Assembly (NCBI RefSeq): GCF_000695685.1
Contig: NZ_JFFR01000002.1
Location: forward strand, 310,001-374,000
Length of the DNA stretch: 64,000 nt
Direction: 5' to 3'
Source: Vibrio fortis
GTDB lineage: Bacteria > Pseudomonadota > Gammaproteobacteria > Enterobacterales > Vibrionaceae
Under the pieces are notes generated by a model that did not search any database, had not been told where the DNA came from, and saw only the letters and a program-made list of their open reading frames with translations. Both the position numbers and the translations under genes were made by a program. Below, in pieces: positions 1 to 64,000 of this stretch; within the stretch, counting starts at the first letter, position 1; every line of letters starts with the position of its first letter.

Positions 1-1113
1 TTGTAAGCGATACATCTCCTTCGCATTTTGGCCAAAATTGTTGGCCTTGTTTTCTAGCTCAAAGATCATTGTTTTTAAGCTCTTAGTCTCTTCTTTTAAT
101 GATTCAAAACGCGCCCGAACCAGTTGCAAGCTGTGTAACTGTGTCACCAACAAAGGCTGTAGTTCTGAGACGTCGTTAAAGGTGTTACTACTGGCAATAT
201 CCCAAAGCTGGTCACTGTTCATGTTAGGTTGCTTCATTTCAAGCAAGGTTTTACGTTCGCTCTCTAGTCTGTCTAGCTCACGTAACTTTGCTTGTACGGC
301 ACTGTGCTTGTTGGTGTACTTAGCTTGAAGTAAGGTAAGTTCACTACGAATATCGATAATTTGGTCTTCAATTTTACCAATCACAGGGTTAGTGCGTGAG
401 AGTTGCTGGTCCATGGAACCTAGGCTTTTCTTAACACCAGCCATTTCCGCCTCCTTCTCAGATAGGCTCTGTTTGAGAGCCGCTAATCGGTTGAGGCTTT
501 GGCTCTGAATCTCTGGAGTCGATTCGATATTATCGTTACGATAAAGCGCTAGTGCTTGCTCTGCATCGTCGAGTGCTTCACGACGTTTTTCAATATGAAT
601 AGCGAGAAAGTTACTCGAGTCTTCAATTGAGGAACGTTCAGGAGCAAGTAATTGAGCGATAAAATGCTCACTGACAGATTTGAGAGTTTCTTCCATTCTG
701 TCAGGGGTATTGCTAGTTAGGCTGATTTTAAGAAAGTCTTTGCCTAACTGGGTAACCATTAGTCGTTGCGATAAATCATTAATGATCTGTTCTTGCTCGA
801 TACTCGACATGTTTGAGTCTATTAGCTCAAGATCTTCTGCCACTGAATAAAGAACATGACGACTATGCAGCAATGTTTTTAGAGCGTTGATACGATCTTT
901 GAGCATGGTTGATACTGCGATGTCTTCTAGAAACGGGTTCATCTTAGCGGTTTCTTGAATCAGCATACTGGTGTGCGAGTCGTATTTTTTAGGTGTCAGA
1001 TTTGCGACCAATAAACCCACAATCGGTAGTATCAGCATCGGAATGACAATCACATAGCGTTGTCGCCATGCGCCATAAAGTATCTGTAGTAATCGGGTTT
1101 TTAGATTATTCAT
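1..1113 (-). CDS. sypO: Wzz/GumC-type polysaccharide chain-length protein, SypO-like (C-terminus outside window)
   Basis: The frame stays open for 371 codons from ATG at 1113 to the window edge, so only the N-terminal part is present. A short cytoplasmic tail is followed by one membrane segment (about residues 20-38, YVIVIPMLILPIVGLLVAN). A long periplasmic region then begins with a Wzz-like stretch and continues into heptad-rich, probably coiled-coil sequence (residues about 180-360). Co-polymerases of this family set polysaccharide chain length in the inner membrane and contact the export channel. The start overlaps the sypN stop by 4 bp (ATGA), so the two genes are translationally coupled. 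The name rests on gene order matching the Vibrio fischeri syp cluster. Confidence 0.85.
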   Translation of the reverse strand, partial: MNNLKTRLLQILYGAWRQRYVIVIPMLILPIVGLLVANLTPKKYDSHTSMLIQETAKMNPFLEDIAVSTMLKDRINALKTLLHSRHVLYSVAEDLELIDSNMSSIEQEQIINDLSQRLMVTQLGKDFLKISLTSNTPDRMEETLKSVSEHFIAQLLAPERSSIEDSSNFLAIHIEKRREALDDAEQALALYRNDNIESTPEIQSQSLNRLAALKQSLSEKEAEMAGVKKSLGSMDQQLSRTNPVIGKIEDQIIDIRSELTLLQAKYTNKHSAVQAKLRELDRLESERKTLLEMKQPNMNSDQLWDIASSNTFNDVSELQPLLVTQLHSLQLVRARFESLKEETKSLKTMIFELENKANNFGQNAKEMYRLQ

Positions 1114-2228
1114 AACGACTCCAAAATAGAGTTAACAATCTCACCGCGAGTTTCCCAACTGTCTTTTTCTACGACCGTTGGAGAAACAGAGCAGGATTGG
1201 CGAGCATGAGTCAAGGCTTGCGATGCCTGTTCAGCGTTATTCACGGTAGTCACATACTCTTGATAAGGCTTGAGTGCAGGAAAAGGGGTAGTCACAATCG
1301 GAGTTCCAGCTGCGAGATACTCCATGAGTTTTAATGGGCTGCAAGCTCTTATCTGTTCGTTGTCGACAAATGGTAACCAACTAACATCCCAGTGTTGTGA
1401 ATAACTCGGCAACTGATGATGCGCTCTTGGGCCGAGATAAAACACGTTACTGAGTGCGGGCAGAGCAAGCTGCTCTAGCTCGTTAGGTCCAATGAAAACG
1501 AAGTCCCAGTCCGGACGTGCTAACGCCGTTTTCTCGATCAAATCGTAATCAAGCCATTGAGATAAACTGCCGTAAAAACCTGCGATTGGACGATGATGGC
1601 TCGGTAAATCTGTTGCGCGTTTCGCTGGATTAGAAAACAGAGCGAAATCGACACCGTGTGGTAATAAGTGGGTTTTTTCAGAAGGGAATTTATCCATTAG
1701 CTTCTGACTAGCTGCAAATATCACGTCGGCTTTTTCTATTAGAGCCTGTTCATGTCGAGCGACGCAGTTGTGATCAACGCCGGCGAGCGCCGAGAAGTCA
1801 TCTCCGCAGTAATAGACGACATGGGCTTCTCCCAAATGACCGCACAAGTCAGCAGCAGTTGGTAGGGAAGTCCAAAGTACTGGTTTTTTCATTCCCAACT
1901 TCTTAATAGCAGGCTTTAGCTGAGCTAACATTAGCTCCTTAGCAAGCTTTCTAGCGACGAAAGAACGTGGCGCCGGTAAGGTCTTAAGATTAACCACAGT
2001 AATGTTGTCGAATGCTTGCTCGGGTAACATGTTTTGAGTTTGTGCGTTACTTCTTCCTACCAGTTTGTTAAGTGCGCGAGTAGTGTCTTTTAGGTTTAAC
2101 TTTGGTTGTCTTAAACCTATCGAATTTACCCAAAGCACTTTATGTTGCTTCGCTAAGTGACGTACTAAGTGCTGCGTCGATGACGGTAATCCACCGAAGT
2201 CTTCCCCGAAAACAATCAAATCACGCAT
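1110..2228 (-). CDS. sypN: Glycosyltransferase, SypN-like
   Basis: This is a 372-residue protein beginning MRDLIVFGEDFGGLPSS. It resembles GT-B glycosyltransferases with a C-terminal nucleotide-sugar binding half (region around SPLKLMEYLAAGTPIVTT, the usual E-x7-E-like segment). It probably adds a sugar to the lipid-linked repeat unit at the cytoplasmic face. An upstream in-frame start at 2315 exists, but it lies inside the acyltransferase gene and encodes unrelated sequence. The ATG at 2228 overlaps the sypM stop by 8 bp and is preferred. Donor and acceptor sugars cannot be read from sequence. Confidence 0.85.
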   Translation of the reverse strand: MRDLIVFGEDFGGLPSSTQHLVRHLAKQHKVLWVNSIGLRQPKLNLKDTTRALNKLVGRSNAQTQNMLPEQAFDNITVVNLKTLPAPRSFVARKLAKELMLAQLKPAIKKLGMKKPVLWTSLPTAADLCGHLGEAHVVYYCGDDFSALAGVDHNCVARHEQALIEKADVIFAASQKLMDKFPSEKTHLLPHGVDFALFSNPAKRATDLPSHHRPIAGFYGSLSQWLDYDLIEKTALARPDWDFVFIGPNELEQLALPALSNVFYLGPRAHHQLPSYSQHWDVSWLPFVDNEQIRACSPLKLMEYLAAGTPIVTTPFPALKPYQEYVTTVNNAEQASQALTHARQSCSVSPTVVEKDSWETRGEIVNSILESL

Positions 2229-2994
2229 GACGGCCTCCGTTGTGTTCTTCAATATCGAACACAGTTGGCCCGCTTGGAATACTGCCAACGATGCGTGCTG
2301 GGTTGCCCGCAACAATTGAAAGTGGCGGAACGGATTTGGTCACCACACTTCCCGCAGCAACCACACTGCCTTCGCCGATGGTTACTCCACCTTTTACAGT
2401 GACATTGGTGCCCAGCCATACGTCTCGTTCAAGAATGATATCGCCAATCTGTTCCGGATCGTCGCCTTCACCTAGAGCACGACGCCTTGCATCAAGAGGG
2501 TGACCAGAATAACCAAACAGGAATGCGCCACTTGCGATACGCACATTGTCAGAAAGAACAACGCGGCGTCCAACCGCAATAGTCGATTGCCAACCGACAT
2601 CAACGTTATCGCCAATTTCTAAGGAAGGTTGGCTACCATCAGCAGTCGGTTGGCTACAACCTGAAAATGTCGTGTGGCCTGAAATACGACACTCGTTACC
2701 TACGTTAATAGTGAGAGGGCCACTTACAAACGGTAAACCGCCATAAAGGTATAGATGTTTACCACAGCGATTTAGACGTCCTTTAAAAGCGGGTGTCCAA
2801 TAGAAGAAGCGAGTAATGCCTGAAATGACACCAGAGACACTGCTGTGAAAGTGGTACAGGCACTTACTGGCAAATTTAGGCACTGGTAGCTCAGCATTGC
2901 GTATGTCTTTCAAAATGAAAAACAGATTACGAATATGAGAATTAGGATGAAACTTCAACCAAGTCTTAAATTGATGAACTGATACTGACGTCAT
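2221..2994 (-). CDS. sypM: Left-handed beta-helix acyltransferase, SypM-like
   Basis: This is a 257-residue protein. The C-terminal two-thirds carries hexapeptide-repeat acyltransferase sequence (LpxA-like fold), ending with a typical motif pair (WLGTNVTVKGGVTIGEGSVVAAGSV split over adjacent coils, then the NPARIVG cap). Such enzymes O- or N-acetylate sugars from acetyl-CoA, so it probably decorates the Syp polysaccharide. An 84-bp gap separates it from sypL, unlike the overlapping genes downstream. That gap holds a sigma-54-like -24 element and follows a SypG-enhancer-like site, so sypM likely begins a transcription unit sypM-N-O and beyond. Confidence 0.85.
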   Translation of the reverse strand: MTSVSVHQFKTWLKFHPNSHIRNLFFILKDIRNAELPVPKFASKCLYHFHSSVSGVISGITRFFYWTPAFKGRLNRCGKHLYLYGGLPFVSGPLTINVGNECRISGHTTFSGCSQPTADGSQPSLEIGDNVDVGWQSTIAVGRRVVLSDNVRIASGAFLFGYSGHPLDARRRALGEGDDPEQIGDIILERDVWLGTNVTVKGGVTIGEGSVVAAGSVVTKSVPPLSIVAGNPARIVGSIPSGPTVFDIEEHNGGRHA

Positions 2995-3029
2995 TTTGAA
3001 ATCTCCATTTCTTTTTTTAATGGAGTACT

Positions 3030-3045
3030 TTCATTATACGTGCCA
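3030..3045 (-). promoter_or_regulatory. Candidate sigma-54 promoter of sypM (imperfect -12)
   Basis: Read on the minus strand the sequence is TGGCACGTATAATGAA. The -24 element (TGGCACG) is perfect. The -12 dinucleotide at the correct 10-nt spacing is GA rather than GC. It lies 36-51 bp upstream of the sypM start and 50-79 bp from a SypG-enhancer-like site. sypM is preceded by a SypG-dependent promoter in V. fischeri, which supports the call. Confidence 0.5.
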
Positions 3046-3078
3046 TTTAAATAATCTCTAATTTTCAGTAACTTAAAA

Positions 3079-4461
3079 TTATTGATTATTTAATTTCTCA
3101 TTTTGATATTCAGTTTGGGATATATGAGAAACACAAACCGTCAATGCAGAAAGGATATAAATAGGCCAATTGAAGCCTTGAGTTAGGAACGTACCAGACA
3201 CAATTGTCCCAATAAGGCCGGCATAAACGGCGAACGCCGAAGAGTAGAGGATTGGGTTGACTGAATTACCATTGTCTTTGATTTGTTTTAGGGTTTTGCG
3301 CGCGGTGATGAGCAAAGAGCCAATCAAAATGATAAATACGATTAAACCAAGGAAGCCCGTTTCGGCCAGTACCCCAAACCAAGTACTGTGTACAGCATGG
3401 TTGAGGCCATCCCAGTGTGGGCTGTAGAAAAAGTAGTTCGAGTAAAAGTTGTTTAATCCGACCCCTGTTAGTGGATTATCGAGCGCCATTTTAAACGCTG
3501 CTTCCCAAGCGTAAAGCCGCCCCATAGCAGACGCATCGATACCAGCTTCTGCCGCACCGCCGGACGCTCGATCGGATATGCCAGCAGCGAAGTAGAGTCC
3601 AGCCGCTGCGATAGTGCCTAAGGTAATTAATGTGACCTTAGAGCGAATGATGCTCAAAGCGAAAATTCCGAGAACGGCAATAGAACCCAAAAGGCCACCA
3701 CGGCTTTGTGTTGCGATAACTGCATAAAGAAGGATGATGCATGCAGCTGCTCCGATGAAACGGTGCTTTTTGGGGATGCCTTTCGTCGTTGCTTGGCTGA
3801 TCGCAAAGGCCATAGGGAACATGAGAACCAGAGCGAGATCATTTGGGTCACCGAGCATTGAGCCAATGTCTCGGCCAATGGTGACACGAGTACCTTCAAC
3901 AAGGCCAATTCCATTGATGGAGTTAGAGATGGCGATGATGCCAATTAAACAACCTGAAAAGATAATAATAGTTGATGTCTTAGCGAGTTTATCCATGCTG
4001 TTTACCAGCCAAACAATCGCGAGTGTCATCACCATGATCTTCCAGTAAATCCCTTTAAACTCTTGGATGGCAACTCCTCGGTTCGACGCAAAGACGATCC
4101 CAATCGTAACAAGTCCCCAAAAAAGTGCTAACCATGATAGTGAGCGGTGCCAGTAGGTCTTAAGTTCCTTGCTAATCAGCGTGTGCCACATTAAGGCAGA
4201 TAGAGCACCGAGCGAGAGTAGTAAAGGTAATTTAAACGCGTAAAGCTGAGGAATGGCTTCATGGATGCGGAAAAATGAGAATACGACGAACAAAATCACC
4301 AACCAATAGGTTTTGCTGATAACAAACAGGGCACCTAATGGGATGAAGGCTAAGCAAATCGCTACGATTGGATGTGGGACTATATACCAAACGCCACCCA
4401 TCAATAGACACAGCATAGATACTGTGACAATTGAAGGTAACTTGTGGGTAGCGTTAGTCAT
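3079..4461 (-). CDS. sypL: O-antigen ligase/polymerase family membrane protein, SypL-like
   Basis: This is a 460-residue polytopic membrane protein with about 10-12 hydrophobic segments. A large extracytoplasmic loop (about residues 285-365) contains the Wzy_C-type signature region (AWEAAFKMALDNPLTGVG followed by HAVHSTW). This layout is typical of Wzy polymerases and WaaL-type ligases, which join lipid-linked units at the periplasmic face. AGGA lies 8 nt before the ATG. It follows the flippase gene after 30 bp, consistent with an export-then-polymerise order. Polymerase and ligase cannot be separated by sequence alone. Confidence 0.85.
   Translation of the reverse strand: MTNATHKLPSIVTVSMLCLLMGGVWYIVPHPIVAICLAFIPLGALFVISKTYWLVILFVVFSFFRIHEAIPQLYAFKLPLLLSLGALSALMWHTLISKELKTYWHRSLSWLALFWGLVTIGIVFASNRGVAIQEFKGIYWKIMVMTLAIVWLVNSMDKLAKTSTIIIFSGCLIGIIAISNSINGIGLVEGTRVTIGRDIGSMLGDPNDLALVLMFPMAFAISQATTKGIPKKHRFIGAAACIILLYAVIATQSRGGLLGSIAVLGIFALSIIRSKVTLITLGTIAAAGLYFAAGISDRASGGAAEAGIDASAMGRLYAWEAAFKMALDNPLTGVGLNNFYSNYFFYSPHWDGLNHAVHSTWFGVLAETGFLGLIVFIILIGSLLITARKTLKQIKDNGNSVNPILYSSAFAVYAGLIGTIVSGTFLTQGFNWPIYILSALTVCVSHISQTEYQNEKLNNQ
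3095..3109 (+). promoter_or_regulatory. SypG enhancer-like site upstream of sypM
   Basis: TTCTCATTTTGATAT fits the V. fischeri syp enhancer consensus TTCTCANNNTGMDWN at every position. It sits within the last codons of sypL, about 50 bp upstream of the candidate sypM sigma-54 promoter. The consensus is from published V. fischeri work; binding here is inferred. Confidence 0.6.
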
Positions 4462-4491
4462 AATGAAAATCCTATGTGCTGATATAATGAT

Positions 4492-5949
4492 CTAGCAAGG
4501 CTTGTGCCCAGCTAAAATTCCTAATTTGCCAATAAGCTTCTGTCCCAACACTTGAACGTTGTGCCTTACTGCTTCAATTCGATAAGCAGGCAGGCAACAT
4601 ATCACTGGAGCAATGACTGCCATCGCTAGGCAGAACCAGACATTTTGTATAGAGAGTACTAACAACAGACACAGTACTAGCACGTTAAACTCAAAGAGGA
4701 ACAGTCCAAGCGAATAAGGTAGATGAGTCAGCCTTTGACTGTAGATAAACACAATGACAGCTTTAAATGCTTGAGCGATACATAAAGCGCCTATTATTCC
4801 CCAGACACCAAAGCCACTTAGTAACCACATCATGCTAAGACCAATGAGAGTTGCGCTTACCGAAATCCATAGCTGTAATCTGGTGGCTTTTCGATGAAGA
4901 ATGCCGATATTGAGCAGTTCCGCGACCTCCTTGAACCAAGAAAACAGCAACGTTCCCAATACAAGTTGAGCCGACAATAGATAGGTTTCTGGCAGTGCTA
5001 ACAAGATGAAAGCTTTAGCTGCGAATGCGACGCCTACAGTGAGTAGAGTGATGTAGATAATTCCAAGCTGGGTAACCTCAACGGTTTTACGGCGACCTTG
5101 ATTCGCCAGCGTATTGAAACGTTTTGGCATCCACCACATTCCAAAAGGCTGAACCAATATACACATGGCAAACGAGAATTTAATTGCAATCGCATATTGT
5201 CCAAGGGTATCTAGGTTGGTGGAGTAGGCGACGAAGAATCTTTCTGCACCGTTTAAACCAAAACCGATTAAGCCAGTTAGCATCAGTGGCCAACCGTAAC
5301 GAAGATAATCTCGAAATGCTGAGATGTTGGTAAATGTGAGCTTAAAGCGATTGATAATAAGCAGTGCAGTGATTTGGAAAAGGTAAGTGACTACGCCGCA
5401 CATTAAAATTTTCTCAACACTCGGGCTAGAAAATAGCACACCAAGAATTAAGCTGATTTGTAGTAGTGTTGAAGTGACACTGATTGCTAGAAACGTAAAA
5501 GCTTTGTCCTGCATTCTCAGCCACGCGGTAGATAAACCGATAACGCCTTCAAGAGAAGCACAAACTAGGATGAGATTGAGCTCAGTGCGGCTTGCAAAGG
5601 CAAATTGGTCGCCAAAGCCACTATTGATATAGCCAAAAAGGACAGCAGCCAGAATCAGAGAAACAACACAGGTGAGGGAGAAGATTTCACTCACTTTCAA
5701 AAAACGTTTTTTAAAATCACTCTCTTCTCCAACAAAACGGTAGAGTGCTTCATGCAGAGCAAATGTCACAACAATCCCCGTTACCGCACCGATAGAGGCT
5801 AACAGGTCTAAGCGACCAATTTGCGAAGGGGCAAGATAGTTGGCGATAATCGGCAACATAATCAGAGCCGTGCCTTTGCTTATGACCAGTCCGATGCCGT
5901 AGGTCAGCATGTTCATTAGCGGCGATGGCTGACGTAAAGACTTAATCAT
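4492..5949 (-). CDS. sypK: Polysaccharide flippase (Wzx/MVF-like), SypK-like
   Basis: This is a 485-residue protein with about 12-14 predicted membrane segments and the N-terminal pattern of oligosaccharide flippases (YGIGLVISKGTALIMLPIIA, then a second amphipathic helix with LDLLASIGAV). Wzx proteins move undecaprenyl-linked oligosaccharide across the inner membrane. The start overlaps the sypJ stop by 8 bp and sypL follows after 30 bp, so H/I/J glycosyltransferase products feed directly into K and L. Confidence 0.87.
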   Translation of the reverse strand: MIKSLRQPSPLMNMLTYGIGLVISKGTALIMLPIIANYLAPSQIGRLDLLASIGAVTGIVVTFALHEALYRFVGEESDFKKRFLKVSEIFSLTCVVSLILAAVLFGYINSGFGDQFAFASRTELNLILVCASLEGVIGLSTAWLRMQDKAFTFLAISVTSTLLQISLILGVLFSSPSVEKILMCGVVTYLFQITALLIINRFKLTFTNISAFRDYLRYGWPLMLTGLIGFGLNGAERFFVAYSTNLDTLGQYAIAIKFSFAMCILVQPFGMWWMPKRFNTLANQGRRKTVEVTQLGIIYITLLTVGVAFAAKAFILLALPETYLLSAQLVLGTLLFSWFKEVAELLNIGILHRKATRLQLWISVSATLIGLSMMWLLSGFGVWGIIGALCIAQAFKAVIVFIYSQRLTHLPYSLGLFLFEFNVLVLCLLLVLSIQNVWFCLAMAVIAPVICCLPAYRIEAVRHNVQVLGQKLIGKLGILAGHKPC

Positions 5950-7171
5950 GAGACGTCTCCAACGAAGTCATTGCTGGTTTGCTCTCAGCCTCTCCGCGCA
6001 TAGCAATACAAATTGAAGCGTAACAATGCTCCGCTCGATACTGTTTCGCTATATCTAAACTTGCTTGTGATAAACGTTGACGAAGCTGAGGTTCGTCAAT
6101 CAACGTTTGGACAGCTTCATACAATGATTGTGGATCTTGTGGGGCGAACTTTAGGCAATTGACATTATCTTCAAGGACTCGATCCCAATAAGCGCCATCG
6201 CTTGGAATAACGACGCACAGCCCAGCGGCTAGGCTCTCCAAAACAGACAAGCCAAACGGCTCGTTGGTACTGGTAGAGATAAAAATACCTGAACTTGCGC
6301 GGATTTGGTCAAGATTGTTAGGTGCATGGAACAGCTTAGTGTACGTACTTTCTGTCGGTAAACTGCTCACACCTAAATGTGTATTTTGCGGTGTGATATA
6401 GCAGATATTGGTATTCCATGGCGTTGCCTGATTAGCGATGTACATTGCTTCATTGAGTGTCTCTAATCCTTTCCATTTAAGTAGAGAAGCTGCCCAAAAA
6501 ACGTCACTTGATGTTCCTGTGCTTTGAGTTGGCCAATTCGCTTGAGTCAAACCATTAGTAAAAGATTCAAATCTAGCGCTCTCAAGAACAGCACGAGTCA
6601 TGATCTCATTTTGTTCAGAGTCATGAGTCTTAGAAAAGTAGCAGCTAAGAGCAGCGCGTATTGAATCGATGCTTGAAGATAGATAAAAGACCGAATCAGC
6701 GCGAGTAAAGCAATGACCGATTGAACGCGAAAGCCCAACAGGACCGTGAACCAACTGTATGATTGGCATTCTCCAAACCCATTTCACGATGTAGAGCGCC
6801 ATATCGATCCCTGGGTTTGAGGCACCAACGGTATAATTAATACGTGGTAGGCGAATAAATGTGACCATCAGGATCAAGGCTAGTACTAACTGAGCAACCC
6901 AGTAGCGAAGCCCTTGAGGTACCGTGAGAAAACCCCAGTTGGGTAGAGTGATAATTCTCGCGTTGAGCTTGCTTACTGCGGCTCCCCAAGATTTAGGATC
7001 AGCGGTAACAATTGTAAAACTAACATTGTCATCAGCTTGCTCTTCGATTGTCTCGAGAGTGGTTACCAACATTTCGAGGGTAGCTATTTTAGAGCCGCCT
7101 GCAAAAGGAATTGGATCGTAAATTAAGCCGTGTGTTGCTTTGTCGTTGGCGTTTCGGGTCTTAGTATTCAT
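5942..7171 (-). CDS. sypJ: Glycosyltransferase, SypJ-like
   Basis: This is a 409-residue GT-B protein. A hydrophobic patch at about residues 85-108 (LVLALILMVTFIRLP) could be membrane-associated. The C-terminal donor-binding region contains STNEPFGLSVLESLAAGL, the conserved E-x7-E segment of GT4 enzymes. It probably transfers a hexose to the growing repeat unit. It lies 23 bp downstream of sypI and overlaps sypK. The sugar specificity is unknown. Confidence 0.85.
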   Translation of the reverse strand: MNTKTRNANDKATHGLIYDPIPFAGGSKIATLEMLVTTLETIEEQADDNVSFTIVTADPKSWGAAVSKLNARIITLPNWGFLTVPQGLRYWVAQLVLALILMVTFIRLPRINYTVGASNPGIDMALYIVKWVWRMPIIQLVHGPVGLSRSIGHCFTRADSVFYLSSSIDSIRAALSCYFSKTHDSEQNEIMTRAVLESARFESFTNGLTQANWPTQSTGTSSDVFWAASLLKWKGLETLNEAMYIANQATPWNTNICYITPQNTHLGVSSLPTESTYTKLFHAPNNLDQIRASSGIFISTSTNEPFGLSVLESLAAGLCVVIPSDGAYWDRVLEDNVNCLKFAPQDPQSLYEAVQTLIDEPQLRQRLSQASLDIAKQYRAEHCYASICIAMRGEAESKPAMTSLETSHD

Positions 7172-7194
7172 CGTATGTCTCCAACCTGTTAACG

Positions 7195-8367
7195 TTAATG
7201 AAATGCCCAGCGGACAAGCGGCTTTAAGCCATTGAGTAGGGAAGACGAGTCATTTTTGCGGATAACTTTGCTGTATAGGCGTTCAAATTGTTGTGTGTTA
7301 GCTTCCACGGTGAGTTTGGAATGCGATAAATGATATAGCTGAGTCGATAGGTCAGTTCGTAAAGCCGCGTCTGACATTAATCGAGTCATTTGGAGACTCA
7401 TTTCGTCAATCGGATTGCTTGGGTCGAATAAGAGGCCAGTGCGATTGTGACGGATGAATTCCGGAATACCGCCAACCCTTGGTGCGATAACAGGAAGCTT
7501 AGCTAATCCAGCTTCCGCGAGTACTAATCCAAAGGCTTCGTAACGAGCACCGCTAATGAACGCATCGACGTTGCTGCAAAGCCAATCTGCAACGTCTTCT
7601 CTTTCGCCAACAAAATGGACTTTACAAGTTAAGCCTAAATCGTTCACGAGCGCGATCAGGTTGTCTCTATCTTCACCATCACCAATCACAACAAGGTGTG
7701 CATCTTTCTCGCCCTGAATTCGATTCAGCGATTGGATAATCAAATCGACGCCTTTTCTAACAATCAGAGAGCCAACGGTAATAAACACAAAGCTTGATTG
7801 TGGGATGTTGAGCTCCGCGCGCACGCCTCTATTTGTGGTTCGATGTTGGACAACGCCATTGTGAATGACACACAGCTGATCTTGTGGGTAGCCATCATCA
7901 AGAAGGCCTTTACTAATATCGTGACTTACACAGGCGATGTTTGGAGAAAGGTGTAAACCTAAAGTAAAGCGATCTCTCAGTTGATAGTCACTGTGAAGTT
8001 GAGTTACGACAGGGATGCCACATAACTTGGCGGCGATACACATCCATTGGCACGGAGCGCCACTATTGATGTGAACAATGTCGATATCGTGTTGCTTGAT
8101 AAGAGAGATAGCTTGCTTTAACTGCACGCCCCACTGGTAAAGGTTGAACCTTGGTGCGCTCCAGCCTAGAAGCAGTTTAAAGGGGGTGTAAACGGTTGGG
8201 ATGGACTGCTTCTTGAAGTGATCTGCCAACGGTTGGCAATTGCTCCAAACGACGGGTCGAAACTTGGCCTTATTCAAGCTCGCAATCAAATTGATTAAAC
8301 ATGCTTCGCTTCCACGAATCCAGTTATCACCGTAATGTACAAAGAGTATGTTCTTGTAATTGTTCAT
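7195..8367 (-). CDS. sypI: GT4 glycosyltransferase, SypI-like
   Basis: This is a 390-residue protein with both GT-B halves. The acceptor side has HYGDNWIRGSEACLINL. The donor side has SLIVRKGVDLIIQSL and GARYEAFGLVLAEAGLAKLP, carrying the E-x7-E motif. It is the first gene after a 257-bp gap that holds a sigma-54 promoter and three SypG-enhancer-like sites. It therefore begins its own transcription unit (sypI-J-K-L), as reported for V. fischeri. Confidence 0.88.
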   Translation of the reverse strand: MNNYKNILFVHYGDNWIRGSEACLINLIASLNKAKFRPVVWSNCQPLADHFKKQSIPTVYTPFKLLLGWSAPRFNLYQWGVQLKQAISLIKQHDIDIVHINSGAPCQWMCIAAKLCGIPVVTQLHSDYQLRDRFTLGLHLSPNIACVSHDISKGLLDDGYPQDQLCVIHNGVVQHRTTNRGVRAELNIPQSSFVFITVGSLIVRKGVDLIIQSLNRIQGEKDAHLVVIGDGEDRDNLIALVNDLGLTCKVHFVGEREDVADWLCSNVDAFISGARYEAFGLVLAEAGLAKLPVIAPRVGGIPEFIRHNRTGLLFDPSNPIDEMSLQMTRLMSDAALRTDLSTQLYHLSHSKLTVEANTQQFERLYSKVIRKNDSSSLLNGLKPLVRWAFH

Positions 8368-8441
8368 TGCTAAGCCTCACTCTCTACCAATTTAAAGACG
8401 TTGTCCCTATGCGGGATAAATTGTTTGTATAGAGTGAACAT

Positions 8442-8457
8442 AGCAAGCGGAGTGCCA
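8442..8457 (-). promoter_or_regulatory. Sigma-54 promoter of sypI
   Basis: Read on the minus strand: TGGCACTCCGCTTGCT. The -24 GG and -12 GC are exactly 10 nt apart and both boxes match the consensus (TGGCAC, TTGC). It lies 75-90 bp upstream of the sypI start and 61 bp or more from the enhancer-like sites. Confidence 0.88.
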
Positions 8458-8517
8458 GTATGATTTTTGCTTTAACTGGTTGATTTTTAATGACTGGTTA
8501 TTGGGTTGATCAAGCAA

Positions 8518-8532
8518 GTGTCAATTTGAGAA
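8518..8532 (-). promoter_or_regulatory. SypG enhancer-like site 1 of sypI
   Basis: Read on the minus strand it starts TTCTCAAATTGACA. It fits TTCTCANNNTGA and deviates from the V. fischeri consensus at one degenerate position (C where A, G or T is expected). It is centred about 70 bp upstream of the sypI -24 element. Confidence 0.5.
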
Positions 8533-8568
8533 TCAGATTGATGAGTTATTTCTGGATAAGAAAGTCGT

Positions 8569-8583
8569 ATCCTATTTTGAGAA
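8569..8583 (-). promoter_or_regulatory. SypG enhancer-like site 2 of sypI (variant right half)
   Basis: Read on the minus strand: TTCTCAAAATAGG. The left half TTCTCA is intact and the right half is TAGG instead of TGA. The same variant (TTCTCAGAATAGGAA) is the second site before sypA, which suggests a real weaker operator class rather than chance. Confidence 0.4.
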
Positions 8584-8609
8584 AGTGTGCTGTCTAGTCG
8601 AGAGTGAGA

Positions 8610-8624
8610 ATCTCATTTTGAGAA
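8610..8624 (-). promoter_or_regulatory. SypG enhancer-like site 3 of sypI
   Basis: Read on the minus strand: TTCTCAAAATGAGAT, a full match to TTCTCANNNTGMDWN and nearly palindromic. It directly abuts the sypH stop codon, about 160 bp upstream of the sypI -24 element. Confidence 0.65.
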
Positions 8625-9707
8625 TTAGAGTCCGTAGCACTCTAGTAGTTGCGGGATGACAGCTTGCGGTGAGTATGTCTTGTTAATGGTTTCGATTGCT
8701 TGTTGGCTGAGCGTTGATCTTTCATTTTGAGAGAGAGATAACCAGTTATTTACGCATGCTTCGAGTTCTTTTGGGTCATTCGCCAGATAGCCATTCTTCG
8801 TGTGACTTATGAGTTGAGGTAAGTTACCTACAGCGGTCGCGATGACAGGAATACCGAGTGACATTGCTTCTAGCGCAGCCATTGGCAAACCTTCATATCG
8901 CGATGGGATAACCAATACATCGATACTCTGCCAGACCTTTTCCATATTTTGCTGGTGACCATGAAAGATACAGTTATCAGCTTTGCGTGATTCCAACTGT
9001 TCGCGTTCAGGACCATCTCCAAACAGGTGGAAGTGGTGGTCAGGAAACTGAATAGCTAAATCTATAAATCGGTCGGCTGCCTTTTCGTGACTTAACCGAC
9101 CCACGAAACCAAATCGGTATGAGCTAGAGCTAAACTCTGGAGAAGGTTGACGCTCCGGCATGCTCACAAAGTTGTTGAGCATTGTCGTCGCGCTCGGGAT
9201 CTTTTCCTTAATCTTGTTGCTCACCACTAATGAGTGGCTAGACAAGAAACTTGTGTATCGGTCGAGTGCGTCATAGAGCCAGACGCGGCCCTTTGGCGTT
9301 TCTCCTGCGTGATAAGTCGACACTTGGTAAAGGGAAAGGCGAGGGTAAAGCAGCTTTGTAAGCTTGCCAATGATACTGGATTTGTAACCGTGACAATGCA
9401 GCAGCCTTGGTTGGTAAGTGTCGATTGCATGACTAAGCTGAGTAACTGATGAACCGTCAGTCGTCGTTAAATCTTGCAGAAACGAGAAACTGAGTACAGA
9501 TTTCTCAAGGCGTTCAATAATGGGAGGGACTGGAGAGTAACGTGTGAGTAAGATAATGCGTACCTGTCGTTGATGCGCTTTCAATCCTTTGGCTAACTCC
9601 AAAACATGAGTTTCAATACCGCCGAAGGTTTGGCTGTCGAGCAACAGCCAGATCTCATTTGGTACAATCTCTAACTTTTGGGCCTGCTTAGGCTTGGTTA
9701 TACTCAT
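8625..9707 (-). CDS. sypH: GT4 glycosyltransferase, SypH-like
   Basis: This is a 360-residue GT-B glycosyltransferase. The N-terminal acceptor side has the glycine-rich DSQTFGGIETHVLELAKGL. The donor side contains FVGRLSHEKAADRFI and PSRYEGLPMAALEAMSLGIP, the GT4 E-x7-E region. It starts inside the 3' end of sypG (20-bp overlap) with GGAAG 7 nt upstream, so it is co-translated with the regulator. This gene order (G then H) is that of the syp cluster. Confidence 0.87.
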   Translation of the reverse strand: MSITKPKQAQKLEIVPNEIWLLLDSQTFGGIETHVLELAKGLKAHQRQVRIILLTRYSPVPPIIERLEKSVLSFSFLQDLTTTDGSSVTQLSHAIDTYQPRLLHCHGYKSSIIGKLTKLLYPRLSLYQVSTYHAGETPKGRVWLYDALDRYTSFLSSHSLVVSNKIKEKIPSATTMLNNFVSMPERQPSPEFSSSSYRFGFVGRLSHEKAADRFIDLAIQFPDHHFHLFGDGPEREQLESRKADNCIFHGHQQNMEKVWQSIDVLVIPSRYEGLPMAALEAMSLGIPVIATAVGNLPQLISHTKNGYLANDPKELEACVNNWLSLSQNERSTLSQQAIETINKTYSPQAVIPQLLECYGL

Positions 9708-11175
9708 CTTCAGCTTCCCATGCCTGCTTCTTACGATACACCGTAGAAGGGCTAAGCTCTAACAGCACTGCAGCATTCAACACGTTACCATCACAGTGGT
9801 TGATCGCATTTTGAATCGCTTCTCGCTCAATCTTCCACATTGGGCGAATGCTGCCATCACCATTGGTAAGAGCAGGGCCGCTACTCTCAGTTGCTGCCTC
9901 AATTTGCTCTGGAGTCAATGGGGCAGGCTTGGAAGCCGGTTCTGCTACTGCTTCTTGAACAGGTTCGACGCGCTTAATAGGCGTTACGACTTTGCTTCGG
10001 CCACCCGTACCATTAATCGGCGCAGGGATCATCTCTTTGGTCACATTGGTTTCGTTATTGAGAACCACAATGTTGCGAATAATGTTCTGAAGTTGGCGGA
10101 CATTACCCGGCCAAGGATAGTTCTTCAATAAAACCTGAGCTTCTTTATCTATAGACTTAAATTTCTTGCCGTCCTGTTTAGCGTAGATTTTCAGGAAATG
10201 CTTGCATAGCGTGACAATGTCACTACCACGTTCTCGCAAAGGTGGCATCTCAATCGGTACAACGTGAACACGGTAGTAAAGATCTTCTCTAAAACGACCT
10301 TCTTCAACCTCTAACAGCGGGTCACGGTTAGTCGCACAAATGATTCGCACATCTACTTTCACTTCGCGAGTCGCCCCTAGTGGGGTAAATGTACCTGTTT
10401 GTAAGAATCGCAAAAGCTTCTTCTGCATTTCGAGTTCCATTTCACAGAGCTCGTCGAGAAATAGAGTACCGCCATGCGCTTGCATCGCAGCGCCTTTTCG
10501 ATCTGTTGTTGCGCCAGTAAATGCCCCTTTAACGTGACCGAAGATTTCACTTTCCATCAGATCTCGAGGAATTGCACCGCAGTTGATCGCAACGAATGGC
10601 TTGTCGCGACGCTGGCTCTCTTTATGAATGGCTTCGGCACACACTTCTTTACCAGTACCGCTCTCACCATTAATGAACACACTAGCAGTGGTTGGAGCTA
10701 CCGAGTCGATCGTTTTATATACGGCTTGCATCGGTAGACATGAGCCAATAAAGCCTTGGTAGGCCTCGCGGTCAAACTTGCTCTTAATGTTTTCCACTAA
10801 GTTCTCTAGTTTCGCGCGTTTAAGGTGCAGCTGTACCGAGGTTTTCAAGCGTTCGGCTTGGATTGGCTTCTCAAGAAAGTCTTCCGCGCCACGCTGAATT
10901 AGGCTAACGGCAATGTCTACTGAACCATGAGCGGTAGCAATAATTACGGCCGTTGGAACTTCATTTTCTGTAATCCAATCTAGTACCTCTTCACCCGACA
11001 TGTCAGGCAGTTTAAGGTCAAGGATAACCAGTTGCGGCGCGTGACGCTCTATAAAAGTTTTGGCTTCTGCTCCCGTCTCGACGTGAAAAATGTCATAGGG
11101 CTCATCTTTTACATACTGTTTGTATAAAACAGCTAATGAAGTGGAGTCTTCAACTAACAATACTTTAGGGCGCAT
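9688..11175 (-). CDS. sypG: Sigma-54-dependent response regulator, SypG-like
   Basis: This is a 495-residue LuxO-family regulator. The receiver domain spans residues 1-120 with acidic pocket E9/D10 and phospho-acceptor Asp53 (VILDLKLPD). The AAA+ domain follows, with Walker A GESGTGKE, the sigma-54 contact loop GAFTGA and arginine-finger region. A Pro/Ala/Glu-rich linker leads to a C-terminal Fis-type helix-turn-helix (NVLNAAVLLELSPSTVYRK). The ATG at 11175 has AGGA 8 nt upstream; an earlier in-frame start at 11208 is less likely. It should activate the sigma-54 promoters before sypA, sypI and sypM. Its immediate upstream neighbour is a lone HPt gene rather than the SypF hybrid kinase. Confidence 0.92.
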   Translation of the reverse strand: MRPKVLLVEDSTSLAVLYKQYVKDEPYDIFHVETGAEAKTFIERHAPQLVILDLKLPDMSGEEVLDWITENEVPTAVIIATAHGSVDIAVSLIQRGAEDFLEKPIQAERLKTSVQLHLKRAKLENLVENIKSKFDREAYQGFIGSCLPMQAVYKTIDSVAPTTASVFINGESGTGKEVCAEAIHKESQRRDKPFVAINCGAIPRDLMESEIFGHVKGAFTGATTDRKGAAMQAHGGTLFLDELCEMELEMQKKLLRFLQTGTFTPLGATREVKVDVRIICATNRDPLLEVEEGRFREDLYYRVHVVPIEMPPLRERGSDIVTLCKHFLKIYAKQDGKKFKSIDKEAQVLLKNYPWPGNVRQLQNIIRNIVVLNNETNVTKEMIPAPINGTGGRSKVVTPIKRVEPVQEAVAEPASKPAPLTPEQIEAATESSGPALTNGDGSIRPMWKIEREAIQNAINHCDGNVLNAAVLLELSPSTVYRKKQAWEAEDEYNQA

Positions 11176-11271
11176 TGTGTTATTCCTTTTGAATCTTGTC
11201 CTAACCAAACGTCAATCTTTGCGTTCTGTACTTAATGTCGTTTTGTCTCTTCTTAATCAGACATTGGTTTT

Positions 11272-11646
11272 TTAGCCGAAACCGAGTTCTTTTCGTGCTA
11301 TCAGCGCCTCTATCGAATTGTCCGCTAAAGCAAGAAGTTCATCGACGCGTGTGAATGCGAGCTCTGTTTGTTTCTCTAAGCATTGGCGTTCGATGTCGCG
11401 AGCTAATGTTGATAAAGCTCTGTTGCCTAAAGCGAGCGATGTGCTGCCTAGAGTGTGGACTTCAAACTCGAGAACTTCGCCATCTCGGGATTGAGCCGCT
11501 TGTTTAATTGCGTCAATGCGCGTTTTTGACTCTTCCACATAATGGTCGATAAGAATAGGGATGACCTCTGCACTGGTATCTACAATCATCTGCTGCAGAA
11601 TAGACTCATCGACAAGGTCTTGGTTTTCAGTGTTAGTAACTGTCAT
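11272..11646 (-). CDS. Stand-alone histidine phosphotransfer (HPt) protein beside sypG
   Basis: A short all-helical protein (124 residues from ATG 11646; 129 if the ATG at 11661 is used; neither has a strong ribosome site). It carries an HPt-like motif VHTLGSTSLALG, in which His64 (His69 in the longer form) is the likely phosphorylated residue. The usual Lys after the His-x-Leu is Gly. Small HPt proteins such as LuxU pass phosphate from hybrid kinases to a response regulator. It is 96 bp upstream of sypG in the same direction, so SypG is the obvious partner. In V. fischeri this place is taken by the HPt-containing hybrid kinase SypF, which is absent here. Function is inferred from motif and position. 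Confidence 0.82.
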   Translation of the reverse strand: MTVTNTENQDLVDESILQQMIVDTSAEVIPILIDHYVEESKTRIDAIKQAAQSRDGEVLEFEVHTLGSTSLALGNRALSTLARDIERQCLEKQTELAFTRVDELLALADNSIEALIARKELGFG

Positions 11647-11849
11647 CGTAAATAGATCCATCTATTGATTTCGGTAAACATTCGAAGGTTACTCAAAGGT
11701 AACATCAACGAATGATGTGTAACGCAATTGGATATTTAAGTATTAGACATTTTTTAGAACAATTTCAACTGCTTGAATATGGAAGATCGCAAAAATGCCA
11801 AGCAAGGTGGGTTCTGGGAGGGAATGGGTAACAATGCAGCAAAGAAAAG

Positions 11850-11885
11850 TCGCCCGATGACGTTCAAGAAACGTGCAGCGGGCGA
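11850..11885 (-). terminator. Terminator after proV
   Basis: On the minus strand a hairpin with outer arms TCGCCCG/CGGGCGA and an inner ACGTT/AACGT stem starts 12 bp after the proV stop. It is followed by CTTTTCTTT. It separates proXWV from the HPt-sypG unit. Confidence 0.7.
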
Positions 11886-11896
11886 TAGTTAGAGGC

Positions 11897-13123
11897 TTAA
11901 GACGCTTTATCAATCACGGGCTTTGGGTCAGTTTCAGTTTCCCCGGGCTCCGCAAAAATGTCCGCTACAGCGCTTCGCTCTAGCTCGCCCTTTAAGTTGC
12001 CTTCTTCATCGACTACCGGCAGTGAGTATTCGCATGACATGGTATCTTGCAGAATCTCTTCAATGACCGCATCAGGGTTGACCGCAGGTACTTCTTCGTA
12101 GATGTCATCACTAAAGTCATTCACAGTTTTATCTTCAACGGCATCTTGGAGGCTCTCTTTCGTCACCAGACCTTGATAGCCATCATCCGTTACGTGGTAA
12201 GCGTAGTCATGCTTCAACATCTTCATTTGAGCAAGTGCACCTTCAATCGTTTCTGATGTGATGCGATACAGAGGTGGCTGCATAACCGTTTCTACGGTAA
12301 GTGCGCGGGCACGGTTTACATCCTTAACAAATGCCTCAACGTAATCGTCTGCTGGGTGTAGAAGGATTTCATGCGGAGTTCCTTGCTGAACTAACTCGCC
12401 ATCTTTCAGGATCGCGATTCGGTCGCCAAGTCGCAGAGCTTCGTCAAGGTCGTGGGTGATGAAGATAATGGTTTTATGAAGCTTCTCTTGTAGCTCAATC
12501 AATTGATCCTGCATTTCACTACGAATCAATGGGTCGAGTGCGGAGAAAGCCTCATCCATCAATAAGATTTCAGCATCAGTACAGAGTGCGCGTGACAAAC
12601 CAACACGCTGTTGTTGACCACCGGACAATTGAGCAGGGTATTGGTGTTCATAACCTTTAAGTCCAACCGTATCTAGCCATTCAGACGCTTTGGCTAAACG
12701 TTTTTCCTTTTTAATGCCCTGAACCTCAAGCCCGTAAGCCACATTCTCAACTACGGTTCTATGAGGCATTAAGCCAAAGCGTTGAAATACCATCGACATC
12801 TTGTGACGACGAAACTCTTCGAGCTCTTTGGTGTTGAGGCTCATGACATCGGTGCCTTCAACGGTGATCTTACCTTCGGTAGGCTCAATCAAGCGATTGA
12901 AGTGGCGAATCAACGTCGACTTACCAGATCCGGAAAGGCCCATGATCACGAATATTTCGCCACGATTGATTTCTAGGTTTATCTCTTTGAGACCAACGGT
13001 GTGACCCGTATCAGCGAGAATTTGGTCTTTGTTTTGACCATTATGAATACGCTCAATTACCGACTTTGGCTTAGGGCCGAAGACTTTATACAGTCCACTT
13101 ATTTCAATCAGAGGCTTAGTCAT
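11897..13123 (-). CDS. proV: Glycine betaine/choline-type ABC transporter ATPase (ProV-like)
   Basis: This is a 408-residue ATPase of the osmoprotectant importer family. Walker A is GLSGSGKS (about residues 63-70), the signature is LSGGQQQR, and Walker B is ILLMDEAFSALD. A C-terminal extension (about 275-395) resembles the paired CBS domains of ProV/OpuAA, which sense ionic strength. The length matches E. coli ProV. The start overlaps proW by 8 bp. It is the last gene of proX-proW-proV and ends in a hairpin terminator. Its place between sypD and the HPt gene is unusual for a compatible-solute transporter. Confidence 0.9.
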   Translation of the reverse strand: MTKPLIEISGLYKVFGPKPKSVIERIHNGQNKDQILADTGHTVGLKEINLEINRGEIFVIMGLSGSGKSTLIRHFNRLIEPTEGKITVEGTDVMSLNTKELEEFRRHKMSMVFQRFGLMPHRTVVENVAYGLEVQGIKKEKRLAKASEWLDTVGLKGYEHQYPAQLSGGQQQRVGLSRALCTDAEILLMDEAFSALDPLIRSEMQDQLIELQEKLHKTIIFITHDLDEALRLGDRIAILKDGELVQQGTPHEILLHPADDYVEAFVKDVNRARALTVETVMQPPLYRITSETIEGALAQMKMLKHDYAYHVTDDGYQGLVTKESLQDAVEDKTVNDFSDDIYEEVPAVNPDAVIEEILQDTMSCEYSLPVVDEEGNLKGELERSAVADIFAEPGETETDPKPVIDKAS

Positions 13124-14015
13124 GCTTAAACCCTCCTAAATGTGCGTTGGTTCTTTTTGCGTAGGCTTGCGATGCTCGGTCGAATAGGATTGCTAATGCC
13201 ACAATAGCGAAGCCATTCAAAAGGCCTAAAGTGAAGTATTGGTTAGTAATCGACTTTAGTACCGGTTGTCCCAAGCCTTTTACCCCAATCATAGATGCGA
13301 TAACCACCATAGACAAAGCCATCATGATGGTCTGGTTGATGCCTGCCATAATGGTTGGCATAGCTAAAGGCAGCTGAACACCCCAAAGACGCTGCTTCTT
13401 GTTTGCGCCAAAGGCCGTTGCTGCTTCAAGCACTTCTTTGTCTACTAAGCGAATACCCAGGTTAGTTAAACGAATCACAGGTGGGATAGCGTAGATAACA
13501 ACCGCGATAAGTCCCGGGATTTTACCGATGCCCAGCAGCATTACTACTGGAATCAAATACACGAACGCGGGCATGGTTTGCATTATATCGAGTAGCGGAG
13601 TAACCATGGATTGAACGCGATTGGAGCGCGCCATCGCAATCCCAATGGGTATGCCTAAACATATCGAAACCAAGGTACACACGGTAATAATACTTAGGGT
13701 ACGCATGGTGTCTTCCCACATCCCAAAGTAACCAATAAGAAGTAGTGAACCTACACAACCTAGCGCAAGTTTCCACGATCGGCTTGCTGCATACACAAGA
13801 GCAGTACAGACAGCGAGAACGATAAGCCAAGGTGTTGAGATGAGGAGTTTTTCAAACCAGACGAGGAAGGAGAGAAGAGGATCAAAGAAAGACTCTATCA
13901 ATTCGCCATACTCTCGAGAAAAATCTCGGTAGGCGCCGTCTAGTGTTTTCTTAATTGCTCGTAAGTCAGAGCGTTCCATTTCAGGAAAACTGGAGAACCA
14001 GCTATTGTCAGCCAT
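13116..14015 (-). CDS. proW: Glycine betaine/choline-type ABC transporter permease (ProW-like)
   Basis: This is a 299-residue inner-membrane permease. An N-terminal soluble or amphipathic stretch (residues 1-60) is followed by about six membrane segments and the EAA loop region (EVLEAATAFGANKKQRLWGVQ) that docks the ATPase. It pairs with ProV (8-bp overlap) and with the ProX binding protein upstream. A 12-bp hairpin lies in the gap from proX, so the permease is probably made at a lower level than the binding protein. Confidence 0.9.
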   Translation of the reverse strand: MADNSWFSSFPEMERSDLRAIKKTLDGAYRDFSREYGELIESFFDPLLSFLVWFEKLLISTPWLIVLAVCTALVYAASRSWKLALGCVGSLLLIGYFGMWEDTMRTLSIITVCTLVSICLGIPIGIAMARSNRVQSMVTPLLDIMQTMPAFVYLIPVVMLLGIGKIPGLIAVVIYAIPPVIRLTNLGIRLVDKEVLEAATAFGANKKQRLWGVQLPLAMPTIMAGINQTIMMALSMVVIASMIGVKGLGQPVLKSITNQYFTLGLLNGFAIVALAILFDRASQAYAKRTNAHLGGFKHD

Positions 14016-14032
14016 TTTATATCCTTATATTC

Positions 14033-14061
14033 CGAAGCGGTTGATAAACTCAACCGCTTCG
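14033..14061 (-). other. Intercistronic hairpin between proX and proW
   Basis: A perfect 12-bp inverted repeat (CGAAGCGGTTGA, loop of 5, TCAACCGCTTCG) lies in the 123-bp gap. There is no T-run after it on the minus strand, so it looks like an mRNA-stabilising or partial-attenuation element rather than a full terminator. Confidence 0.75.
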
Positions 14062-14138
14062 AATGCTGAATAACATCAAGTATAGCGACGTTATAGTGTG
14101 TGATTTTAATGCGTTATAAACAGTAAACCATTAACTGT

Positions 14139-15128
14139 TTACAGCTCTGCTTCCACTTTCTTTGCCACATCTTGAGATACCCATGGATGCCAGATATCAG
14201 GATATTCGCTTAGGAAATGCAGCATCGCTTCTTCACCATCAGCTTGGTTATCTTCCATCCAAGCTAAAAGAGCGTTCATTTTGTCGTTAGTAAAACCACG
14301 CTTAGTGAAGTAGTCGTAGGCTTCAGGCGCACGACTCGCAAAGCTTTCTGTTGTGATGGTATGTACTGGAGAAGGTGGGTACATAGTTGCTTTTGGCGCT
14401 TCACACTCTTCTTGAGTCGTACAGTTCACGAACTCGTCTTTATCGACGCCACTGCCAAAATCAACTTTAACCATGTCGTATTTACCTAGCACAGCCGTAG
14501 GTGCCCAGTAATAACCAAACCACGCTTCTTCACGCTCATAGGCTTTGGCGATAGCCCCAGAGAGACCCGCACTAGAGCCTGGATCGACAATGCTAAAGCC
14601 ACTCTCTTCGAGTTCTAGTGCATTGAAAAGGTTGCCTGCACTGATTTGGCAGTTCCAACCTGCAGGGCAGCTGTAAAATGCGGATGTATCTGGATCTTCC
14701 GGATGTTTGAATAGTTTGGCGTGTTTACGAACACCTTCGATAGTGGCGATTTCAGGATATTGACTCACTAGGTATTTCGGAACCCAGAATCCTTCTTCAC
14801 CACCGTTAACGAGGGCTTTACCCGCGTAGCGTAAGCGTTTTTCTTCTACGCCTTTATCAAGCGCGGTTTTTAAACTATTACTCCAAAGTTCTGGAGCGAC
14901 GTCAGGTTGACCTTTCTCGATCATAGAGGTGCCAGTGGGCATGGTGTCGCCGGGAATAAGTTCTGCGTCACAACCATAACCATGCTCTAGGATAAACCTA
15001 TCGATGTTGGCGATGAGTGTCGCTGAGTTCCAGTTCATGTCGGCGATTGTTACGCTACCACATTCACCAGCGTTAGCGTTACTGGCTGCGGCGACTAACA
15101 AAAACATGGAGCTTAACTTGTATTTCAT
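14139..15128 (-). CDS. proX: Glycine betaine/choline-type substrate-binding protein (ProX-like)
   Basis: This is a 329-residue periplasmic protein with a cleavable signal peptide (residues 1-20, ending ANA). The mature part is an OpuAC-type ligand-binding domain (TIADMNWNSATLIANIDRFIL, later GFWVPKYLV and WFGYYWAPT). It is rich in aromatic residues that in this family form the quaternary-amine cage. Three Cys pairs suggest disulfides in the periplasm. AAGGA lies upstream of the ATG. It is first in proXWV, after a 395-bp gap from sypD. Choline, glycine betaine and related ligands cannot be told apart from sequence. Confidence 0.9.
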   Translation of the reverse strand: MKYKLSSMFLLVAAASNANAGECGSVTIADMNWNSATLIANIDRFILEHGYGCDAELIPGDTMPTGTSMIEKGQPDVAPELWSNSLKTALDKGVEEKRLRYAGKALVNGGEEGFWVPKYLVSQYPEIATIEGVRKHAKLFKHPEDPDTSAFYSCPAGWNCQISAGNLFNALELEESGFSIVDPGSSAGLSGAIAKAYEREEAWFGYYWAPTAVLGKYDMVKVDFGSGVDKDEFVNCTTQEECEAPKATMYPPSPVHTITTESFASRAPEAYDYFTKRGFTNDKMNALLAWMEDNQADGEEAMLHFLSEYPDIWHPWVSQDVAKKVEAEL

Positions 15129-15523
15129 ATTGAGGTTCCTTTCTCATTAAAGTTTGTAACTCTCATAACTAGAACACAAAAGGGCGTGTTTAGCTGTGGA
15201 GTTACTCTGAGTGGTGTTGATGTGACGAGTCATATCCTTTGGTCGTCTCACGGGGCTGGTTCCTTTCGATTTACGAGGGAACAGATTAATGCAGTAAGAG
15301 TGGTACCCAGTATTTATGACGAATCAACAAAAATTGACCACTTTTTATAAGTTTAGGGAATATCTGGATAAAATCCATGTTTGATCTGATTTGATTCGAG
15401 CATTGCCAATGCAAGTCACACTATGGGAGATTAGCATGGTATTTTTGTTGGTATTTTCATTGAAATGTAGTGATTTTCTGTGAAATTAATCGATTTAAAA
15501 TAAAATCACTACATGTCATAGGG
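15129..15523. other. 395-bp gene-free region between sypD and proX
   Basis: No credible gene is seen. It must hold the proXWV promoter and a leader on the minus strand. The proX-proximal 180 bp could fold (for example GACGA with TCGTC at about 15228-15252), but I recognise no known riboswitch. Near sypD there is a long AT-rich inverted repeat (15465-15514). No sigma-54 promoter with correct spacing was found in it. Confidence 0.6.
15465..15514. repeat. 13-bp perfect inverted repeat with 24-bp AT-rich centre
   Basis: The arms are ATGTAGTGATTTT (15465-15477) and AAAATCACTACAT (15502-15514). It lies 10 bp past the sypD stop. There is no T-tract on either side, so it is not a standard terminator. 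It could be an operator for proXWV, a processing structure at the end of sypABCD, or a scar at the site where sypE/F are missing. Confidence 0.6.
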
Positions 15524-16216
15524 TTAAATTGGCAGGTTTAAGAACTCATTTTGAGAAAGTTTGTTGCAGAGAGACGTTCGTAACTTAGAAGGAATAAACT
15601 TCATTTTGTTTAATTGACGTGCAATCTCTTGAGGGAAACTTGGCGCGTGTTTCATGTTCATGATTGCACCAGACAATAGAATGCCGTCTGTCGATAAAAG
15701 CTGTTTTGCCTGCTCAAGCTGACTGGTCGTTGTCTCACCATAAGCGAGTACAAGTAGGGTTGAGTCGCACGCATTAGCGACGGACTGGGCAGGGATATTA
15801 CCTTTGTTGACTTGCAAGAGCGGCGACGTATCTATCACGACACGGTCATATTGAGTTAGCCATTGTGCAACCGTATTTTTTAGCATTGTTGGGTCTTTAA
15901 ATGCCAGCTGAGCAGACGCTTCACGTGGAGCAGGTACGCCAACGAAAAGTCGCTTAGATTCTTTATGTTCGATCAGTTGACCTTGTTGTTCGAGGTTAAC
16001 CAGTTCCAAGTCATGAAACGCTGGATTAAACAGATTCAAATCGACATACAGGGTTGAGTGACCTGCAAGCATGCAGCGCTCGGCAAATGCGGAAGCGATT
16101 GACGTGACGCCGTCACCACTTTGGCAGGCAGTAATGCATGTTGAACGGTGTCCATTCAGCTCTGATGTTAAGTAGAGCTTCTCGACTTCGGCTTGTGTGG
16201 CTGAGATAGTCATCAT
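15524..16216 (-). CDS. sypD: CpsD/CapB-like ATPase homologue with altered Walker A, SypD-like
   Basis: This is a 230-residue MinD/ParA-fold protein of the BY-kinase type that partners Wzz proteins. The P-loop region reads CQSGDGVTSIAS: the invariant Lys (GxGK[ST]) is Val, read directly from the codon GTC. The Walker A' region (LYVDLNLFNPAF) and Walker B region (DRVVIDTSPLL) are recognisable. There is no C-terminal Tyr cluster. It may therefore be a structural or regulatory partner of SypC/SypO rather than an active kinase. The start overlaps the sypC stop by 4 bp. Confidence 0.85.
   Translation of the reverse strand: MMTISATQAEVEKLYLTSELNGHRSTCITACQSGDGVTSIASAFAERCMLAGHSTLYVDLNLFNPAFHDLELVNLEQQGQLIEHKESKRLFVGVPAPREASAQLAFKDPTMLKNTVAQWLTQYDRVVIDTSPLLQVNKGNIPAQSVANACDSTLLVLAYGETTTSQLEQAKQLLSTDGILLSGAIMNMKHAPSFPQEIARQLNKMKFIPSKLRTSLCNKLSQNEFLNLPI
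15543..15557 (-). promoter_or_regulatory. SypG enhancer-like site inside the end of sypD
   Basis: Read on the minus strand: TTCTCAAAATGAGTT, a full match to TTCTCANNNTGMDWN. No sigma-54 promoter is visible between it and proX, so it is orphaned. It falls in coding sequence (LSQNEF), so chance is possible. Confidence 0.35.
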
Positions 16217-18312
16217 AATGCTCCAATTAATACGATAGTGGTGGTTAGACGTAGAATGTCATCTAGGGTGACACGTGCTTTTTCAATAAAGCTCTCACTA
16301 CGGTCTGGGATGTAAATCGTATCACCAGCGCGAAGAACGGGTAGGTGATAGATGTTCGCTGTCTTACTGAATTTAATCAGGTCGAATGTACGTGCTTGGC
16401 CCTGACAGCAAGACATGTTTACGACAGTAATCTTCTCTAAGTAAGCATTCTCTGTTGGTCCAGCAGCTTCAGCTAATAGATCTAGGATCGTCATATTGTC
16501 ATTGAACACGTAGCGACCCGGCTTGTTCACTGCACCAAGTACTCGTACCGTTGACTCTTTTGACGTATCCAACCAGTTTTTATCCTTCTCTGGGATGTAA
16601 ATCGTATCACCAGTGGTTACGCGAGGCAGGATAGACTCATCACCAGTTTCAAAATAGAGCGATAGATTTAACTTACTTACTTTCGCGTAGGGTTTGTCTC
16701 TATGAGTCACGCGGATATTGTGAATGTCAGCGTCTTTTGTTGGGCCATCTGCTGCAGACAAAATATCTAAGAAGTGCATATCTTTAGTGAAGCGGTAACG
16801 CCCCGGCGCATTTACCTGCCCAAATACATAGATTGATGCATCTGAACTTTGGCGAACCCATTGCGATTTGTTGTCAGATGGGTCTTGCGGTAAGTCATGG
16901 ATACGTACAATGGCGCCAGCACGAATGAAAGGGAGGTCTTCGCGTGGTGCGCCGTTTTTGATGTAAGCATCCAAATCGAAAACCGTAAGCTTGCGTCCGT
17001 TAACGACTTCAATTTTGGTCGTATCTGCACGAAGAGTTGGGCCGCCCACGTGAGCAAGAAGATCCATAAGATCCATTTCGTCAGACCATTCGATACGTCC
17101 TGGGCGAACCACTTCACCAATCACATTCACAGCACGGTCTGGTGAAATCTTAAGCCAAGACTTTTCATTCATGTCGGTTTTTTCTGGAACAAAGATAGCA
17201 TCGCCTGGTTGGATTGCTGGTGGCTTCACGCCACGTAAACCTTCTGTGTAAGCGGTTAAATCAAATTTAAGGACTTGACCGCTGGCTTTGATAACTCGGA
17301 TCTGGCGTGATTCCGCGAATCGAGTCGGACCACCAGCATTCGCCAAAATGTCCATAAAGGTCGCGCCTTTTTTACCGTCGTACGCGCCCGGTTCAGCAAC
17401 TTCACCCATTACATACACAGTATTTGCACCCGATTTGATCTCTACTTCTTGTTTAGGGACGAAGATAGTTGAGCCTGGACGCAGTACTGGAAGTAGTGAG
17501 TCATCCCCTGTATCCAAGTAACGTTTAAGATTGAAAAGCGTCGGGGTGTTGTTCGAGATAACACGAATCTGTTCAACACCAGCGTAACGTGTTACGCCAC
17601 CTGAACGCATGATAACATCAACAAGGTCGGTATTTTCTTTGTAAGCAAAAGAGCCTGGCGCGTTAACCTCACCGAATACTTTGATTGAATTGCGAGAGTC
17701 GGCGCTATCACCCGAGTTAGCAAGCTTGGCTGCATCAAATTCTTGCTCGATATTACCTACAAGTGGGGACGCAGGAACAAAGATAGAATCAAGTGATTGC
17801 AGTTCAGGCAGCTGAGAATCATCGCCCGAATCTAAAAAGCGTTTGTAGTTGAACTCCTTTCTATCAGCGCCGCGTTTGAGAATCAGCTTATCTAATTGCG
17901 CACCTGCTCTTAAACCTCCAGCGGCATAAAGCGCCATTTGAACGCTTGAGCCTAGCGACAATGTGTATTCGCCTGGCTGTTCAACATAACCTTGCACTGA
18001 AATTAAAATCTGTTGCTCTTTGATGAACACAGTAGCGGTTGATAAATCACGGTAGGTCGTGCTTAGTGCATCGATAACCACTTTTTGTAGTTGTTCGTTG
18101 TCGTAACCCGCAACAAATACTGCACCCACCTCAGGTAGAGTAATACGGCCGCGTTTGTCGACTTGGAAACCTCGATTCAAGCTCTCTTCACCGGGCACGT
18201 TAACCTGGATGAGGTCACCAACTTGAACAGCATCGCTGAATTCGTCCTCAGCATATACAGGTGAGAAACCAAGAGTTAAAAAGCTCATTAGAGCGATGAT
18301 CAGAGTTTTCAT
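16213..18312 (-). CDS. sypC: Polysaccharide export protein with six SLBB domains, SypC-like
   Basis: This is a 699-residue protein with a signal peptide (1-21, VYA/ED). A polysaccharide-export (PES) domain (about 26-100) is followed by six SLBB repeats beginning near residues 103, 210, 299, 395, 494 and 589. Each has the pattern V-x-G-x-V-x-x-PG-x-Y. A hydrophobic C-terminal tail (IVLIGAL) follows. Classical Wza has only two SLBB domains, so the periplasmic tube should be much longer. There is no lipobox, unlike Wza. It overlaps sypB and sypD by 4 bp each, so B, C and D are tightly coupled. Confidence 0.88.
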   Translation of the reverse strand: MKTLIIALMSFLTLGFSPVYAEDEFSDAVQVGDLIQVNVPGEESLNRGFQVDKRGRITLPEVGAVFVAGYDNEQLQKVVIDALSTTYRDLSTATVFIKEQQILISVQGYVEQPGEYTLSLGSSVQMALYAAGGLRAGAQLDKLILKRGADRKEFNYKRFLDSGDDSQLPELQSLDSIFVPASPLVGNIEQEFDAAKLANSGDSADSRNSIKVFGEVNAPGSFAYKENTDLVDVIMRSGGVTRYAGVEQIRVISNNTPTLFNLKRYLDTGDDSLLPVLRPGSTIFVPKQEVEIKSGANTVYVMGEVAEPGAYDGKKGATFMDILANAGGPTRFAESRQIRVIKASGQVLKFDLTAYTEGLRGVKPPAIQPGDAIFVPEKTDMNEKSWLKISPDRAVNVIGEVVRPGRIEWSDEMDLMDLLAHVGGPTLRADTTKIEVVNGRKLTVFDLDAYIKNGAPREDLPFIRAGAIVRIHDLPQDPSDNKSQWVRQSSDASIYVFGQVNAPGRYRFTKDMHFLDILSAADGPTKDADIHNIRVTHRDKPYAKVSKLNLSLYFETGDESILPRVTTGDTIYIPEKDKNWLDTSKESTVRVLGAVNKPGRYVFNDNMTILDLLAEAAGPTENAYLEKITVVNMSCCQGQARTFDLIKFSKTANIYHLPVLRAGDTIYIPDRSESFIEKARVTLDDILRLTTTIVLIGAL

Positions 18313-19142
18313 AGCGAACCTCCCATCATTTCTGCGTTGTCAGGAGAGACAATCTCAATGCTCACTCGACGGTTAGTCAAACGAGTCCCAGCAGATTCAC
18401 CTTCGAAAAGAGGCACGGTTTCACCAACAGATACTGTTTTGATACGAGTTGGGCTTAGGCCGAAAATAGTGAGGTAACGCTCTACTTGTTTCGCACGGCC
18501 TAGCGCTAGTTTATCGTTGTACTCTTCAGTACCCGTGGCATCAGCGTGGCCTGTTACGATCAAATCTAACGTAGGATGATCCTTTAAAATGGTACTCGCT
18601 TCAGCTAAATGCCCCATGTACTTAGGGTTTACCTCGGTAGAGTTATGGGCAAATTGGTTGTCGACATTCAGTAGGTCGTAAAGTTGTTCGATAATCGACA
18701 GTTGTAATCTGAATTGGGATTCATTCTTAGGCGGTGCGCAACGAGCTTGTGACGTTACATAGTCGAGACGCATTTCTAGATCGATGAGTCGTTTGCGTTG
18801 AATCACTAGGTCATTGGCTGCGTCTAGAAGAAGACCACCTTGAAGCTCACGTGCGATGCGGTTTTGTTTCTCTATTGCCTGTACAACGGCTGCGGGAAAG
18901 CACCAGCGAGCCCCTTCCTGGATCAGAGAATCCAAATGAAGCTTCGCCAATTGCCAGTCAAATCTTAATCCATGTTCAGGGCCAAGTGGCTCATCAGGCA
19001 TTACTGGTGAAAAATCAGAATTCTGATAATTGATTGAATCGTAACTTTCTGCCAAGCCTCCTGTGCCATGTTCTGGATAGCTGCTGCAACCCACAACAAG
19101 GGCAGACAGGGGGAGGGCTATGTAATGAGTCCATTTTTTCAT
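18309..19142 (-). CDS. sypB: OmpA-family lipoprotein, SypB-like
   Basis: This is a 277-residue lipoprotein. The lipobox VVGC puts the acylated Cys at residue 19. The middle part is helical, and the C-terminal OmpA/Pal-type peptidoglycan-binding domain (about 175-265) contains TGHADATGTEEYNDKL and LTNRRVSIEI. It probably anchors the export apparatus to the cell wall. It lies 58 bp after sypA and overlaps sypC by 4 bp. Confidence 0.88.
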   Translation of the reverse strand: MKKWTHYIALPLSALVVGCSSYPEHGTGGLAESYDSINYQNSDFSPVMPDEPLGPEHGLRFDWQLAKLHLDSLIQEGARWCFPAAVVQAIEKQNRIARELQGGLLLDAANDLVIQRKRLIDLEMRLDYVTSQARCAPPKNESQFRLQLSIIEQLYDLLNVDNQFAHNSTEVNPKYMGHLAEASTILKDHPTLDLIVTGHADATGTEEYNDKLALGRAKQVERYLTIFGLSPTRIKTVSVGETVPLFEGESAGTRLTNRRVSIEIVSPDNAEMMGGSL

Positions 19143-19200
19143 GCCAACGTCCTTTGAATTTTTTTATTATAATTATGTACATCTTTAGCTTAGTGGAACT

Positions 19201-19530
19201 TTATGAATTCGCAGCCTTTTTTGAGTTAACAGGGATAGCATGGCCAATGCGAAGTAGGTTCATGATTTCCAGAGGCTGACCAGAAACATTTTCTAAACGC
19301 ATATTGCGTTCTCGTTCAGTTAGGCGTTTGAACATGTACACGATGGCACCTACGCCTGACGAGTCTAGAAACTGCACTTGGCTGAAATCAATTTCTACCT
19401 CAGGGTGAAGGTCGTTTGTAATTACGTCATCAATGTCTGGTTGTGCTTTACGACTGCCTGAAGCATCTAAGTCACCAAAAATTGAAAGAGTTAGCGTTGA
19501 ATTGTTTAGCTCAATTTTACGTAGTTCCAT
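19201..19530 (-). CDS. sypA: STAS-domain anti-sigma-factor-antagonist-like regulator, SypA-like
   Basis: This is a 109-residue STAS protein starting MELRKIELNNS. The phospho-acceptor motif is DSSG (Asp56-Ser57-Ser58-Gly59). In V. fischeri, SypE phosphorylates and dephosphorylates SypA at this conserved serine to switch biofilm formation. The Ser is kept here although no sypE lies in the window. AAGGAG 8 nt before the ATG at 19530 fixes the start; the longer frame from 19596 lacks a ribosome site. It is the first gene of the locus, behind a sigma-54 promoter. Confidence 0.9.
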   Translation of the reverse strand: MELRKIELNNSTLTLSIFGDLDASGSRKAQPDIDDVITNDLHPEVEIDFSQVQFLDSSGVGAIVYMFKRLTERERNMRLENVSGQPLEIMNLLRIGHAIPVNSKKAANS

Positions 19531-19579
19531 GATGTCTCTCCTTGAAGCTGTTACTTTTCTTTTCAGTTTCCTTCTATAG

Positions 19580-19595
19580 TGCAGACTCTGTGCCA
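19580..19595 (-). promoter_or_regulatory. Sigma-54 promoter of sypA
   Basis: Read on the minus strand: TGGCACAGAGTCTGCA. GG and GC are 10 nt apart. Transcription should start about 12 nt past the GC, giving a leader of roughly 40 nt to the sypA ATG. Confidence 0.88.
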
Positions 19596-19642
19596 ATTTT
19601 ATTTTTGTTAATTTTCAATAGGTTAATAATCATCAGTTCAGT

Positions 19643-19657
19643 TTCTCAGAATAGGAA
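19643..19657 (+). promoter_or_regulatory. Second SypG enhancer-like site of sypA (variant right half)
   Basis: TTCTCAGAATAGGAA: left half intact, right half TAGG as in sypI site 2. It starts 23 bp from the strong site, about two helical turns. Confidence 0.4.
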
Positions 19658-19665
19658 AAGACGTT

Positions 19666-19680
19666 TTCTCAATATGAGAA
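19666..19680 (+). promoter_or_regulatory. SypG enhancer-like site of sypA
   Basis: TTCTCAATATGAGAA is a perfect palindrome around the three-base centre and a full match to the V. fischeri consensus TTCTCANNNTGMDWN. Its centre is 79 bp upstream of the -24 element, an ordinary distance for a sigma-54 enhancer. Confidence 0.75.
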
Positions 19681-19837
19681 TGAAAAAGAGTGGGCTTCAT
19701 GGGGTCAACAACACATACGAAATGCAAATGAAACGACGGTAATTATAGTTTTGGTGAGTGTGTCGCATCAGAACCATACAGGCGGTGAAACTTATCTAGG
19801 TGCGTTCTTAAATAAAAGCATGACGTTCAATCATGGA

Positions 19838-20686
19838 ATGATGATGACATTAAATAAACTGACTATTGCTACCTTACTGGCCTTTTCAACCCCGACCAGT
19901 GCGAACATCCAACCGACCTATCAGGTCATGCTCGCTAACCATTACGATCAACACATTGATATCAACGAGTACTGGCAAAGCGAAAAGCTTGATGGTGTAA
20001 GAGCTATTTGGGATGGAGAGCACCTCTATACTCGTAACGGCAATCGTATTTACGCACCAGCTTGGTTTACAGACCCATTACCCCCGATACGTTTAGAAGG
20101 AGAACTTTGGGCAGGAAGAGATCGCTTCCACATCGTTCAGTCAACCGTTCTCGATACCACACCTATAGATAAAGCATGGAATCAGATCGAATTTATGCTG
20201 TTTGATATGCCCGGTGCTGCCGGCGACTATCAAAAACGTTACTACAACATTATTGACTGGGTGAAACGGATCAAGCGAAAACACATTCACTATGTAGAGC
20301 ATTACCCGATCGAGAGCGAAGCTGCTCTTTACATGCAGCTGGATAATATTGATAACGAAAAGGGCGAAGGAATCATGCTGCGAAAAATCACCAGCCGTTA
20401 TCAAGCTGGACGAAGTAACGATCTGCTCAAATTGAAACGGCACCATGACGCAGAAGCGATTGTCGTTGGTTACAAGAGCGGAACTGGAAAATATTCGGGA
20501 ATGATGGGCTCATTATTAGTTCATACTGAGAAAGGCGTGCAATTCTATATTGGTACAGGGTTCACCGATGAGGTGCGGTTAGACCCACCACAAATCGGCA
20601 GTCGAATAACGTTCCGCTACAATGGGTACACACAAAATGGTAAGCCTAAATTTGCCCGTTTTATTAGAGAGAAAGATGAATACTAA
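19838..20686 (+). CDS. Periplasmic ATP-dependent DNA ligase (Lig E type)
   Basis: About 282 residues. The nucleotidyltransferase motif I is EKLDGVRA with the adenylated Lys about residue 50; RLEGELW is motif III; EGIMLRK is motif IV and LLKLK is motif V. A C-terminal OB-fold domain follows. A signal peptide (LTIATLLAFSTPTSA) directs it to the periplasm, as known for Lig E of Vibrio, Haemophilus and Neisseria, which have been linked to uptake or extracellular DNA repair. Starts at 19751, 19820, 19838 and 19841 are in frame; I prefer 19838/19841 because the signal peptide begins there. It faces away from sypA. Confidence 0.88.
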   Translation: MMMTLNKLTIATLLAFSTPTSANIQPTYQVMLANHYDQHIDINEYWQSEKLDGVRAIWDGEHLYTRNGNRIYAPAWFTDPLPPIRLEGELWAGRDRFHIVQSTVLDTTPIDKAWNQIEFMLFDMPGAAGDYQKRYYNIIDWVKRIKRKHIHYVEHYPIESEAALYMQLDNIDNEKGEGIMLRKITSRYQAGRSNDLLKLKRHHDAEAIVVGYKSGTGKYSGMMGSLLVHTEKGVQFYIGTGFTDEVRLDPPQIGSRITFRYNGYTQNGKPKFARFIREKDEY

Positions 20687-20710
20687 AAGAGCCCTTGGTA
20701 CAGGGCTCTT
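20687..20710. terminator. Hairpin between convergent ligase and norM
   Basis: AAGAGCCCT, a 6-nt loop, then AGGGCTCTT. On the minus strand it is followed by TTTAG, so it fits norM best; on the plus strand the T-run is weak. Confidence 0.65.
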
Positions 20711-20739
20711 GGTCGTCATGATGAATAGGCTTCTGGAAC

Positions 20740-22110
20740 TTAGCGCTCGCTGAAGGCCAGCTGAACGGTGTCGTCTTGTTTATGCATCCAGCGCAGCCTC
20801 AAACCAAGCAATAGAGCAGCGGAAGATAGGCCCACAATGAAGCCCGTCCAGAAACCGTGAGCTCCCATCGGCTCAACAATCCAATCCGTCATACCTAGAA
20901 TGTAACCAAGTGGCAAACCTAAAATCCAATATGCGATGAAAGTACGATTGAAGATAGAACGCATATCTTTGTAGCCACGCAGTGCACCCGCTGCGATAAC
21001 TTGAATCGCATCTGTACACTGGTATACCGCAGCAAATAGTAGCAGTTGCATCGCAATAGTAATAACGGCTTGGTTTTCAGTATAAAGAAGAGCGATCTGC
21101 TCACGGAACACAACAGTAATGAATGCTGTCGCAAGAGACATCGCTAAGCCAACTAGGATACCAACATGGGTCGCGATTTTTGCGCCTTCCGTGTTGTTTT
21201 CACCAAGCTTGTGACCAACACGAATGCTAACAGCTGCACCAACACTCATTGGTAACATGAACACCAAAGAAGAGAAGTTGATGGCAACTTGGTGTGCCGC
21301 AACAATCATAGGACCCAATGGCGCAACCAACAGCGCTACAACAGCAAACAACGTGACTTCAAAAAACAGAGCTGCTGCGACAGGAAACCCAAGTTTAAAC
21401 AGACGCACCTGAGCTTTTAACTGCGGCTTATGGAACTGACCGAATAGGTTAATCTTAGAGAGGCGCTTTGATGTCATCACATAACCAAGAAGTAGGGCAA
21501 ACATCACCCAATAAACAATGGCCGTTGCTACACCACAACCAACACCACCGAGTGCAGGGGCACCCAGTTTGCCGTACACGAACATCCAGTTAAGAGGGAT
21601 GTTGAGCAACAAACCGATAAAACCGATTACCATCGCAGGCTTGGTTAGCGACATACCATCTGTGAAGCTGCGAAGCGTCTGAAATAACAGAAACGCAGGA
21701 ACGGCATACATTACAGCATGCATGTAGCCATTAGTTTTTGCTGCCATCAGCGGTTCGACGTCCATCAAATTGAGAATGCCTTGGGTTTGAAATAGCACCC
21801 CAACAATTGGTATTGAGATAAGCAGGGCCATTACAGCGCCTTGTTGAATCTCAAAGGAGATCTTTTCTTGGCGACCAGAACCATTCAGTTGTGCAACCAC
21901 AGGAACAAGAGCCATCAACAAACCGACACCGAACAGAATAGAAGGCAGCCAAATACTGGCAGCGATAGATACCGCAGCCATATCGATGGCGCTAACACCA
22001 CCGGCCATCACAGTATCGACAAAGCCCATACCGGTTTGGGCAACAGAGGCTATGAGTACCGGTGTCGCGAGTTTTATTAAGTTTGATGCTTCTGTTTTGT
22101 AACGATGCAC
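20740..22110 (-). CDS. norM: MATE-family multidrug/Na+ antiporter NorM
   Basis: This is a 456-residue protein, the length of characterised Vibrio NorM. It has 12 predicted membrane segments in two homologous halves. The N-terminal segment (LIKLATPVLIASVAQTGMGF) and the conserved acidic and Pro-containing helices typical of Vibrio NorM are present. It exports cationic drugs and dyes in exchange for sodium. It is divergent from riboflavin synthase over 161 bp. Confidence 0.95.
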   Translation of the reverse strand: MHRYKTEASNLIKLATPVLIASVAQTGMGFVDTVMAGGVSAIDMAAVSIAASIWLPSILFGVGLLMALVPVVAQLNGSGRQEKISFEIQQGAVMALLISIPIVGVLFQTQGILNLMDVEPLMAAKTNGYMHAVMYAVPAFLLFQTLRSFTDGMSLTKPAMVIGFIGLLLNIPLNWMFVYGKLGAPALGGVGCGVATAIVYWVMFALLLGYVMTSKRLSKINLFGQFHKPQLKAQVRLFKLGFPVAAALFFEVTLFAVVALLVAPLGPMIVAAHQVAINFSSLVFMLPMSVGAAVSIRVGHKLGENNTEGAKIATHVGILVGLAMSLATAFITVVFREQIALLYTENQAVITIAMQLLLFAAVYQCTDAIQVIAAGALRGYKDMRSIFNRTFIAYWILGLPLGYILGMTDWIVEPMGAHGFWTGFIVGLSSAALLLGLRLRWMHKQDDTVQLAFSER

Positions 22111-22271
22111 AAAGGACTCCAGCTAGAAGATAATAAGATTAGATACTTAGGGATGGACATTCAGAATGAATCAGAGATACTGATCGTAATGCGCCACTGG
22201 GCGAATAATAAAGAAATGTCACTACAACTGCTATGAAAAACTGTGACGTGACAACACAAAACGGGAATATT

Positions 22272-22883
22272 ATGTTTACAGGTATCGTGCAAGGTATGGC
22301 GACCTTAGTTGCTATAGAAAAGAAAGAGATGTTCCAAACTCATATTATTGAGCTGAGTGATGACATGGTCGAAGGCCTGACAATTGGTGCTTCTGTAGCT
22401 CACAACGGGTGCTGTTTAACGGTAACGGAGATCAACGGAACTCGAATCTCTTTTGATTTGATGCAAGCAACGTTAAGGCTAACCAACCTTGGCCGTTTGA
22501 AAGAAGGCGACTTGGTTAACGTTGAGCGCGCTGCAAAGTTCGGTGATGAGATTGGCGGCCACAGCATGTCAGGGCACATCACTCTAGTCGCAGACATCGT
22601 TGATGTGATTAAGACAGAAAATAACCGCACAATTTGGTTTGAGCTGCCTCAAGAATCAATGAAGTACGTATTGAGTAAAGGTTACATCGGTATCGATGGC
22701 TGCTCACTCACCATTGGTGAAGTAGAAGAGAATCGTTTCTCAGTTCATCTCATTCCAGAAACTCTCCATCGCACCCTGTTTGGTAGCCGAGAAGTAGGCG
22801 ACCAAGTAAACATTGAGTTTGACCCGCAGACGCAAGCCATTGTTGACACTGTAGAGCGTGTATTGGCGAATCAAAATAGATAA
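22272..22883 (+). CDS. ribE: Riboflavin synthase alpha subunit
   Basis: This is a 203-residue protein with two tandem lumazine-binding domains (about 1-97 and 98-195). The diagnostic N-terminus is MFTGIVQG, with [13 protein letters not shown] and the repeat-2 counterpart [13 protein letters not shown]. It dismutates two 6,7-dimethyl-8-ribityllumazine to riboflavin. The ATG at 22272 has GGGA upstream and gives the family N-terminus, so the longer frame from 22233 is rejected. No FMN riboswitch is apparent in the 161-bp upstream gap. The gene is named ribE or ribC in different genomes. Confidence 0.95.
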
Positions 22884-22914
22884 TTCAGCTATACAGGCAA
22901 CAATAATCGAATCA

Positions 22915-22942
22915 AAAAGAGCACGTCATTACGTGCTCTTTG
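22915..22942. terminator. Bidirectional terminator between ribE and the CPXCG gene
   Basis: GAGCACGT, a 4-nt loop, then ACGTGCTC, flanked by AAAAA on the left and TTTGTTTT on the right. It serves both convergent genes. Confidence 0.85.
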
Positions 22943-22972
22943 TTTTAGTAAGCTCGGTAGCCTTATGGTGAA

Positions 22973-23176
22973 CTAAAATACTTGTTCGTCGTCGGCATCA
23001 ATAGATAAATTGATTGTGTTCCTTACTTCATCGACTTGCATGTCGAGATGGATCGCATTGCAACAAGCAGGGCAGTCATCATAAAAGTCTTGGCTTCCAT
23101 TTGAAGCATCAAGAGTTATTCCGATAGAGTGTCCGCAGTGTGGACAAGACACGTACTTTTCAGTGTAGTTGTTCAT
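22973..23176 (-). CDS. Small cysteine-rich CPXCG-motif protein
   Basis: This is a 67-residue protein with two CxxC pairs: CPHCG near the N-terminus and CPACC about 22 residues later, so it probably binds one zinc. It fits the CPXCG-motif cysteine-rich family common in gammaproteobacteria, which has no established function. It lies between ribE (convergent) and a fructosamine-kinase-like gene (same strand, 22 bp upstream), so the two may be co-transcribed. Confidence 0.75.
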   Translation of the reverse strand: MNNYTEKYVSCPHCGHSIGITLDASNGSQDFYDDCPACCNAIHLDMQVDEVRNTINLSIDADDEQVF

Positions 23177-23198
23177 GATCGAATCTCCTCACAGCAAC

Positions 23199-24065
23199 TT
23201 AAACAGCCAGAATCTTCTGAACATGTGCTTCCGTTTGTTCTAGATAACTCCCGCCAAACTGATTGCAATGATTGAGAAGATGGTACAAGTTATAAATGTC
23301 TTTTCGAATATTATAGTCGACGTCGAGCGGAGCGACGCTCTGATAGCCTTGATAAAACTCTTCTGGAAAACCACCAAACAATTCCGACATCGCAATATCA
23401 CATTCACGGTCGCCCCAGTAACATGCAGGGTCATAGCAGATAGGACCAAATGCAGATGTCGCTACATTACCGTGCCAAAGGTCACCGTGCAGTAGAGAAG
23501 GCGTTGGGTTGTGGCCAGCCAACTTAGTATTTACAACATCAACAATCTCATCAATATCCCCAAACTCAATGCCTTTCTCTTTAAGGAGTTGCAACTGAAA
23601 ACCGATACGTTGCTCCGAGAAAAAGCGTCCCCATTTTTTATGCCAAGGGTTGGGCTGTAGAGTGCTGCCGATATAATTGTCTTGGTCGTAACCAAACTCT
23701 TTTTGTTCTCCCCAAAGATGGAGCTTGGCGAGTGCAACGCCAAAATCAAAGCCGTTGTTGCCAGTATCCAGTGGTTTAGTCGGTAAGTAATTGAGGATAA
23801 TAAAAGAGCTTTCTTTAGTGGTACCTATCAGCACCAGTTCTGGCACGTAAACGGTAGAGGTATTTCGCAATAATCGTAGGTTTTCAGCTTCAATTTCAAA
23901 CTTATTAATAAACTCTCTTTGGTTCACTTTAACGAAGTAACGTTCATTACCATCAGTAATCATGTAGCAATCGTTAATCTCACCACCTGATACCTTTACG
24001 CGCTCGGTAATTGGGAAGTTAAAAAGAAGGGTGTCTGAAAGTTGTTGAGAAATGGCCTGCCACAT
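23199..24065 (-). CDS. Fructosamine/ketosamine kinase family protein
   Basis: This is a 288-residue protein with the aminoglycoside-phosphotransferase/protein-kinase-like fold. The N-terminal lobe has the ATP-binding Lys in RYFVKVN. The catalytic loop is LLHGDLWHGN, and the metal-binding Asp is in ICYDPACYWGDRECD. Bacterial relatives (E. coli YniA) phosphorylate ketosamines or sugars. The true substrate here is unknown. It is followed on the same strand by the CPXCG gene. Confidence 0.85.
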   Translation of the reverse strand: MWQAISQQLSDTLLFNFPITERVKVSGGEINDCYMITDGNERYFVKVNQREFINKFEIEAENLRLLRNTSTVYVPELVLIGTTKESSFIILNYLPTKPLDTGNNGFDFGVALAKLHLWGEQKEFGYDQDNYIGSTLQPNPWHKKWGRFFSEQRIGFQLQLLKEKGIEFGDIDEIVDVVNTKLAGHNPTPSLLHGDLWHGNVATSAFGPICYDPACYWGDRECDIAMSELFGGFPEEFYQGYQSVAPLDVDYNIRKDIYNLYHLLNHCNQFGGSYLEQTEAHVQKILAV

Positions 24066-24571
24066 AGGAAATCCTCAAAGAACGTGGGTATACGCAATAG
24101 TTTAGGATAAATTTCCACTATTTATAGACGTATGCGTCAATGTTCTTAGTTGTTATTTGCTCTTAAGCCAAGCAATTACGAGAATTGTGACCTTTAGCCC
24201 CAATCTTAAACATCGTTCTATAACTGCGAGAATGGAATCAATCTCACAATTGAGACGACCTATAAACCAGATTGCTGTTAAAGCTCGAATCATTTGTGTA
24301 AATCAATTTGTGATTTAAAAAACTATGTTTTAATGAATCAAGTCGCGATAAGAGACGAACGTTTGGTTTAATCTGTGAAAGTACACTGTACTTGGCTCGC
24401 AACGTAAACCCGGAAGTTACTACTTCTGAGTTAATTTTGAGCATTTAGACGCAAGGTCGAGCGATTTATTAGCAAATCAAACAATTAGTTAATGACAATA
24501 CTGAGAGTTCGCCTAGTATTGTAGGTTATCGTTGTGACGAATTTACCATTGAGCTTAAACGGAGAAGTATT
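24066..24571. other. 506-bp gene-free region
   Basis: No credible coding sequence or RNA gene was recognised. It holds upstream regions of two divergent genes. A 15-bp dyad AAGTACACTGTACTT is at 24379-24393. An ATCTCACAATTGAGAC dyad is at about 24240-24255; it resembles the SypG enhancer but has 4-bp spacing. Confidence 0.5.
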
Positions 24572-24916
24572 GTGGTTGTAGAAACCGATGGTTATTTAGC
24601 TTTGATTGAACACTTGTCGTTTAATTTGGATGTATTTACAAGTGACAAAGGTGATACAGGCTCAGAGAGTGTTGAAGATATCGTAACTGACATGATTTCA
24701 ACGAATATCATGGCGATTTTTGAACAAAATCCTGAGATGCACTCCAGTGTTCGATTCCAGTTGCTGAAAGAAGCGGATGCCGTTGTTGCCGACCTAGGTG
24801 AAGTGTTAGCGGGTGTTTGGGCTAAGAAAGCAACCAATGAACAAATTGTTTTTCTAGACGAGTATATCGCTCTTGTGAAAAATCTATTTGATACGGCAGT
24901 TGCTACGTACGACTAA
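24572..24916 (+). CDS. DUF3802-like small helical protein
   Basis: This is a 114-residue acidic, largely helical protein with no signal peptide or membrane segment. It starts with GTG at 24572, preceded by GGAG with a 7-nt spacer. Sequence and length recall the DUF3802 family found in Vibrio and Shewanella; this is from memory and function is unknown. It stands alone after a 506-bp gap. Confidence 0.65.
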   Translation: MVVETDGYLALIEHLSFNLDVFTSDKGDTGSESVEDIVTDMISTNIMAIFEQNPEMHSSVRFQLLKEADAVVADLGEVLAGVWAKKATNEQIVFLDEYIALVKNLFDTAVATYD

Positions 24917-25002
24917 AACGAAACTCGACTCACTCAGAGTAATTGGCGGATAGTTCAGTTGACGTTCGCCAATACCTATGCCTCATACTCTGCCTGACCA
25001 GG

Positions 25003-25485
25003 TTAGAGTCTTCTAAAGTGCCAAAATGCTGAAGCCCAGTAAGGGTTATCCAGTCTTGAAATAATCACGCCCTTAGACGTCGAAGCATGTAAGAACTGTT
25101 TGTTGCCCAGATAAACGCCTACGTGTCTTACCTTTGGTGACGTTTTGAAAAACACCAAATCACCACTCTTAGCTTGCTCGTAAGCTATCTCAACTCCCTG
25201 TTTACTTTGATCTAGCGTTGTTCTTGGTAATGCCTGTTGGGTTGCATTGAGTACTGCAACCTGAACAAATGCCGAACAATCTATACCGTTATAGGACGTG
25301 CCGCCAAAGCTATAGGGAACACCTTGCCACTCTTTATAAACGCTCATGTACGCTTGAGTCGTTTGTTTCTCTTGTGGTGAAAGTACTTGGTTGTTTGGCG
25401 CAGGATCGTTGAAATCAGGCGACGAAGAGCATCCTACGACACCTATTATTGCGACTGATAATATAACTCTTTGAATTAATTGCAA
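25003..25485 (-). CDS. NlpC/P60-family lipoprotein (peptidoglycan endopeptidase-like)
   Basis: This is a 160-residue protein with lipobox VVGC (Cys19) followed by an NlpC/P60 domain. The catalytic triad is Cys70 (GIDCSAF), His121 (RHVGVYL) and His133 (FLHAS). Such enzymes cut gamma-D-Glu-meso-DAP or related bonds in cell wall peptides, here probably from the outer membrane. Monocistronic. Confidence 0.9.
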   Translation of the reverse strand: MQLIQRVILSVAIIGVVGCSSSPDFNDPAPNNQVLSPQEKQTTQAYMSVYKEWQGVPYSFGGTSYNGIDCSAFVQVAVLNATQQALPRTTLDQSKQGVEIAYEQAKSGDLVFFKTSPKVRHVGVYLGNKQFLHASTSKGVIISRLDNPYWASAFWHFRRL

Positions 25486-25590
25486 TCTGTAACTCTTCTG
25501 AAAAATTTATGAAATATAAGTGTCATAAATGAAACTTAGTATACCGAGCTTAGAAAGGATGCCACACACCGTACCTAAATCGGAACAACA

Positions 25591-27636
25591 ATGCCTGATA
25601 AAAATGTAACTAATCAACCCGCTCGTTTTACTTTTTCTCTCATACAAACCGTCAGCAGTATCTTCTGTGTAATCTTACTGCTTGTTGTCTTTCTATCTAT
25701 GGTCAGCATAAAAGGGGTCGAGCGAGTTGGCGGCTACTTTGAGACGCTTTCTGAACAAGTATTACCGCTTGCACTCAATAATGCCAAGCTGACACAAAAT
25801 GTACTAGAGCAAGTTAAATTATTGGGTTACAGCACTCAGTCTTCTGACCTTACACAGCTCAATTCAACCAAATCGTCAATTCAAACACTCTCCGACGACT
25901 CAAACGCTATGTTGCAAGAGTTGTTGTTAATCACGGAACATTTTCCTGACGCTATCTCACCACAGGAAAAAGAGCAGCTTCTCTCAGACATGACGCAACT
26001 ACAAGCTATGACATCTCATGTCTTAACCATGCAGATCGACATTCAAGCCAAACAGAGTGTTATCAATAAGCAAGTTGAGCCATTTCGTTATGGCGTGAGC
26101 TCTGCAGGGCCAGAAATGAGCCGCATTAGCTCTTTCTTAGCAGAAGGTAACCCAGAGTCTACGGATGCTGCGAATCGTTTCGTGTCGAGTGTAAGCGCGA
26201 TGGAAAGTTCATTCTTGATGTTGATGATGCACGAAGAGATGGATAAAGCGGAATCTGAGTATCGACAGTTGCGTAACCGCTTGGCGGGCATGAACCTCGC
26301 TTATGATGACTTTTCTGAGTGGCACCCGGATGTGAAAGATTTCACAAGCCTTGTCGCCGCATATCAGATGGTATCTGACGGATTTGAGGAACAGGGAATC
26401 ATTAAAAACATACTAGCCAGACTTGCCTTGGTAGAAGAGCAAAAGCAAGAACTTGCTCAAGTGATGGCAACTGCAAACCGAGTGATTATAAGCCTCAACA
26501 CCTTGTCTGAAGAGGCATCAAACCTGATCGACGAGAGCGAATCGGTAGTAAATAGCACGATCAGTAACATTGATAGAGTGTTACTTATTAGCGGTACAGT
26601 AATCACTATGATCATTTTGATTTCCGGGTTCGTGCTTCAACGTTGGGTTAACAAAGGGCTTAAGAACATTAAGCAGCACTTGGCGCTATTAGCTGAACAT
26701 GATTTTTCAAAGAAGTCGGAGCCTAAAGGTCCATACGAACTGCAAGTTATTACCTCAAAGCTCAACATAGTGGTGGGATCAACGGCGGAGTCGGTCAGTT
26801 CGGTGACTCGTAACTGCGAAACCCTCTATCAAACTGCCGAGGTAAGTCATGATGCAGCAGAACAAACCAACCAAAGTTTGAACGCGCAAAATGAGTCATT
26901 ACAAAATATGATTACGACGATCACTCAATTAGAGGCATCGATCAGCGAAATTGCGCGTATATCGAATGCGTCAAACGACGACGCGCAATTGGCTGAGACC
27001 GAATCGGTGAATGGCAGCCAAGTGGTCGGTCTGAACCAACAGCGATTGCATGCTCTCGAGAAAACACTCAGTGTCAATGAAGAGTCGATGGATGAACTCG
27101 ATGGTCGCGTAAAGCAGATCCGCGAAATGGTAGATATGATCAGCGGCATTGCCGAGAACACAAATTTGCTGGCACTCAATGCAGCGATTGAAGCAGCAAG
27201 AGCCGGTGAGCAAGGTCGAGGCTTCGCGGTGGTCGCAGATGAAGTCCGTAAACTGGCGAGTGGTACTTCCCAGCAAACGACCAATATCCGCAGCATGATG
27301 ACGGAGCTAATCGCAGCCGCTGATCGTTCTAAGGAGTCTGTGATTGAATCACGCAGTGAAATGGCCAACGCACTTCAAACGAGCAGTGATGTTAAGCAAG
27401 CATTCGAGAAGATTGAGGTCGCTGTTGCTCAAATCAAAGGACGTGTTGAGCAAATCATGGTGGCGACAGAAGAGCAGGCGCGTGCCACGGTTGATGTGAC
27501 ACAATCAATTACACGAGTTTCTGAGCAAGGTGAAAACACCAAGATGCAACTGGAGTCGATGATCGAAAGTTCAGAGCAGGTTGCAGATATCGCGGGGCAC
27601 CAACAAGCGATGCTACATAAGTATGTTTTGAGTTAA
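25591..27636 (+). CDS. Methyl-accepting chemotaxis protein
   Basis: This is a 681-residue receptor with two membrane segments (about 16-42 and 330-352). Between them lies a roughly 290-residue, mostly helical periplasmic domain without a clear Cache signature. A HAMP-like stretch and the cytoplasmic signalling hairpin follow. The conserved tip is [32 protein letters not shown] (in two adjoining parts) around residues 525-555. There is no C-terminal CheR-binding pentapeptide. The ligand is unknown. Confidence 0.92.
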
Positions 27637-27659
27637 AGCCTTTCAAGTAAGTTAAATAC

Positions 27660-28451
27660 TTAGTTCTGTTTGATGAAGGGCTGGCGCAACATTTTGTCCA
27701 ATCGTTGCTCTTTACCATCTTGGATTTCAGGAACGCCTATTTGAACTTTATCGTGTCCAAGTTGGGGCTGTGCGCGATAGGTTTTAAACCATCTATCCCA
27801 GACTGATAGAAAGAAACCGAAATTAGAGTGGGTCTCTTTTACAATCACAGAGTGGTGAACACGATGCATGTCTGGCGTCACTATCCATTTGCGCAAAACT
27901 TTGTCTATCGCCAGCGGTAGTTTAGCATTGCTGTGGTTAAACATCGCACTCGCATTCAAGACGATTTCAAAGATAACAACTGCCAGCGCAGACACGCCGA
28001 GTAACATCACCAAGCTGATCTTAATCAACATTGATAGAATCATCTCAATTGGGTGAAATCGTGTTCCTGTGGTGACGTCAATATCCAAATCAGCATGATG
28101 AACACGGTGCAAACGCCATAGTATTGGGATTCGATGAAATACCAGATGTTGTATGTAAATAGCGCAGTCCAACAATAAAACGCACAGTATCACGACCAAA
28201 GGCGTTGGAAGCGAAATCTGGTTGAACAGGCCCCACTGGTTTTGTTCGGCAATGAGCGCAGATTGGAACGCAGCAATGGGAATCAAAGTGGCGAGTAGCA
28301 CGCTATTGAGCGCCACTAGAGCAAAATTATTACCCCAACGGAACCATTTGTTCTGGGTAAGTTGCTTACGTGGAGAATACGCTTCCCATAAGGCACAGCC
28401 GACAAAAGCGGTGACAAAGCAGGCAAGGCGAAGCAAAGAGGGGTCTTGCAT
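27660..28451 (-). CDS. Sterol desaturase/fatty acid hydroxylase-like membrane protein
   Basis: This is a 263-residue protein with four or five membrane segments and the eight-His di-iron motifs of the superfamily: HLVFH, HRVHH (near residue 137) and HRVHH (near residue 195), plus further His. Members hydroxylate or desaturate lipids using O2. The ATG at 28451 has AAGGAA 5-6 nt upstream and is preferred to that at 28469. The gene is divergent from tapT. The substrate is not predictable. Confidence 0.85.
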   Translation of the reverse strand: MQDPSLLRLACFVTAFVGCALWEAYSPRKQLTQNKWFRWGNNFALVALNSVLLATLIPIAAFQSALIAEQNQWGLFNQISLPTPLVVILCVLLLDCAIYIQHLVFHRIPILWRLHRVHHADLDIDVTTGTRFHPIEMILSMLIKISLVMLLGVSALAVVIFEIVLNASAMFNHSNAKLPLAIDKVLRKWIVTPDMHRVHHSVIVKETHSNFGFFLSVWDRWFKTYRAQPQLGHDKVQIGVPEIQDGKEQRLDKMLRQPFIKQN

Positions 28452-28525
28452 AGGAATTCCTTCTATCATTATCCATTCACTCTAAGTACAATCGCACCAC
28501 TTTTCTAGAGCTATCGTTAAACACC

Positions 28526-29266
28526 ATGAGAATTCACGCTTTTCACCACCTTTATCAACATCGTTTGTCCCTCTCTACTCGACCTTTTAAAGCGCGAGGC
28601 TGTAAGGTGGTACGCTGCGCATACTGTAAGATCGAACAAGGTCACTGTATCTGTGACCATCAGCCTGATATTGAAACCAATGTCGCGACTATGTTGATCT
28701 TATCCGATAACGAAGTTCTTAAACCGAGCAATACGGGTCGACTCATTGTGGACACCGTCAAAGACAGCCACGTCTACCTTTGGCACAGAACCGAGCCAAA
28801 TCCAGAGATGCTCGCTGTCTTAAAAGACGAAAAATACCAACCGGTAATCGTGTTCCCTGAAGACTATACGGACGATAAGAACCGAGTGGTTCAAGATCTT
28901 CCATCAATGCGCGATTCAAATAAAACACTACTGCTGATCTTTATTGATGGCAGTTGGCGCGAAGCTCGTCGTATTTTCCGCCGATCAGAGTATCTGCAAC
29001 ACCTACCTGTGTTATCTATTGAGCCAGAATCAGTGTCACAATACATGATGCGCAAGTCGGACAACGAGCAGCATTTATCAACGGCAGAAGTAGCGAGTTT
29101 GGTATTGAAGCAAGCTGGTGAAGAGCAGGGCGCAAAAACACTACAAATGTGGTTTGAAGCGTTTAGAGAGAGCTACATGCTAAGTAAAACCCGCTACAAG
29201 TCGGACCAAACAAAACCTAGCTTAAATGCTTATATCGATTATTGTGAAAGTGAGACGTCGCTCTAA
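28526..29266 (+). CDS. tapT: tRNA-uridine aminocarboxypropyltransferase (DTW domain)
   Basis: This is a 246-residue DTW-domain (SPOUT-like) protein related to E. coli TapT/YfiP, which makes acp3U47 in tRNA from SAM. It has an N-terminal Cys cluster (CAYC and CICD) that may bind zinc, the region KPSNTGRLI, and the DTW-equivalent DGSWREARR. The C-terminal part has the helical STAEVASLVLKQAGE typical of the family. Confidence 0.85.
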   Translation: MRIHAFHHLYQHRLSLSTRPFKARGCKVVRCAYCKIEQGHCICDHQPDIETNVATMLILSDNEVLKPSNTGRLIVDTVKDSHVYLWHRTEPNPEMLAVLKDEKYQPVIVFPEDYTDDKNRVVQDLPSMRDSNKTLLLIFIDGSWREARRIFRRSEYLQHLPVLSIEPESVSQYMMRKSDNEQHLSTAEVASLVLKQAGEEQGAKTLQMWFEAFRESYMLSKTRYKSDQTKPSLNAYIDYCESETSL

Positions 29267-29419
29267 GCCTGACACCGCATGTGCTGACAACTTGTTCAAA
29301 CGGACCCAATCAGAGAATAAGTTTGTCATCTATCACGGTTTGTAGGGGGAGTGTTATGGATAATAACCCGCAGTGACTTTTATATTGTCCCAGATTTAGG
29401 GAAAAATTGGAGAGATTTG

Positions 29420-30328
29420 ATGTATTACGGCTTTGATGTTGGCGGCACTAAGATTGAATTTGGTGCATTCAATGAGAAACTAGAACGTGTGGCAACAGAA
29501 CGTGTGCCAACACCTACAGACTCTTACCAGCAGTTGATCGACACGATCGCTGGCCTAGTTGAGAAGTACGACAGTGAGTTCTCATGTGAAGGTAAGATCG
29601 GTCTAGGTCTACCAGGTATGGAAAACGCGGACGACGGCACAATGTTGGTTGTTAACGTTCCTGCTTCAACAGGTAAACCACTACGTAAAGACCTGGAAGC
29701 TCGTATTGGCCGTAGCGTTAAAATTGAAAACGACGCAAACTGTTTTGCACTTTCAGAAGCTTGGGATGAAGAGCTTCAAGACGAACCATCAGTAGCAGGT
29801 CTAATCCTAGGTACTGGCTTTGGTGGCGGCTTAATCTTTGATGGTAAGGTGTTCTCAGGTCGTAACCACGTTGCTGGTGAACTTGGTCATATGCGTTTAC
29901 CGCTAGATGCATGGCTTCACCTTGGTGAAAACGCACCGCTTCTAGGCTGTGGTTGTGGTAAGAAAGGTTGTTTGGATAGCTACCTATCTGGCCGTGGCTT
30001 CGAGTTAATTTACGAGCACTACTTTGGCGAGAAGAAGAAAGCTATCGACATCATCAAAGCGCACGCTGAAGGTGAAGACAAAGCAGTAGAGCATGTAGAG
30101 CGCTTCATGGAGCTTCTAGCTATCTGTTTTGCTAACTTATTTACTGCACTGGATCCACATGTAGTTGCACTGGGTGGTGGTCTATCAAACTTCGAATTGA
30201 TTTACGAAGAGATGCCAAAGCGCATTCCAAAGTACCTGCTTTCAGTTGCTAAGTGTCCGAAGATCATCAAAGCGAAACACGGCGATTCAGGCGGTGTTCG
30301 TGGCGCTGCATTCCTTAACCTTAAGTAA
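29420..30328 (+). CDS. nagK: N-acetyl-D-glucosamine kinase
   Basis: This is a 302-residue ROK-family sugar kinase with N-terminal ATP motif [12 protein letters not shown], catalytic Asp in ENDANCFA, and ROK zinc site [16 protein letters not shown] after GHMRLP. The length equals E. coli NagK. It phosphorylates GlcNAc salvaged from cell wall or chitin. The ATG at 29420 with GGAGA 7 nt upstream yields the conserved N-terminus, so the frame opening at 29351 is too long. Confidence 0.93.
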
Positions 30329-30352
30329 TTCTTAGGTTAAATCGACGAAATG

Positions 30353-30390
30353 AAAATGCCGCAATCTCTGAAGAGGTTGCGGCATTTTTT
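30353..30390 (+). terminator. Terminator after nagK
   Basis: Stem AAAATGCCGCAA/TTGCGGCATTTT with a 13-nt loop, ending in TTTTTT. Confidence 0.9.
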
Positions 30391-30436
30391 ATTGTTTGAT
30401 GTTCAAAACGAGCAATCAGAATGAAGAAACTAAGAG

Positions 30437-30703
30437 CTACTTGTTCTTTTTACCAACACCCAAGTTTTCTTTTTGCTTCAGTGTAAGCTTTGTGAAGCCT
30501 AGCTTACGGAAGTAGTTATCTTGGTAGTTACGAACCGCTTTAGTATCTGAAATCAACTCAAGCTGTTGCTCTGTTTTTAAATACTCAGTGATGTCGATGC
30601 CTTCAGCCGCAGCAACAGCTTCTTGGATCGTGCGGTGTTGTTGTTTTGAAAACAGCAACTCTTTGTCTTCATCTTTATAGGTATACAGAATAGTACGAGC
30701 CAT
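30437..30703 (-). CDS. DUF2960-like small basic protein
   Basis: This is an 88-residue soluble protein (MARTILYTYKDEDKELLF start, Lys-rich end). The central HRTIQEAVAAAEGIDITEYL segment recalls DUF2960 proteins of Vibrio and relatives; identification is from memory and function is unknown. It is monocistronic between two terminators. Confidence 0.65.
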   Translation of the reverse strand: MARTILYTYKDEDKELLFSKQQHRTIQEAVAAAEGIDITEYLKTEQQLELISDTKAVRNYQDNYFRKLGFTKLTLKQKENLGVGKKNK

Positions 30704-30858
30704 GGTGCTCTCCAGTTGAATCTAGGATTTTCGCGAACTCTACAGAAAATCTTACACACTCTCAAGGTTAAGGCGGAATTAGTTGTTTAGTAAAGCAAAC
30801 CTAAACCGAAAATAATGGCGAAAGGTTATTATATAGGCTGTTTAATGCGTGGAGATAA

Positions 30859-30888
30859 AAAAGCGAAGCTATAAATAGCTTCGCTTTT
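30859..30888 (-). terminator. Terminator of the tup-mob-moe operon
   Basis: AAAAGCGAAGCTA, loop TAAA, TAGCTTCGCTTTT: a perfect 13-bp stem that on the minus strand runs into TTTTTTATC, just after the moeA stop. Confidence 0.92.
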
Positions 30889-30895
30889 GATGCCG

Positions 30896-32698
30896 TTAGA
30901 TACGTCCTTGAAGTGGAATAACGGTTACGGTTTCACCAACTTTAACCGTATCAACAGAAGGAGAGATCTCAATCAAGCAGTTTGCTTCGCTCATTGAACG
31001 TAGAATGCCAGAGCCTTGCTTGCCTGTTGTGCGGACTTCGAGTTGACCGTGCTCGTTCATGGAGAACACACCGCGGCTAAATTCAGTACGGCCTTGGCGA
31101 GAACGAAGTTGTTCTGTCGCAATCGCATTCGCTTTCACTGGTGTCCAGTTTGTCTGGCCTTGGAGTTTACGAATCGCTGGCTCAACAAAGTTGATAAAGG
31201 AGACCATTACCGCCACTGGGTTACCCGGTAACCCGAAGAAAGGTGTTTGCTCAATCTTACCGTAAGCAAGCGGGCGACCCGGGCGCATGTTGATACGCCA
31301 GAAGTTAATCTCACCCAACTCATCAAGAGCAAGCTTAATGTAATCAGCGTCACCAACCGACACGCCACCAGACGTTAGGACCATGTCTGTCTCTAACGCA
31401 GCAGAGTGCAGAACTTCCGTCATTTTTTTCTGGTCGTCTTCGATGATGCCGTAATCGACAATTTCACACCCTAGCTTCTGTAGCATGCCAATAATGGTGA
31501 AACGGTTTGAGTCGTAAATAGAATTCGCTTGCTGCGGAGTGCCAGGAGCTTGAACTTCATCACCGGTAGAGAAGATACCAACCTTAACTTTGCGAAGAAC
31601 AGGGCAGGTTGCAAAACCTAGCGACGCCATCATGCCCATTTCAGGTGCTTCAATGCGTGTGCCTTGCGTAAATACAGCTTGGCCAACCGATAAGTCTTCA
31701 CCCGCCATACGAACATTTTGGCCTACATCGATTTTTGCTTCAGGGAAACGAACAAAATCACCATCTTGAACCGCTTGCTCACGCATGATGACAGTATCAC
31801 CTGCAATTGGTGTTGGTGCGCCCGTCATGATTTTAACCGCTTGGCCTTTTTGAATCTCTTGGTCATAACTGTGCCCAGCGAAAACCTCAGCGACAACATG
31901 GTACTGTTCTTGGTCAAGATCGTCACCACGGATAGCGTAACCATCCATTGCTGAGTTTGTGTTTTGCGGAACGTTAATTGGAGAAACAACATCTTCAGCT
32001 AACACGCGACCATAAGCGGATTCAACCGCAACGTTTTCGCTGAGCTGTTCTGTAGTGATGCTGTCTAAGATCTTCTCTTGACCTTGTGTGACACTCAAAC
32101 CCGCTGGTGAGAAAGAGTCACAACACACTGCCGGTGCTTTCGATGGTTTTGATTGGCAACTGAGTGAGGTTGGATTGAAGTCTTTTGCGTAGTTGATAAT
32201 AAAGTCGCGAATCGATTCCAGATCATTAATAGACATTTGAGGAAGCTCAGATTCAACTTGAGTATCAGCTGCAATAGCTATGATGTTGCTGTCGTTCGAG
32301 TACAACCAAGGTTTACCAACTTCTTCGCGGTGCAGCTCTATCTTAGGAAACGCAATATTTTTACACCCTTCAACCAGAATGAGATCCAATTTGTCTGTAT
32401 CGAAGCGAGTCAGTAAGTAGTCAAAATCGGCTTCAGCTTCAGGGGTCTCAGTCATCAACACATGACGTTTTCTAGAAGATATCAGCATTTGGCCAGCACC
32501 TGCTTTGCGTAAGCGATAGCTATCTTTACCAGGCTTATCGACATCAAAATCGTGGTGCGCATGTTTGAGAACACCAATGCGCAGACCTGACTCGGTCAAC
32601 ATTGGCAGCAGAGCTTCAAGTAGAGTTGTTTTTCCAGTGCCACTGTAGGCAGCAAAGCCTAGTAGCGGAAGGTTAGGGCGTTGTTTTGAATCATTCAT
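30896..32698 (-). CDS. MobB-MoeA fusion (molybdenum cofactor insertion)
   Basis: This is a 600-residue fusion. Residues 1 to about 175 are MobB, with P-loop AAYSGTGKTTLLEALLP and the conserved LLHAHH-like region (LKHAHHDFDVDKPGKDSYR). After a Ser/Pro-rich linker, about 200-600 is MoeA: the PQNTNSAMDGYAI active-site region, TGGVSVGDADYI and the GLPGNPVAVM loop. MoeA inserts molybdate into adenylated molybdopterin; MobB is a GTP-binding adaptor for the guanine dinucleotide step. It shares one base with mobA (TAATG) and ends the operon tupA-BC-mobA-mobB/moeA. Confidence 0.92.
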   Translation of the reverse strand: MNDSKQRPNLPLLGFAAYSGTGKTTLLEALLPMLTESGLRIGVLKHAHHDFDVDKPGKDSYRLRKAGAGQMLISSRKRHVLMTETPEAEADFDYLLTRFDTDKLDLILVEGCKNIAFPKIELHREEVGKPWLYSNDSNIIAIAADTQVESELPQMSINDLESIRDFIINYAKDFNPTSLSCQSKPSKAPAVCCDSFSPAGLSVTQGQEKILDSITTEQLSENVAVESAYGRVLAEDVVSPINVPQNTNSAMDGYAIRGDDLDQEQYHVVAEVFAGHSYDQEIQKGQAVKIMTGAPTPIAGDTVIMREQAVQDGDFVRFPEAKIDVGQNVRMAGEDLSVGQAVFTQGTRIEAPEMGMMASLGFATCPVLRKVKVGIFSTGDEVQAPGTPQQANSIYDSNRFTIIGMLQKLGCEIVDYGIIEDDQKKMTEVLHSAALETDMVLTSGGVSVGDADYIKLALDELGEINFWRINMRPGRPLAYGKIEQTPFFGLPGNPVAVMVSFINFVEPAIRKLQGQTNWTPVKANAIATEQLRSRQGRTEFSRGVFSMNEHGQLEVRTTGKQGSGILRSMSEANCLIEISPSVDTVKVGETVTVIPLQGRI

Positions 32699-33282
32699 TA
32701 TTGAAGCGTACCAAATTGGGTGAGTTCTTCTGGTGTATTAAGGTTTACGAAGCAGTTTGGCGAGTCGCTAAAGTCGACAAACTCGGTAACACAATCTTTA
32801 TAGAGCAGAATGATCTTGCGATCGCCACGCTCTAGGAATGCTTCTAACCTAGGTAATACGCGCTTATGGAATAGAGTAAATACTGGCTGTTTAAATTCGC
32901 CGTCGTGAGCAACCAAAATATCGCTATCAGGGTTAACCGCAGCACAGAAACGAGCGACTAGATCTTCGTTGATTTGCGGGCTGTCACAAGGAACAAAGCC
33001 GACCCAGTCGGTGTCGGCATTTTTCAGTCCTGCATGGATGCCGCCTAGCGGTCCTGGATAATCAGGAAAGGAATCAGAAACCACAGGCGCGAAGTCTTGA
33101 TAGCGCTCTTGGTTGCGATTGGCATTAATGGTGATAGAGACGTTTTGTTGCGACAATTTGTCGATAACGTATTGAATAAGTGGACGACCGTTTAACTCGA
33201 CGAGACCTTTGTCGCGTCCACCCATTCTGCTCGCTTGTCCGCCAGCTAAGATAACCCAACTAGTTTGCGTTGGAAGCAGCAT
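32698..33282 (-). CDS. mobA: Molybdenum cofactor guanylyltransferase
   Basis: This is a 194-residue nucleotidyltransferase with the signature [16 protein letters not shown] near the N-terminus, FVPCDSP (metal-binding Asp) and the [12 protein letters not shown] region. It joins GMP to molybdopterin to give MGD, the form carried by formate dehydrogenase. The first 23 bp overlap the end of tupC, so cofactor maturation is translationally coupled to oxyanion uptake. Confidence 0.93.
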
Positions 33283-33979
33283 AAATATTCTCTTGTGCTT
33301 TGTCTTTTTTAATAATTTGCAGCAATGGTGATTCAGTCAAAGAGTTATCTTTAATCCACCACTGCTTTTTGCATAGATCGGTCAGAGCGTTGGTTTGGTG
33401 GCTTGTTATCACCAAACTTGCGCCACGTTGAAGAAGATCTTCGGCCATAATGACCAATCTTTCAATAGATTCTTTATCTAATGATGCGCTTGGTTCGTCC
33501 ATAAGTAGGATAGAGGGTTTTAAAATCCAGGCCCTTGCCATCGCGACTCGTTGACGCTCCCCGCCAGATAGAACAGAGATGTGTTCATCGGCTAGGGTCT
33601 CTAAACCTACCATTCTCAACGCATTGATTATTTGAGCTCGCTTATCTTTTTGTGACTCTTTGTTAAAACGAATGCCATAAGCGACATTTTGATAGACAGT
33701 GCCATCAAACAAATAAGGCGTTTGATGTAGGTAGATAATGTCTTTGAATTTAGAGCGAGGGAATAGGGTACCTTTCCAACTATGATGCGCTGTTTGGATT
33801 TTTCCTGACGTCGGTTTTACTAAGCCAGATAAGATTTTCAATAGGGTCGTTTTACCGACGCCATTGTCGCCCTTTAAATAGATCGCATCGTTTGGACCGA
33901 TGGATAGTTCAGGGATATGAAAAAGAACGCGCTCTTTGTAGCGCATTGAAACTTGCTGCGTTGTTATTTTTATACTCAT
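33260..33979 (-). CDS. tupC: Tungstate-type ABC transporter ATPase (TupC-like)
   Basis: This is a 239-residue ATPase with Walker A GDNGVGKT, signature [14 protein letters not shown] and Walker [15 protein letters not shown]. It is short, without the C-terminal Mop domain of ModC, in keeping with TupC. It lies 10 bp after tupB and overlaps mobA by 23 bp. Confidence 0.88.
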
Positions 33980-33989
33980 GACAGCATTC

Positions 33990-34688
33990 CTATGTTCTTA
34001 AGTAGCCTTTTCCTCTCACACTCGAAAGGAAAAAGTTTAAAACCAGTGCCAATGCTAACAACACCATCCCCAAAGCAACGCCTTGCGCGAATGCACCTTT
34101 GTGGCTTTCCATCGCGATGGCCGTTGGGATATTCCTTGTCATGCCCATGATATTGCCACCCACCATCATCGAACAGCCAACCTCTGTAACAATGCGTGAA
34201 AAGGCAGCAATAGTCGCAGCGAGAAGTGGGAAGCGTGTTTCCCAAATCAATGTTGAGGCGATACGGAAAGTCGAAACACCCAAAGTACGAGCAGTTTCAA
34301 CGGCACGTCGGTCACTCGCTTGAAGCGCACCATGCATCATAGAGACAAGTATAGGGAAGCAGATCAGCATCTGACCGAGAATCATAGCCTTTTGGGTGAA
34401 AAGCATTTGCCAATCACCCAAAGGGCCAGAGCGAGATAACATCATGTACATTAATAGCCCAATCACGACTGTAGGGATCGCTTGTAGAGTATTAATGATA
34501 GAGAGCAAGCCCCACTTACCGGGAAACTCTGTATAGGCGAGTATAAAAGCCATGACAATTGCAGGTACGATAACCAGTGAAATTGCCGACAGAGAAACGC
34601 TGAATGACACTGCGACAATTTGCCACAGTTCGTGGTCAAAGCTCACAAGTAAGTTCAGTGCATCCAGCGTTGTTTGCCATAGGGTCAT
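33990..34688 (-). CDS. tupB: Tungstate-type ABC transporter permease (TupB-like)
   Basis: This is a 232-residue permease with five or six membrane segments and the EAA loop (AVETARTLGVSTFRI...WETRFPLL). Sequence such as RIVTEVGCSMMVGGNIMG is typical of TupB/WtpB-type oxyanion permeases. It is separated from tupA by 135 bp containing a 10-bp perfect hairpin. Confidence 0.87.
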   Translation of the reverse strand: MTLWQTTLDALNLLVSFDHELWQIVAVSFSVSLSAISLVIVPAIVMAFILAYTEFPGKWGLLSIINTLQAIPTVVIGLLMYMMLSRSGPLGDWQMLFTQKAMILGQMLICFPILVSMMHGALQASDRRAVETARTLGVSTFRIASTLIWETRFPLLAATIAAFSRIVTEVGCSMMVGGNIMGMTRNIPTAIAMESHKGAFAQGVALGMVLLALALVLNFFLSSVRGKGYLRT

Positions 34689-34774
34689 GATGTATCTCTT
34701 TTGTGCGGAGGCTCCGCATTTAGTTCCAGTATAGCTTTGTCAGTTACAGACATTGTCCGTTACGAATATCGTCT

Positions 34775-34803
34775 GTTGCGATATAAGTAGCTCATATCGC
34801 AAC
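34775..34803 (-). other. Intercistronic hairpin between tupA and tupB
   Basis: Perfect 10-bp arms GTTGCGATAT and ATATCGCAAC with a 9-nt loop. No T-run follows, so it likely protects the upstream tupA message or slows read-through, giving more binding protein than membrane parts. Confidence 0.7.
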
Positions 34804-34823
34804 TTGAGACAATTCGCAGTGTT

Positions 34824-35630
34824 TTATTCAGCACTCGCGACAAATAGCTGCTTACCATGAAGCTTAAACTCGTTGATCAGCTTTTGTCCTTTCGGATTTA
34901 CCAACCAATCACTGAATGTTTTTGCTGCTTGATAATTGATGCTTGGGTAGCGCTCTGGGTTAACAAGAATCACTTGGTACGGGTTGAATAGGTTCTTGTC
35001 ACCTTGGAATAGGATCTTAAGGTCTAGTTTGTTTTGGTAGGCCAACCAAGTACCACGGTCAGTCATGGTGTAGCCTTGCATCTCAGACGCCATGTTTAGC
35101 GTTGGGCCCATGCCTTGACCTACGCTGCGGTAACCACCGAAGTTCGGTTCCATCTTCGTTTGAGCCCAGATACCCATCTCTTTTTTGTGCGTACCTGAGT
35201 CGTCACCACGAGAAACGAAAGTGACATTGTTAGTTGCGATAGACTTAAATACGTCAGCAACGTCGTTTTGAGAAACGATTTTTGCTGGATCTTTTTGAGG
35301 GCCAACAATAACGAAATCGTTGTACATCAGTTTGCGAGGAAGAACGCCGTAGCCTTTCTCAACAAAGTTCGCTTCCGCTTTCGGTGCGTGTGTCATTACC
35401 AGATCAACGTCACCGTTCTCGCCCATGCGCAGAGATTTGCCTGTACCTGCAGCAATTACGTCAACCTTGATACCTGAATCTTTCTCAAATTCTGGCAGTA
35501 GGAAATCAAGCAGACCTGAATGGTAGGTACTGGTAGTTGTAGCGAGTTTGATGTGTTGAGTATCTTCAGCGCTGCTAGCTGAGTAACTGACGAGAGAAAG
35601 TGCTGCAATAGTTAAAGGAATTGCTTTCAT
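34824..35630 (-). CDS. tupA: Tungstate-type periplasmic binding protein (TupA-like)
   Basis: This is a 268-residue protein with a signal peptide ending ASSA. The mature N-terminus has the TupA hallmark TTTSTYHSGLLDFLLP, and SRGDDSGTHKKE and GMGPTLNMASEMQGYT form the oxyanion site region. TupA proteins bind tungstate very tightly; some homologues may also take molybdate. I use ATG 35630 because the signal peptide starts there and GGA lies upstream; the ATG at 35645 has no ribosome site. The gene is divergent from the response regulator and has a sigma-54 promoter. Confidence 0.9.
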   Translation of the reverse strand: MKAIPLTIAALSLVSYSASSAEDTQHIKLATTTSTYHSGLLDFLLPEFEKDSGIKVDVIAAGTGKSLRMGENGDVDLVMTHAPKAEANFVEKGYGVLPRKLMYNDFVIVGPQKDPAKIVSQNDVADVFKSIATNNVTFVSRGDDSGTHKKEMGIWAQTKMEPNFGGYRSVGQGMGPTLNMASEMQGYTMTDRGTWLAYQNKLDLKILFQGDKNLFNPYQVILVNPERYPSINYQAAKTFSDWLVNPKGQKLINEFKLHGKQLFVASAE

Positions 35631-35662
35631 TATTATTATGTCCATGAGTTATGAATAGACCA

Positions 35663-35689
35663 CCATAAGCATAGTTAACCGACTTATGG
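35663..35689 (-). repeat. Dyad in the tupA leader
   Basis: CCATAAG and CTTATGG, 13 bp apart, within the predicted transcribed leader of tupA. It may be an operator or a leader hairpin; it does not match the ModE or Moco-riboswitch patterns I know. Confidence 0.4.
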
Positions 35690-35731
35690 CTCCTGGGCCA
35701 AATGGTAGAAATTGATTATCCACACCCTATA

Positions 35732-35747
35732 AGCAAACTTAATGCCA
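35732..35747 (-). promoter_or_regulatory. Sigma-54 promoter of tupA
   Basis: Read on the minus strand: TGGCATTAAGTTTGCT, with GG and GC 10 nt apart. It predicts a leader of about 90 nt. Two copies of the formate-regulon dyad lie about 100 and 145 bp upstream. Confidence 0.8.
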
Positions 35748-35836
35748 ACAAGGATGGGTAACTAGTTTCATTAAATGTCTGTTATTTCGGGCAAAATAGC
35801 ACCATTTATGAAATTAAATTTAAAGAAAATATGAGC

Positions 35837-35853
35837 TAGGACAAAATGTCGCA
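35837..35853. promoter_or_regulatory. Formate/tungstate regulon dyad, copy 1
   Basis: TAGGACAAAATGTCGCA, centre 35845. It is a 17-bp dyad with halves GGACA and TGTC around AAA, positioned as an enhancer for the tupA sigma-54 promoter and beside the regulator gene. Confidence 0.6.
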
Positions 35854-35881
35854 TATTGAACCTGTTGTACTTGAGACGAGT

Positions 35882-35898
35882 TGGTACACTCTGTCCCA
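35882..35898. promoter_or_regulatory. Formate/tungstate regulon dyad, copy 2
   Basis: TGGTACACTCTGTCCCA, centre 35890, 45 bp from copy 1. It differs from a perfect TGGGACA-N3-TGTCCCA dyad at one base and extends by one more matched pair on each side. Confidence 0.6.
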
Positions 35899-35921
35899 AA
35901 TTTCCTCACCGGTGTGTTTTT

Positions 35922-37388
35922 ATGTCTCTTACCAGCCCAAATGTCACAAACAAGACTTTGAACTCCTTAACTCAATACCAAGCTTTCTCTGTTTTGGTGG
36001 TCGATGATGAGATAGGAATGCAGGCGATTTTGAAAAAGGCTCTGGGTAAACTGTTTGGTAAGGTGATGTGCGCAGGTTCAGTGGAAGAGGCGGAGACAAT
36101 CCGTAGCGCTGAACACTTTGATTTGATCGTTTTAGATATCAATCTACCCGGTCGCTCTGGTATTGAGTGGGAAGAAGCCTTTAACGATAACGAAAAACGC
36201 TCAGACGTTATCTTTATGACTGGCTACGCCGACCTAGAGATGACGATTTCCGCTCTTAAACTTGGTGCTTCCGACTTTATTTTAAAGCCGTTCAACCTCG
36301 AACAGATGATTCAAGCAGTGCTTCGCTGCATGGACAAGCGACTTGCACAACGCATGCAATATGCTTTGAAGCGTGACGTTAGTCGTCATATCAAAACCGA
36401 AATCATCGGTAATTCAGACAAAACTCGACTTCTGAAACAGCTGATTACTCAATTCGCACCATCACGAGCTTCAGTTCTAGTCGAAGGCGAATCGGGTACC
36501 GGTAAAGAGTTAGTGGCTCGCGGTGTTCACGAAGCGAGTAAAAGAACAGGGCCTTTTGTACCGATCAACTGTGGAGCAATTGCGCCAGAACTACTGGAAA
36601 GTGAACTGTTTGGTCACACGTCTGGCGCGTTTACCGGTGCGAAAAAGAATCGGGAGGGTCTATTTCGCGTCGCTAGTGGCGGCACACTGTTTCTTGATGA
36701 AATAGGGGAGATGCCACTGCCAATGCAAGCGGCGTTGCTTCGTGTTTTGGAACAACGAACAATTCGTCCTGTGGGTAGTGAAAAAGAGATCACGGTTGAT
36801 GTGCGCGTGGTCGCTGCTACTAACCGAAACCTGCAAGAAGAAGTAGAAAAGGGCAATTTCAGACGTGACCTATTTTATCGTTTAAATGTATTGAAGATCG
36901 ATGTTTCACCTCTTCGTGAACGTGTGTCGGACCTGATGGATCTTGTCCCTTACTTCACACGCATGCTAGCCCACGAATTGGGTATGCCAGAACCAACTTG
37001 GGCACATGAAGATATTCTCGCGATGAACGAATATCAGTGGCCGGGCAATATCCGCGAACTCAAAAACTTGATGGAGCGTTGTATTCTGCTTGGTAAACCA
37101 CCTGCACACTATTGGCGTGAGTTAAATGGTGAGAGCAATGTACCAACTCGAGTATCTGTGACGGTGTCACATGGTTCAGAGCTTCCAGGGATGGACCCGA
37201 ATGACGCGGCAGAAGGCTATCCAAATAGCTGGACACTCAAAGAGGTGGAGAAGGCACATATTGAACAAGTCGTCTCTTATCACGATGGGAACAAGTCGGC
37301 AGCAGCCCGTGACTTAGGTGTTGCGCGTAAAACCCTAGAGCGTAAGTACAAAGATTGGAATGCAGAGGGATCAGAATATGCCGACTAG
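35922..37388 (+). CDS. Sigma-54-dependent response regulator next to tungstate and formate genes
   Basis: This is a 488-residue NtrC-family regulator. The receiver domain has D28/D29 and phospho-acceptor Asp72 ([10 protein letters not shown]). The AAA+ domain has GESGTGKE and GAFTGA. The C-terminal Fis-type HTH ([21 protein letters not shown]) binds DNA. The in-frame TTG at 35856 is rejected for the ATG at 35922. Its 3' end overlaps the sensor kinase by 11 bp. It is the best candidate to bind the 17-bp dyads next to the sigma-54 promoters of tupA, fdhD, DUF3305 and the fdh operon. Homologous regulator pairs lie beside formate dehydrogenase genes in other vibrios, to my knowledge without a settled signal. 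Confidence 0.9.
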
Positions 37389-39408
37389 TCGCCACTGGTG
37401 GGCAAAATGGAGTTTTCGATTCAAGACGATGGTTCGCTATCGTCTTCTGTTTTTGACCTCTGCGCCGATCATCCTCACTCTTTGTGCTTTAATCGCTATC
37501 ACGCTTTACTGGTCAGTGCATTATACCTGGCAAGGTGCATTGATTGATGTTGATGAGCGCTTAGACGTTGCTGACAACAGTATCCACCTTATTCAAAACC
37601 AACAGGCCTACAACGTTAGAGCGTTTTCAGAATCTTACCGTTTTAGAAACAAACTACAGAGTGATATCGCTGAAGAACAACTTATACAATGGGTTTCGGA
37701 CAATAAAGCTCGTTACGAGCTCGACTTCTTACGCTGGCACAGCGCTCAATCTGTCCAAAACACCAGTGAACTTCTTGAACTCACTCGTAAGCAATCCTTT
37801 TTTAGCGTGCTAACACGCAGTCAGCTTGACGAATTAGATCGAACTTTAGCCAAAAGAGCAGAAGTACCGCTGCTTACAGGCACAGAGATTGAAACTCGTG
37901 GCTTAGTCAGTCGCACCGTTATCGCTATCTACGACAGAGACAACCGTGTTGTTGGCTTCCTAGATGGCGGTATTCTTCTCAATAACAGTACTCAGCTTGT
38001 TGATCAGATCAGTAACCTTATCTATCCAAGGCGTGAAGGATTCTCTCGCCGGGTTGGTACTGTGACCGTCTTTTTGGATGATCTACGTGTCAGCACCAAT
38101 GTACCGCTCAATAGTGATGCAAGTGAAGGACGAGCGATAGGTACCCGAGTTTCTCATGAAGTGCACTCCAAAGTGTTAAACCGAGGAGAAGAGTGGCTTG
38201 ATCGCGCGTATGTTTACGATGCGTGGTACATCACCGCCTATCAACCAATTCGCGATCAACATGAACAGGTGATTGGTATGCTTTATACCGGTTATCTGAT
38301 TTGGCCGCTGATTGAAACTTACTTGACTAATCTTGGTGAGATAAGCATAACCATCGTCGCATTGTTATTGCTATCCGGCTTTATTGTTCATCGTGGTGCG
38401 CGGGATCTATTTAACCCGATTGAGCGCATTCACAAAGTGGTGAAATTAGTTCAGATGGGACAAGACAAACGAATCGGTACCTTGGGACTGGATGATCAGC
38501 ACGAGCTGACTCAGCTTGCCAAGCAGTTCGATAAGATGCTGGATCTTCTGCACGAGCGCAATCAAGAGATCCAACAAGCCGCGCTAGAGCTAGAGTGCAA
38601 GGTTCATTCTCGTACCGCTAGCTTGAAAGAGAAAACGGAGCAGCTTGAACACCACATTACCTTGCTTAACCAAGCTCGAGACAAATTGGTGGTCAATGAA
38701 AAGCTTGCTGCGCTTGGTGAGCTTACGGCTGGTATCGCTCACGAGATTAACAACCCAACGGCTGTGATTCTTGGAAACGTCGAGCTCATGAAGTTTGAAC
38801 TGGGCGACGATACCGATCGCGTCAATGAAGAGATCCAAGCGATCATGGAGCAGATCGACCGAATCCGAAACATCACACGTAGCTTGTTGCAATACAGTCG
38901 TCATGGTGGAGTACAAGACGAGGTTACTTGGCAGCACATCAACCCAATCGTTGATGAGAGTATTACTCTGGTGAAAACCGGCGCTAAAAAGAAAGGTATC
39001 GTGTATCACTCTTCTCTTGATGCGAAAACTTCTGTTGAAGTAAACCGAAACCAGCTACTACAAATCTTGGTTAATCTTCAAATGAACGCGATCCACGCGA
39101 TGGATGGAGAAGGGAACCTGACCATCTCTAGTGAAGACTGGATTGAAGAAGGTGTAGTGCAGGGCGCTGTGATTCATGTTGAAGACGAAGGCTGTGGTAT
39201 TAAAGAAGAGCAGTTGAAGCGCATCTTCTCACCGTTTTATACCACCAAGCGCGATGGTACTGGCTTAGGTTTATCAGTCTCGCAGAGTATTCTCTCTCAA
39301 ACTGGTGGTGAAATTCGTGTTGAATCTGAATTAGGTAAAGGCAGCCGTTTCAGCGTCTATCTACCTAAGAAAGCAGCGCCACAATTGCTGGTTTCTAACG
39401 TTAACTAA
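37378..39408 (+). CDS. Cache-type sensor histidine kinase, partner of the upstream regulator
   Basis: This is a 676-residue kinase with TM1 (about 24-50), a 280-residue periplasmic domain consistent with a double-Cache fold, TM2 (about 325-343), a HAMP region, a coiled coil (about 385-435), and an HisKA-type H-box AALGELTAGIAHEINNPTA with the phosphorylated His. The ATPase domain has N (LQMNAIHAMDG), G1 (EDEGCGI) and G2 (GTGLGLSVSQS) boxes. The start at 37378 has AGAGGGA upstream and overlaps the regulator by 11 bp. The Cache domain suggests a small extracellular ligand; formate is an inference from context. Confidence 0.9.
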   Translation: MPTSRHWWAKWSFRFKTMVRYRLLFLTSAPIILTLCALIAITLYWSVHYTWQGALIDVDERLDVADNSIHLIQNQQAYNVRAFSESYRFRNKLQSDIAEEQLIQWVSDNKARYELDFLRWHSAQSVQNTSELLELTRKQSFFSVLTRSQLDELDRTLAKRAEVPLLTGTEIETRGLVSRTVIAIYDRDNRVVGFLDGGILLNNSTQLVDQISNLIYPRREGFSRRVGTVTVFLDDLRVSTNVPLNSDASEGRAIGTRVSHEVHSKVLNRGEEWLDRAYVYDAWYITAYQPIRDQHEQVIGMLYTGYLIWPLIETYLTNLGEISITIVALLLLSGFIVHRGARDLFNPIERIHKVVKLVQMGQDKRIGTLGLDDQHELTQLAKQFDKMLDLLHERNQEIQQAALELECKVHSRTASLKEKTEQLEHHITLLNQARDKLVVNEKLAALGELTAGIAHEINNPTAVILGNVELMKFELGDDTDRVNEEIQAIMEQIDRIRNITRSLLQYSRHGGVQDEVTWQHINPIVDESITLVKTGAKKKGIVYHSSLDAKTSVEVNRNQLLQILVNLQMNAIHAMDGEGNLTISSEDWIEEGVVQGAVIHVEDEGCGIKEEQLKRIFSPFYTTKRDGTGLGLSVSQSILSQTGGEIRVESELGKGSRFSVYLPKKAAPQLLVSNVN

Positions 39409-39516
39409 AATAAGCCAACGTTCATTGTATCGGTGCTGATAAAACTGATATTAGCTACGATGTATGGTTTGCAGTGAACTATGCTCAATTTGTGTTTGGC
39501 AAATGAGGGTAGGCTT

Positions 39517-39897
39517 ATGTTAGGTAACCCAGTGGGATGGTTCGAGATCTATGTGAATGACATGGATCGAGCAAAACAGTTTTATCAACAAGTGTTTCAA
39601 GTAACCCTGTCGAAGCTTGATAGCCCTGGAGGTATTCCTCTTGATATGTGGGTGTTCTCTGATGACATGGGCAGCTATGGGGCGACGGGCGCTTTAGTGA
39701 AGATGGACGATATGGCCGCTGGTGGAAACAGCACCATCGTCTATTTCTCCTGTGAAGACTGTGCCATCGAAGAAAAACGCGCGTTAATGAACGGCGGAAC
39801 ACTTCAGATGAGCAAAATGGCGATTGGAGAATTTGGTTTTATTAGCTTAGTCATGGATACTGAGGGTAATGTGATCGGGTTGCACTCGATGAACTAA
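39517..39897 (+). CDS. VOC/glyoxalase-fold protein
   Basis: This is a 126-residue single-domain protein starting MLGNPVGWFEIYVNDMDRAKQFY, the usual first beta-alpha unit of the vicinal-oxygen-chelate superfamily, ending in DTEGNVIGLHSM. The start with GAGGG upstream is preferred to 39481. No activity can be assigned. It is followed by a HAD gene. Confidence 0.85.
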   Translation: MLGNPVGWFEIYVNDMDRAKQFYQQVFQVTLSKLDSPGGIPLDMWVFSDDMGSYGATGALVKMDDMAAGGNSTIVYFSCEDCAIEEKRALMNGGTLQMSKMAIGEFGFISLVMDTEGNVIGLHSMN

Positions 39898-39935
39898 AAG
39901 TAACAAATAGATATAACGTCATGCATGGAGGCAGA

Positions 39936-40409
39936 ATGACAAAAACGTACCTCTTTGATTGGGGAGACACCTTGATGGTTAATTTCCCCGATCAATCTGG
40001 AAAAATGTGCGATTGGCCGATCGTTGAACCGATTGATGGTGCATTGGAAACCCTCGAATACCTTTCTAAACATCACCGTGTCTACATTGCGACTAATGCA
40101 GCAGACTCTTCTGAACAAGAAATCCAACAAGCATTTAGCCGAGTAGGGTTAGACAAGTTCATTTCTGGTTACTTCTGCAAAGCCAATCTTGGTGTTGATA
40201 AAGCAAGCCCAGATTTTTTCCCCTCAATTGTTTCTCGTCTCAATGTACCTGTATCTAGCGTGACTATGGTTGGCGATACACTTGAGAAAGATATCATTCC
40301 TGCTCTGAAATCTGGAATCAATGCCATTTGGTTTGTACAGAAACCAGAACAAAGCACTGACAGTGTTCAATACGAAAGCATTACACAACTTTCGGAATTA
40401 AGAGACTAA
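39936..40409 (+). CDS. HAD-superfamily hydrolase
   Basis: This is a 157-residue HAD protein. Motif I is FDWGDTL (Asp12 is the second acidic position; the nucleophile is Asp9), motif II YIATNA (a Thr), Lys in motif III (VDKASPDFF) and motif IV GDTLEKD. The cap is minimal. It is probably a small phosphatase. ATG 39936 has GGAGG upstream and fits better than 39921. Confidence 0.85.
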   Translation: MTKTYLFDWGDTLMVNFPDQSGKMCDWPIVEPIDGALETLEYLSKHHRVYIATNAADSSEQEIQQAFSRVGLDKFISGYFCKANLGVDKASPDFFPSIVSRLNVPVSSVTMVGDTLEKDIIPALKSGINAIWFVQKPEQSTDSVQYESITQLSELRD

Positions 40410-40460
40410 CTCAACAAGGCTTATCAATTATTGATATTTTTATAGAATTCAACTAGCTAT

Positions 40461-40478
40461 AGGTGACAAGTGTCACCT
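40461..40478. repeat. 18-bp dyad upstream of a chemoreceptor gene
   Basis: AGGTGACAAGTGTCACCT: perfect 8-bp arms around AG. It may be an operator for the downstream receptor, or as RNA a 7-bp stem followed by TTTT ending the HAD transcript. Confidence 0.55.
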
Positions 40479-40591
40479 TTTGCATGTGTAACTATATGAA
40501 TATTCGCTCTTCATGACTTACATCATCGCGGTTAAAGACAGTTTTGTTAAGTTGCTCCCAACTAATAACAAAAAAATAAAGTCAGTCCGCT

Positions 40592-42211
40592 ATGAAATTA
40601 AGCAACCTTTCTATCAAATCTAAACTCGCCTCAATTGTCATATTTTCAGTGGTCTCGCTGATTATGGCATGTACGTACAATTTGCTTCAGCAGCGTGCCA
40701 CTTCAATGGCCGAACGAGAAAGTAAACTCAGTGCGCAAGTCGAATCCGCCGTATCGCTAGCTAAACATTATTATGGTCAACGTGCCGTGTTGGGTGAGCA
40801 ACAAGCACAACAGCAAGCATTAGCTGCGATTCAAAACCTACGTTACGACGGTAACAACTACTTTTGGATTCTTAACCAGCAATCACAAGTCGTGATGCAC
40901 CCGTTAAAACCTGAACTGAATGGTGAGAATACTCATAACTTCAAAGACGGCGCGGGTAAGTTCCACTGGCGTGAAATGGTTTCTATCTCACGCTCTCCGC
41001 AAGGTAAGGGTTTTCTTGATTACCAATGGAAAAGTCCTCAAGGGGAGCTGAAAGATAAGATCTCTTATGTTGAACTGTTTCCTGAGTGGAACTGGATCGT
41101 AGGTTCAGGAATCTTAGTTGCAGATATTCAAGAAGCATTCTGGGCGCTAGCGATAAAAGAGGCTTTGGTAGCCTTTGTCCTGTCAGGGATGCTGTTTGGG
41201 ATGGGTTATGCCATTTCTAACAACATTTTGATTCCATTGGCCAAGTTGATTAACAACACTAATGCCATCGCTGATGGTGACTTGCGCGTTCGCATGAACA
41301 TGACGCGTAAAGATGAACTGGGTGAAATGTCTCAGCAGATCGATAAGATGTTAGAGAAACTACAAAGCACGCTTAAGACTGCCAATGAATCAGCAGGGCA
41401 ATCTAGTTCAATGGCGAGTCATATTGCTCAAGCCAGTGAAGAAGCGGCAACCAGTGTTAACTCTCAACACGCACAACTTGAGTTGTTATCAACCGCTATG
41501 ACAGAGATGAGTGCAACCATTTCTGACGTGGCAGTAAATGCAGAAAACACGGCAGTGAGTACAAATAAAGTGGTTGATCATGCGTATCGTAATGACGAAA
41601 ACATGAAGGTAACAGCGACAAGCATCTCTCACGTGTCTGATAATATTTCGAATGCGAACAGTTTGGTTCAAGATCTACAAGCAGGCGTAACTGAAATCAG
41701 CCAAGTAGTAGGGGTTATCCGAGATGTTTCGGAGCAAACTAACTTGTTGGCTCTGAACGCAGCTATTGAAGCAGCGCGAGCGGGTGAACAAGGGCGTGGA
41801 TTTGCTGTGGTTGCCGACGAAGTACGTAACCTTGCAAGCCGCACACAGAACTCGACCAACGAAGTGCAACACACGATTGAGAAGCTCACTCAACAGGCAG
41901 AGCAAACCTTCGTCGCGATGAAGCAAAGCAATGAAGAGGTTGATCATAGTGTGAAAGCGTCTGACGATACTCGAGCTCAATTGGATGAAATCGTGGCAGA
42001 GCTGCAAAATGCTAACGATATGGTGGCACAAATTGCTGCAGCTTCAGAACAGCAAAGTTCAGTGGCGACAGAAATGAACCAGAACGTATCTAGCATTCAT
42101 TTAGCAGCAAACGAAGTGCTTCAAGCATCTCAATCACTCGCTGAAGATAGCCAACAGATGGCGAACACTGCAGAACACCTAACTGAGCAGCTGAAATACT
42201 TCAAAGTGTAA
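40592..42211 (+). CDS. Methyl-accepting chemotaxis protein with single Cache domain
   Basis: This is a 539-residue receptor: TM1 (about 12-28), a periplasmic sCache-type domain (about 35-185) with [23 protein letters not shown] and [14 protein letters not shown]2 (about 190-208), HAMP, and the signalling tip [32 protein letters not shown] (about 385-415; two parts). Such Cache domains often bind small carboxylates, but the ligand is unknown. Confidence 0.92.
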
Positions 42212-42233
42212 TTTTTAAAACCGCTCTAAAGAC

Positions 42234-42265
42234 AAGCCCTCGTTTCAAATGAAACGAGGGCTTTT
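42234..42265 (+). terminator. Terminator after the Cache chemoreceptor
   Basis: AAGCCCTCGTTTC, loop AAAT, GAAACGAGGGCTTTTTG. A-rich on the left, so it may also serve the convergent mscS gene. Confidence 0.9.
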
Positions 42266-42286
42266 TGTTTTAAACCAACGAGTTTG

Positions 42287-43180
42287 TTAGCTTGAAGCCA
42301 AAGCTATCTTTGGCGGTTTGATGCCGTGCTTTTTGAACTCTTTCATCACTCTTAAGGTAATGTCGGTTTCAAACAACTTCTCATAAGCCGTATCAACAAC
42401 ATAAGCTTTGCAGGTTAATTGAATGGCTAAGTAGTTGTCAGTGATGGTTTGTTTAACGAGCACTGTGACTGGCTTTGGCAGGTGAATGTAACGACTTGAC
42501 GATGCAGCCTCTTGAATTAAATCGCGGGCTAGGGTGATGTCTTCATCCATTCCTACATAGAAAGGAATCACGACCTGCATATCGAGAGCGCCATAGTTCC
42601 CGCTGGTCGTTACTTCATTTAGAAACTTATTGTTAGGTATCGTGATGATATCGTCGTTGAGGGTTCTCATACGCACTGAACGTAAGCCGATGGTAATGAT
42701 GTCGCCGTAATTCCCCTCAAACGTAACACGGTCGCCCACTTGAAACGGTCTGTCTATCATCACGGTTAAACCCGCTATAAACGACGCCGCAAGGTCTTTC
42801 AATGCGAAACCTACGGAGACAGCGAGCGTACCGCCAATCAACGCCAGGATATGATCGTTAATTCGAAAGCTCATCATAAAGACGACCAGACCAGCTGACA
42901 TATAGATGAAGAACTGGAGGAAAGACTGAACCTTTTGTAGCACCATTCGGTACTGAACAAACTGCCCACCAATGCTCTCGACCATCGAGTTCATAAACTT
43001 GATCAGTAACCATGTTGCCGCGATAACTAGGATTGAGAAGAAGACACCACTCCAACGAATCAGGCTAGCAAACTGTTGGATGCTCTCAACGTTAACCACT
43101 TCTTCTGCGGCAATTGCCAGTTGAGATTGCAGCAACAGTGTCAGTAAGGCGATGCCTAGTATTTTAGAGATTCTAATCAT
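42287..43180 (-). CDS. MscS-family mechanosensitive channel
   Basis: This is a 297-residue protein with a signal-like N-terminus (1-25), three membrane helices (about 38-62, 90-110 and 113-146) and the MscS pore helix (SVGFALKDLAASFIAGL). The beta domain (FQVGDRVTFEGNYGDIITIGLRSVRMR) follows. It lies one base after the stop of an 801-residue membrane P-loop protein, and the two must act together or be co-regulated. Ordinary MscS stands alone; pairing with an ATPase-like protein is unusual. Confidence 0.92.
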   Translation of the reverse strand: MIRISKILGIALLTLLLQSQLAIAAEEVVNVESIQQFASLIRWSGVFFSILVIAATWLLIKFMNSMVESIGGQFVQYRMVLQKVQSFLQFFIYMSAGLVVFMMSFRINDHILALIGGTLAVSVGFALKDLAASFIAGLTVMIDRPFQVGDRVTFEGNYGDIITIGLRSVRMRTLNDDIITIPNNKFLNEVTTSGNYGALDMQVVIPFYVGMDEDITLARDLIQEAASSSRYIHLPKPVTVLVKQTITDNYLAIQLTCKAYVVDTAYEKLFETDITLRVMKEFKKHGIKPPKIALASS

Positions 43181-43181
43181 A

Positions 43182-45587
43182 TTACTTCACCAATAAATGC
43201 TGTCTGTCTAACACATTGGTAATGTGTCTGAACCAGTGATCTGAGATTTTGGCTTTGTCTTCTGTCCATTCGATATAGCCTCGGCTTTGGAAGTAGCGCA
43301 GCGTCCCAGTCACTTCGGAGATAGTAAGTTGTGTACATTCAGAGAGCTCTTCTGGTGTCGCAATCTCCAATTGAACAATAGAGCGTAATACTGCCAACAT
43401 GGGTTTTGGCATCTTCTCAAGCTCTTCCGATTCGGGAGCATGGAACAGCCTCACCAACACTTGTTCGGTCTCTTTATTTCGATTTAACGAGAAACGGAAG
43501 AACCTCAATGCAACGGTCGGGTTTCCGTCAGAGTAGTGCCATAGGATTCGATAGAAACCTTGCTTAGCCCGTTCCTCTTCACTGATGTCTTGTTGGTCCC
43601 ACTGTTTCGGTACCACTAATCCGTCAAAGCTCACTGTGTATTCGTCTGATTGGTTGATGCGCGTATTGAGCAGTGACGCTATTTGTATTTCATTCCATTT
43701 AGGCAGAAAGGCGACCCAGTCAAATAGAAGTCTTTCTCCTCGCGCTCGATCGACAAATCGCCAACTTGCTTTCTCAATTGAGATGATTGCACGGTGATTT
43801 TTCTTGGAACGTCGAATGAGATTAGTTAAACGGATAAGCGCTGATAAACCACCAACCATAGGCTTCACTAATCTCTGTCCATTATCGACAGCAATTAAGT
43901 AGGTGGTTTGGCTGCCTCGAAGCTGACTCAGTATCTGTATTTCCGTGGCGTTTTCATCAAGCCCAATACTCACAGCAAAACGAGCCAGCAGCTCTTGATA
44001 GCCAGAGTGAGGGCAATTGAGGTAAACAGGCTCTGCATTTTTTACTTTATGCAGCATCTGTTTTAAAAAGGTCGTAGTGCCCACGCCACGCTCTCCTGAG
44101 ACAACACATAAAGCAGGAGAGTCGGTCAGTAGATATTTAGAGAGTTGTTTGATTTCGGCATCAGCATACTCAATTAATTCGCTGTCATGATTTCCTGGCA
44201 ACACATAATCAAAGGCAGCATCGCCTTTAACGCGAACTAAAGCGTGGCCATCTGCAGTGTTGTTTTTCTGCTTAGCGACCTCAATTCGAAACAAATAGGC
44301 GAGGGCTTGACTGAAAAAGGTAAAGTGCGAAAGCTTTGAGATTAATCGATGTTTAGCAATATGTACTATGACCCAAGCTGCTGCCATCGCGGTTGCAATG
44401 ATACTGATGACCCAGATCCGCTTTTTGCTGATTGCCCAATTGACCCACCAAGGACGATCAGCAATGTTCTCCACCATTTCAAACACAGTGTCGCGCCACA
44501 GCCTCAATACTGAAATGGTAATAAGAACAAACCAGAAGAAAAGCACGCTGTATATCCAGTTGTAGATGGTGCCTTTACCAAGTGTCATGGTTGAAATTTG
44601 CAAGATCACACCAGCAATAATCCCGCTCCATACATAACGACGAATGGTCGACAGTCGCAGTTCAACAATATCTTGACTAGAAGATCGGCTATTTCGGTAA
44701 GCGAACTCCAAAATGAAACTGATCGCGATAGAGCCGCCGAGAATCCACCAGGTAAATATCTCAAGAAAGACGACATGCTGAAGACTTGGAATGGTCGATA
44801 GGACTTGCAAGGATAGGGTTATCGCTATCAACCAAGCGATGGCTTTGTGAGCGCGGCTAAAATACCAAATGATGCGAACCCATAGCGGCGGAGTATTGGT
44901 TTTTTCTAGAACTGTGTTTTTATACAGTTCTATTATTCTCGTGCTATTGGTAAGCCACCACATGAGTACGCTATAAATGAAAAATATTTTGATACCAGCC
45001 CAAACGACAGGCACAGGTGAAACAAAGATATCTTCTATCAACGCGCGAAAACTGCGTAACTGAAAGTAAAACAGGTATTCGGCATTAAGCAGCGTTAACT
45101 GCCACTCTTGTTTTAGCTGCCTAACTCCTTGCGGACCAAATCCAATGAGCTTGTCACGAGTGGCACTATCAGCAAGCTCAAGTAACTTTTGCTTGCTGCT
45201 ATTGATACTGCTTAGGGTTAAATAATCAGACTTAACCTTGAACCATATGTCATCGCTCGCTTTCGATTTAACATCGGGTTCTTCATCGGATTTAAGGTTA
45301 TCGATAAACTGGGAAAGATGCAGTGCGAACTGATCGCTCTGTTTTTGTTGTTCGATAAGTACGACTCTTAATAACTGAGACGCTTTGCGTTGATCCTGAG
45401 CCGACATAAATAGCGGCTCGGGTAGAGTTTGAACCTCATTATTGATGCTCACAGCGGTTTCACTAACGCTGGGGGTGACTTCCTGTTCGTATTGCCATTG
45501 TGCAGCACTACTAAATGAAACCATTGCTACCCACAGTAACCAAATATGCCGAGCGCATATCAGTGATAATTGGCGCATAAACTTCAC
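43182..45587 (-). CDS. Large membrane protein with degenerate P-loop domain, paired with MscS
   Basis: I do not recognise a named family. This is an 801-residue protein with a signal peptide (about 1-28) and a charged periplasmic helical region (about 30-190). About six membrane segments lie between 195 and 410. A cytoplasmic STAND/AAA-like domain follows, with a P-loop VSGERGVGTTTFLKQ near 495-508, in which the Walker Lys is Thr (codon ACT), and a sensor-like IAVDNGQRL near 560. The C-terminal part (about 690-800) looks like a winged helix (EELSECTQLTISEVTGTLRYFQSRGYIEW). It is one base from mscS. Possibly it senses nucleotide or DNA and gates the channel; this is speculation. Confidence 0.8.
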   Translation of the reverse strand: MKFMRQLSLICARHIWLLWVAMVSFSSAAQWQYEQEVTPSVSETAVSINNEVQTLPEPLFMSAQDQRKASQLLRVVLIEQQKQSDQFALHLSQFIDNLKSDEEPDVKSKASDDIWFKVKSDYLTLSSINSSKQKLLELADSATRDKLIGFGPQGVRQLKQEWQLTLLNAEYLFYFQLRSFRALIEDIFVSPVPVVWAGIKIFFIYSVLMWWLTNSTRIIELYKNTVLEKTNTPPLWVRIIWYFSRAHKAIAWLIAITLSLQVLSTIPSLQHVVFLEIFTWWILGGSIAISFILEFAYRNSRSSSQDIVELRLSTIRRYVWSGIIAGVILQISTMTLGKGTIYNWIYSVLFFWFVLITISVLRLWRDTVFEMVENIADRPWWVNWAISKKRIWVISIIATAMAAAWVIVHIAKHRLISKLSHFTFFSQALAYLFRIEVAKQKNNTADGHALVRVKGDAAFDYVLPGNHDSELIEYADAEIKQLSKYLLTDSPALCVVSGERGVGTTTFLKQMLHKVKNAEPVYLNCPHSGYQELLARFAVSIGLDENATEIQILSQLRGSQTTYLIAVDNGQRLVKPMVGGLSALIRLTNLIRRSKKNHRAIISIEKASWRFVDRARGERLLFDWVAFLPKWNEIQIASLLNTRINQSDEYTVSFDGLVVPKQWDQQDISEEERAKQGFYRILWHYSDGNPTVALRFFRFSLNRNKETEQVLVRLFHAPESEELEKMPKPMLAVLRSIVQLEIATPEELSECTQLTISEVTGTLRYFQSRGYIEWTEDKAKISDHWFRHITNVLDRQHLLVK

Positions 45588-45876
45588 TTTAACTTCCTGA
45601 TTAGATTGAATTAGTGTAGTTCGTTTACCGCCATTGATCCTCTTTAATTGTCATTCCTGTCGATAACTATGCCTTTTCGGTGAAATAAACGTCACCAAAG
45701 CTGGGGTTTTCGAAAATCCCTTCTACTTTTTAATAAGCCATTAGCCTAAGCGAAAGGTTAGATATGATTTTCTCTATTTCACGTGGCTAATATGCGGAAT
45801 AAGACAAACAACGCTTGCAGTTAACCGCCTGAACGAGTAACGTTGCGGCGTTTTTCACATTAAAAAGGTAAAGGCA

Positions 45877-47469
45877 TTGATTTCCACAGCAAATATCACC
45901 CAACAATTCGGCGCGAAGCCACTTTTCGAAAATATTTCAGTGAAGTTCGGCGAAGGTAACCGTTACGGTCTAATCGGCGCGAATGGCTGTGGTAAGTCGA
46001 CGTTCATGAAAATCCTTTCAGGTGAACTAGAGCCAAGCGCAGGTAACGTAAGCTACGATCCAAACGAGCGCGTGGCTAAGCTAAACCAAGACCAATTCGC
46101 GTACGAAGAGTTCTCTGTAATCGACACGGTTATCATGGGCCATAAAGAACTATGGGCTGTGAAGCAAGAGCGTGACCGTATTTACTCGCTACCAGAAATG
46201 AGCGAAGAAGACGGCATGAAAGTGGCTGACCTAGAAGTTCAGTTCGCAGAGATGGATGGTTACATGGCAGAAGCGAAAGCGGGTGAGCTTCTTCTAGCGG
46301 TTGGTATCGAAGAATCTCTTCACTTTGGCCTAATGAGCGAGGTTGCTCCAGGTTGGAAACTTCGTGTTCTTCTAGCACAAGTTCTGTTCGCAGACCCGCA
46401 TATCATGCTTCTAGACGAACCAACGAACAACTTGGACATGGACACTATCCGCTGGTTGGAAGAGACACTAAACCAACGTAACTGCACAATGATCATCATT
46501 TCGCACGACCGTCACTTCCTAAACTCTGTATGTACTCACATGGCTGACCTTGATTACGGTGAGCTACGCGTTTACCCAGGTAACTACGATGAATACATGA
46601 CGGCAGCGACACAAGCTCGTGAGCGTCTACTGTCTGACAACGCGAAGAAGAAAGCGCAAATTGCTGAACTTCAAACGTTCGTATCTCGTTTCTCTGCTAA
46701 CGCATCTAAAGCTAAGCAAGCAACGTCTCGTGCTAAACAGATCGATAAGATTCAGCTAGAAGAAGTTAAAGCATCTAGCCGTCAAAACCCGTTCATCCGT
46801 TTCGAACAGTCTAAAGAGCTATTCCGTAACGCGCTTGTGGTTGAAAACCTATCTCAAGGTTTTGAAGAAGACCTATACAACAAGTTCGACGCGATCTTCG
46901 AGGTGGGCGAGCGTGTTGCAATCATTGGTGAGAACGGTGTTGGTAAAACAACCCTACTAAACACACTTGCTGGTGTACTAGAAGCGCGTACAGGTGAATA
47001 CAAGTGGTCTGAGAACGCGAACATCGGTTACTACGCTCAAGACCATGCTCATGACTTTGAAGAAGACATGAACCTATTCGATTGGATGAGCCAATGGCGT
47101 CAAGAAGGCGAAGATGAGCAAGTCGTACGTAGCTTCTTAGGTCGTATGCTATTTGGCCAAGACGACATTAAGAAGTCAGTTAAGGTTATCTCTGGTGGTG
47201 AACAAGGTCGTATGCTTCTTGGTAAGATCATGATGCATAAGCCAAACATCCTGCTAATGGATGAACCAACGAACCACATGGATATGGAATCTATCGAAGC
47301 ACTTAACCTTGCGCTTGAGAACTACAAAGGCACACTGTTCTTCGTTTCTCACGACCGTGTATTCGTAGACTCACTAGCAACACGTATCCTAGAGATCAAA
47401 GATGGTCAGATCCATGACTTCCGTGGTACTTACGCTGAGTTCCTAAAAGCGCGTGGCATCGACGGTTAA
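45877..47469 (+). CDS. ybiT: ABC-F family ATPase YbiT
   Basis: This is a 530-residue protein with two soluble ABC domains joined by a linker (about 240-310, [20 protein letters not shown] region) and no membrane segments. Walker A motifs are GANGCGKS and GENGVGKT; Walker B motifs are [12 protein letters not shown] and [12 protein letters not shown]. Length and sequence match E. coli YbiT, a ribosome-associated translation factor of the EttA group. The start is TTG at 45877 with AAGG 8-9 nt upstream, aligning with the YbiT N-terminus. Codon usage is highly biased, suggesting strong expression. Confidence 0.93.
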
Positions 47470-47514
47470 TTGAACCTCTGACGCTACCTGAACGATATTA
47501 GACTTATTAAAAAC

Positions 47515-47545
47515 GCGCCTTTATCACTGCGATAAAGGCGCTTTT
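47515..47545 (+). terminator. Terminator after ybiT
   Basis: GCGCCTTTATC, 5-nt loop, GATAAAGGCGC, then TTTTGTTTG. It lies between convergent genes. Confidence 0.88.
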
Positions 47546-47575
47546 GTTTGTGCTGATTTATTCGTTACAACAACA

Positions 47576-49465
47576 CTAATATTTAAACTGGGCGACGATC
47601 TTATCCAGTTTAACGCTCACATTAGACACCTGTTCACTACAGCGCACAGAGCCTGACACCACTTCATATGTATCGACGGATAAATGAGCGATATCAGTGA
47701 TGTTTCGGTCAATCTCTGCTGAAACAACAGATTGCTCCTCCGACGCAGTCGCAATTTGGCTATTCAAGTCAAACATTTCACCAACTTGAAGATGAATACC
47801 TTCAATCGCATTGACCACGCCCTTAGTTTGGCGTTTAACATGTTCAGTTTGATCCAAGCTTTCTGACATCTTAGCAACGGTTTTTTCAATCCCGCTGGTT
47901 AACCCTTGAATTGTGGTTTCAATTTGATGGGTAGAGTTGTTGGTCATTAGTGAAAGTTCTCTCACTTCCGACGCCACCACAGCAAAACCTCGGCCATGTT
48001 CCCCAGCTCGTGCTGCTTCAATCGCGGCATTGAGGGCGAGTAGGTTAGTCTGTTCTGCGATACCTTGAATCGTCGTAACCACTTGGTTGATCTCTCGACT
48101 CTGCTCTTCCAGATGGTCTATCAAGGTCTGAGATTCTTCGATGTTGGTAACCAGCACTTGAATACTTTCATCGGTTGCGTGCGTCTCTTGCAGTGCATGA
48201 TGAGCATTGCCCTTGATTTTCTCAGCGCTCAGTGCAGCGTTTTCAATATTAGCGGCCACTTCATTACTGGTCATCACAAGTTCATTGACTGCCGTGGCTA
48301 CCGATTCAGATTGCTGCTTTTGCTTCTCGGCATTACTCATGCTTTTTTGCGCAGCTTGCTCTGAACTACAGGAACTGTCAGTAAGCACGGTCATGACTCC
48401 TGAAAGATCTTTGATGTTAGCGTGTAACTTACTAATGAACGCATCAAAGGAGTGGGAGAGCTGTGCAAGTTCATCGTTACCTTTGGCATTCATACGCACC
48501 GTTAAGTCGCCATCACCATTGGCAATAGACTCCATCATTTGGTTGATGGCTTTGATACGAGTTAAAACACTTTTACCGATTAGTGCTAATAACGCCGACA
48601 ACAGAATAACGATGGCAAAGCCAAACAGATGCAGGGTATTTTTGGTGTCAGAACTGGCCTGGCTTATTGCCGTGTTAATTTCCAGCTGGACGCCATTGAT
48701 TGCTTGTTCAGCTTGATGAACGGTTCGGCGAAGTTCTCCTTTCAGCCCCAGCTCCTCGGTCAGCCCAAGGCGCGTATTCGCCACGAGCAGCTTTTCGACG
48801 GCATCTCGGTAGTTCAAATACGCCTGTTTTGTCGTATCTGTATTCTGTGCATAGGGAGTAAACACGTCTAATGCACCATCAAAGGCGAGACTGGTTTGGT
48901 CATTAGTGTGGGCGAGATAATGAAAGTCTTTCTCTACTAACTCAAGCAATGCGAGTTCCAGTGTGAGATTCGCTTCTTTCTCTACCGCATGTTTCAATTC
49001 ATTTCGCCTTTTGTCTAAAACTGCAATCAAGCCAACAGAAGGGTTAGGGTTTTCAATCGCGTTGACTTGTTGAACAATCTGACGAAATTGGTATTCGTAG
49101 CTCTCGATTGCTTGGCTGATTTTGGAGGTGTTGTCAGAAAGGTTTAATTCGTGGGAAATAAGCGTTTGATTCAAATCTAATAGTCTTTGATCCAGTGTTA
49201 CGGCGGTAGTATCAAAGCGCTCTGCGTATTTCTGTTCTTTCCTTGCTAGAAAGTCTTTCTCGTGCCTTCTGAGCATAAGTAGGTCAACTGAGCTTCTTAG
49301 GTTCTCATTGGCGGCATGCTCAAGTGACTCCAGCCGGTCAAGGCTCATCTGTTCATATACGGCATAAACAAACACGGATACAAATAGCGTGATGTTGATA
49401 AGAATAAATTTACTTCGTATAGACAATGACAGCGAAGAACGCTGCTTTTCGGTTGACCTATCCAT
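47576..49465 (-). CDS. Methyl-accepting chemotaxis protein with helical bimodular (HBM) sensor
   Basis: This is a 629-residue receptor with TM1 (about 18-38), a long helical periplasmic domain (about 40-275) and TM2 (about 280-300). HAMP and the signalling hairpin with tip [31 protein letters not shown] follow (two parts, near 475-505). The periplasmic start [22 protein letters not shown] is characteristic of HBM sensors such as McpS, which bind organic acids. ATG 49465 with AAGGAG 6 nt upstream is chosen over a TTG two codons earlier. It sits between ybiT and fdhD. Confidence 0.9.
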
Positions 49466-49771
49466 AGGCAACTCCTTTTAGCCGATGACGTTTTATATCT
49501 ATCTTTCATTTATTTGAGTGATGTATTTATAAAAGATAGATATGTAACTAATAGCTTATTAAGGGAGTAACGCAAGGAATTGGACCAGTTTGGTAAAAAT
49601 TTTATCCAAACAAGCTTAAAGAAGGCATATTAACAAGCTCTAATATGGTATATGCCCTCAACAACACATTGATACTGAATACTTCTTATTAGTGTTCACG
49701 GTAATTGAGGGCATCGAATTACACCTAATTAGGCTTCGTTAGAAAAGACGTAATGGTGCTTTTTAAATACT

Positions 49772-50611
49772 TTATTCGCCGTCTTGGTTGCCTTTAACAT
49801 CAAAGATAATCTTATCGGCACCTGTAAAGACTTGGAAGCGTAAACCTTTAGCACGAGCAATCGTAGTGATGCCAAACTTCTGAGCTAAGTCTAAGCCCAT
49901 TTGCGTAACACCTGAACGAGAGAGCAACACTGGAATGCCCATTTGAGCTACCTTAATCACCATTTCAGACGTCAAACGGCCAGTGGTATAGAAGATTTTG
50001 TCTGAGCCATCTTCCTGATTCAGCCACATTTCACCTGCCAGCGTATCTACTGCGTTGTGACGACCGACATCTTCAACGAAAGAGAGTACTTGATCGTCTT
50101 TGCACACGGCACAGCCATGGACAGCACCTGCTTTTTTATAGGTGTCGTTATAGTGAGTTAACGCTTCAAGAGCCGTGTAGATTTCTGATTGCTTAAGCTT
50201 GGTTTGAGGCACTTGGTAATTTTCCAGCTGCTTCATTACGTTGCCGTACATAGTGCCTTGACCACAACCTGAGGTTACGGTTTTCTTTTTAAGCGCACTT
50301 TCTAACTGGCTTGTATCTTCTTTCGTTACAACCGCCGCTGAACTGGTTTCCCAATCAATGATGATTGATTCAATCGCTTCAGGGTCTGAAAGGAAGCTTT
50401 GGTTCTTCAAATAACCTAAGACTAATGATTCAGGACGTGAGCCCAAAGTCATCAGGGTCACGATCTCTTTCCAGTTAAGCATAACGGTTAGAGGACGTTC
50501 GCAAGCAATCTGTTTTGTTAGCTTTTCGCCATACTCGTCGAACACTTCCACTTCAATGGTTTGTAGAGGGTTTTCACTGGTTTTAATAATGTTTGGTTTA
50601 ACCACTTTCAT
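49772..50611 (-). CDS. fdhD: Formate dehydrogenase accessory sulfurtransferase FdhD
   Basis: This is a 279-residue FdhD. E. coli FdhD carries sulfur from IscS to the molybdenum cofactor of formate dehydrogenase, using a CxxC loop. Here the loop reads TSGCGQGTMYG: Cys116 is kept and the second Cys position is Gly119. A second HGCAVC motif (about 165-170) and FVEDVGRHNAVDTLAGEM are typical. It is divergent from DUF3305 and has a sigma-54 promoter of its own, so it belongs to the fdh regulon. Confidence 0.93.
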   Translation of the reverse strand: MKVVKPNIIKTSENPLQTIEVEVFDEYGEKLTKQIACERPLTVMLNWKEIVTLMTLGSRPESLVLGYLKNQSFLSDPEAIESIIIDWETSSAAVVTKEDTSQLESALKKKTVTSGCGQGTMYGNVMKQLENYQVPQTKLKQSEIYTALEALTHYNDTYKKAGAVHGCAVCKDDQVLSFVEDVGRHNAVDTLAGEMWLNQEDGSDKIFYTTGRLTSEMVIKVAQMGIPVLLSRSGVTQMGLDLAQKFGITTIARAKGLRFQVFTGADKIIFDVKGNQDGE

Positions 50612-50712
50612 ATCCTAGTTGTGTATACGCTCATCACGCGTTTTGACGTTGACGGTTTAGGCGCTATTTTGAAGCTCGCAGAGGGCGTCGGCTTCTTTGT
50701 CTTAATGCTTAA

Positions 50713-50728
50713 AGCAATTCTTATTCCA
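50713..50728 (-). promoter_or_regulatory. Sigma-54 promoter of fdhD
   Basis: Read on the minus strand: TGGAATAAGAATTGCT. Spacing is exact and the -12 box perfect; -24 is TGGAAT rather than TGGCAC. It gives a leader of about 90 nt to fdhD. Confidence 0.65.
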
Positions 50729-50833
50729 AAGCGCTCTTTATCTCAAATTATTCGGATGATTACCTTTACTTAGCGCAAAAACTGTCACATCGGTCTAACC
50801 TGAACAGAGACTTCGCCTATTTTGGTAGCGCTA

Positions 50834-50849
50834 TGGCGTGGTTATTGCT
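50834..50849 (+). promoter_or_regulatory. Sigma-54 promoter of DUF3305-DUF3306
   Basis: TGGCGTGGTTATTGCT, with GG and GC 10 nt apart. Start of transcription is expected near 50860, 78 nt before the ATG. The regulon dyad lies downstream of this promoter, which is unusual. Confidence 0.7.
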
Positions 50850-50886
50850 TAGTTGTAGTAAACCAAAGATTTTGTGATGTCGTAAA

Positions 50887-50903
50887 TAGAACAAAATGTC
50901 CTA
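50887..50903. promoter_or_regulatory. Formate/tungstate regulon dyad, copy 3
   Basis: TAGAACAAAATGTCCTA, centre 50895. It lies about 168 bp upstream of the fdhD -24 element and about 35 bp past the expected DUF3305 start site. Confidence 0.6.
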
Positions 50904-50937
50904 TTGGTAGCGGCTTCAAATAACAACTGGATGAGAT

Positions 50938-51399
50938 ATGTCGGAAACTAAAGAACTAGAACAACAATATGAGAAAACCGAGACATCTTGGTCGATAGGC
51001 GTTCATCGCATCGAGAAAGAGATCAAAACGGGCATGTGGACGACCACACAATGGGAACTTGCAGGGTTTGAACTATCCCCAAACAGCGAGTCGAAAGATG
51101 TGTGTCTACTGCAACTGCATAAAGATGAACGTACAGACTATCGATTCAACCTTAGTTCACAACAACCCAAGCTTTTCTTGGTAATGGATAACGTCGATTC
51201 AGGCGTACCTATTATCCAACTGCTGACAGCCTCTCAAACTGTCGCAGGTCAGTATATGGATGGAGACAATCAGGTTCTTTCGTTTGATATGCCTTTACCT
51301 GTTCAAGCTTGGATGGAGGCCTTCATTGGTCGACATGGCGAACTGTTAGAAAAACGTCGTAAGAAACGTAAAGGAGCAGGGCGCGCAAATGGCAACTAG
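50938..51399 (+). CDS. DUF3305 formate dehydrogenase-associated protein
   Basis: This is a 153-residue soluble protein beginning with a Glu/Lys-rich helix, then WSIGVHRIEKEIKTGMWTTTQWELAGFE, as in DUF3305 proteins encoded beside formate dehydrogenases in Vibrio, Shewanella and others. The C-terminus is very basic (KRRKKRKGAGR). No biochemical function is established. It overlaps the DUF3306 gene by 11 bp. Confidence 0.85.
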   Translation: MSETKELEQQYEKTETSWSIGVHRIEKEIKTGMWTTTQWELAGFELSPNSESKDVCLLQLHKDERTDYRFNLSSQQPKLFLVMDNVDSGVPIIQLLTASQTVAGQYMDGDNQVLSFDMPLPVQAWMEAFIGRHGELLEKRRKKRKGAGRANGN

Positions 51400-52054
51400 T
51401 TTCTTTAGTCGTTGGTCACAGCGTAAGTTAGAAGGAGACAAGGCCACAGACGTTGAGACAGAAGAATCAGTTAACGTTGCTACTGATGCTCAACCTTCTG
51501 AATTCACTAGCGTTAACGACCTAGATCCTTCGGTTCATCCAGAACAAACAACCGCAGATGTTTCTAGTGAAAGTCTTGATGATTCAATAGAAAACGCTGA
51601 AGATGAGTCTCCTTCTGTTGCTCAGCTGCTGGTATCTGAGGCATCCGAGAGCGTGAAAAAGGCTGCTCTGAGAAAGCTATTCTTATCAGAAGAGTTCAAC
51701 GTTCGTGATGGCTTAGATGACTATGATGATGACTACAGCAATCTCAAGTCTCTTACTGAAGGCGTTGCTGATACGCTGCGAGATTGGGTAAAAGATACCG
51801 TCGAGGATAGTGAGCCTGTCACTACTAAAGCTCAAGATGAGTCAACTTCGACCAGTGATACCTTAGAACAAGAGGTAGCTGAAACAGAGCAAGAAGAAGC
51901 CCCACAAGAAGCGGGCGATGTTTCTGAAAACGAACCTAAAGATGCCCTCAATTCAGATACTGAGAAGGTTGAAAAGTCTCCCAAACAACAACAACTGTAT
52001 AAATACACAGTCACCAATAAAATCGGTACTTCATCTGAAAGTATGACTCTGTAA
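51389..52054 (+). CDS. DUF3306 formate dehydrogenase-associated protein
   Basis: This is a 221-residue, strongly acidic and low-complexity protein. The only well-formed parts are the N-terminal FFSRWSQRKLEG and a central AALRKLFLSEEFNVRDGLDDYDDDY, both hallmarks of DUF3306. Long Glu/Ser/Thr-rich stretches are probably disordered. It is always paired with DUF3305; the basic tail of the latter and this acidic protein might interact. Function is unknown. Confidence 0.85.
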   Translation: MATSFFSRWSQRKLEGDKATDVETEESVNVATDAQPSEFTSVNDLDPSVHPEQTTADVSSESLDDSIENAEDESPSVAQLLVSEASESVKKAALRKLFLSEEFNVRDGLDDYDDDYSNLKSLTEGVADTLRDWVKDTVEDSEPVTTKAQDESTSTSDTLEQEVAETEQEEAPQEAGDVSENEPKDALNSDTEKVEKSPKQQQLYKYTVTNKIGTSSESMTL

Positions 52055-52055
52055 C

Positions 52056-52072
52056 TGAGACAAAATATACCA
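52056..52072. promoter_or_regulatory. Formate/tungstate regulon dyad, copy 4 (weak right half)
   Basis: TGAGACAAAATATACCA, centre 52064, about 140 bp upstream of the fdh -24 element. Confidence 0.4.
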
Positions 52073-52111
52073 CACAAAGAATAGGTACATTTTGACTAAA
52101 CACTCAATGAA

Positions 52112-52145
52112 CCGACTGAGACAAATTGTCCCAGTCGGTTTTTTT
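52112..52145 (+). terminator. Terminator of DUF3305-DUF3306 that contains regulon dyad copy 5
   Basis: The stem starts CCGACTG and closes CAGTCGG, followed by seven T. Its core is TGAGACAAATTGTCCCA (52117-52133), matching the dyad shared with tupA and fdhD, about 79 bp upstream of the fdh -24 element. One sequence seems to serve as terminator and enhancer. Confidence 0.8.
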
Positions 52146-52202
52146 GTCCTTATTAAATAGCAATAAATAACATAAACCATTGAAATATAATTAAAATAAA
52201 GT

Positions 52203-52218
52203 TGGCATATACATTGCT
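52203..52218 (+). promoter_or_regulatory. Sigma-54 promoter of the formate dehydrogenase operon
   Basis: TGGCATATACATTGCT, GG and GC 10 nt apart, strong match. Transcription should start near 52230. Confidence 0.85.
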
Positions 52219-52371
52219 ATGAACAAGCATAATCAACAGGTTAGTAGATTGTTTCATTATCAATGATGAAATACGACACATCATTAATTGAGCAATTAAT
52301 CAGCATTCTATACGAGGCTGACTACAATCAAGGTTGAGCAGATTATCCATGACGCTATATGGAACTGAGCA

Positions 52372-54033
52372 ATGCTTAAAGAACTATTAAAAGAAGCAAC
52401 AACAAATAATGGTAAAGCGCGACTCTATGCTTTTGAAAATACCGTAGAGTTAACCAACCTTATTCCACCAACTGTAAGTTATGAGAGTGGTGGTAATACC
52501 CTAATCATAGGGCCAACTGCAATCATTGAGAGTGCGGCTGCGCAGCTACCTCAATTGACTAGCCTAACTCTGTTGTCAACGGATGGAGAGAAGGGTTCAA
52601 ACAGTGAACTCTATTTCGCTAATTCGGTTCAGGTATCAGGTTTCCTAGGTACATTTGAAGTGGTTATTGAAAACCGTGGGACGACGAGCAATTTAGCGAA
52701 AGTTGCTATTAATCACGATTGCTTTGATGTTGTCTTAGACCTATGCCTAAACAGCTGCATGACTGAAGAAGTTCCAGTTCCGGGTTACTACCCAGTTGGA
52801 CGTGGCTATCCGAAATTAGCTGAAGCACTAGAAGAAATCCCAACGTTAATGGGTACCTTCGATAAGCCAAAATTCTTCCGTTTAGATACTGATTTGTGTG
52901 CGCATAGCTCTCGTGGCGTTAAAGGCTGTGAGCGTTGTGTTGATGCTTGTCCAGCAGGGGCGCTATCAAGTGAAGGTACAGACAAAACCGGTCATCGCAT
53001 CGAAATTAACCCGTACCTTTGTCAAGGCGTGGGTACTTGTGCAACAAGCTGTCCAACTGAAGCGATCAGTTACGCACTTCCTAATCCAGATGACACTCAA
53101 AAGTTCATTGAACGCACGTTAGCCAACTATGAGAAAGCAGGGGGCCTAGACCCGATCGTTCTGATTTGTAGCTCTCGTCATGAAACATATAACGTGATGG
53201 CACTTAAAGCACTACCAGACAATGTTATTCCGGTTGTGGTTGAAGAGCTTCCTTCTGTAGGCATTGATACGTGGTTTGCAGCTTTAGTAAATGGTGCAAC
53301 TCAGGTCCTGTTTGCAGCGTCTCGCTTTATGCCAGAAACCATTATTCGTGTTCTTAATAACGAAGTCGGTATTGCTCAAGAGCTGTTGGATCAAATTGGT
53401 GTAGCAAAAGAGACAGTAGATATCCTTTACCTTGAATCTCTTCGTGAAGGTGCACCTACACTGTGTACCGATTCGTTTGATTTGGCACTTGGCGACCTTC
53501 AAGGTAATAAGCGCCAGCGTCTATTTACTGCTCTAGATGCACTAAGCACATCACGAATTCCTGTCGAAAATATTGTTGAGCTTCCATCGAACGCACCTTA
53601 CGGCAACGTTTCGTGTGAAAGCAAAGATTGTACGTTATGTATGAGTTGTGTGGCGGTATGTCCAACTCGTGCACTTCATACCGATGGCACATCTCCATCT
53701 CTAAAATTCATTGAGCAAGATTGTGTTCAATGTGGCCTTTGTGAAAAAGCATGTCCTGAAAATGTTCTGACTCTAACGCCTCGTATGAATTGGGTGAAAG
53801 AGGAGCGTCAGAAGGCCGTTGTGATCCATGAAGAGAAAGCCGCGGAGTGTATTCGTTGTCATAAGCCTTTTGCTCCTCAATCTATGATTGATATGTTGCA
53901 AAACAAGTTACGCGGTCACTCTCATTTTTCAGACGAAGCAGCGATCAATCGTATTGCTATGTGTGAAGACTGCCGTGTCATCGATATGTTCGATTCAATG
54001 GCTCAAGACCCATTGAAACAACTGAAATACTAG
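52372..54033 (+). CDS. Multi-cluster 4Fe-4S ferredoxin-type protein of the fdh operon
   Basis: This is a 553-residue soluble protein with at least four ferredoxin-like Cys clusters: CERCVDACP, CQGVGTCATSCP, CTLCMSCVAVCP and CVQCGLCEKACP. CIRCHKPF and CEDC are near the C-terminus. The middle part (about 255-400) lacks Cys and looks like a Rossmann-type domain (PIVLICSSRHETYNVMALKAL). There is no Tat or Sec signal, so it should be cytoplasmic. Homologues head formate dehydrogenase operons in vibrios and shewanellae; a role in maturation or electron supply is inferred. Confidence 0.88.
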   Translation: MLKELLKEATTNNGKARLYAFENTVELTNLIPPTVSYESGGNTLIIGPTAIIESAAAQLPQLTSLTLLSTDGEKGSNSELYFANSVQVSGFLGTFEVVIENRGTTSNLAKVAINHDCFDVVLDLCLNSCMTEEVPVPGYYPVGRGYPKLAEALEEIPTLMGTFDKPKFFRLDTDLCAHSSRGVKGCERCVDACPAGALSSEGTDKTGHRIEINPYLCQGVGTCATSCPTEAISYALPNPDDTQKFIERTLANYEKAGGLDPIVLICSSRHETYNVMALKALPDNVIPVVVEELPSVGIDTWFAALVNGATQVLFAASRFMPETIIRVLNNEVGIAQELLDQIGVAKETVDILYLESLREGAPTLCTDSFDLALGDLQGNKRQRLFTALDALSTSRIPVENIVELPSNAPYGNVSCESKDCTLCMSCVAVCPTRALHTDGTSPSLKFIEQDCVQCGLCEKACPENVLTLTPRMNWVKEERQKAVVIHEEKAAECIRCHKPFAPQSMIDMLQNKLRGHSHFSDEAAINRIAMCEDCRVIDMFDSMAQDPLKQLKY

Positions 54034-54042
54034 GAGTTGGCT

Positions 54043-54675
54043 TTGGATACTCATTCAGAACAAGAACAAACATTAAGAACAGATATCTACCTAGTTCTAT
54101 CCGCACTATTTCGTAGTGCTCCAACAGAAGAGATGATCGACTTTTTAAAATCTCTAGAAATTGAAGAGTCGGAAAGTGCCATGCAAAAAGCTTGGATTGC
54201 GCTTCAACAAGCCGCAATTCAATCTGAACGTGAAGCACTAGAAGACGAATACCAAGACCTTTTCATCGGTATTGGCCGTGGTGAAGTCATGCCTTTTGGT
54301 TCATGGCACATGACTGGCGCAATGATGGAAAAGCCACTCGCTGAGATCCGACACGATCTTGAGCTTCTTGGTATTGAGCGCGATGAAAACGTAAAAGAGC
54401 CAGAAGATCATATTTCAGCTCTTTGTGAAGTCATGGCGATGCTAACCGGTGAAGAAGAAGAGCTTCAACAAGTTGTTTTCAATAAACATATTGCACCTTG
54501 GTTTGAATCTTTCACTCGTCAAACGGAGAGTGCGGAACACGCCAACTTTTACAAGCCGGCCGCTCAACTATGCCAAGCATTCCTATCGCTAGAACAAGTT
54601 CGTTTTAGTGTGAATACCAAAAGCAGTAAGCACAAATCAAAAATTGATGTGAAAAACGTCACTGATTACGAGTAA
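54043..54675 (+). CDS. TorD/DmsD-family chaperone for formate dehydrogenase
   Basis: This is a 210-residue all-helical protein with the family core EYQDLFIGIGRGEVMPFGSWH and a conserved E-x-PEDHISALCEVMA. Such chaperones protect a Tat-signal-bearing molybdoenzyme until its cofactor is in. The client is presumably the downstream 951-residue subunit. I choose TTG 54043, 6 nt after GGAG; the TTG at 54037 sits directly on the ribosome site. It starts 10 bp after the Fe-S gene. Confidence 0.9.
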   Translation: MDTHSEQEQTLRTDIYLVLSALFRSAPTEEMIDFLKSLEIEESESAMQKAWIALQQAAIQSEREALEDEYQDLFIGIGRGEVMPFGSWHMTGAMMEKPLAEIRHDLELLGIERDENVKEPEDHISALCEVMAMLTGEEEELQQVVFNKHIAPWFESFTRQTESAEHANFYKPAAQLCQAFLSLEQVRFSVNTKSSKHKSKIDVKNVTDYE

Positions 54676-54691
54676 TCGAGCAGTACTCGAT
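54675..54691 (+). other. Small hairpin between the chaperone and small Tat protein genes
   Basis: ATCGAG, 5-nt loop, CTCGAT, with no T-run. Possibly a processing or stability element within the operon. Confidence 0.4.
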
Positions 54692-54751
54692 CATATCGAT
54701 AGAGGGGCAGTAAGCCTCCATAAAGATCTACCGTAAGGTAAGGAAGCAATG

Positions 54752-54952
54752 ATGAAAGATAATAAAGAAGTAAATACAAGCCGTAGGGACTTACTCAAAG
54801 GCTTAACAACTGCAGCCGTAGCGGGTGCTGTTGTCGCTGGAACTTCAACAGTGGCATCAGCGGCTGAAACGCCTGACCTTTCCAAAAAAGACGTGAAGAA
54901 GACTGGCTACCGTGAAACGCAACATATTCGCGACTACTACGACACACTATAG
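54752..54952 (+). CDS. Small Tat-signal protein of formate dehydrogenase operons
   Basis: This is a 66-residue protein (67 from ATG 54749) with Tat motif SRRDLLKG, a hydrophobic stretch AAVAGAVVAGTSTVASA and a short mature part ending RETQHIRDYYDTL. It matches the formate-dehydrogenase-region TAT-target family. It may be a small structural subunit or help export. It lies 10 bp before the catalytic subunit gene. The second ATG has the better spacing from AGGA. Confidence 0.85.
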   Translation: MKDNKEVNTSRRDLLKGLTTAAVAGAVVAGTSTVASAAETPDLSKKDVKKTGYRETQHIRDYYDTL

Positions 54953-54962
54953 GGGATAAAGG

Positions 54963-57818
54963 ATGAAACTAGTCAAACGCTCCGATAGTGTGAGCAAGGA
55001 AACCAATCAGCTCGGCGTATCTCGTCGTGCATTCATGAAAAATACTTCATTGGCTGCTGGTGGCGCTGTAGTAGGTGCAAGCCTATTTGCTCCAGGCATG
55101 ATGAAGAAAGCACAAGCGAAGTCGGTTGATCCTGATGCTAAAACTGAGATCAAACGTACGATCTGTTCTCACTGTTCTGTGGGTTGTGGTATTTACGCTG
55201 AAGTTCAAAACGGTGTATGGACTGGCCAAGAGCCGGCATTTGACCACCCATTCAACGCTGGTGGACACTGTGCGAAAGGTGCAGCACTGCGTGAGCACGG
55301 CCACGGTGAGCGTCGTCTTAAGTACCCAATGAAATTGGAAGGCGGTAAGTGGAAGAAGCTTTCTTGGGAACAAGCGATTGAAGAGATCGGTAACAAAGCG
55401 CTAGAACTTCGTAAAGAGTCTGGCCCTGATTCGGTTTACTTCCTTGGTAGTGCGAAACACAGCAACGAACAAGCTTACGCATTCCGTAAAATGGCGTCGC
55501 TTTGGGGCACCAATAACGTCGATCACCAAGCGCGTATTTGTCACTCAACCACAGTAGCAGGTGTAGCGAACACTTGGGGCTACGGTGCAATGACAAACTC
55601 GTTCAATGACATGCACAACTGTAAATCGATGCTATTCATTGGTTCGAACCCAGCAGAAGCGCACCCAGTTGCGATGCAGCATATCCTGATCGCGAAAGAG
55701 AAAAACAACTGTAAGATCGTTGTTGCGGATCCTCGCCGCACTCGTACAGCTGCAAAATCTGATCACTACGTATCACTTCGTCCGGGCTCTGACGTCGCGT
55801 TTATTTGGGGCGTACTATGGCATGTCTTCGCAAATAAGTGGGAAGACAAAGAGTTCATTCGCCAACGTGTATTTGGTATGGATGAGATCCGTGAAGAAGT
55901 TGCAAAATGGACGCCAGCTGAGGTTGAGCGCGTAACTGGCGTATCTGAAGCTGACGTATACCACACAGCGAAACTGCTTTCTGAAAACCGTCCTGGTTGT
56001 ATTGTTTGGTGTATGGGTGGCACTCAACACACCACAGGTAACAACAACACTCGTGCTTACTGTGTACTTGAACTTGCACTAGGTAACATCGGTAAATCAG
56101 GCGGCGGTGCTAACATTTTCCGTGGTCACGATAACGTACAAGGCGCAACTGACCTTGGCGTACTATCAGACACACTTCCAGGTTACTACGGTCTCTCTGA
56201 AGGCTCATGGCGCCACTGGTCTAAAGTTTGGGATCTAGATTTTGACTGGGTGAAAGGCCGTTTCGATGACAACGCTTACGGCGGCCAGAAACCAATGAAC
56301 AGTGCGGGTATTCCTGTATCTCGCTGGGTTGATGGTGTTCTAGAAAACAAAGACAACATCCGCCAACGTGAAAACATTCGCGCAATGTTCTACTGGGGTC
56401 ACGCGGTGAACTCTCAGACTCGTGGTCCTGAAATGCAGAAGGCGATGCAGAAGCTGGATATGATGGTTATTGTTGACCCATACCCAACAGTTGCAGCGGT
56501 AATGAACGATCGTACTGATGGCGTTTACCTACTTCCAGCGACGACTCAGTTCGAAACTTACGGCAGTGTTACGGCATCAAACCGTTCGCTACAGTGGCGT
56601 GACAAGGTGGTTGATCCACTGTTCGACTCTAAGCCTGACCACGAAATCATGTACCTACTTTCTAAGAAGCTAGGTTATGCAGATCAATTGTTTAAAAATA
56701 TCCGCGTTGAGAACAATCAGCCACTGATTGAAGACTTAACACGTGAGTTCAACAAAGGTATGTGGACGATCGGTTACACCGGTCAAAGCCCTGAGCGTAT
56801 TAAAGAGCACCAACAAAACTGGCACACATTCCACAAAACAACGTTGGAAGCGGAAGGCGGCCCAATCCACGGGGAAACCTACGGTATGCCTTGGCCATGT
56901 TGGGGTACACCAGAGATGAAACACCCTGGTACTCATATCCTTTACGATACATCTAAGCCTGTTGCAGAGGGCGGCGGTAACTTCCGTACCCGTTTTGGTG
57001 TTGAGTTCGAAGGTAAAAACCTACTGGCAGAAGACAGCTATTCGAAAGGCAGTGAAATCAAAGACGGCTATCCAGAGTTCAGTGACAAGCTTCTGAAACA
57101 ACTGGGTTGGTGGGACGATCTAACAGCCGAAGAAAAAGCGGCTGCTGAGGGTAAGAACTGGAAAACCGACCTATCTGGCGGTATCCAACGCGTTGCGATT
57201 AAGCACGGCTGTATCCCATTTGGTAATGCGAAGGCGCGTGCGGTTGTTTGGACATTCCCAGACCGCGTACCACTTCACCGCGAGCCGCTGTACACGCCAC
57301 GTCGTGACCTAGTAGCTGACTACCCAACTTGGGACGACAAAGAAGCGATCTTCCGTGTACCAACCTTGTACAAGTCGATTCAAGAAGAAGATAAATCTGG
57401 CGAGTACCCAATCATCCTAACCTCTGGCCGTCTGGTTGAATACGAAGGTGGTGGTGAGGAGACTCGTTCTAACCCTTGGCTTGCTGAACTTCAACAAGAG
57501 ATGTTCGTTGAAGTTAACCCGAAAGACGCAAACGACATCGGCTTTAAAGATGGCGATGATGTTTGGGTTGAAGGTGCAGAGAAAGGCCGTATTAAGGTGA
57601 AAGCTCTTGTCACACGTCGTGTGAAGCCTGGTCTGGCATTTATTCCATTCCACTTCGGCGGTAAGTTCCAAGGTGAAGACCTACGTTCTAAGTATCCTGA
57701 AGGCACTGACCCGTATGTTATTGGTGAAGCTGCAAACACAGCAACCACGTATGGTTATGACCCTGTAACGTTGATGCAGGAAACGAAAGTAACCCTTTGT
57801 AACATTCGTAAGGCTTAA
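54963..57818 (+). CDS. fdhA: Formate dehydrogenase catalytic (molybdopterin) subunit
   Basis: This is a 951-residue periplasmic molybdo/tungsto-enzyme of the DMSO reductase family. A Tat signal (SRRAFMK, Arg21/22) is followed by a 4Fe-4S site (Cys68, Cys71, Cys75, Cys103), molybdopterin domains and a C-terminal cofactor-binding beta-barrel (about 820-945). The metal ligand is Cys193 (ARICHSTT), not selenocysteine. It oxidises formate to CO2 and passes electrons to the FdhB and FdhC subunits encoded next. Nearby tungstate uptake genes make W as well as Mo plausible. Confidence 0.95.
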   Translation: MKLVKRSDSVSKETNQLGVSRRAFMKNTSLAAGGAVVGASLFAPGMMKKAQAKSVDPDAKTEIKRTICSHCSVGCGIYAEVQNGVWTGQEPAFDHPFNAGGHCAKGAALREHGHGERRLKYPMKLEGGKWKKLSWEQAIEEIGNKALELRKESGPDSVYFLGSAKHSNEQAYAFRKMASLWGTNNVDHQARICHSTTVAGVANTWGYGAMTNSFNDMHNCKSMLFIGSNPAEAHPVAMQHILIAKEKNNCKIVVADPRRTRTAAKSDHYVSLRPGSDVAFIWGVLWHVFANKWEDKEFIRQRVFGMDEIREEVAKWTPAEVERVTGVSEADVYHTAKLLSENRPGCIVWCMGGTQHTTGNNNTRAYCVLELALGNIGKSGGGANIFRGHDNVQGATDLGVLSDTLPGYYGLSEGSWRHWSKVWDLDFDWVKGRFDDNAYGGQKPMNSAGIPVSRWVDGVLENKDNIRQRENIRAMFYWGHAVNSQTRGPEMQKAMQKLDMMVIVDPYPTVAAVMNDRTDGVYLLPATTQFETYGSVTASNRSLQWRDKVVDPLFDSKPDHEIMYLLSKKLGYADQLFKNIRVENNQPLIEDLTREFNKGMWTIGYTGQSPERIKEHQQNWHTFHKTTLEAEGGPIHGETYGMPWPCWGTPEMKHPGTHILYDTSKPVAEGGGNFRTRFGVEFEGKNLLAEDSYSKGSEIKDGYPEFSDKLLKQLGWWDDLTAEEKAAAEGKNWKTDLSGGIQRVAIKHGCIPFGNAKARAVVWTFPDRVPLHREPLYTPRRDLVADYPTWDDKEAIFRVPTLYKSIQEEDKSGEYPIILTSGRLVEYEGGGEETRSNPWLAELQQEMFVEVNPKDANDIGFKDGDDVWVEGAEKGRIKVKALVTRRVKPGLAFIPFHFGGKFQGEDLRSKYPEGTDPYVIGEAANTATTYGYDPVTLMQETKVTLCNIRKA

Positions 57819-57829
57819 GGAGTCCAATA

Positions 57830-58438
57830 ATGGCTAGAATGAAATTTCTTTGTGACACTAAGCGTTGTATCGAATGTAACGGCTGTGTCACTGCATGTAA
57901 AAACGAAAACGATGATGCTCTAGAGTGGGGTATCCAACGTCGCCGCGTTGTAACGCTGAACGATGGCGAACCGGGTGAAAACTCTATCTCAGTTGCTTGT
58001 ATGCACTGTACTGACGCGCCTTGTATGGCGGTATGTCCTGCAGACTGTTTCGAGCACACTGAAGACGGCATCGTACTTCACAACAAAGATCTGTGTATCG
58101 GTTGTGGCTACTGTCTATTCGCTTGTCCATTTGGCGCACCACAATTCCCTAAACAGGAAGCATTTGGTGAGCGCGGTAAGATGGACAAATGTACATTCTG
58201 TGCAGGCGGTCCTGAAACTGAAGCGGGCTCTGTTGAAGAGCGTCAGAAGTACGGTGCGAACCGTATTGCTGAAGGCAAGCTACCAATGTGTGCATCACTA
58301 TGTTCAACTAAAGCGCTTCTAGCGGGTGACGCAGAGAAAGTCTCTGATGTATTCCGTCAACGTGTTGTAGAGCGTGGCGCAAAAGGCGCGGGTTGGACCA
58401 ATGGTAACGACCTATCTTACGATGCGACTAAGAGCTAA
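57830..58438 (+). CDS. fdhB: Formate dehydrogenase iron-sulfur subunit
   Basis: This is a 202-residue electron-transfer subunit with four 4Fe-4S motifs: CIECNGCVTACK, CMHCTDAPCMAVCP, CIGCGYCLFACP and CTFC with a distal CASLC. There is no signal peptide, so it is probably exported in complex with the Tat-borne catalytic subunit. It lies 11 bp after fdhA. Confidence 0.95.
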   Translation: MARMKFLCDTKRCIECNGCVTACKNENDDALEWGIQRRRVVTLNDGEPGENSISVACMHCTDAPCMAVCPADCFEHTEDGIVLHNKDLCIGCGYCLFACPFGAPQFPKQEAFGERGKMDKCTFCAGGPETEAGSVEERQKYGANRIAEGKLPMCASLCSTKALLAGDAEKVSDVFRQRVVERGAKGAGWTNGNDLSYDATKS

Positions 58439-58452
58439 GTAGGGAGAGACGT

Positions 58453-59529
58453 ATGCTTTCATTGTTAAAACGTCTCTCATTTGTCGTGCTGCCGCTATTG
58501 GCAGCACTGACAATGCTGGCTCCAATGAGTCACGCTGCTGAGACGAAAGCGAATACCGCAGAGCGTGAGATGACCCAACTGGCGGGTGCAGACTTTTGGC
58601 GACAAGTGCGTGAAGGTGAGACAGGATACACAACGTCTCAATCTGCTGAGCACGGTATGCTGATAAGTACTCCTGGGCAAACGTGGTACATCTTAAAAGA
58701 GAAGTGGATGTCTCCGGCAGGCGCAGTGGCTATCTTCGGTAGTATTGCCTTTGTTACTCTGATGTACATTGTGATTGGCCCGCTTATGTTAAGTGCGCCG
58801 AGAACAGGGCGTAAGATAAAACGTTGGTCTCGTTTAGACAGAGCACTCCACTGGAGCATGGCGTTTACCTTCCTAACTTTGGCCTTTAGCGGCTTAATGT
58901 TGGTTTATGGTAAGCACTTCTTAAAGCCTTATATCCCAACGGATTTGTGGGGCTTTATCATCATGCTCGCTAAGCAATACCACAACTACATCGGTCCAAT
59001 TTTCTATGTACTGCTAATGTGCGTACTAGTGAAGTGGTGGCGTAAGTCTATCTTCAAGATGGTCGATCTTAAGTGGTTTATGAAGCTTGGTGGTATGGTT
59101 GGTAAGCATAAAGGCTCGCACCCGTCAGCGGAGTTCTCAAACGCTGGTGAAAAAGCACTGTTTTGGTTACTTATCATTGTAGGTACCGTCGTTGCGATCA
59201 GTGGTTTAGTTCTAGACTTCCCAATCTTTGGTCAAACACGTCGTGATATGGAGCTTTCTAACTTAGTTCACATGCTAGCGGCACTGATCCTTATCTGTGG
59301 CTTTGTGTTCCACATCTATATCGGCCTGTTTGGTATGGAAGGGGCGCTAGAAGGTATGGTAACGGGTGAAGTTGATGAAACTTGGGCCAAGGAGCACCAC
59401 GACCTTTGGTACGAAGAAGTCATGGCTAAAGAGAAGCAGGATGCACTACAAGGTGATGTTACTGGTTCGAACACAGAAAATGTCTCGCAAACAGAAAAAG
59501 AGGTAAAGCCGAATGAACAAACCTCATAA
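58453..59529 (+). CDS. fdhC: Formate dehydrogenase cytochrome b556-type subunit
   Basis: This is a 358-residue membrane subunit with a signal-like N-terminus (LLAALTMLAPMSHA). A periplasmic segment of about 65 residues is followed by four helices with heme-ligand His (LDRALHWSMAFTFL, KQYHNYIGP, LVHMLAALILICGFVFHIYIG). It takes electrons from FdhB to the quinone pool. A Glu-rich tail ends in a 17-bp overlap with the next gene. Confidence 0.93.
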   Translation: MLSLLKRLSFVVLPLLAALTMLAPMSHAAETKANTAEREMTQLAGADFWRQVREGETGYTTSQSAEHGMLISTPGQTWYILKEKWMSPAGAVAIFGSIAFVTLMYIVIGPLMLSAPRTGRKIKRWSRLDRALHWSMAFTFLTLAFSGLMLVYGKHFLKPYIPTDLWGFIIMLAKQYHNYIGPIFYVLLMCVLVKWWRKSIFKMVDLKWFMKLGGMVGKHKGSHPSAEFSNAGEKALFWLLIIVGTVVAISGLVLDFPIFGQTRRDMELSNLVHMLAALILICGFVFHIYIGLFGMEGALEGMVTGEVDETWAKEHHDLWYEEVMAKEKQDALQGDVTGSNTENVSQTEKEVKPNEQTS

Positions 59530-59929
59530 AGGTATTTGGGTTGCTTACATACTAAGTTGCTTTACGCCATTTACCTGTCTGATTTCGGGTGTGATCGCTA
59601 TTGTCTATGCGGGTTATCGTCTAGACAAAGGAGAGGATGGGGAAGTCATTGACTCCCATTACTACGGTCTAATCCGTACTTTCTTCCTGAATCTGACCTA
59701 CTTTGTGGTATTGATCGTTACTGTTGCAACGTCAAATGGCGTTTTGAAAGGTGTAAACGACTATTGGTATAAGAGTCATTTCATCGATGAGATTGCATAC
59801 TACATCCCTTACGTGGGTATGTTGTTTGGTGCTATTGCCATCGTGGTTTGGTTTATTCGTATGTACCAAGGAATGACCCGCCTGAAGCAAGGTTTGCCTC
59901 AAAAAGCTTCGACAGGACCAAACCTGTAA
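59513..59929 (+). CDS. Small membrane protein at the end of the fdh operon
   Basis: This is a 138-residue protein with three or four membrane segments (about 8-32, 55-76, 98-117) and a short positive tail. Its start lies within fdhC (17-bp overlap), so it is coupled to formate dehydrogenase. I recognise no named family. Possible roles are membrane assembly or quinone-site modulation, both speculative. Confidence 0.75.
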   Translation: MNKPHKGIWVAYILSCFTPFTCLISGVIAIVYAGYRLDKGEDGEVIDSHYYGLIRTFFLNLTYFVVLIVTVATSNGVLKGVNDYWYKSHFIDEIAYYIPYVGMLFGAIAIVVWFIRMYQGMTRLKQGLPQKASTGPNL

Positions 59930-59954
59930 CAACACTCTTAAGTTGTTCTATTTG

Positions 59955-59980
59955 AAACCCAGCTCTTTGCTGGGTTTTTT
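59955..59980 (+). terminator. Terminator of the fdh operon
   Basis: AAACCCAGC, loop TCTTT, GCTGGGTTT then TTT. Confidence 0.92.
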
Positions 59981-60088
59981 ATTGTCTGCTTTCTAAATCC
60001 TCTAAGCCATTCCCTTGATGTTGCACGCTTCTTTATGGTGCATCTCACTATCTTGGTGCAAATAAGATTAACAACTTACATCCTGTTG

Positions 60089-60105
60089 CTCACCAAAATT
60101 GTGCC
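60089..60105. promoter_or_regulatory. NtrC-like binding site upstream of amtB
   Basis: CTCACCAAAATTGTGCC shares 13 of 17 positions with the NtrC consensus TGCACCAAAATGGTGCA and is about 85 bp upstream of the -24 element. Two further TGGTGCA half-sites lie upstream. Confidence 0.55.
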
Positions 60106-60179
60106 ACTAAACATTAAACCCCTTATTAATCAACAATTTAACCACAAGTGCAAACTGCGCTTATTCGGTTCATGTGGTG

Positions 60180-60195
60180 TGGAACGCATCTTGCC
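60180..60195 (+). promoter_or_regulatory. Sigma-54 promoter of amtB
   Basis: TGGAACGCATCTTGCC, GG and GC 10 nt apart. The leader is about 70 nt. Confidence 0.8.
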
Positions 60196-60277
60196 TAACT
60201 ATTGAGTCTTTAAATAATTACATCATTTAACGCGCACACAATCAGTGCAAATGATAAAGCAAAAGGAGTTAGCTTTA

Positions 60278-61498
60278 ATGAGCCAGTCAGTCGAGCAAGT
60301 TCATAGTGCAGTACAGAACTTGACGCAAAGTTCGGACACACTGTTTTTACTACTTGGTGCCATCATGGTTTTCTTGATGCACGCAGGTTTTGCCTTCCTA
60401 GAGGTAGGTACGGTACGAAAGAAAAACCAAGTAAACGCTTTGGTGAAGATTCTTGCGGATTTTGGCGTTTCCGCCATTGCGTATTTCTTTATCGGATATT
60501 GGGTTGCTTATGGCGCACACTTTTTCGCTGATGCCGATACCTTGGCTCAAGCAAATGGCTATGAGTTAGTGAAGTTCTTCTTCTTAATGACGTTTGCTGC
60601 GGCGATTCCAGCAATTGTATCGGGTGGTATCGCAGAGCGCGCGCGTTTCTACCCAGTACTATTGGCGACCTTGTTTACGGTCGGACTGATTTATCCGTTC
60701 TTTGAAGGCATTATTTGGAATGGGAATTTTGGCCTACAGGATTGGTTCGAAGCGCAGTTCGGCTATGGCTTTCATGACTTCGCAGGTTCAATCGTCGTAC
60801 ATGGCGTAGGTGGTTGGATTGCATTGGTCGCAGTTTACTTTCTGGGAATGCGTAAAGGACGTATTCGTGCGGGCAAGCACACCAACTTCGCACCATCAAA
60901 CATTCCTTTCTTAGCGTTAGGCGCATGGATTCTTTGTGTCGGTTGGTTTGGCTTTAACGTAATGTCAGCGCAGGCAATCAATGGCATTAGCGGCTTAGTT
61001 GCAATGAACTCTCTCATGGCGATGGTTGGCGGTATTCTAGCAGCACTGTTTGCTGGCAAGAACGACCCAGGCTTCATTCACAATGGTCCTTTGGCGGGCT
61101 TAGTCGCAGTTTGTGCCGGCTCAGACTTGATGCATCCACTCGGTGCACTAGTAACAGGTGGTGTCGCAGGCGCACTATTTGTTTACCTATTTACTTACAT
61201 GCAAAACAAAACCAAGATTGATGACGTATTAGGTGTTTGGCCTCTACACGGCGTTTGTGGCGCATGGGGCGGCATCGCAGCAGGTATCTTTGGCCAACAA
61301 GCATTCTGGGGACTTGGTGGTGTGAGCTTTGTGGTACAAGTTCTGGGTACTATTGCAGGCATTGTGGTTGCAGTTGGCGGTGCATTCATCGTTTACGGCA
61401 TCCTAAACAAAGTGACTGGCCTTCGTTTAAGCGAGGAAGATGAATTTAACGGTGCGGATCTATCCATTCACAAGATCTCATCTGTAAGCGAAGATTAA
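60278..61498 (+). CDS. amtB: Ammonium transporter AmtB
   Basis: This is a 406-residue protein with 11 predicted membrane helices. The first Amt signature is around DTLFLLLGAIMVFLMHAGFAFLE. The central pore His lies in FHDFAGSIVVHGVGG and the second twin His in VWPLHGVCGAWGG. There is no clear signal peptide. The ATG at 60278, 9 nt after GGAG, is preferred to 60245. No glnK/glnB gene lies beside it, though amtB is usually paired with one. The sigma-54 promoter and NtrC-like sites indicate induction by nitrogen limitation. Confidence 0.93.
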   Translation: MSQSVEQVHSAVQNLTQSSDTLFLLLGAIMVFLMHAGFAFLEVGTVRKKNQVNALVKILADFGVSAIAYFFIGYWVAYGAHFFADADTLAQANGYELVKFFFLMTFAAAIPAIVSGGIAERARFYPVLLATLFTVGLIYPFFEGIIWNGNFGLQDWFEAQFGYGFHDFAGSIVVHGVGGWIALVAVYFLGMRKGRIRAGKHTNFAPSNIPFLALGAWILCVGWFGFNVMSAQAINGISGLVAMNSLMAMVGGILAALFAGKNDPGFIHNGPLAGLVAVCAGSDLMHPLGALVTGGVAGALFVYLFTYMQNKTKIDDVLGVWPLHGVCGAWGGIAAGIFGQQAFWGLGGVSFVVQVLGTIAGIVVAVGGAFIVYGILNKVTGLRLSEEDEFNGADLSIHKISSVSED

Positions 61499-61540
61499 CC
61501 TTTAAACAAAGTCATCTTCTTACTTCTAGATACAGAAATT

Positions 61541-61565
61541 AAAAGCGGCTTCGGTCGCTTTTTCT
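61541..61565 (+). terminator. Terminator after amtB
   Basis: AAAAGCGGC closed by a TTCG tetraloop and GTCGCTTTTT, then more T. Confidence 0.85.
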
Positions 61566-61763
61566 TTATTTATAAAGAGCGATAAGGAGCAAAAACCGAT
61601 TCAACAGTCGTCTCTTCACCGTTTTTCCTATTCAAAACTCAAGCTAGTTCACAAATGACCAATGAATACATGCACATAAGACCATGGTCTAATCCCCAAA
61701 ACTATTGTTGAAATTTGAACAATGCTAAGCTGTTACAAAGTGACATATTGATAAGGACGTAAT

Positions 61764-62498
61764 ATGAATTTCCCATACAGAAATATCGTGATTCTCACAG
61801 GTGCTGGGATCTCGGCAGAATCAGGAATACAGACTTTTCGTGCGCAGGACGGATTATGGGAAAACCACAAGATCGAAGATGTGGCGACCCCCGAAGGCTT
61901 TCAACGAGACCCTGATTTGGTTCAAGCATTTTATAATAAGCGCCGTAAAGGACTGCAAAGCCCCGATATTGAGCCTAATGCTGCACACAAAGCGCTAGGG
62001 GAGCTTGAGAAGCGTTTAGATGGGAAAGTCACCATCATCACACAGAATATCGATAACCTTCATGAGAGAGGCGGTAGCGACAATGTGATACACATGCACG
62101 GCGAACTCCTAAAAGCCCGTTGCAGTGAATCGAATCAGGTTATTGAGCACAAAGATGACATTCTGACTGGTGAGCTATGTCATTGTTGCCAAATCCCAGC
62201 TCAGATGAGGCCTCACATTGTTTGGTTTGGTGAAATGCCACTACGTATGGGGGATATCTATTCAGCGTTAGAAGAAGCGGATCTATTTATTTCTATCGGT
62301 ACTTCTGGCGTAGTGTACCCAGCTGCAGGCTTTGTCCACGATGCGAAAATGCATGGCGCTCATACTATTGAAATTAATCTAGAGCCAAGCGCTGTAGAAA
62401 GCGAATTTGTTGAAAAGCGTTATGGTAAGGCAAGCATTGAAGTTCCTAAATTAGTTTCAGAACTCCTATACGAAGAGCCTAAAAGTTTAAGAGCTTGA
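61764..62498 (+). CDS. cobB: NAD-dependent protein deacylase (sirtuin) CobB
   Basis: This is a 244-residue class III sirtuin: [14 protein letters not shown] (NAD site), [12 protein letters not shown], the catalytic His in VIHMHGEL, a zinc site with ARCSES and ELCHCC, and [12 protein letters not shown]. The Ala-Tyr-Arg-type desuccinylase residues appear as AFYNKRRKG. It removes acetyl or succinyl groups from lysines. A 12-bp palindrome AGACCATGGTCT lies 74 bp upstream. Confidence 0.95.
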
Positions 62499-62531
62499 AA
62501 GGAAAAATAGTCTATCGGTTTGTATAAAAAG

Positions 62532-62562
62532 AAGGCATCACGATTCAATGTGATGCCTTGTT
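62532..62562. terminator. Terminator between cobB and the small convergent gene
   Basis: AAGGCATCAC, 8-nt loop, GTGATGCCTT, then TGTTTGTTTTT. Confidence 0.85.
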
Positions 62563-62600
62563 TGTTTTTGGTCTGATTCAACAGCACTACTCATATACAG

Positions 62601-62753
62601 TTAGTGCTTTTTGGCATAGAAAGCGATAGCTTCTTCACTGGTCATCCCGTAGTTTTGAATCAGGTCTACGAGTTGACGTTTTTCTTCTAGCTCAGCAAGA
62701 ATCTCTGGATCAGTTTCAATTTCATAGTCATCAATATCATCTATCGGCTTCAC
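62601..62753 (-). CDS. 50-residue small protein of unknown function (GTG start)
   Basis: The frame begins with GTG at 62753 behind AAGGAT with a 7-nt spacer and ends with TAA at 62601. The product is acidic and helical: an Asp/Ile-rich start (KPIDDIDDYEIETD), a Glu-Lys helix and an end MTSEEAIAFYAKKH. It has no Cys, signal or membrane segment. Good ribosome site, helical periodicity and isolation between terminator and upstream region make it credible as a real gene. Unknown family. Confidence 0.7.
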   Translation of the reverse strand: MKPIDDIDDYEIETDPEILAELEEKRQLVDLIQNYGMTSEEAIAFYAKKH

Positions 62754-62893
62754 GTCTTTTATCCTTCTGAACTACAACAAAAAAAGACTAGCATAACCAA
62801 CAGAGACTCAAGCAACAGTTCACACGAAGTGCGAGTTACAGAGCAAAAACAAACTTGTGTTTTGTCTTATAACGAAGCTCCTTCTACAGCAAA

Positions 62894-63679
62894 TTAAACA
62901 CTCTTCAAGCTGTGCTTGGCCTTCTTCATTGTGTACATCGCTTTGTCTGACGCAACCAAGGCCTGTTGAAAAGTGTCTTGTGTCGCAGGGGCTACACCAT
63001 ATGAAAAATCAATATTTTCGCCGTGAAGCAGATTGACAACCTGATCTATAAATTCAGCGCTACGTCCTTTGAGTGCAACCACGACAAACTCATCACCACC
63101 AATTCGAAATAGTAACTCGTCCTGAACCGCAGCTTGGCGAAGTACCTGAGAGAAGCGCACAATCATGAGATCACCTACATTATGACCTTTTAAATCATTC
63201 ACGCGTTTTAGGCCATCAAGGTCCAGATAGATAACATCGAACTCGGCGAGTGTAATTGTGTCGAATTTCTTTCGGTTAAACAGGCCGGTCAACTCATCAA
63301 TGTGGCTCTGAGCTTTAATGGAGGAGGTGAGTTGGGTAATACCAATCGCGATAAGTAAAAACGCGATCTGCAGTAAACCATCTTCAAGAAAAGTATCAAT
63401 GAGTTCATGGCGGTCTGCCCATTCATCAAGCCTCTCGAGCTCTGTTGCGACGTCATAACAAAGGTTGAAAATAAGGAGCAGAGCACCGAAGTGCAAGATC
63501 TTATGAGGGAGTATCGCTTTTCGAGCAACAGCATAGACATAAATTACGATGATCAGCGTATTGGTTTCAAAGAATAAGTCGTAGTTTGAATCTATGTCTG
63601 TCACAGAGCTCAAGCCAAGCATCACAAAGGAGCCTAGTAGCATTAGAGTGACAATCAATAGTATAGGGTTTGCCTTCAT
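62894..63679 (-). CDS. Membrane GGDEF protein (putative diguanylate cyclase)
   Basis: This is a 261-residue protein with four or five membrane helices (about 6-26, 38-55, 62-80, 105-122) and a GGDEF domain (about 130-261) with intact FRIGGDEFVVV and a YLDLDGLKRVND metal/nucleotide site. No RxxD inhibitory site stands out. It probably makes c-di-GMP, a signal that generally promotes biofilm. ATG 63679 is preferred over GTG 63691. Confidence 0.9.
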   Translation of the reverse strand: MKANPILLIVTLMLLGSFVMLGLSSVTDIDSNYDLFFETNTLIIVIYVYAVARKAILPHKILHFGALLLIFNLCYDVATELERLDEWADRHELIDTFLEDGLLQIAFLLIAIGITQLTSSIKAQSHIDELTGLFNRKKFDTITLAEFDVIYLDLDGLKRVNDLKGHNVGDLMIVRFSQVLRQAAVQDELLFRIGGDEFVVVALKGRSAEFIDQVVNLLHGENIDFSYGVAPATQDTFQQALVASDKAMYTMKKAKHSLKSV

Positions 63680-63734
63680 ATTAAATCGCACTTCGTGTTG
63701 TTAATTTTTATCCTATATAAAGTTTAGATAAAAA

Positions 63735-63756
63735 GAAAGCGGCCAACGCCGCTTTC
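63735..63756 (-). terminator. Terminator of the PotD-like gene
   Basis: GAAAGCGGC, loop of 4, GCCGCTTTC, followed on the minus strand by TTTTTATC. Confidence 0.88.
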
Positions 63757-63775
63757 ATATTCATTTAAAAATAAA

Positions 63776-64000
63776 CTAGTTGTTTACTTTTAGTTTTTGG
63801 AAGTACTCGTCATAAATAACGCTCGCTTCACCCACTTCGTCTTGCCAAAAACCGTTGTCCATTACAGATTGTGGTGGGAAAACGTTCTGATCTTCAGCGA
63901 ACTCTTTTGGTAGAAGAGGGTATGCCGTTTTAACTGGCGTTGGGTAGCCAATTTCTAGAGCAATTTTTGCTGCGTTTTCAGGGCGTAGTAGGAAGTCGAT
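63776..64000 (-). CDS. potD: PotD-like spermidine/putrescine-binding protein (C-terminal end only)
   Basis: Only the last 74 residues and TAG are in the window. They include FLLRPENAAKIALEIGYPTP, PLLPKEFAEDQ and a final FQKLKVNN, closely like the C-terminus of Vibrio and E. coli PotD, the periplasmic polyamine-binding protein of potABCD. The rest is to the right of the window. Confidence 0.8.
   Translation of the reverse strand: MDFLLRPENAAKIALEIGYPTPVKTAYPLLPKEFAEDQNVFPPQSVMDNGFWQDEVGEASVIYDEYFQKLKVNN

Follow-up and report, generated by a model that had tools for sequence, protein, structure and literature searches.

Gene organization of the locus

Two genes were identified on the minus strand of the window, that is, the whole stretch of 64,000 nt analysed here. 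The upstream one (43182..45587), referred to as the large gene, starts with GTG and encodes a putative membrane-anchored, AAA/STAND-derived partner protein of 801 aa. The downstream one, mscS (42287..43180), encodes a channel of 297 aa from a distinct MscS subfamily, and a single base, 43181, separates both open reading frames, as indicated in the initial annotation. With matches in 83 of 197 Vibrionaceae genomes, the large gene is no chance open reading frame. Between mscS and a convergent gene at 40592-42211, a terminator-like hairpin of 13 pairs followed by T was found at 42234..42263, with no strand assigned. A promoter scan returned 2 sites compared to 6.6 in shuffles, i.e. fewer than in shuffled sequence, and an Rfam scan of the 64,000-nt window detected no family at the cut-off. 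The neighbourhood of the pair, proposed earlier as a point to check, was conserved within Vibrio.

The MscS protein belongs to a separate branch

The 297-aa protein matched both Pfam MscS domains above their cut-offs, PF00924 with 62.8 bits (cut-off 20.2) and PF21082 with 33.1 (cut-off 21), and the linked channel could be aligned with E. coli MscS through TM3 and the cage domain. The linked channels have a partner gene directly upstream and fell on one side of a branch, apart from E. coli MscS and the other MscS compared, both in a first tree (15 rows vs 34, 99/98) and in a second one (22 rows vs 34, 97/97). The channel of genome G942 (L142) was missing from the second tree and from the column counts, which therefore cover 22 of 23 linked channels, and L030 and L099 were left out of the trees. 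In the alignment column that contains E. coli Asn117, Ser was present in 19 of the 22 linked channels, whereas 29 of the 34 unlinked ones had Asn. A contact between Asn117 and Asn167 is reported for the inactivation of E. coli MscS (PMC6174206). The assignment of one signature column of the channel to E. coli Gly168 was rejected, as the numbering gives Gly160.

Domain architecture of the large protein

The large protein begins with a signal-peptide-like N-terminus (residues 1-29; 45501..45587, minus strand, as are all its parts), with a hydropathy peak at residues 7-25 and a similar appearance in orthologues. It is followed by a probably periplasmic part (residues 30-186; 45030..45500), predicted to be helical from the secondary structure of a low-confidence model and with a mean identity of 0.47 among seven Vibrio rows. 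Six clear helices were found in the membrane part (residues 187-411; 44355..45029) when hydropathy was averaged over 7 and 12 homologues. In the average of the 7 Vibrio homologues, the peaks were located at residues 192-210, 249-267, 275-293, 319-337, 345-363 and 391-409, with scores of 1.58-2.10, and a weak extra peak appeared at 415-433 (score 1.04). The 319-337 peak scored below 1.6 when the window sequence was taken alone. This N-terminal half agrees with the signal peptide, helical periplasmic part and about six membrane helices read earlier from the single sequence. As counted, the helices fail to put the NTPase domain in the cytoplasm: six of them after an exported N-terminus would leave this domain outside, so that a seventh or half helix has probably been missed.

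An AAA_22/STAND-like NTPase core (residues 470-600; 43788..44180) was recognised by Pfam. AAA_22 reached 30.1 in the window protein, above the cut-off of 27, and was found at E <= 0.01 in 12 of 13 family members. Sequence reading and alignments identified a degenerate Walker A motif, GERGVGTTT (residues 498-506; 44070..44096), so that the STAND/AAA-like domain with its Walker Lys changed to Thr, already noted in the initial annotation, was confirmed. In the Walker B region (residues 562-569; 43881..43904), Asp568 was invariant in 13 diverse members and the next residue was variable. The Walker Lys was replaced in all 85 full-length Vibrionaceae large genes (by T in 51, A in 23, S in 9 and V in 2), all of which retained the GERG.G loop. 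In the family alignment, 9 of 13 diverse partners kept this lysine, and the lysine or the entire P-loop was lost in several lineages of the partner family.

Alignment and profile matches assigned the remaining residues 601-801 (43185..43787) to a lid and a winged-helix-like part with a GNP motif. This is the best-conserved part of the large protein in Vibrio (mean identity 0.81), and the motif was present in 12 of 13 rows of the family alignment, the remaining row having GHP. In STAND proteins, a winged helix follows a GxP-type motif. The winged-helix-like C-terminus is less firm than the other parts: the family profile matched solved AspA chains, which we take to be winged-helix structures, over positions 280-349 (E 0.0011 and 0.0024), whereas Pfam HTH_34 stayed below its cut-off on the large protein (E 0.036). 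The best solved-structure matches of the family profile were Clp-type ATPases (E 2.7e-9), and Cdc6, NB-ARC and Avs4 chains were also matched. Sequence alone singles out no STAND membership for the large protein, Clp-type ATPases being the best matches. No solved structure was matched by the large protein in a phmmer search, and Pfam found no repeat domain in it. Structure prediction from an input of four sequences gave poor models, with mean pLDDT values of 40 for the full large protein and 46 for its C-terminal part.

Channel and partner are paired in Vibrionaceae

The pairing is close to obligate. All 85 full-length Vibrionaceae large genes had an mscS of this branch directly downstream and, reciprocally, the large gene or a remnant of it was located upstream of 90 of 90 Vibrionaceae MscS of this branch. 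In the loci examined, no full-length partner was found without the channel, and seven genomes carried two copies of the pair, both complete. The initial annotation had named homologues widely found without mscS as a finding that would refute its interpretation, and the searches, with 85/85 in Vibrionaceae and the 15 genomes of the sample described below, did not refute it. A coevolution test counts against a joint complex, as the partner and channel distance matrices correlated only weakly (Mantel r 0.29, with 218 of 10000 permutations as high). The V. maritimus loci L042 and L043, with broken frames, were omitted from the alignments.

At five loci (G053, G094, the second copy in G069, G128 and G147), the partner was broken or deleted and the channel frame was open. 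Channels that survived their partner might be recent relics, and the breaks in G128 and G147 could be frameshifts of draft sequences. For one partnerless channel, the pairwise dN/dS against its nearest relative was about 0.01, a value that averages the time before the loss of the partner. The partner remnant in G094 showed 78% identity to the window protein across 58 aa.

The pair recurs in distant lineages with membrane or soluble partners

The ATPase profile detected 15 genomes among 398 sampled, with the channel directly downstream of the partner in each of them, and all 15 were also among the 23 genomes that the channel profile detected. In the 8 further genomes found by the channel profile alone, a soluble relative of the C-terminal core of the partner, of 307-417 aa and with no intact P-loop, was encoded directly upstream (8/8). 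In a search restricted to those few loci, one of these relatives had an E value of 7e-78, five ranged from 6e-12 to 7e-9, and two had 1.6e-5 and 1e-4. The seven weaker ones were supported by profile-profile comparison, with probabilities of 98.8 and 96.4. This comparison, whose profiles were cut out of a single joint alignment, provides most of the evidence for homology of the upstream open reading frame in G658 and G788. When 7 of the 8 soluble upstream proteins were run against Pfam, none scored above cut-off.

As a control, 33 loci of unlinked MscS were inspected, of which 29 were informative, with 300 bases or more ahead of the MscS frame, and 25 had 850 or more; no partner gene was found there. 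The single weak match, of 15.4 bits, was rejected as a relative of the partner, as it reads as the P-loop of an ABC transporter. Eight distant genomes contained 44 unlinked MscS matches, 26 of them as loci; all 26 entered the neighbourhood control and 25 the trees. No additional members turned up when 11 and 5 genomes from the orders around two distant genomes were searched.

The pair recurs in Gamma- and Alphaproteobacteria in differing surroundings. In the loci examined, the partner was a membrane or a soluble protein, always beside this channel branch except at the broken loci, and its C-terminal core persisted where the membrane part and the P-loop were gone.

Comparison with known systems

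MscK and MscM proteins carry a large periplasmic part and additional membrane helices ahead of the pore, whereas the extra part is here a separate protein bearing an NTPase domain. The N-terminal half of the large protein showed no detectable sequence relation to the MscK-like protein of its own genome (hhalign probability 1.2, 781 aa of the latter compared). AAA_22 above cut-off is shared with NTPases of the STAND/AAA_22/Orc1-Cdc6-like type, and the GNP motif and the winged-helix-like end may be. The partner differs from them in being either joined to a membrane part or a free-standing protein next to MscS, and in the losses of the Walker Lys or P-loop. In SUR1-Kir6.2, a channel has a regulatory subunit of an ATPase family. 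By analogy only, a pore would in both cases have its state determined by a distinct protein with an NTPase fold, but the families are unrelated, the channel is here of the MscS type and the chemistry appears dispensable.

No MscS channel with such a partner was described among the literature matches listed, in line with the earlier statement that no described equivalent was recognised. Passages of a Halomonas elongata channel paper (PMC7174268) deal with four channels and leave a partner gene unmentioned, so it was set aside, and the CoCoNuT (PMC11090510) and BREX (PMC12839542) papers gave one unrelated passage and no occurrence, respectively.

A putative two-protein channel complex

Based on these comparisons of sequences, both genes probably encode one channel complex, in which the large protein would be a dedicated regulatory subunit of the distinct MscS subfamily. 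In the model, of which we infer the physical contact, the gating role and the identity of the signal, the MscS protein would form the pore and its regulatory subunit would derive from a STAND/Orc-like NTPase ancestor. In Vibrio, the periplasmic and membrane parts would sense the state of the membrane or envelope, and on the cytoplasmic side the lid and winged-helix part would contact the cage of the channel, determining the moment or the duration of pore opening. ATP turnover would be unneeded for regulation in Vibrionaceae and in lineages with P-loop-less partners, and control by nucleotides may be added where the Walker Lys has been retained.

The initial annotation had read the channel and the multi-domain membrane protein as belonging together, which stands. 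Its stress-gated system may hold, whereas the suggestion that infection or nucleotides provide the signal was not borne out. In an anti-phage role, the STAND-like protein would sense infection and open the channel, stopping or killing the cell. STAND-type NTPases are known defence sensors, and the family profile matched solved Avs4 over the P-loop region (E 1.7e-4), the window protein weakly matched the candidate family PDC-S27 (E 0.00028, residues 478-556), and the alphaproteobacterial pairs were found on plasmids, one with a nearby helicase gene matching PADLOC (best E 1.9e-13). However, PADLOC run on six partner proteins gave no match for four and weak ones at the P-loop for two, and none for two channels; neither the window protein nor the five relatives scanned matched a described defence family over full length. 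The conserved Vibrio neighbourhood, the lack of tblastn matches of the window protein in phage records, the loss of the Walker Lys in 85/85 Vibrionaceae genes and of the P-loop in other lineages, and the channels retained beside broken partners also argue against defence, which we consider quite unlikely. As the channel frame is open in five partner-broken loci, a guard that holds a toxic pore shut fits poorly.

An assembly or quality-control factor, in which an AAA-derived protein would aid the folding, insertion, assembly or localisation of the channel with no role in gating, would account for the AAA-type relationship, with Clp ATPases as the best solved matches, and for the strict pairing with the partner gene first. 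Powered remodelling is nevertheless unlikely where the Walker Lys (Vibrionaceae) or the P-loop (soluble partners) is absent, channel genes outlast the partner, one with the low dN/dS that averages pre-loss time, and a large variable periplasmic domain is better suited to a sensor, so that we regard such a factor as unlikely. The winged-helix-like C-terminus (HTH_34, AspA chains) could also suggest a membrane-bound transcription factor that binds DNA, with the adjacent channel as a mere target or neighbour, but the winged helix of STAND and Orc-type proteins commonly belongs to the switch or its scaffold, and the C-terminal core follows one channel subfamily through distant lineages; this explanation is most improbable. 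Adjacency alone is no proof of contact, and co-transcribed neighbours could have related but separate osmotic roles; given that the pairing recurs in two proteobacterial classes with different surroundings and a changed partner architecture, there is only a slim chance that this is the case.

The channel complex may, more tentatively, be a two-protein mechanosensitive channel of a new kind, in which a STAND-derived, catalytically optional subunit would gate an MscS pore whose open time is not fixed by the pore itself. Turgor release would then depend on a signal from the membrane or periplasm and, in some lineages, on ATP, the C-terminal core being kept and the chemistry, the membrane sensor or both repeatedly discarded. 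MscS channels are the textbook example of gating by membrane tension alone, and the existence of a branch with a dedicated partner gene suggests control by a second protein in some members. A natural experiment is offered by lineages in which the switch is intact, lacks the lysine, is a P-loop-less soluble partner or has been lost, and proteins encoded upstream of mscS in other lineages that lack a Pfam match above cut-off gain an identity.

Conservation of the gene pair in Vibrionaceae

Both genes of the pair lie on the reverse strand of the window, where the large gene (43182-45587; 801 codons, GTG start) is followed one base downstream by mscS (42287-43180; 297 codons). The source genome, of 5.29 Mb, contains a single copy of the large gene and eight MscS-domain matches, the window mscS among them. 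The named relatives at the pair locus are Vibrio, the nearest with 91% identity in the large protein.

When 197 Vibrionaceae genomes were searched, the large protein was matched in 83 of them, from three of 13 genera, and the MscS of the pair in 82 at E <= 1e-40. By coordinates, all 85 full-length large genes in the family had an MscS gene downstream on the same strand, and all 90 channels of the paired type had a large gene or a remnant upstream. The match to the large gene found without MscS, in genome G058, was merely a remnant. The spacing between the genes was exactly one base in 27 of the 33 Vibrio loci in which both were read; one of the six other values, -88, depends on the start codon chosen in the analysis. 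Seven Vibrionaceae genomes carried two full pairs.

The neighbours in the window, named by reading the sequence without a family search, encode an ABC-F protein (45877-47469, divergent from the pair), FdhD (49772-50611), a sensor kinase (37360-39408) and a chemotaxis receptor (40592-42211, convergent with mscS). Between mscS and this last gene, a 30-base near-palindromic hairpin (42234-42263; 13 pairs, then T) might terminate both convergent genes. When six other Vibrio loci were compared, some of which end early, the ABC-F gene adjoined the large gene in all six, the kinase gene stood on the other side of the pair in five and the FdhD gene was present in four. At locus L068, from another Vibrionaceae genus, and at L075, L070 and L072, from three further lineages, these neighbours were absent or only distantly similar. 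Therefore, the place of the pair is fixed within Vibrio and differs in other lineages.

Anatomy and Walker motifs of the large protein

The large protein begins with a signal-peptide-like N-terminus and a helical part extending to about residue 186. Its hydropathy profile has six peaks within residues 190-411, then a weak seventh one (415-433). With an exported N-terminus, six membrane helices would place the NTPase domain outside; as soluble members of the family exist, a seventh or half helix was assumed to have been overlooked by the helix count. An AAA_22 domain scored above the Pfam cut-off, and the C-terminal part carries the motif GNP and matched a winged helix weakly. The STAND label is interpretive, drawn from AAA_22/AAA_16, the GNP motif and the C-terminal domain; among solved structures compared with the family profile, Clp ATPases were the best matches, with Cdc6, NB-ARC and Avs4 chains lower. 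A PADLOC scan of six partner proteins gave no match in four and weak P-loop matches in two. Identity to the window protein climbed along the chain in seven Vibrio proteins, from means of 0.47 in the periplasmic and 0.66 in the membrane part to 0.71 in the NTPase and 0.81 in the lid plus winged helix.

The Walker A motif of the window protein is GERGVGTT. The GERG, third Gly and last Thr of GERGxGxT were retained in each of the 85 full-length genes from Vibrionaceae, whose Lys position held Thr in 51, Ala in 23, Ser in nine and Val in two. Across 13 diverse aligned partners the Walker B Asp was invariant, with a variable residue after it, and the Walker A Lys was retained in nine, being absent from the window, V. 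mediterranei, G718 and G879 proteins. The first three of these group on a single branch in the channel tree, and the Lys reads as lost at least twice separately in the family.

Pairing beyond Vibrionaceae and the partner core

In a class sample of 369 genomes, the source genome and two distant genomes were matched, both of the latter with MscS directly downstream of a partner with canonical Walker A. The pair was also found on three plasmids, two from Novosphingobium and one from Caulobacter; on the last (L050, 10966-11901) a second, very different MscS gene stands directly behind the pair, and was placed outside the paired channel branch. In G641 (L071, 10678-14484), two more MscS-like genes, one on each strand, lie within 3 kb after the pair.

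Of 398 genomes sampled across the phylum, 15 were matched by the ATPase profile, and in each of these the channel gene directly follows the partner gene; one of them, G879, encodes only a soluble 415-aa partner. A channel profile, run against 398 genomes drawn in the same way, matched 23 genomes at E <= 1e-32, namely these 15 and eight more. All eight had an ORF of 307-417 aa directly upstream of the channel that matched the C-terminal core of the partner (E 7e-78 to 1e-4 within that small set), in which no membrane segment above the hydropathy threshold and no intact P-loop were found. A Pfam scan of seven of the eight gave nothing above the curated cut-off. Profile-profile comparison supported the seven weaker ORFs (98.8 and 96.4 percent), with a mild bias because the sub-alignments came from one joint alignment.

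Applied to the surroundings of 33 MscS loci from other branches, the core profile gave one weak match, whose sequence reads as the P-loop of an ABC transporter. This control is incomplete: the sequence upstream of the MscS frame spans at least 300 bases in 29 of the 33 loci and at least 850 in 25, and falls below 300 in four, three of which have none. The lid plus winged-helix part is the partner core that accompanies the paired channel branch, whereas the membrane sensor and nucleotide chemistry of the partner are optional.

The paired channel branch

In the channel tree, a branch separated the 15 linked channels from 34 others including E. coli MscS (support 99/98), and addition of seven of the eight new linked channels gave 22 against 34 (97/97). 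Seven of the unlinked channels are the remaining ones of the source genome, and 25 were taken from the 44 in eight distant genomes; E. coli MscS and the second Caulobacter channel complete the set. Several alignment columns distinguish the two groups. At the column of E. coli Asn117, Ser was present in 19 of 22 linked channels and Asn in 29 of 34 unlinked ones. Asn at the Asn167 column was retained in 17 of the 22. An Asn117-Asn167 contact in E. coli MscS reportedly stabilises the inactivated state (PMC6174206). The altered Asn117 column suggests, no more, that the inactivation contact of the linked pore itself differs.

Decay of the partner

In five loci (G053, G094, G069 copy 2, G128 and G147) the partner was broken or reduced with the channel frame open, although the breaks in G128 and G147 may be sequencing frameshifts; no full-length partner without a channel was seen among the loci examined. 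The G094 channel has a pairwise dN/dS of ~0.01 against its nearest relative, and the loss of its partner may be recent, as the remnant still shares 78 percent identity with the window protein across 58 aa.

The second large-gene copy of G069 is apparently split (L078, 4678-5391; L079, 3897-5549), its probable 5' part and its 3' part being ~84 kb apart and oppositely oriented. Both parts lie near copies of one 296-aa ORF, transposase-like by its repetition, a pattern as after inversion between two copies of a mobile element; beside the 3' part, the channel is intact. Large-gene frames are also broken in two Vibrio maritimus drafts (L042, L043), through draft errors or real decay, and in G561 (L141, 7609-8756) the soluble partner, compared with that of G864, is split into frames of 307 and 86 aa beside an open channel frame.

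Proposed role of the partner

Among the matches listed from the open-licence literature, none was recognised as describing the pairing of MscS with a protein of STAND or AAA origin. The pair and its series of decay stages appear to be new, within a channel family (MscS) and an NTPase superfamily that are both known. Retention of the core, with sensor and chemistry optional, fits a regulatory subunit that would contact the MscS channel from the cytoplasmic side and influence its gating. In Vibrio, the partner would take up the signal via its periplasmic and membrane parts.
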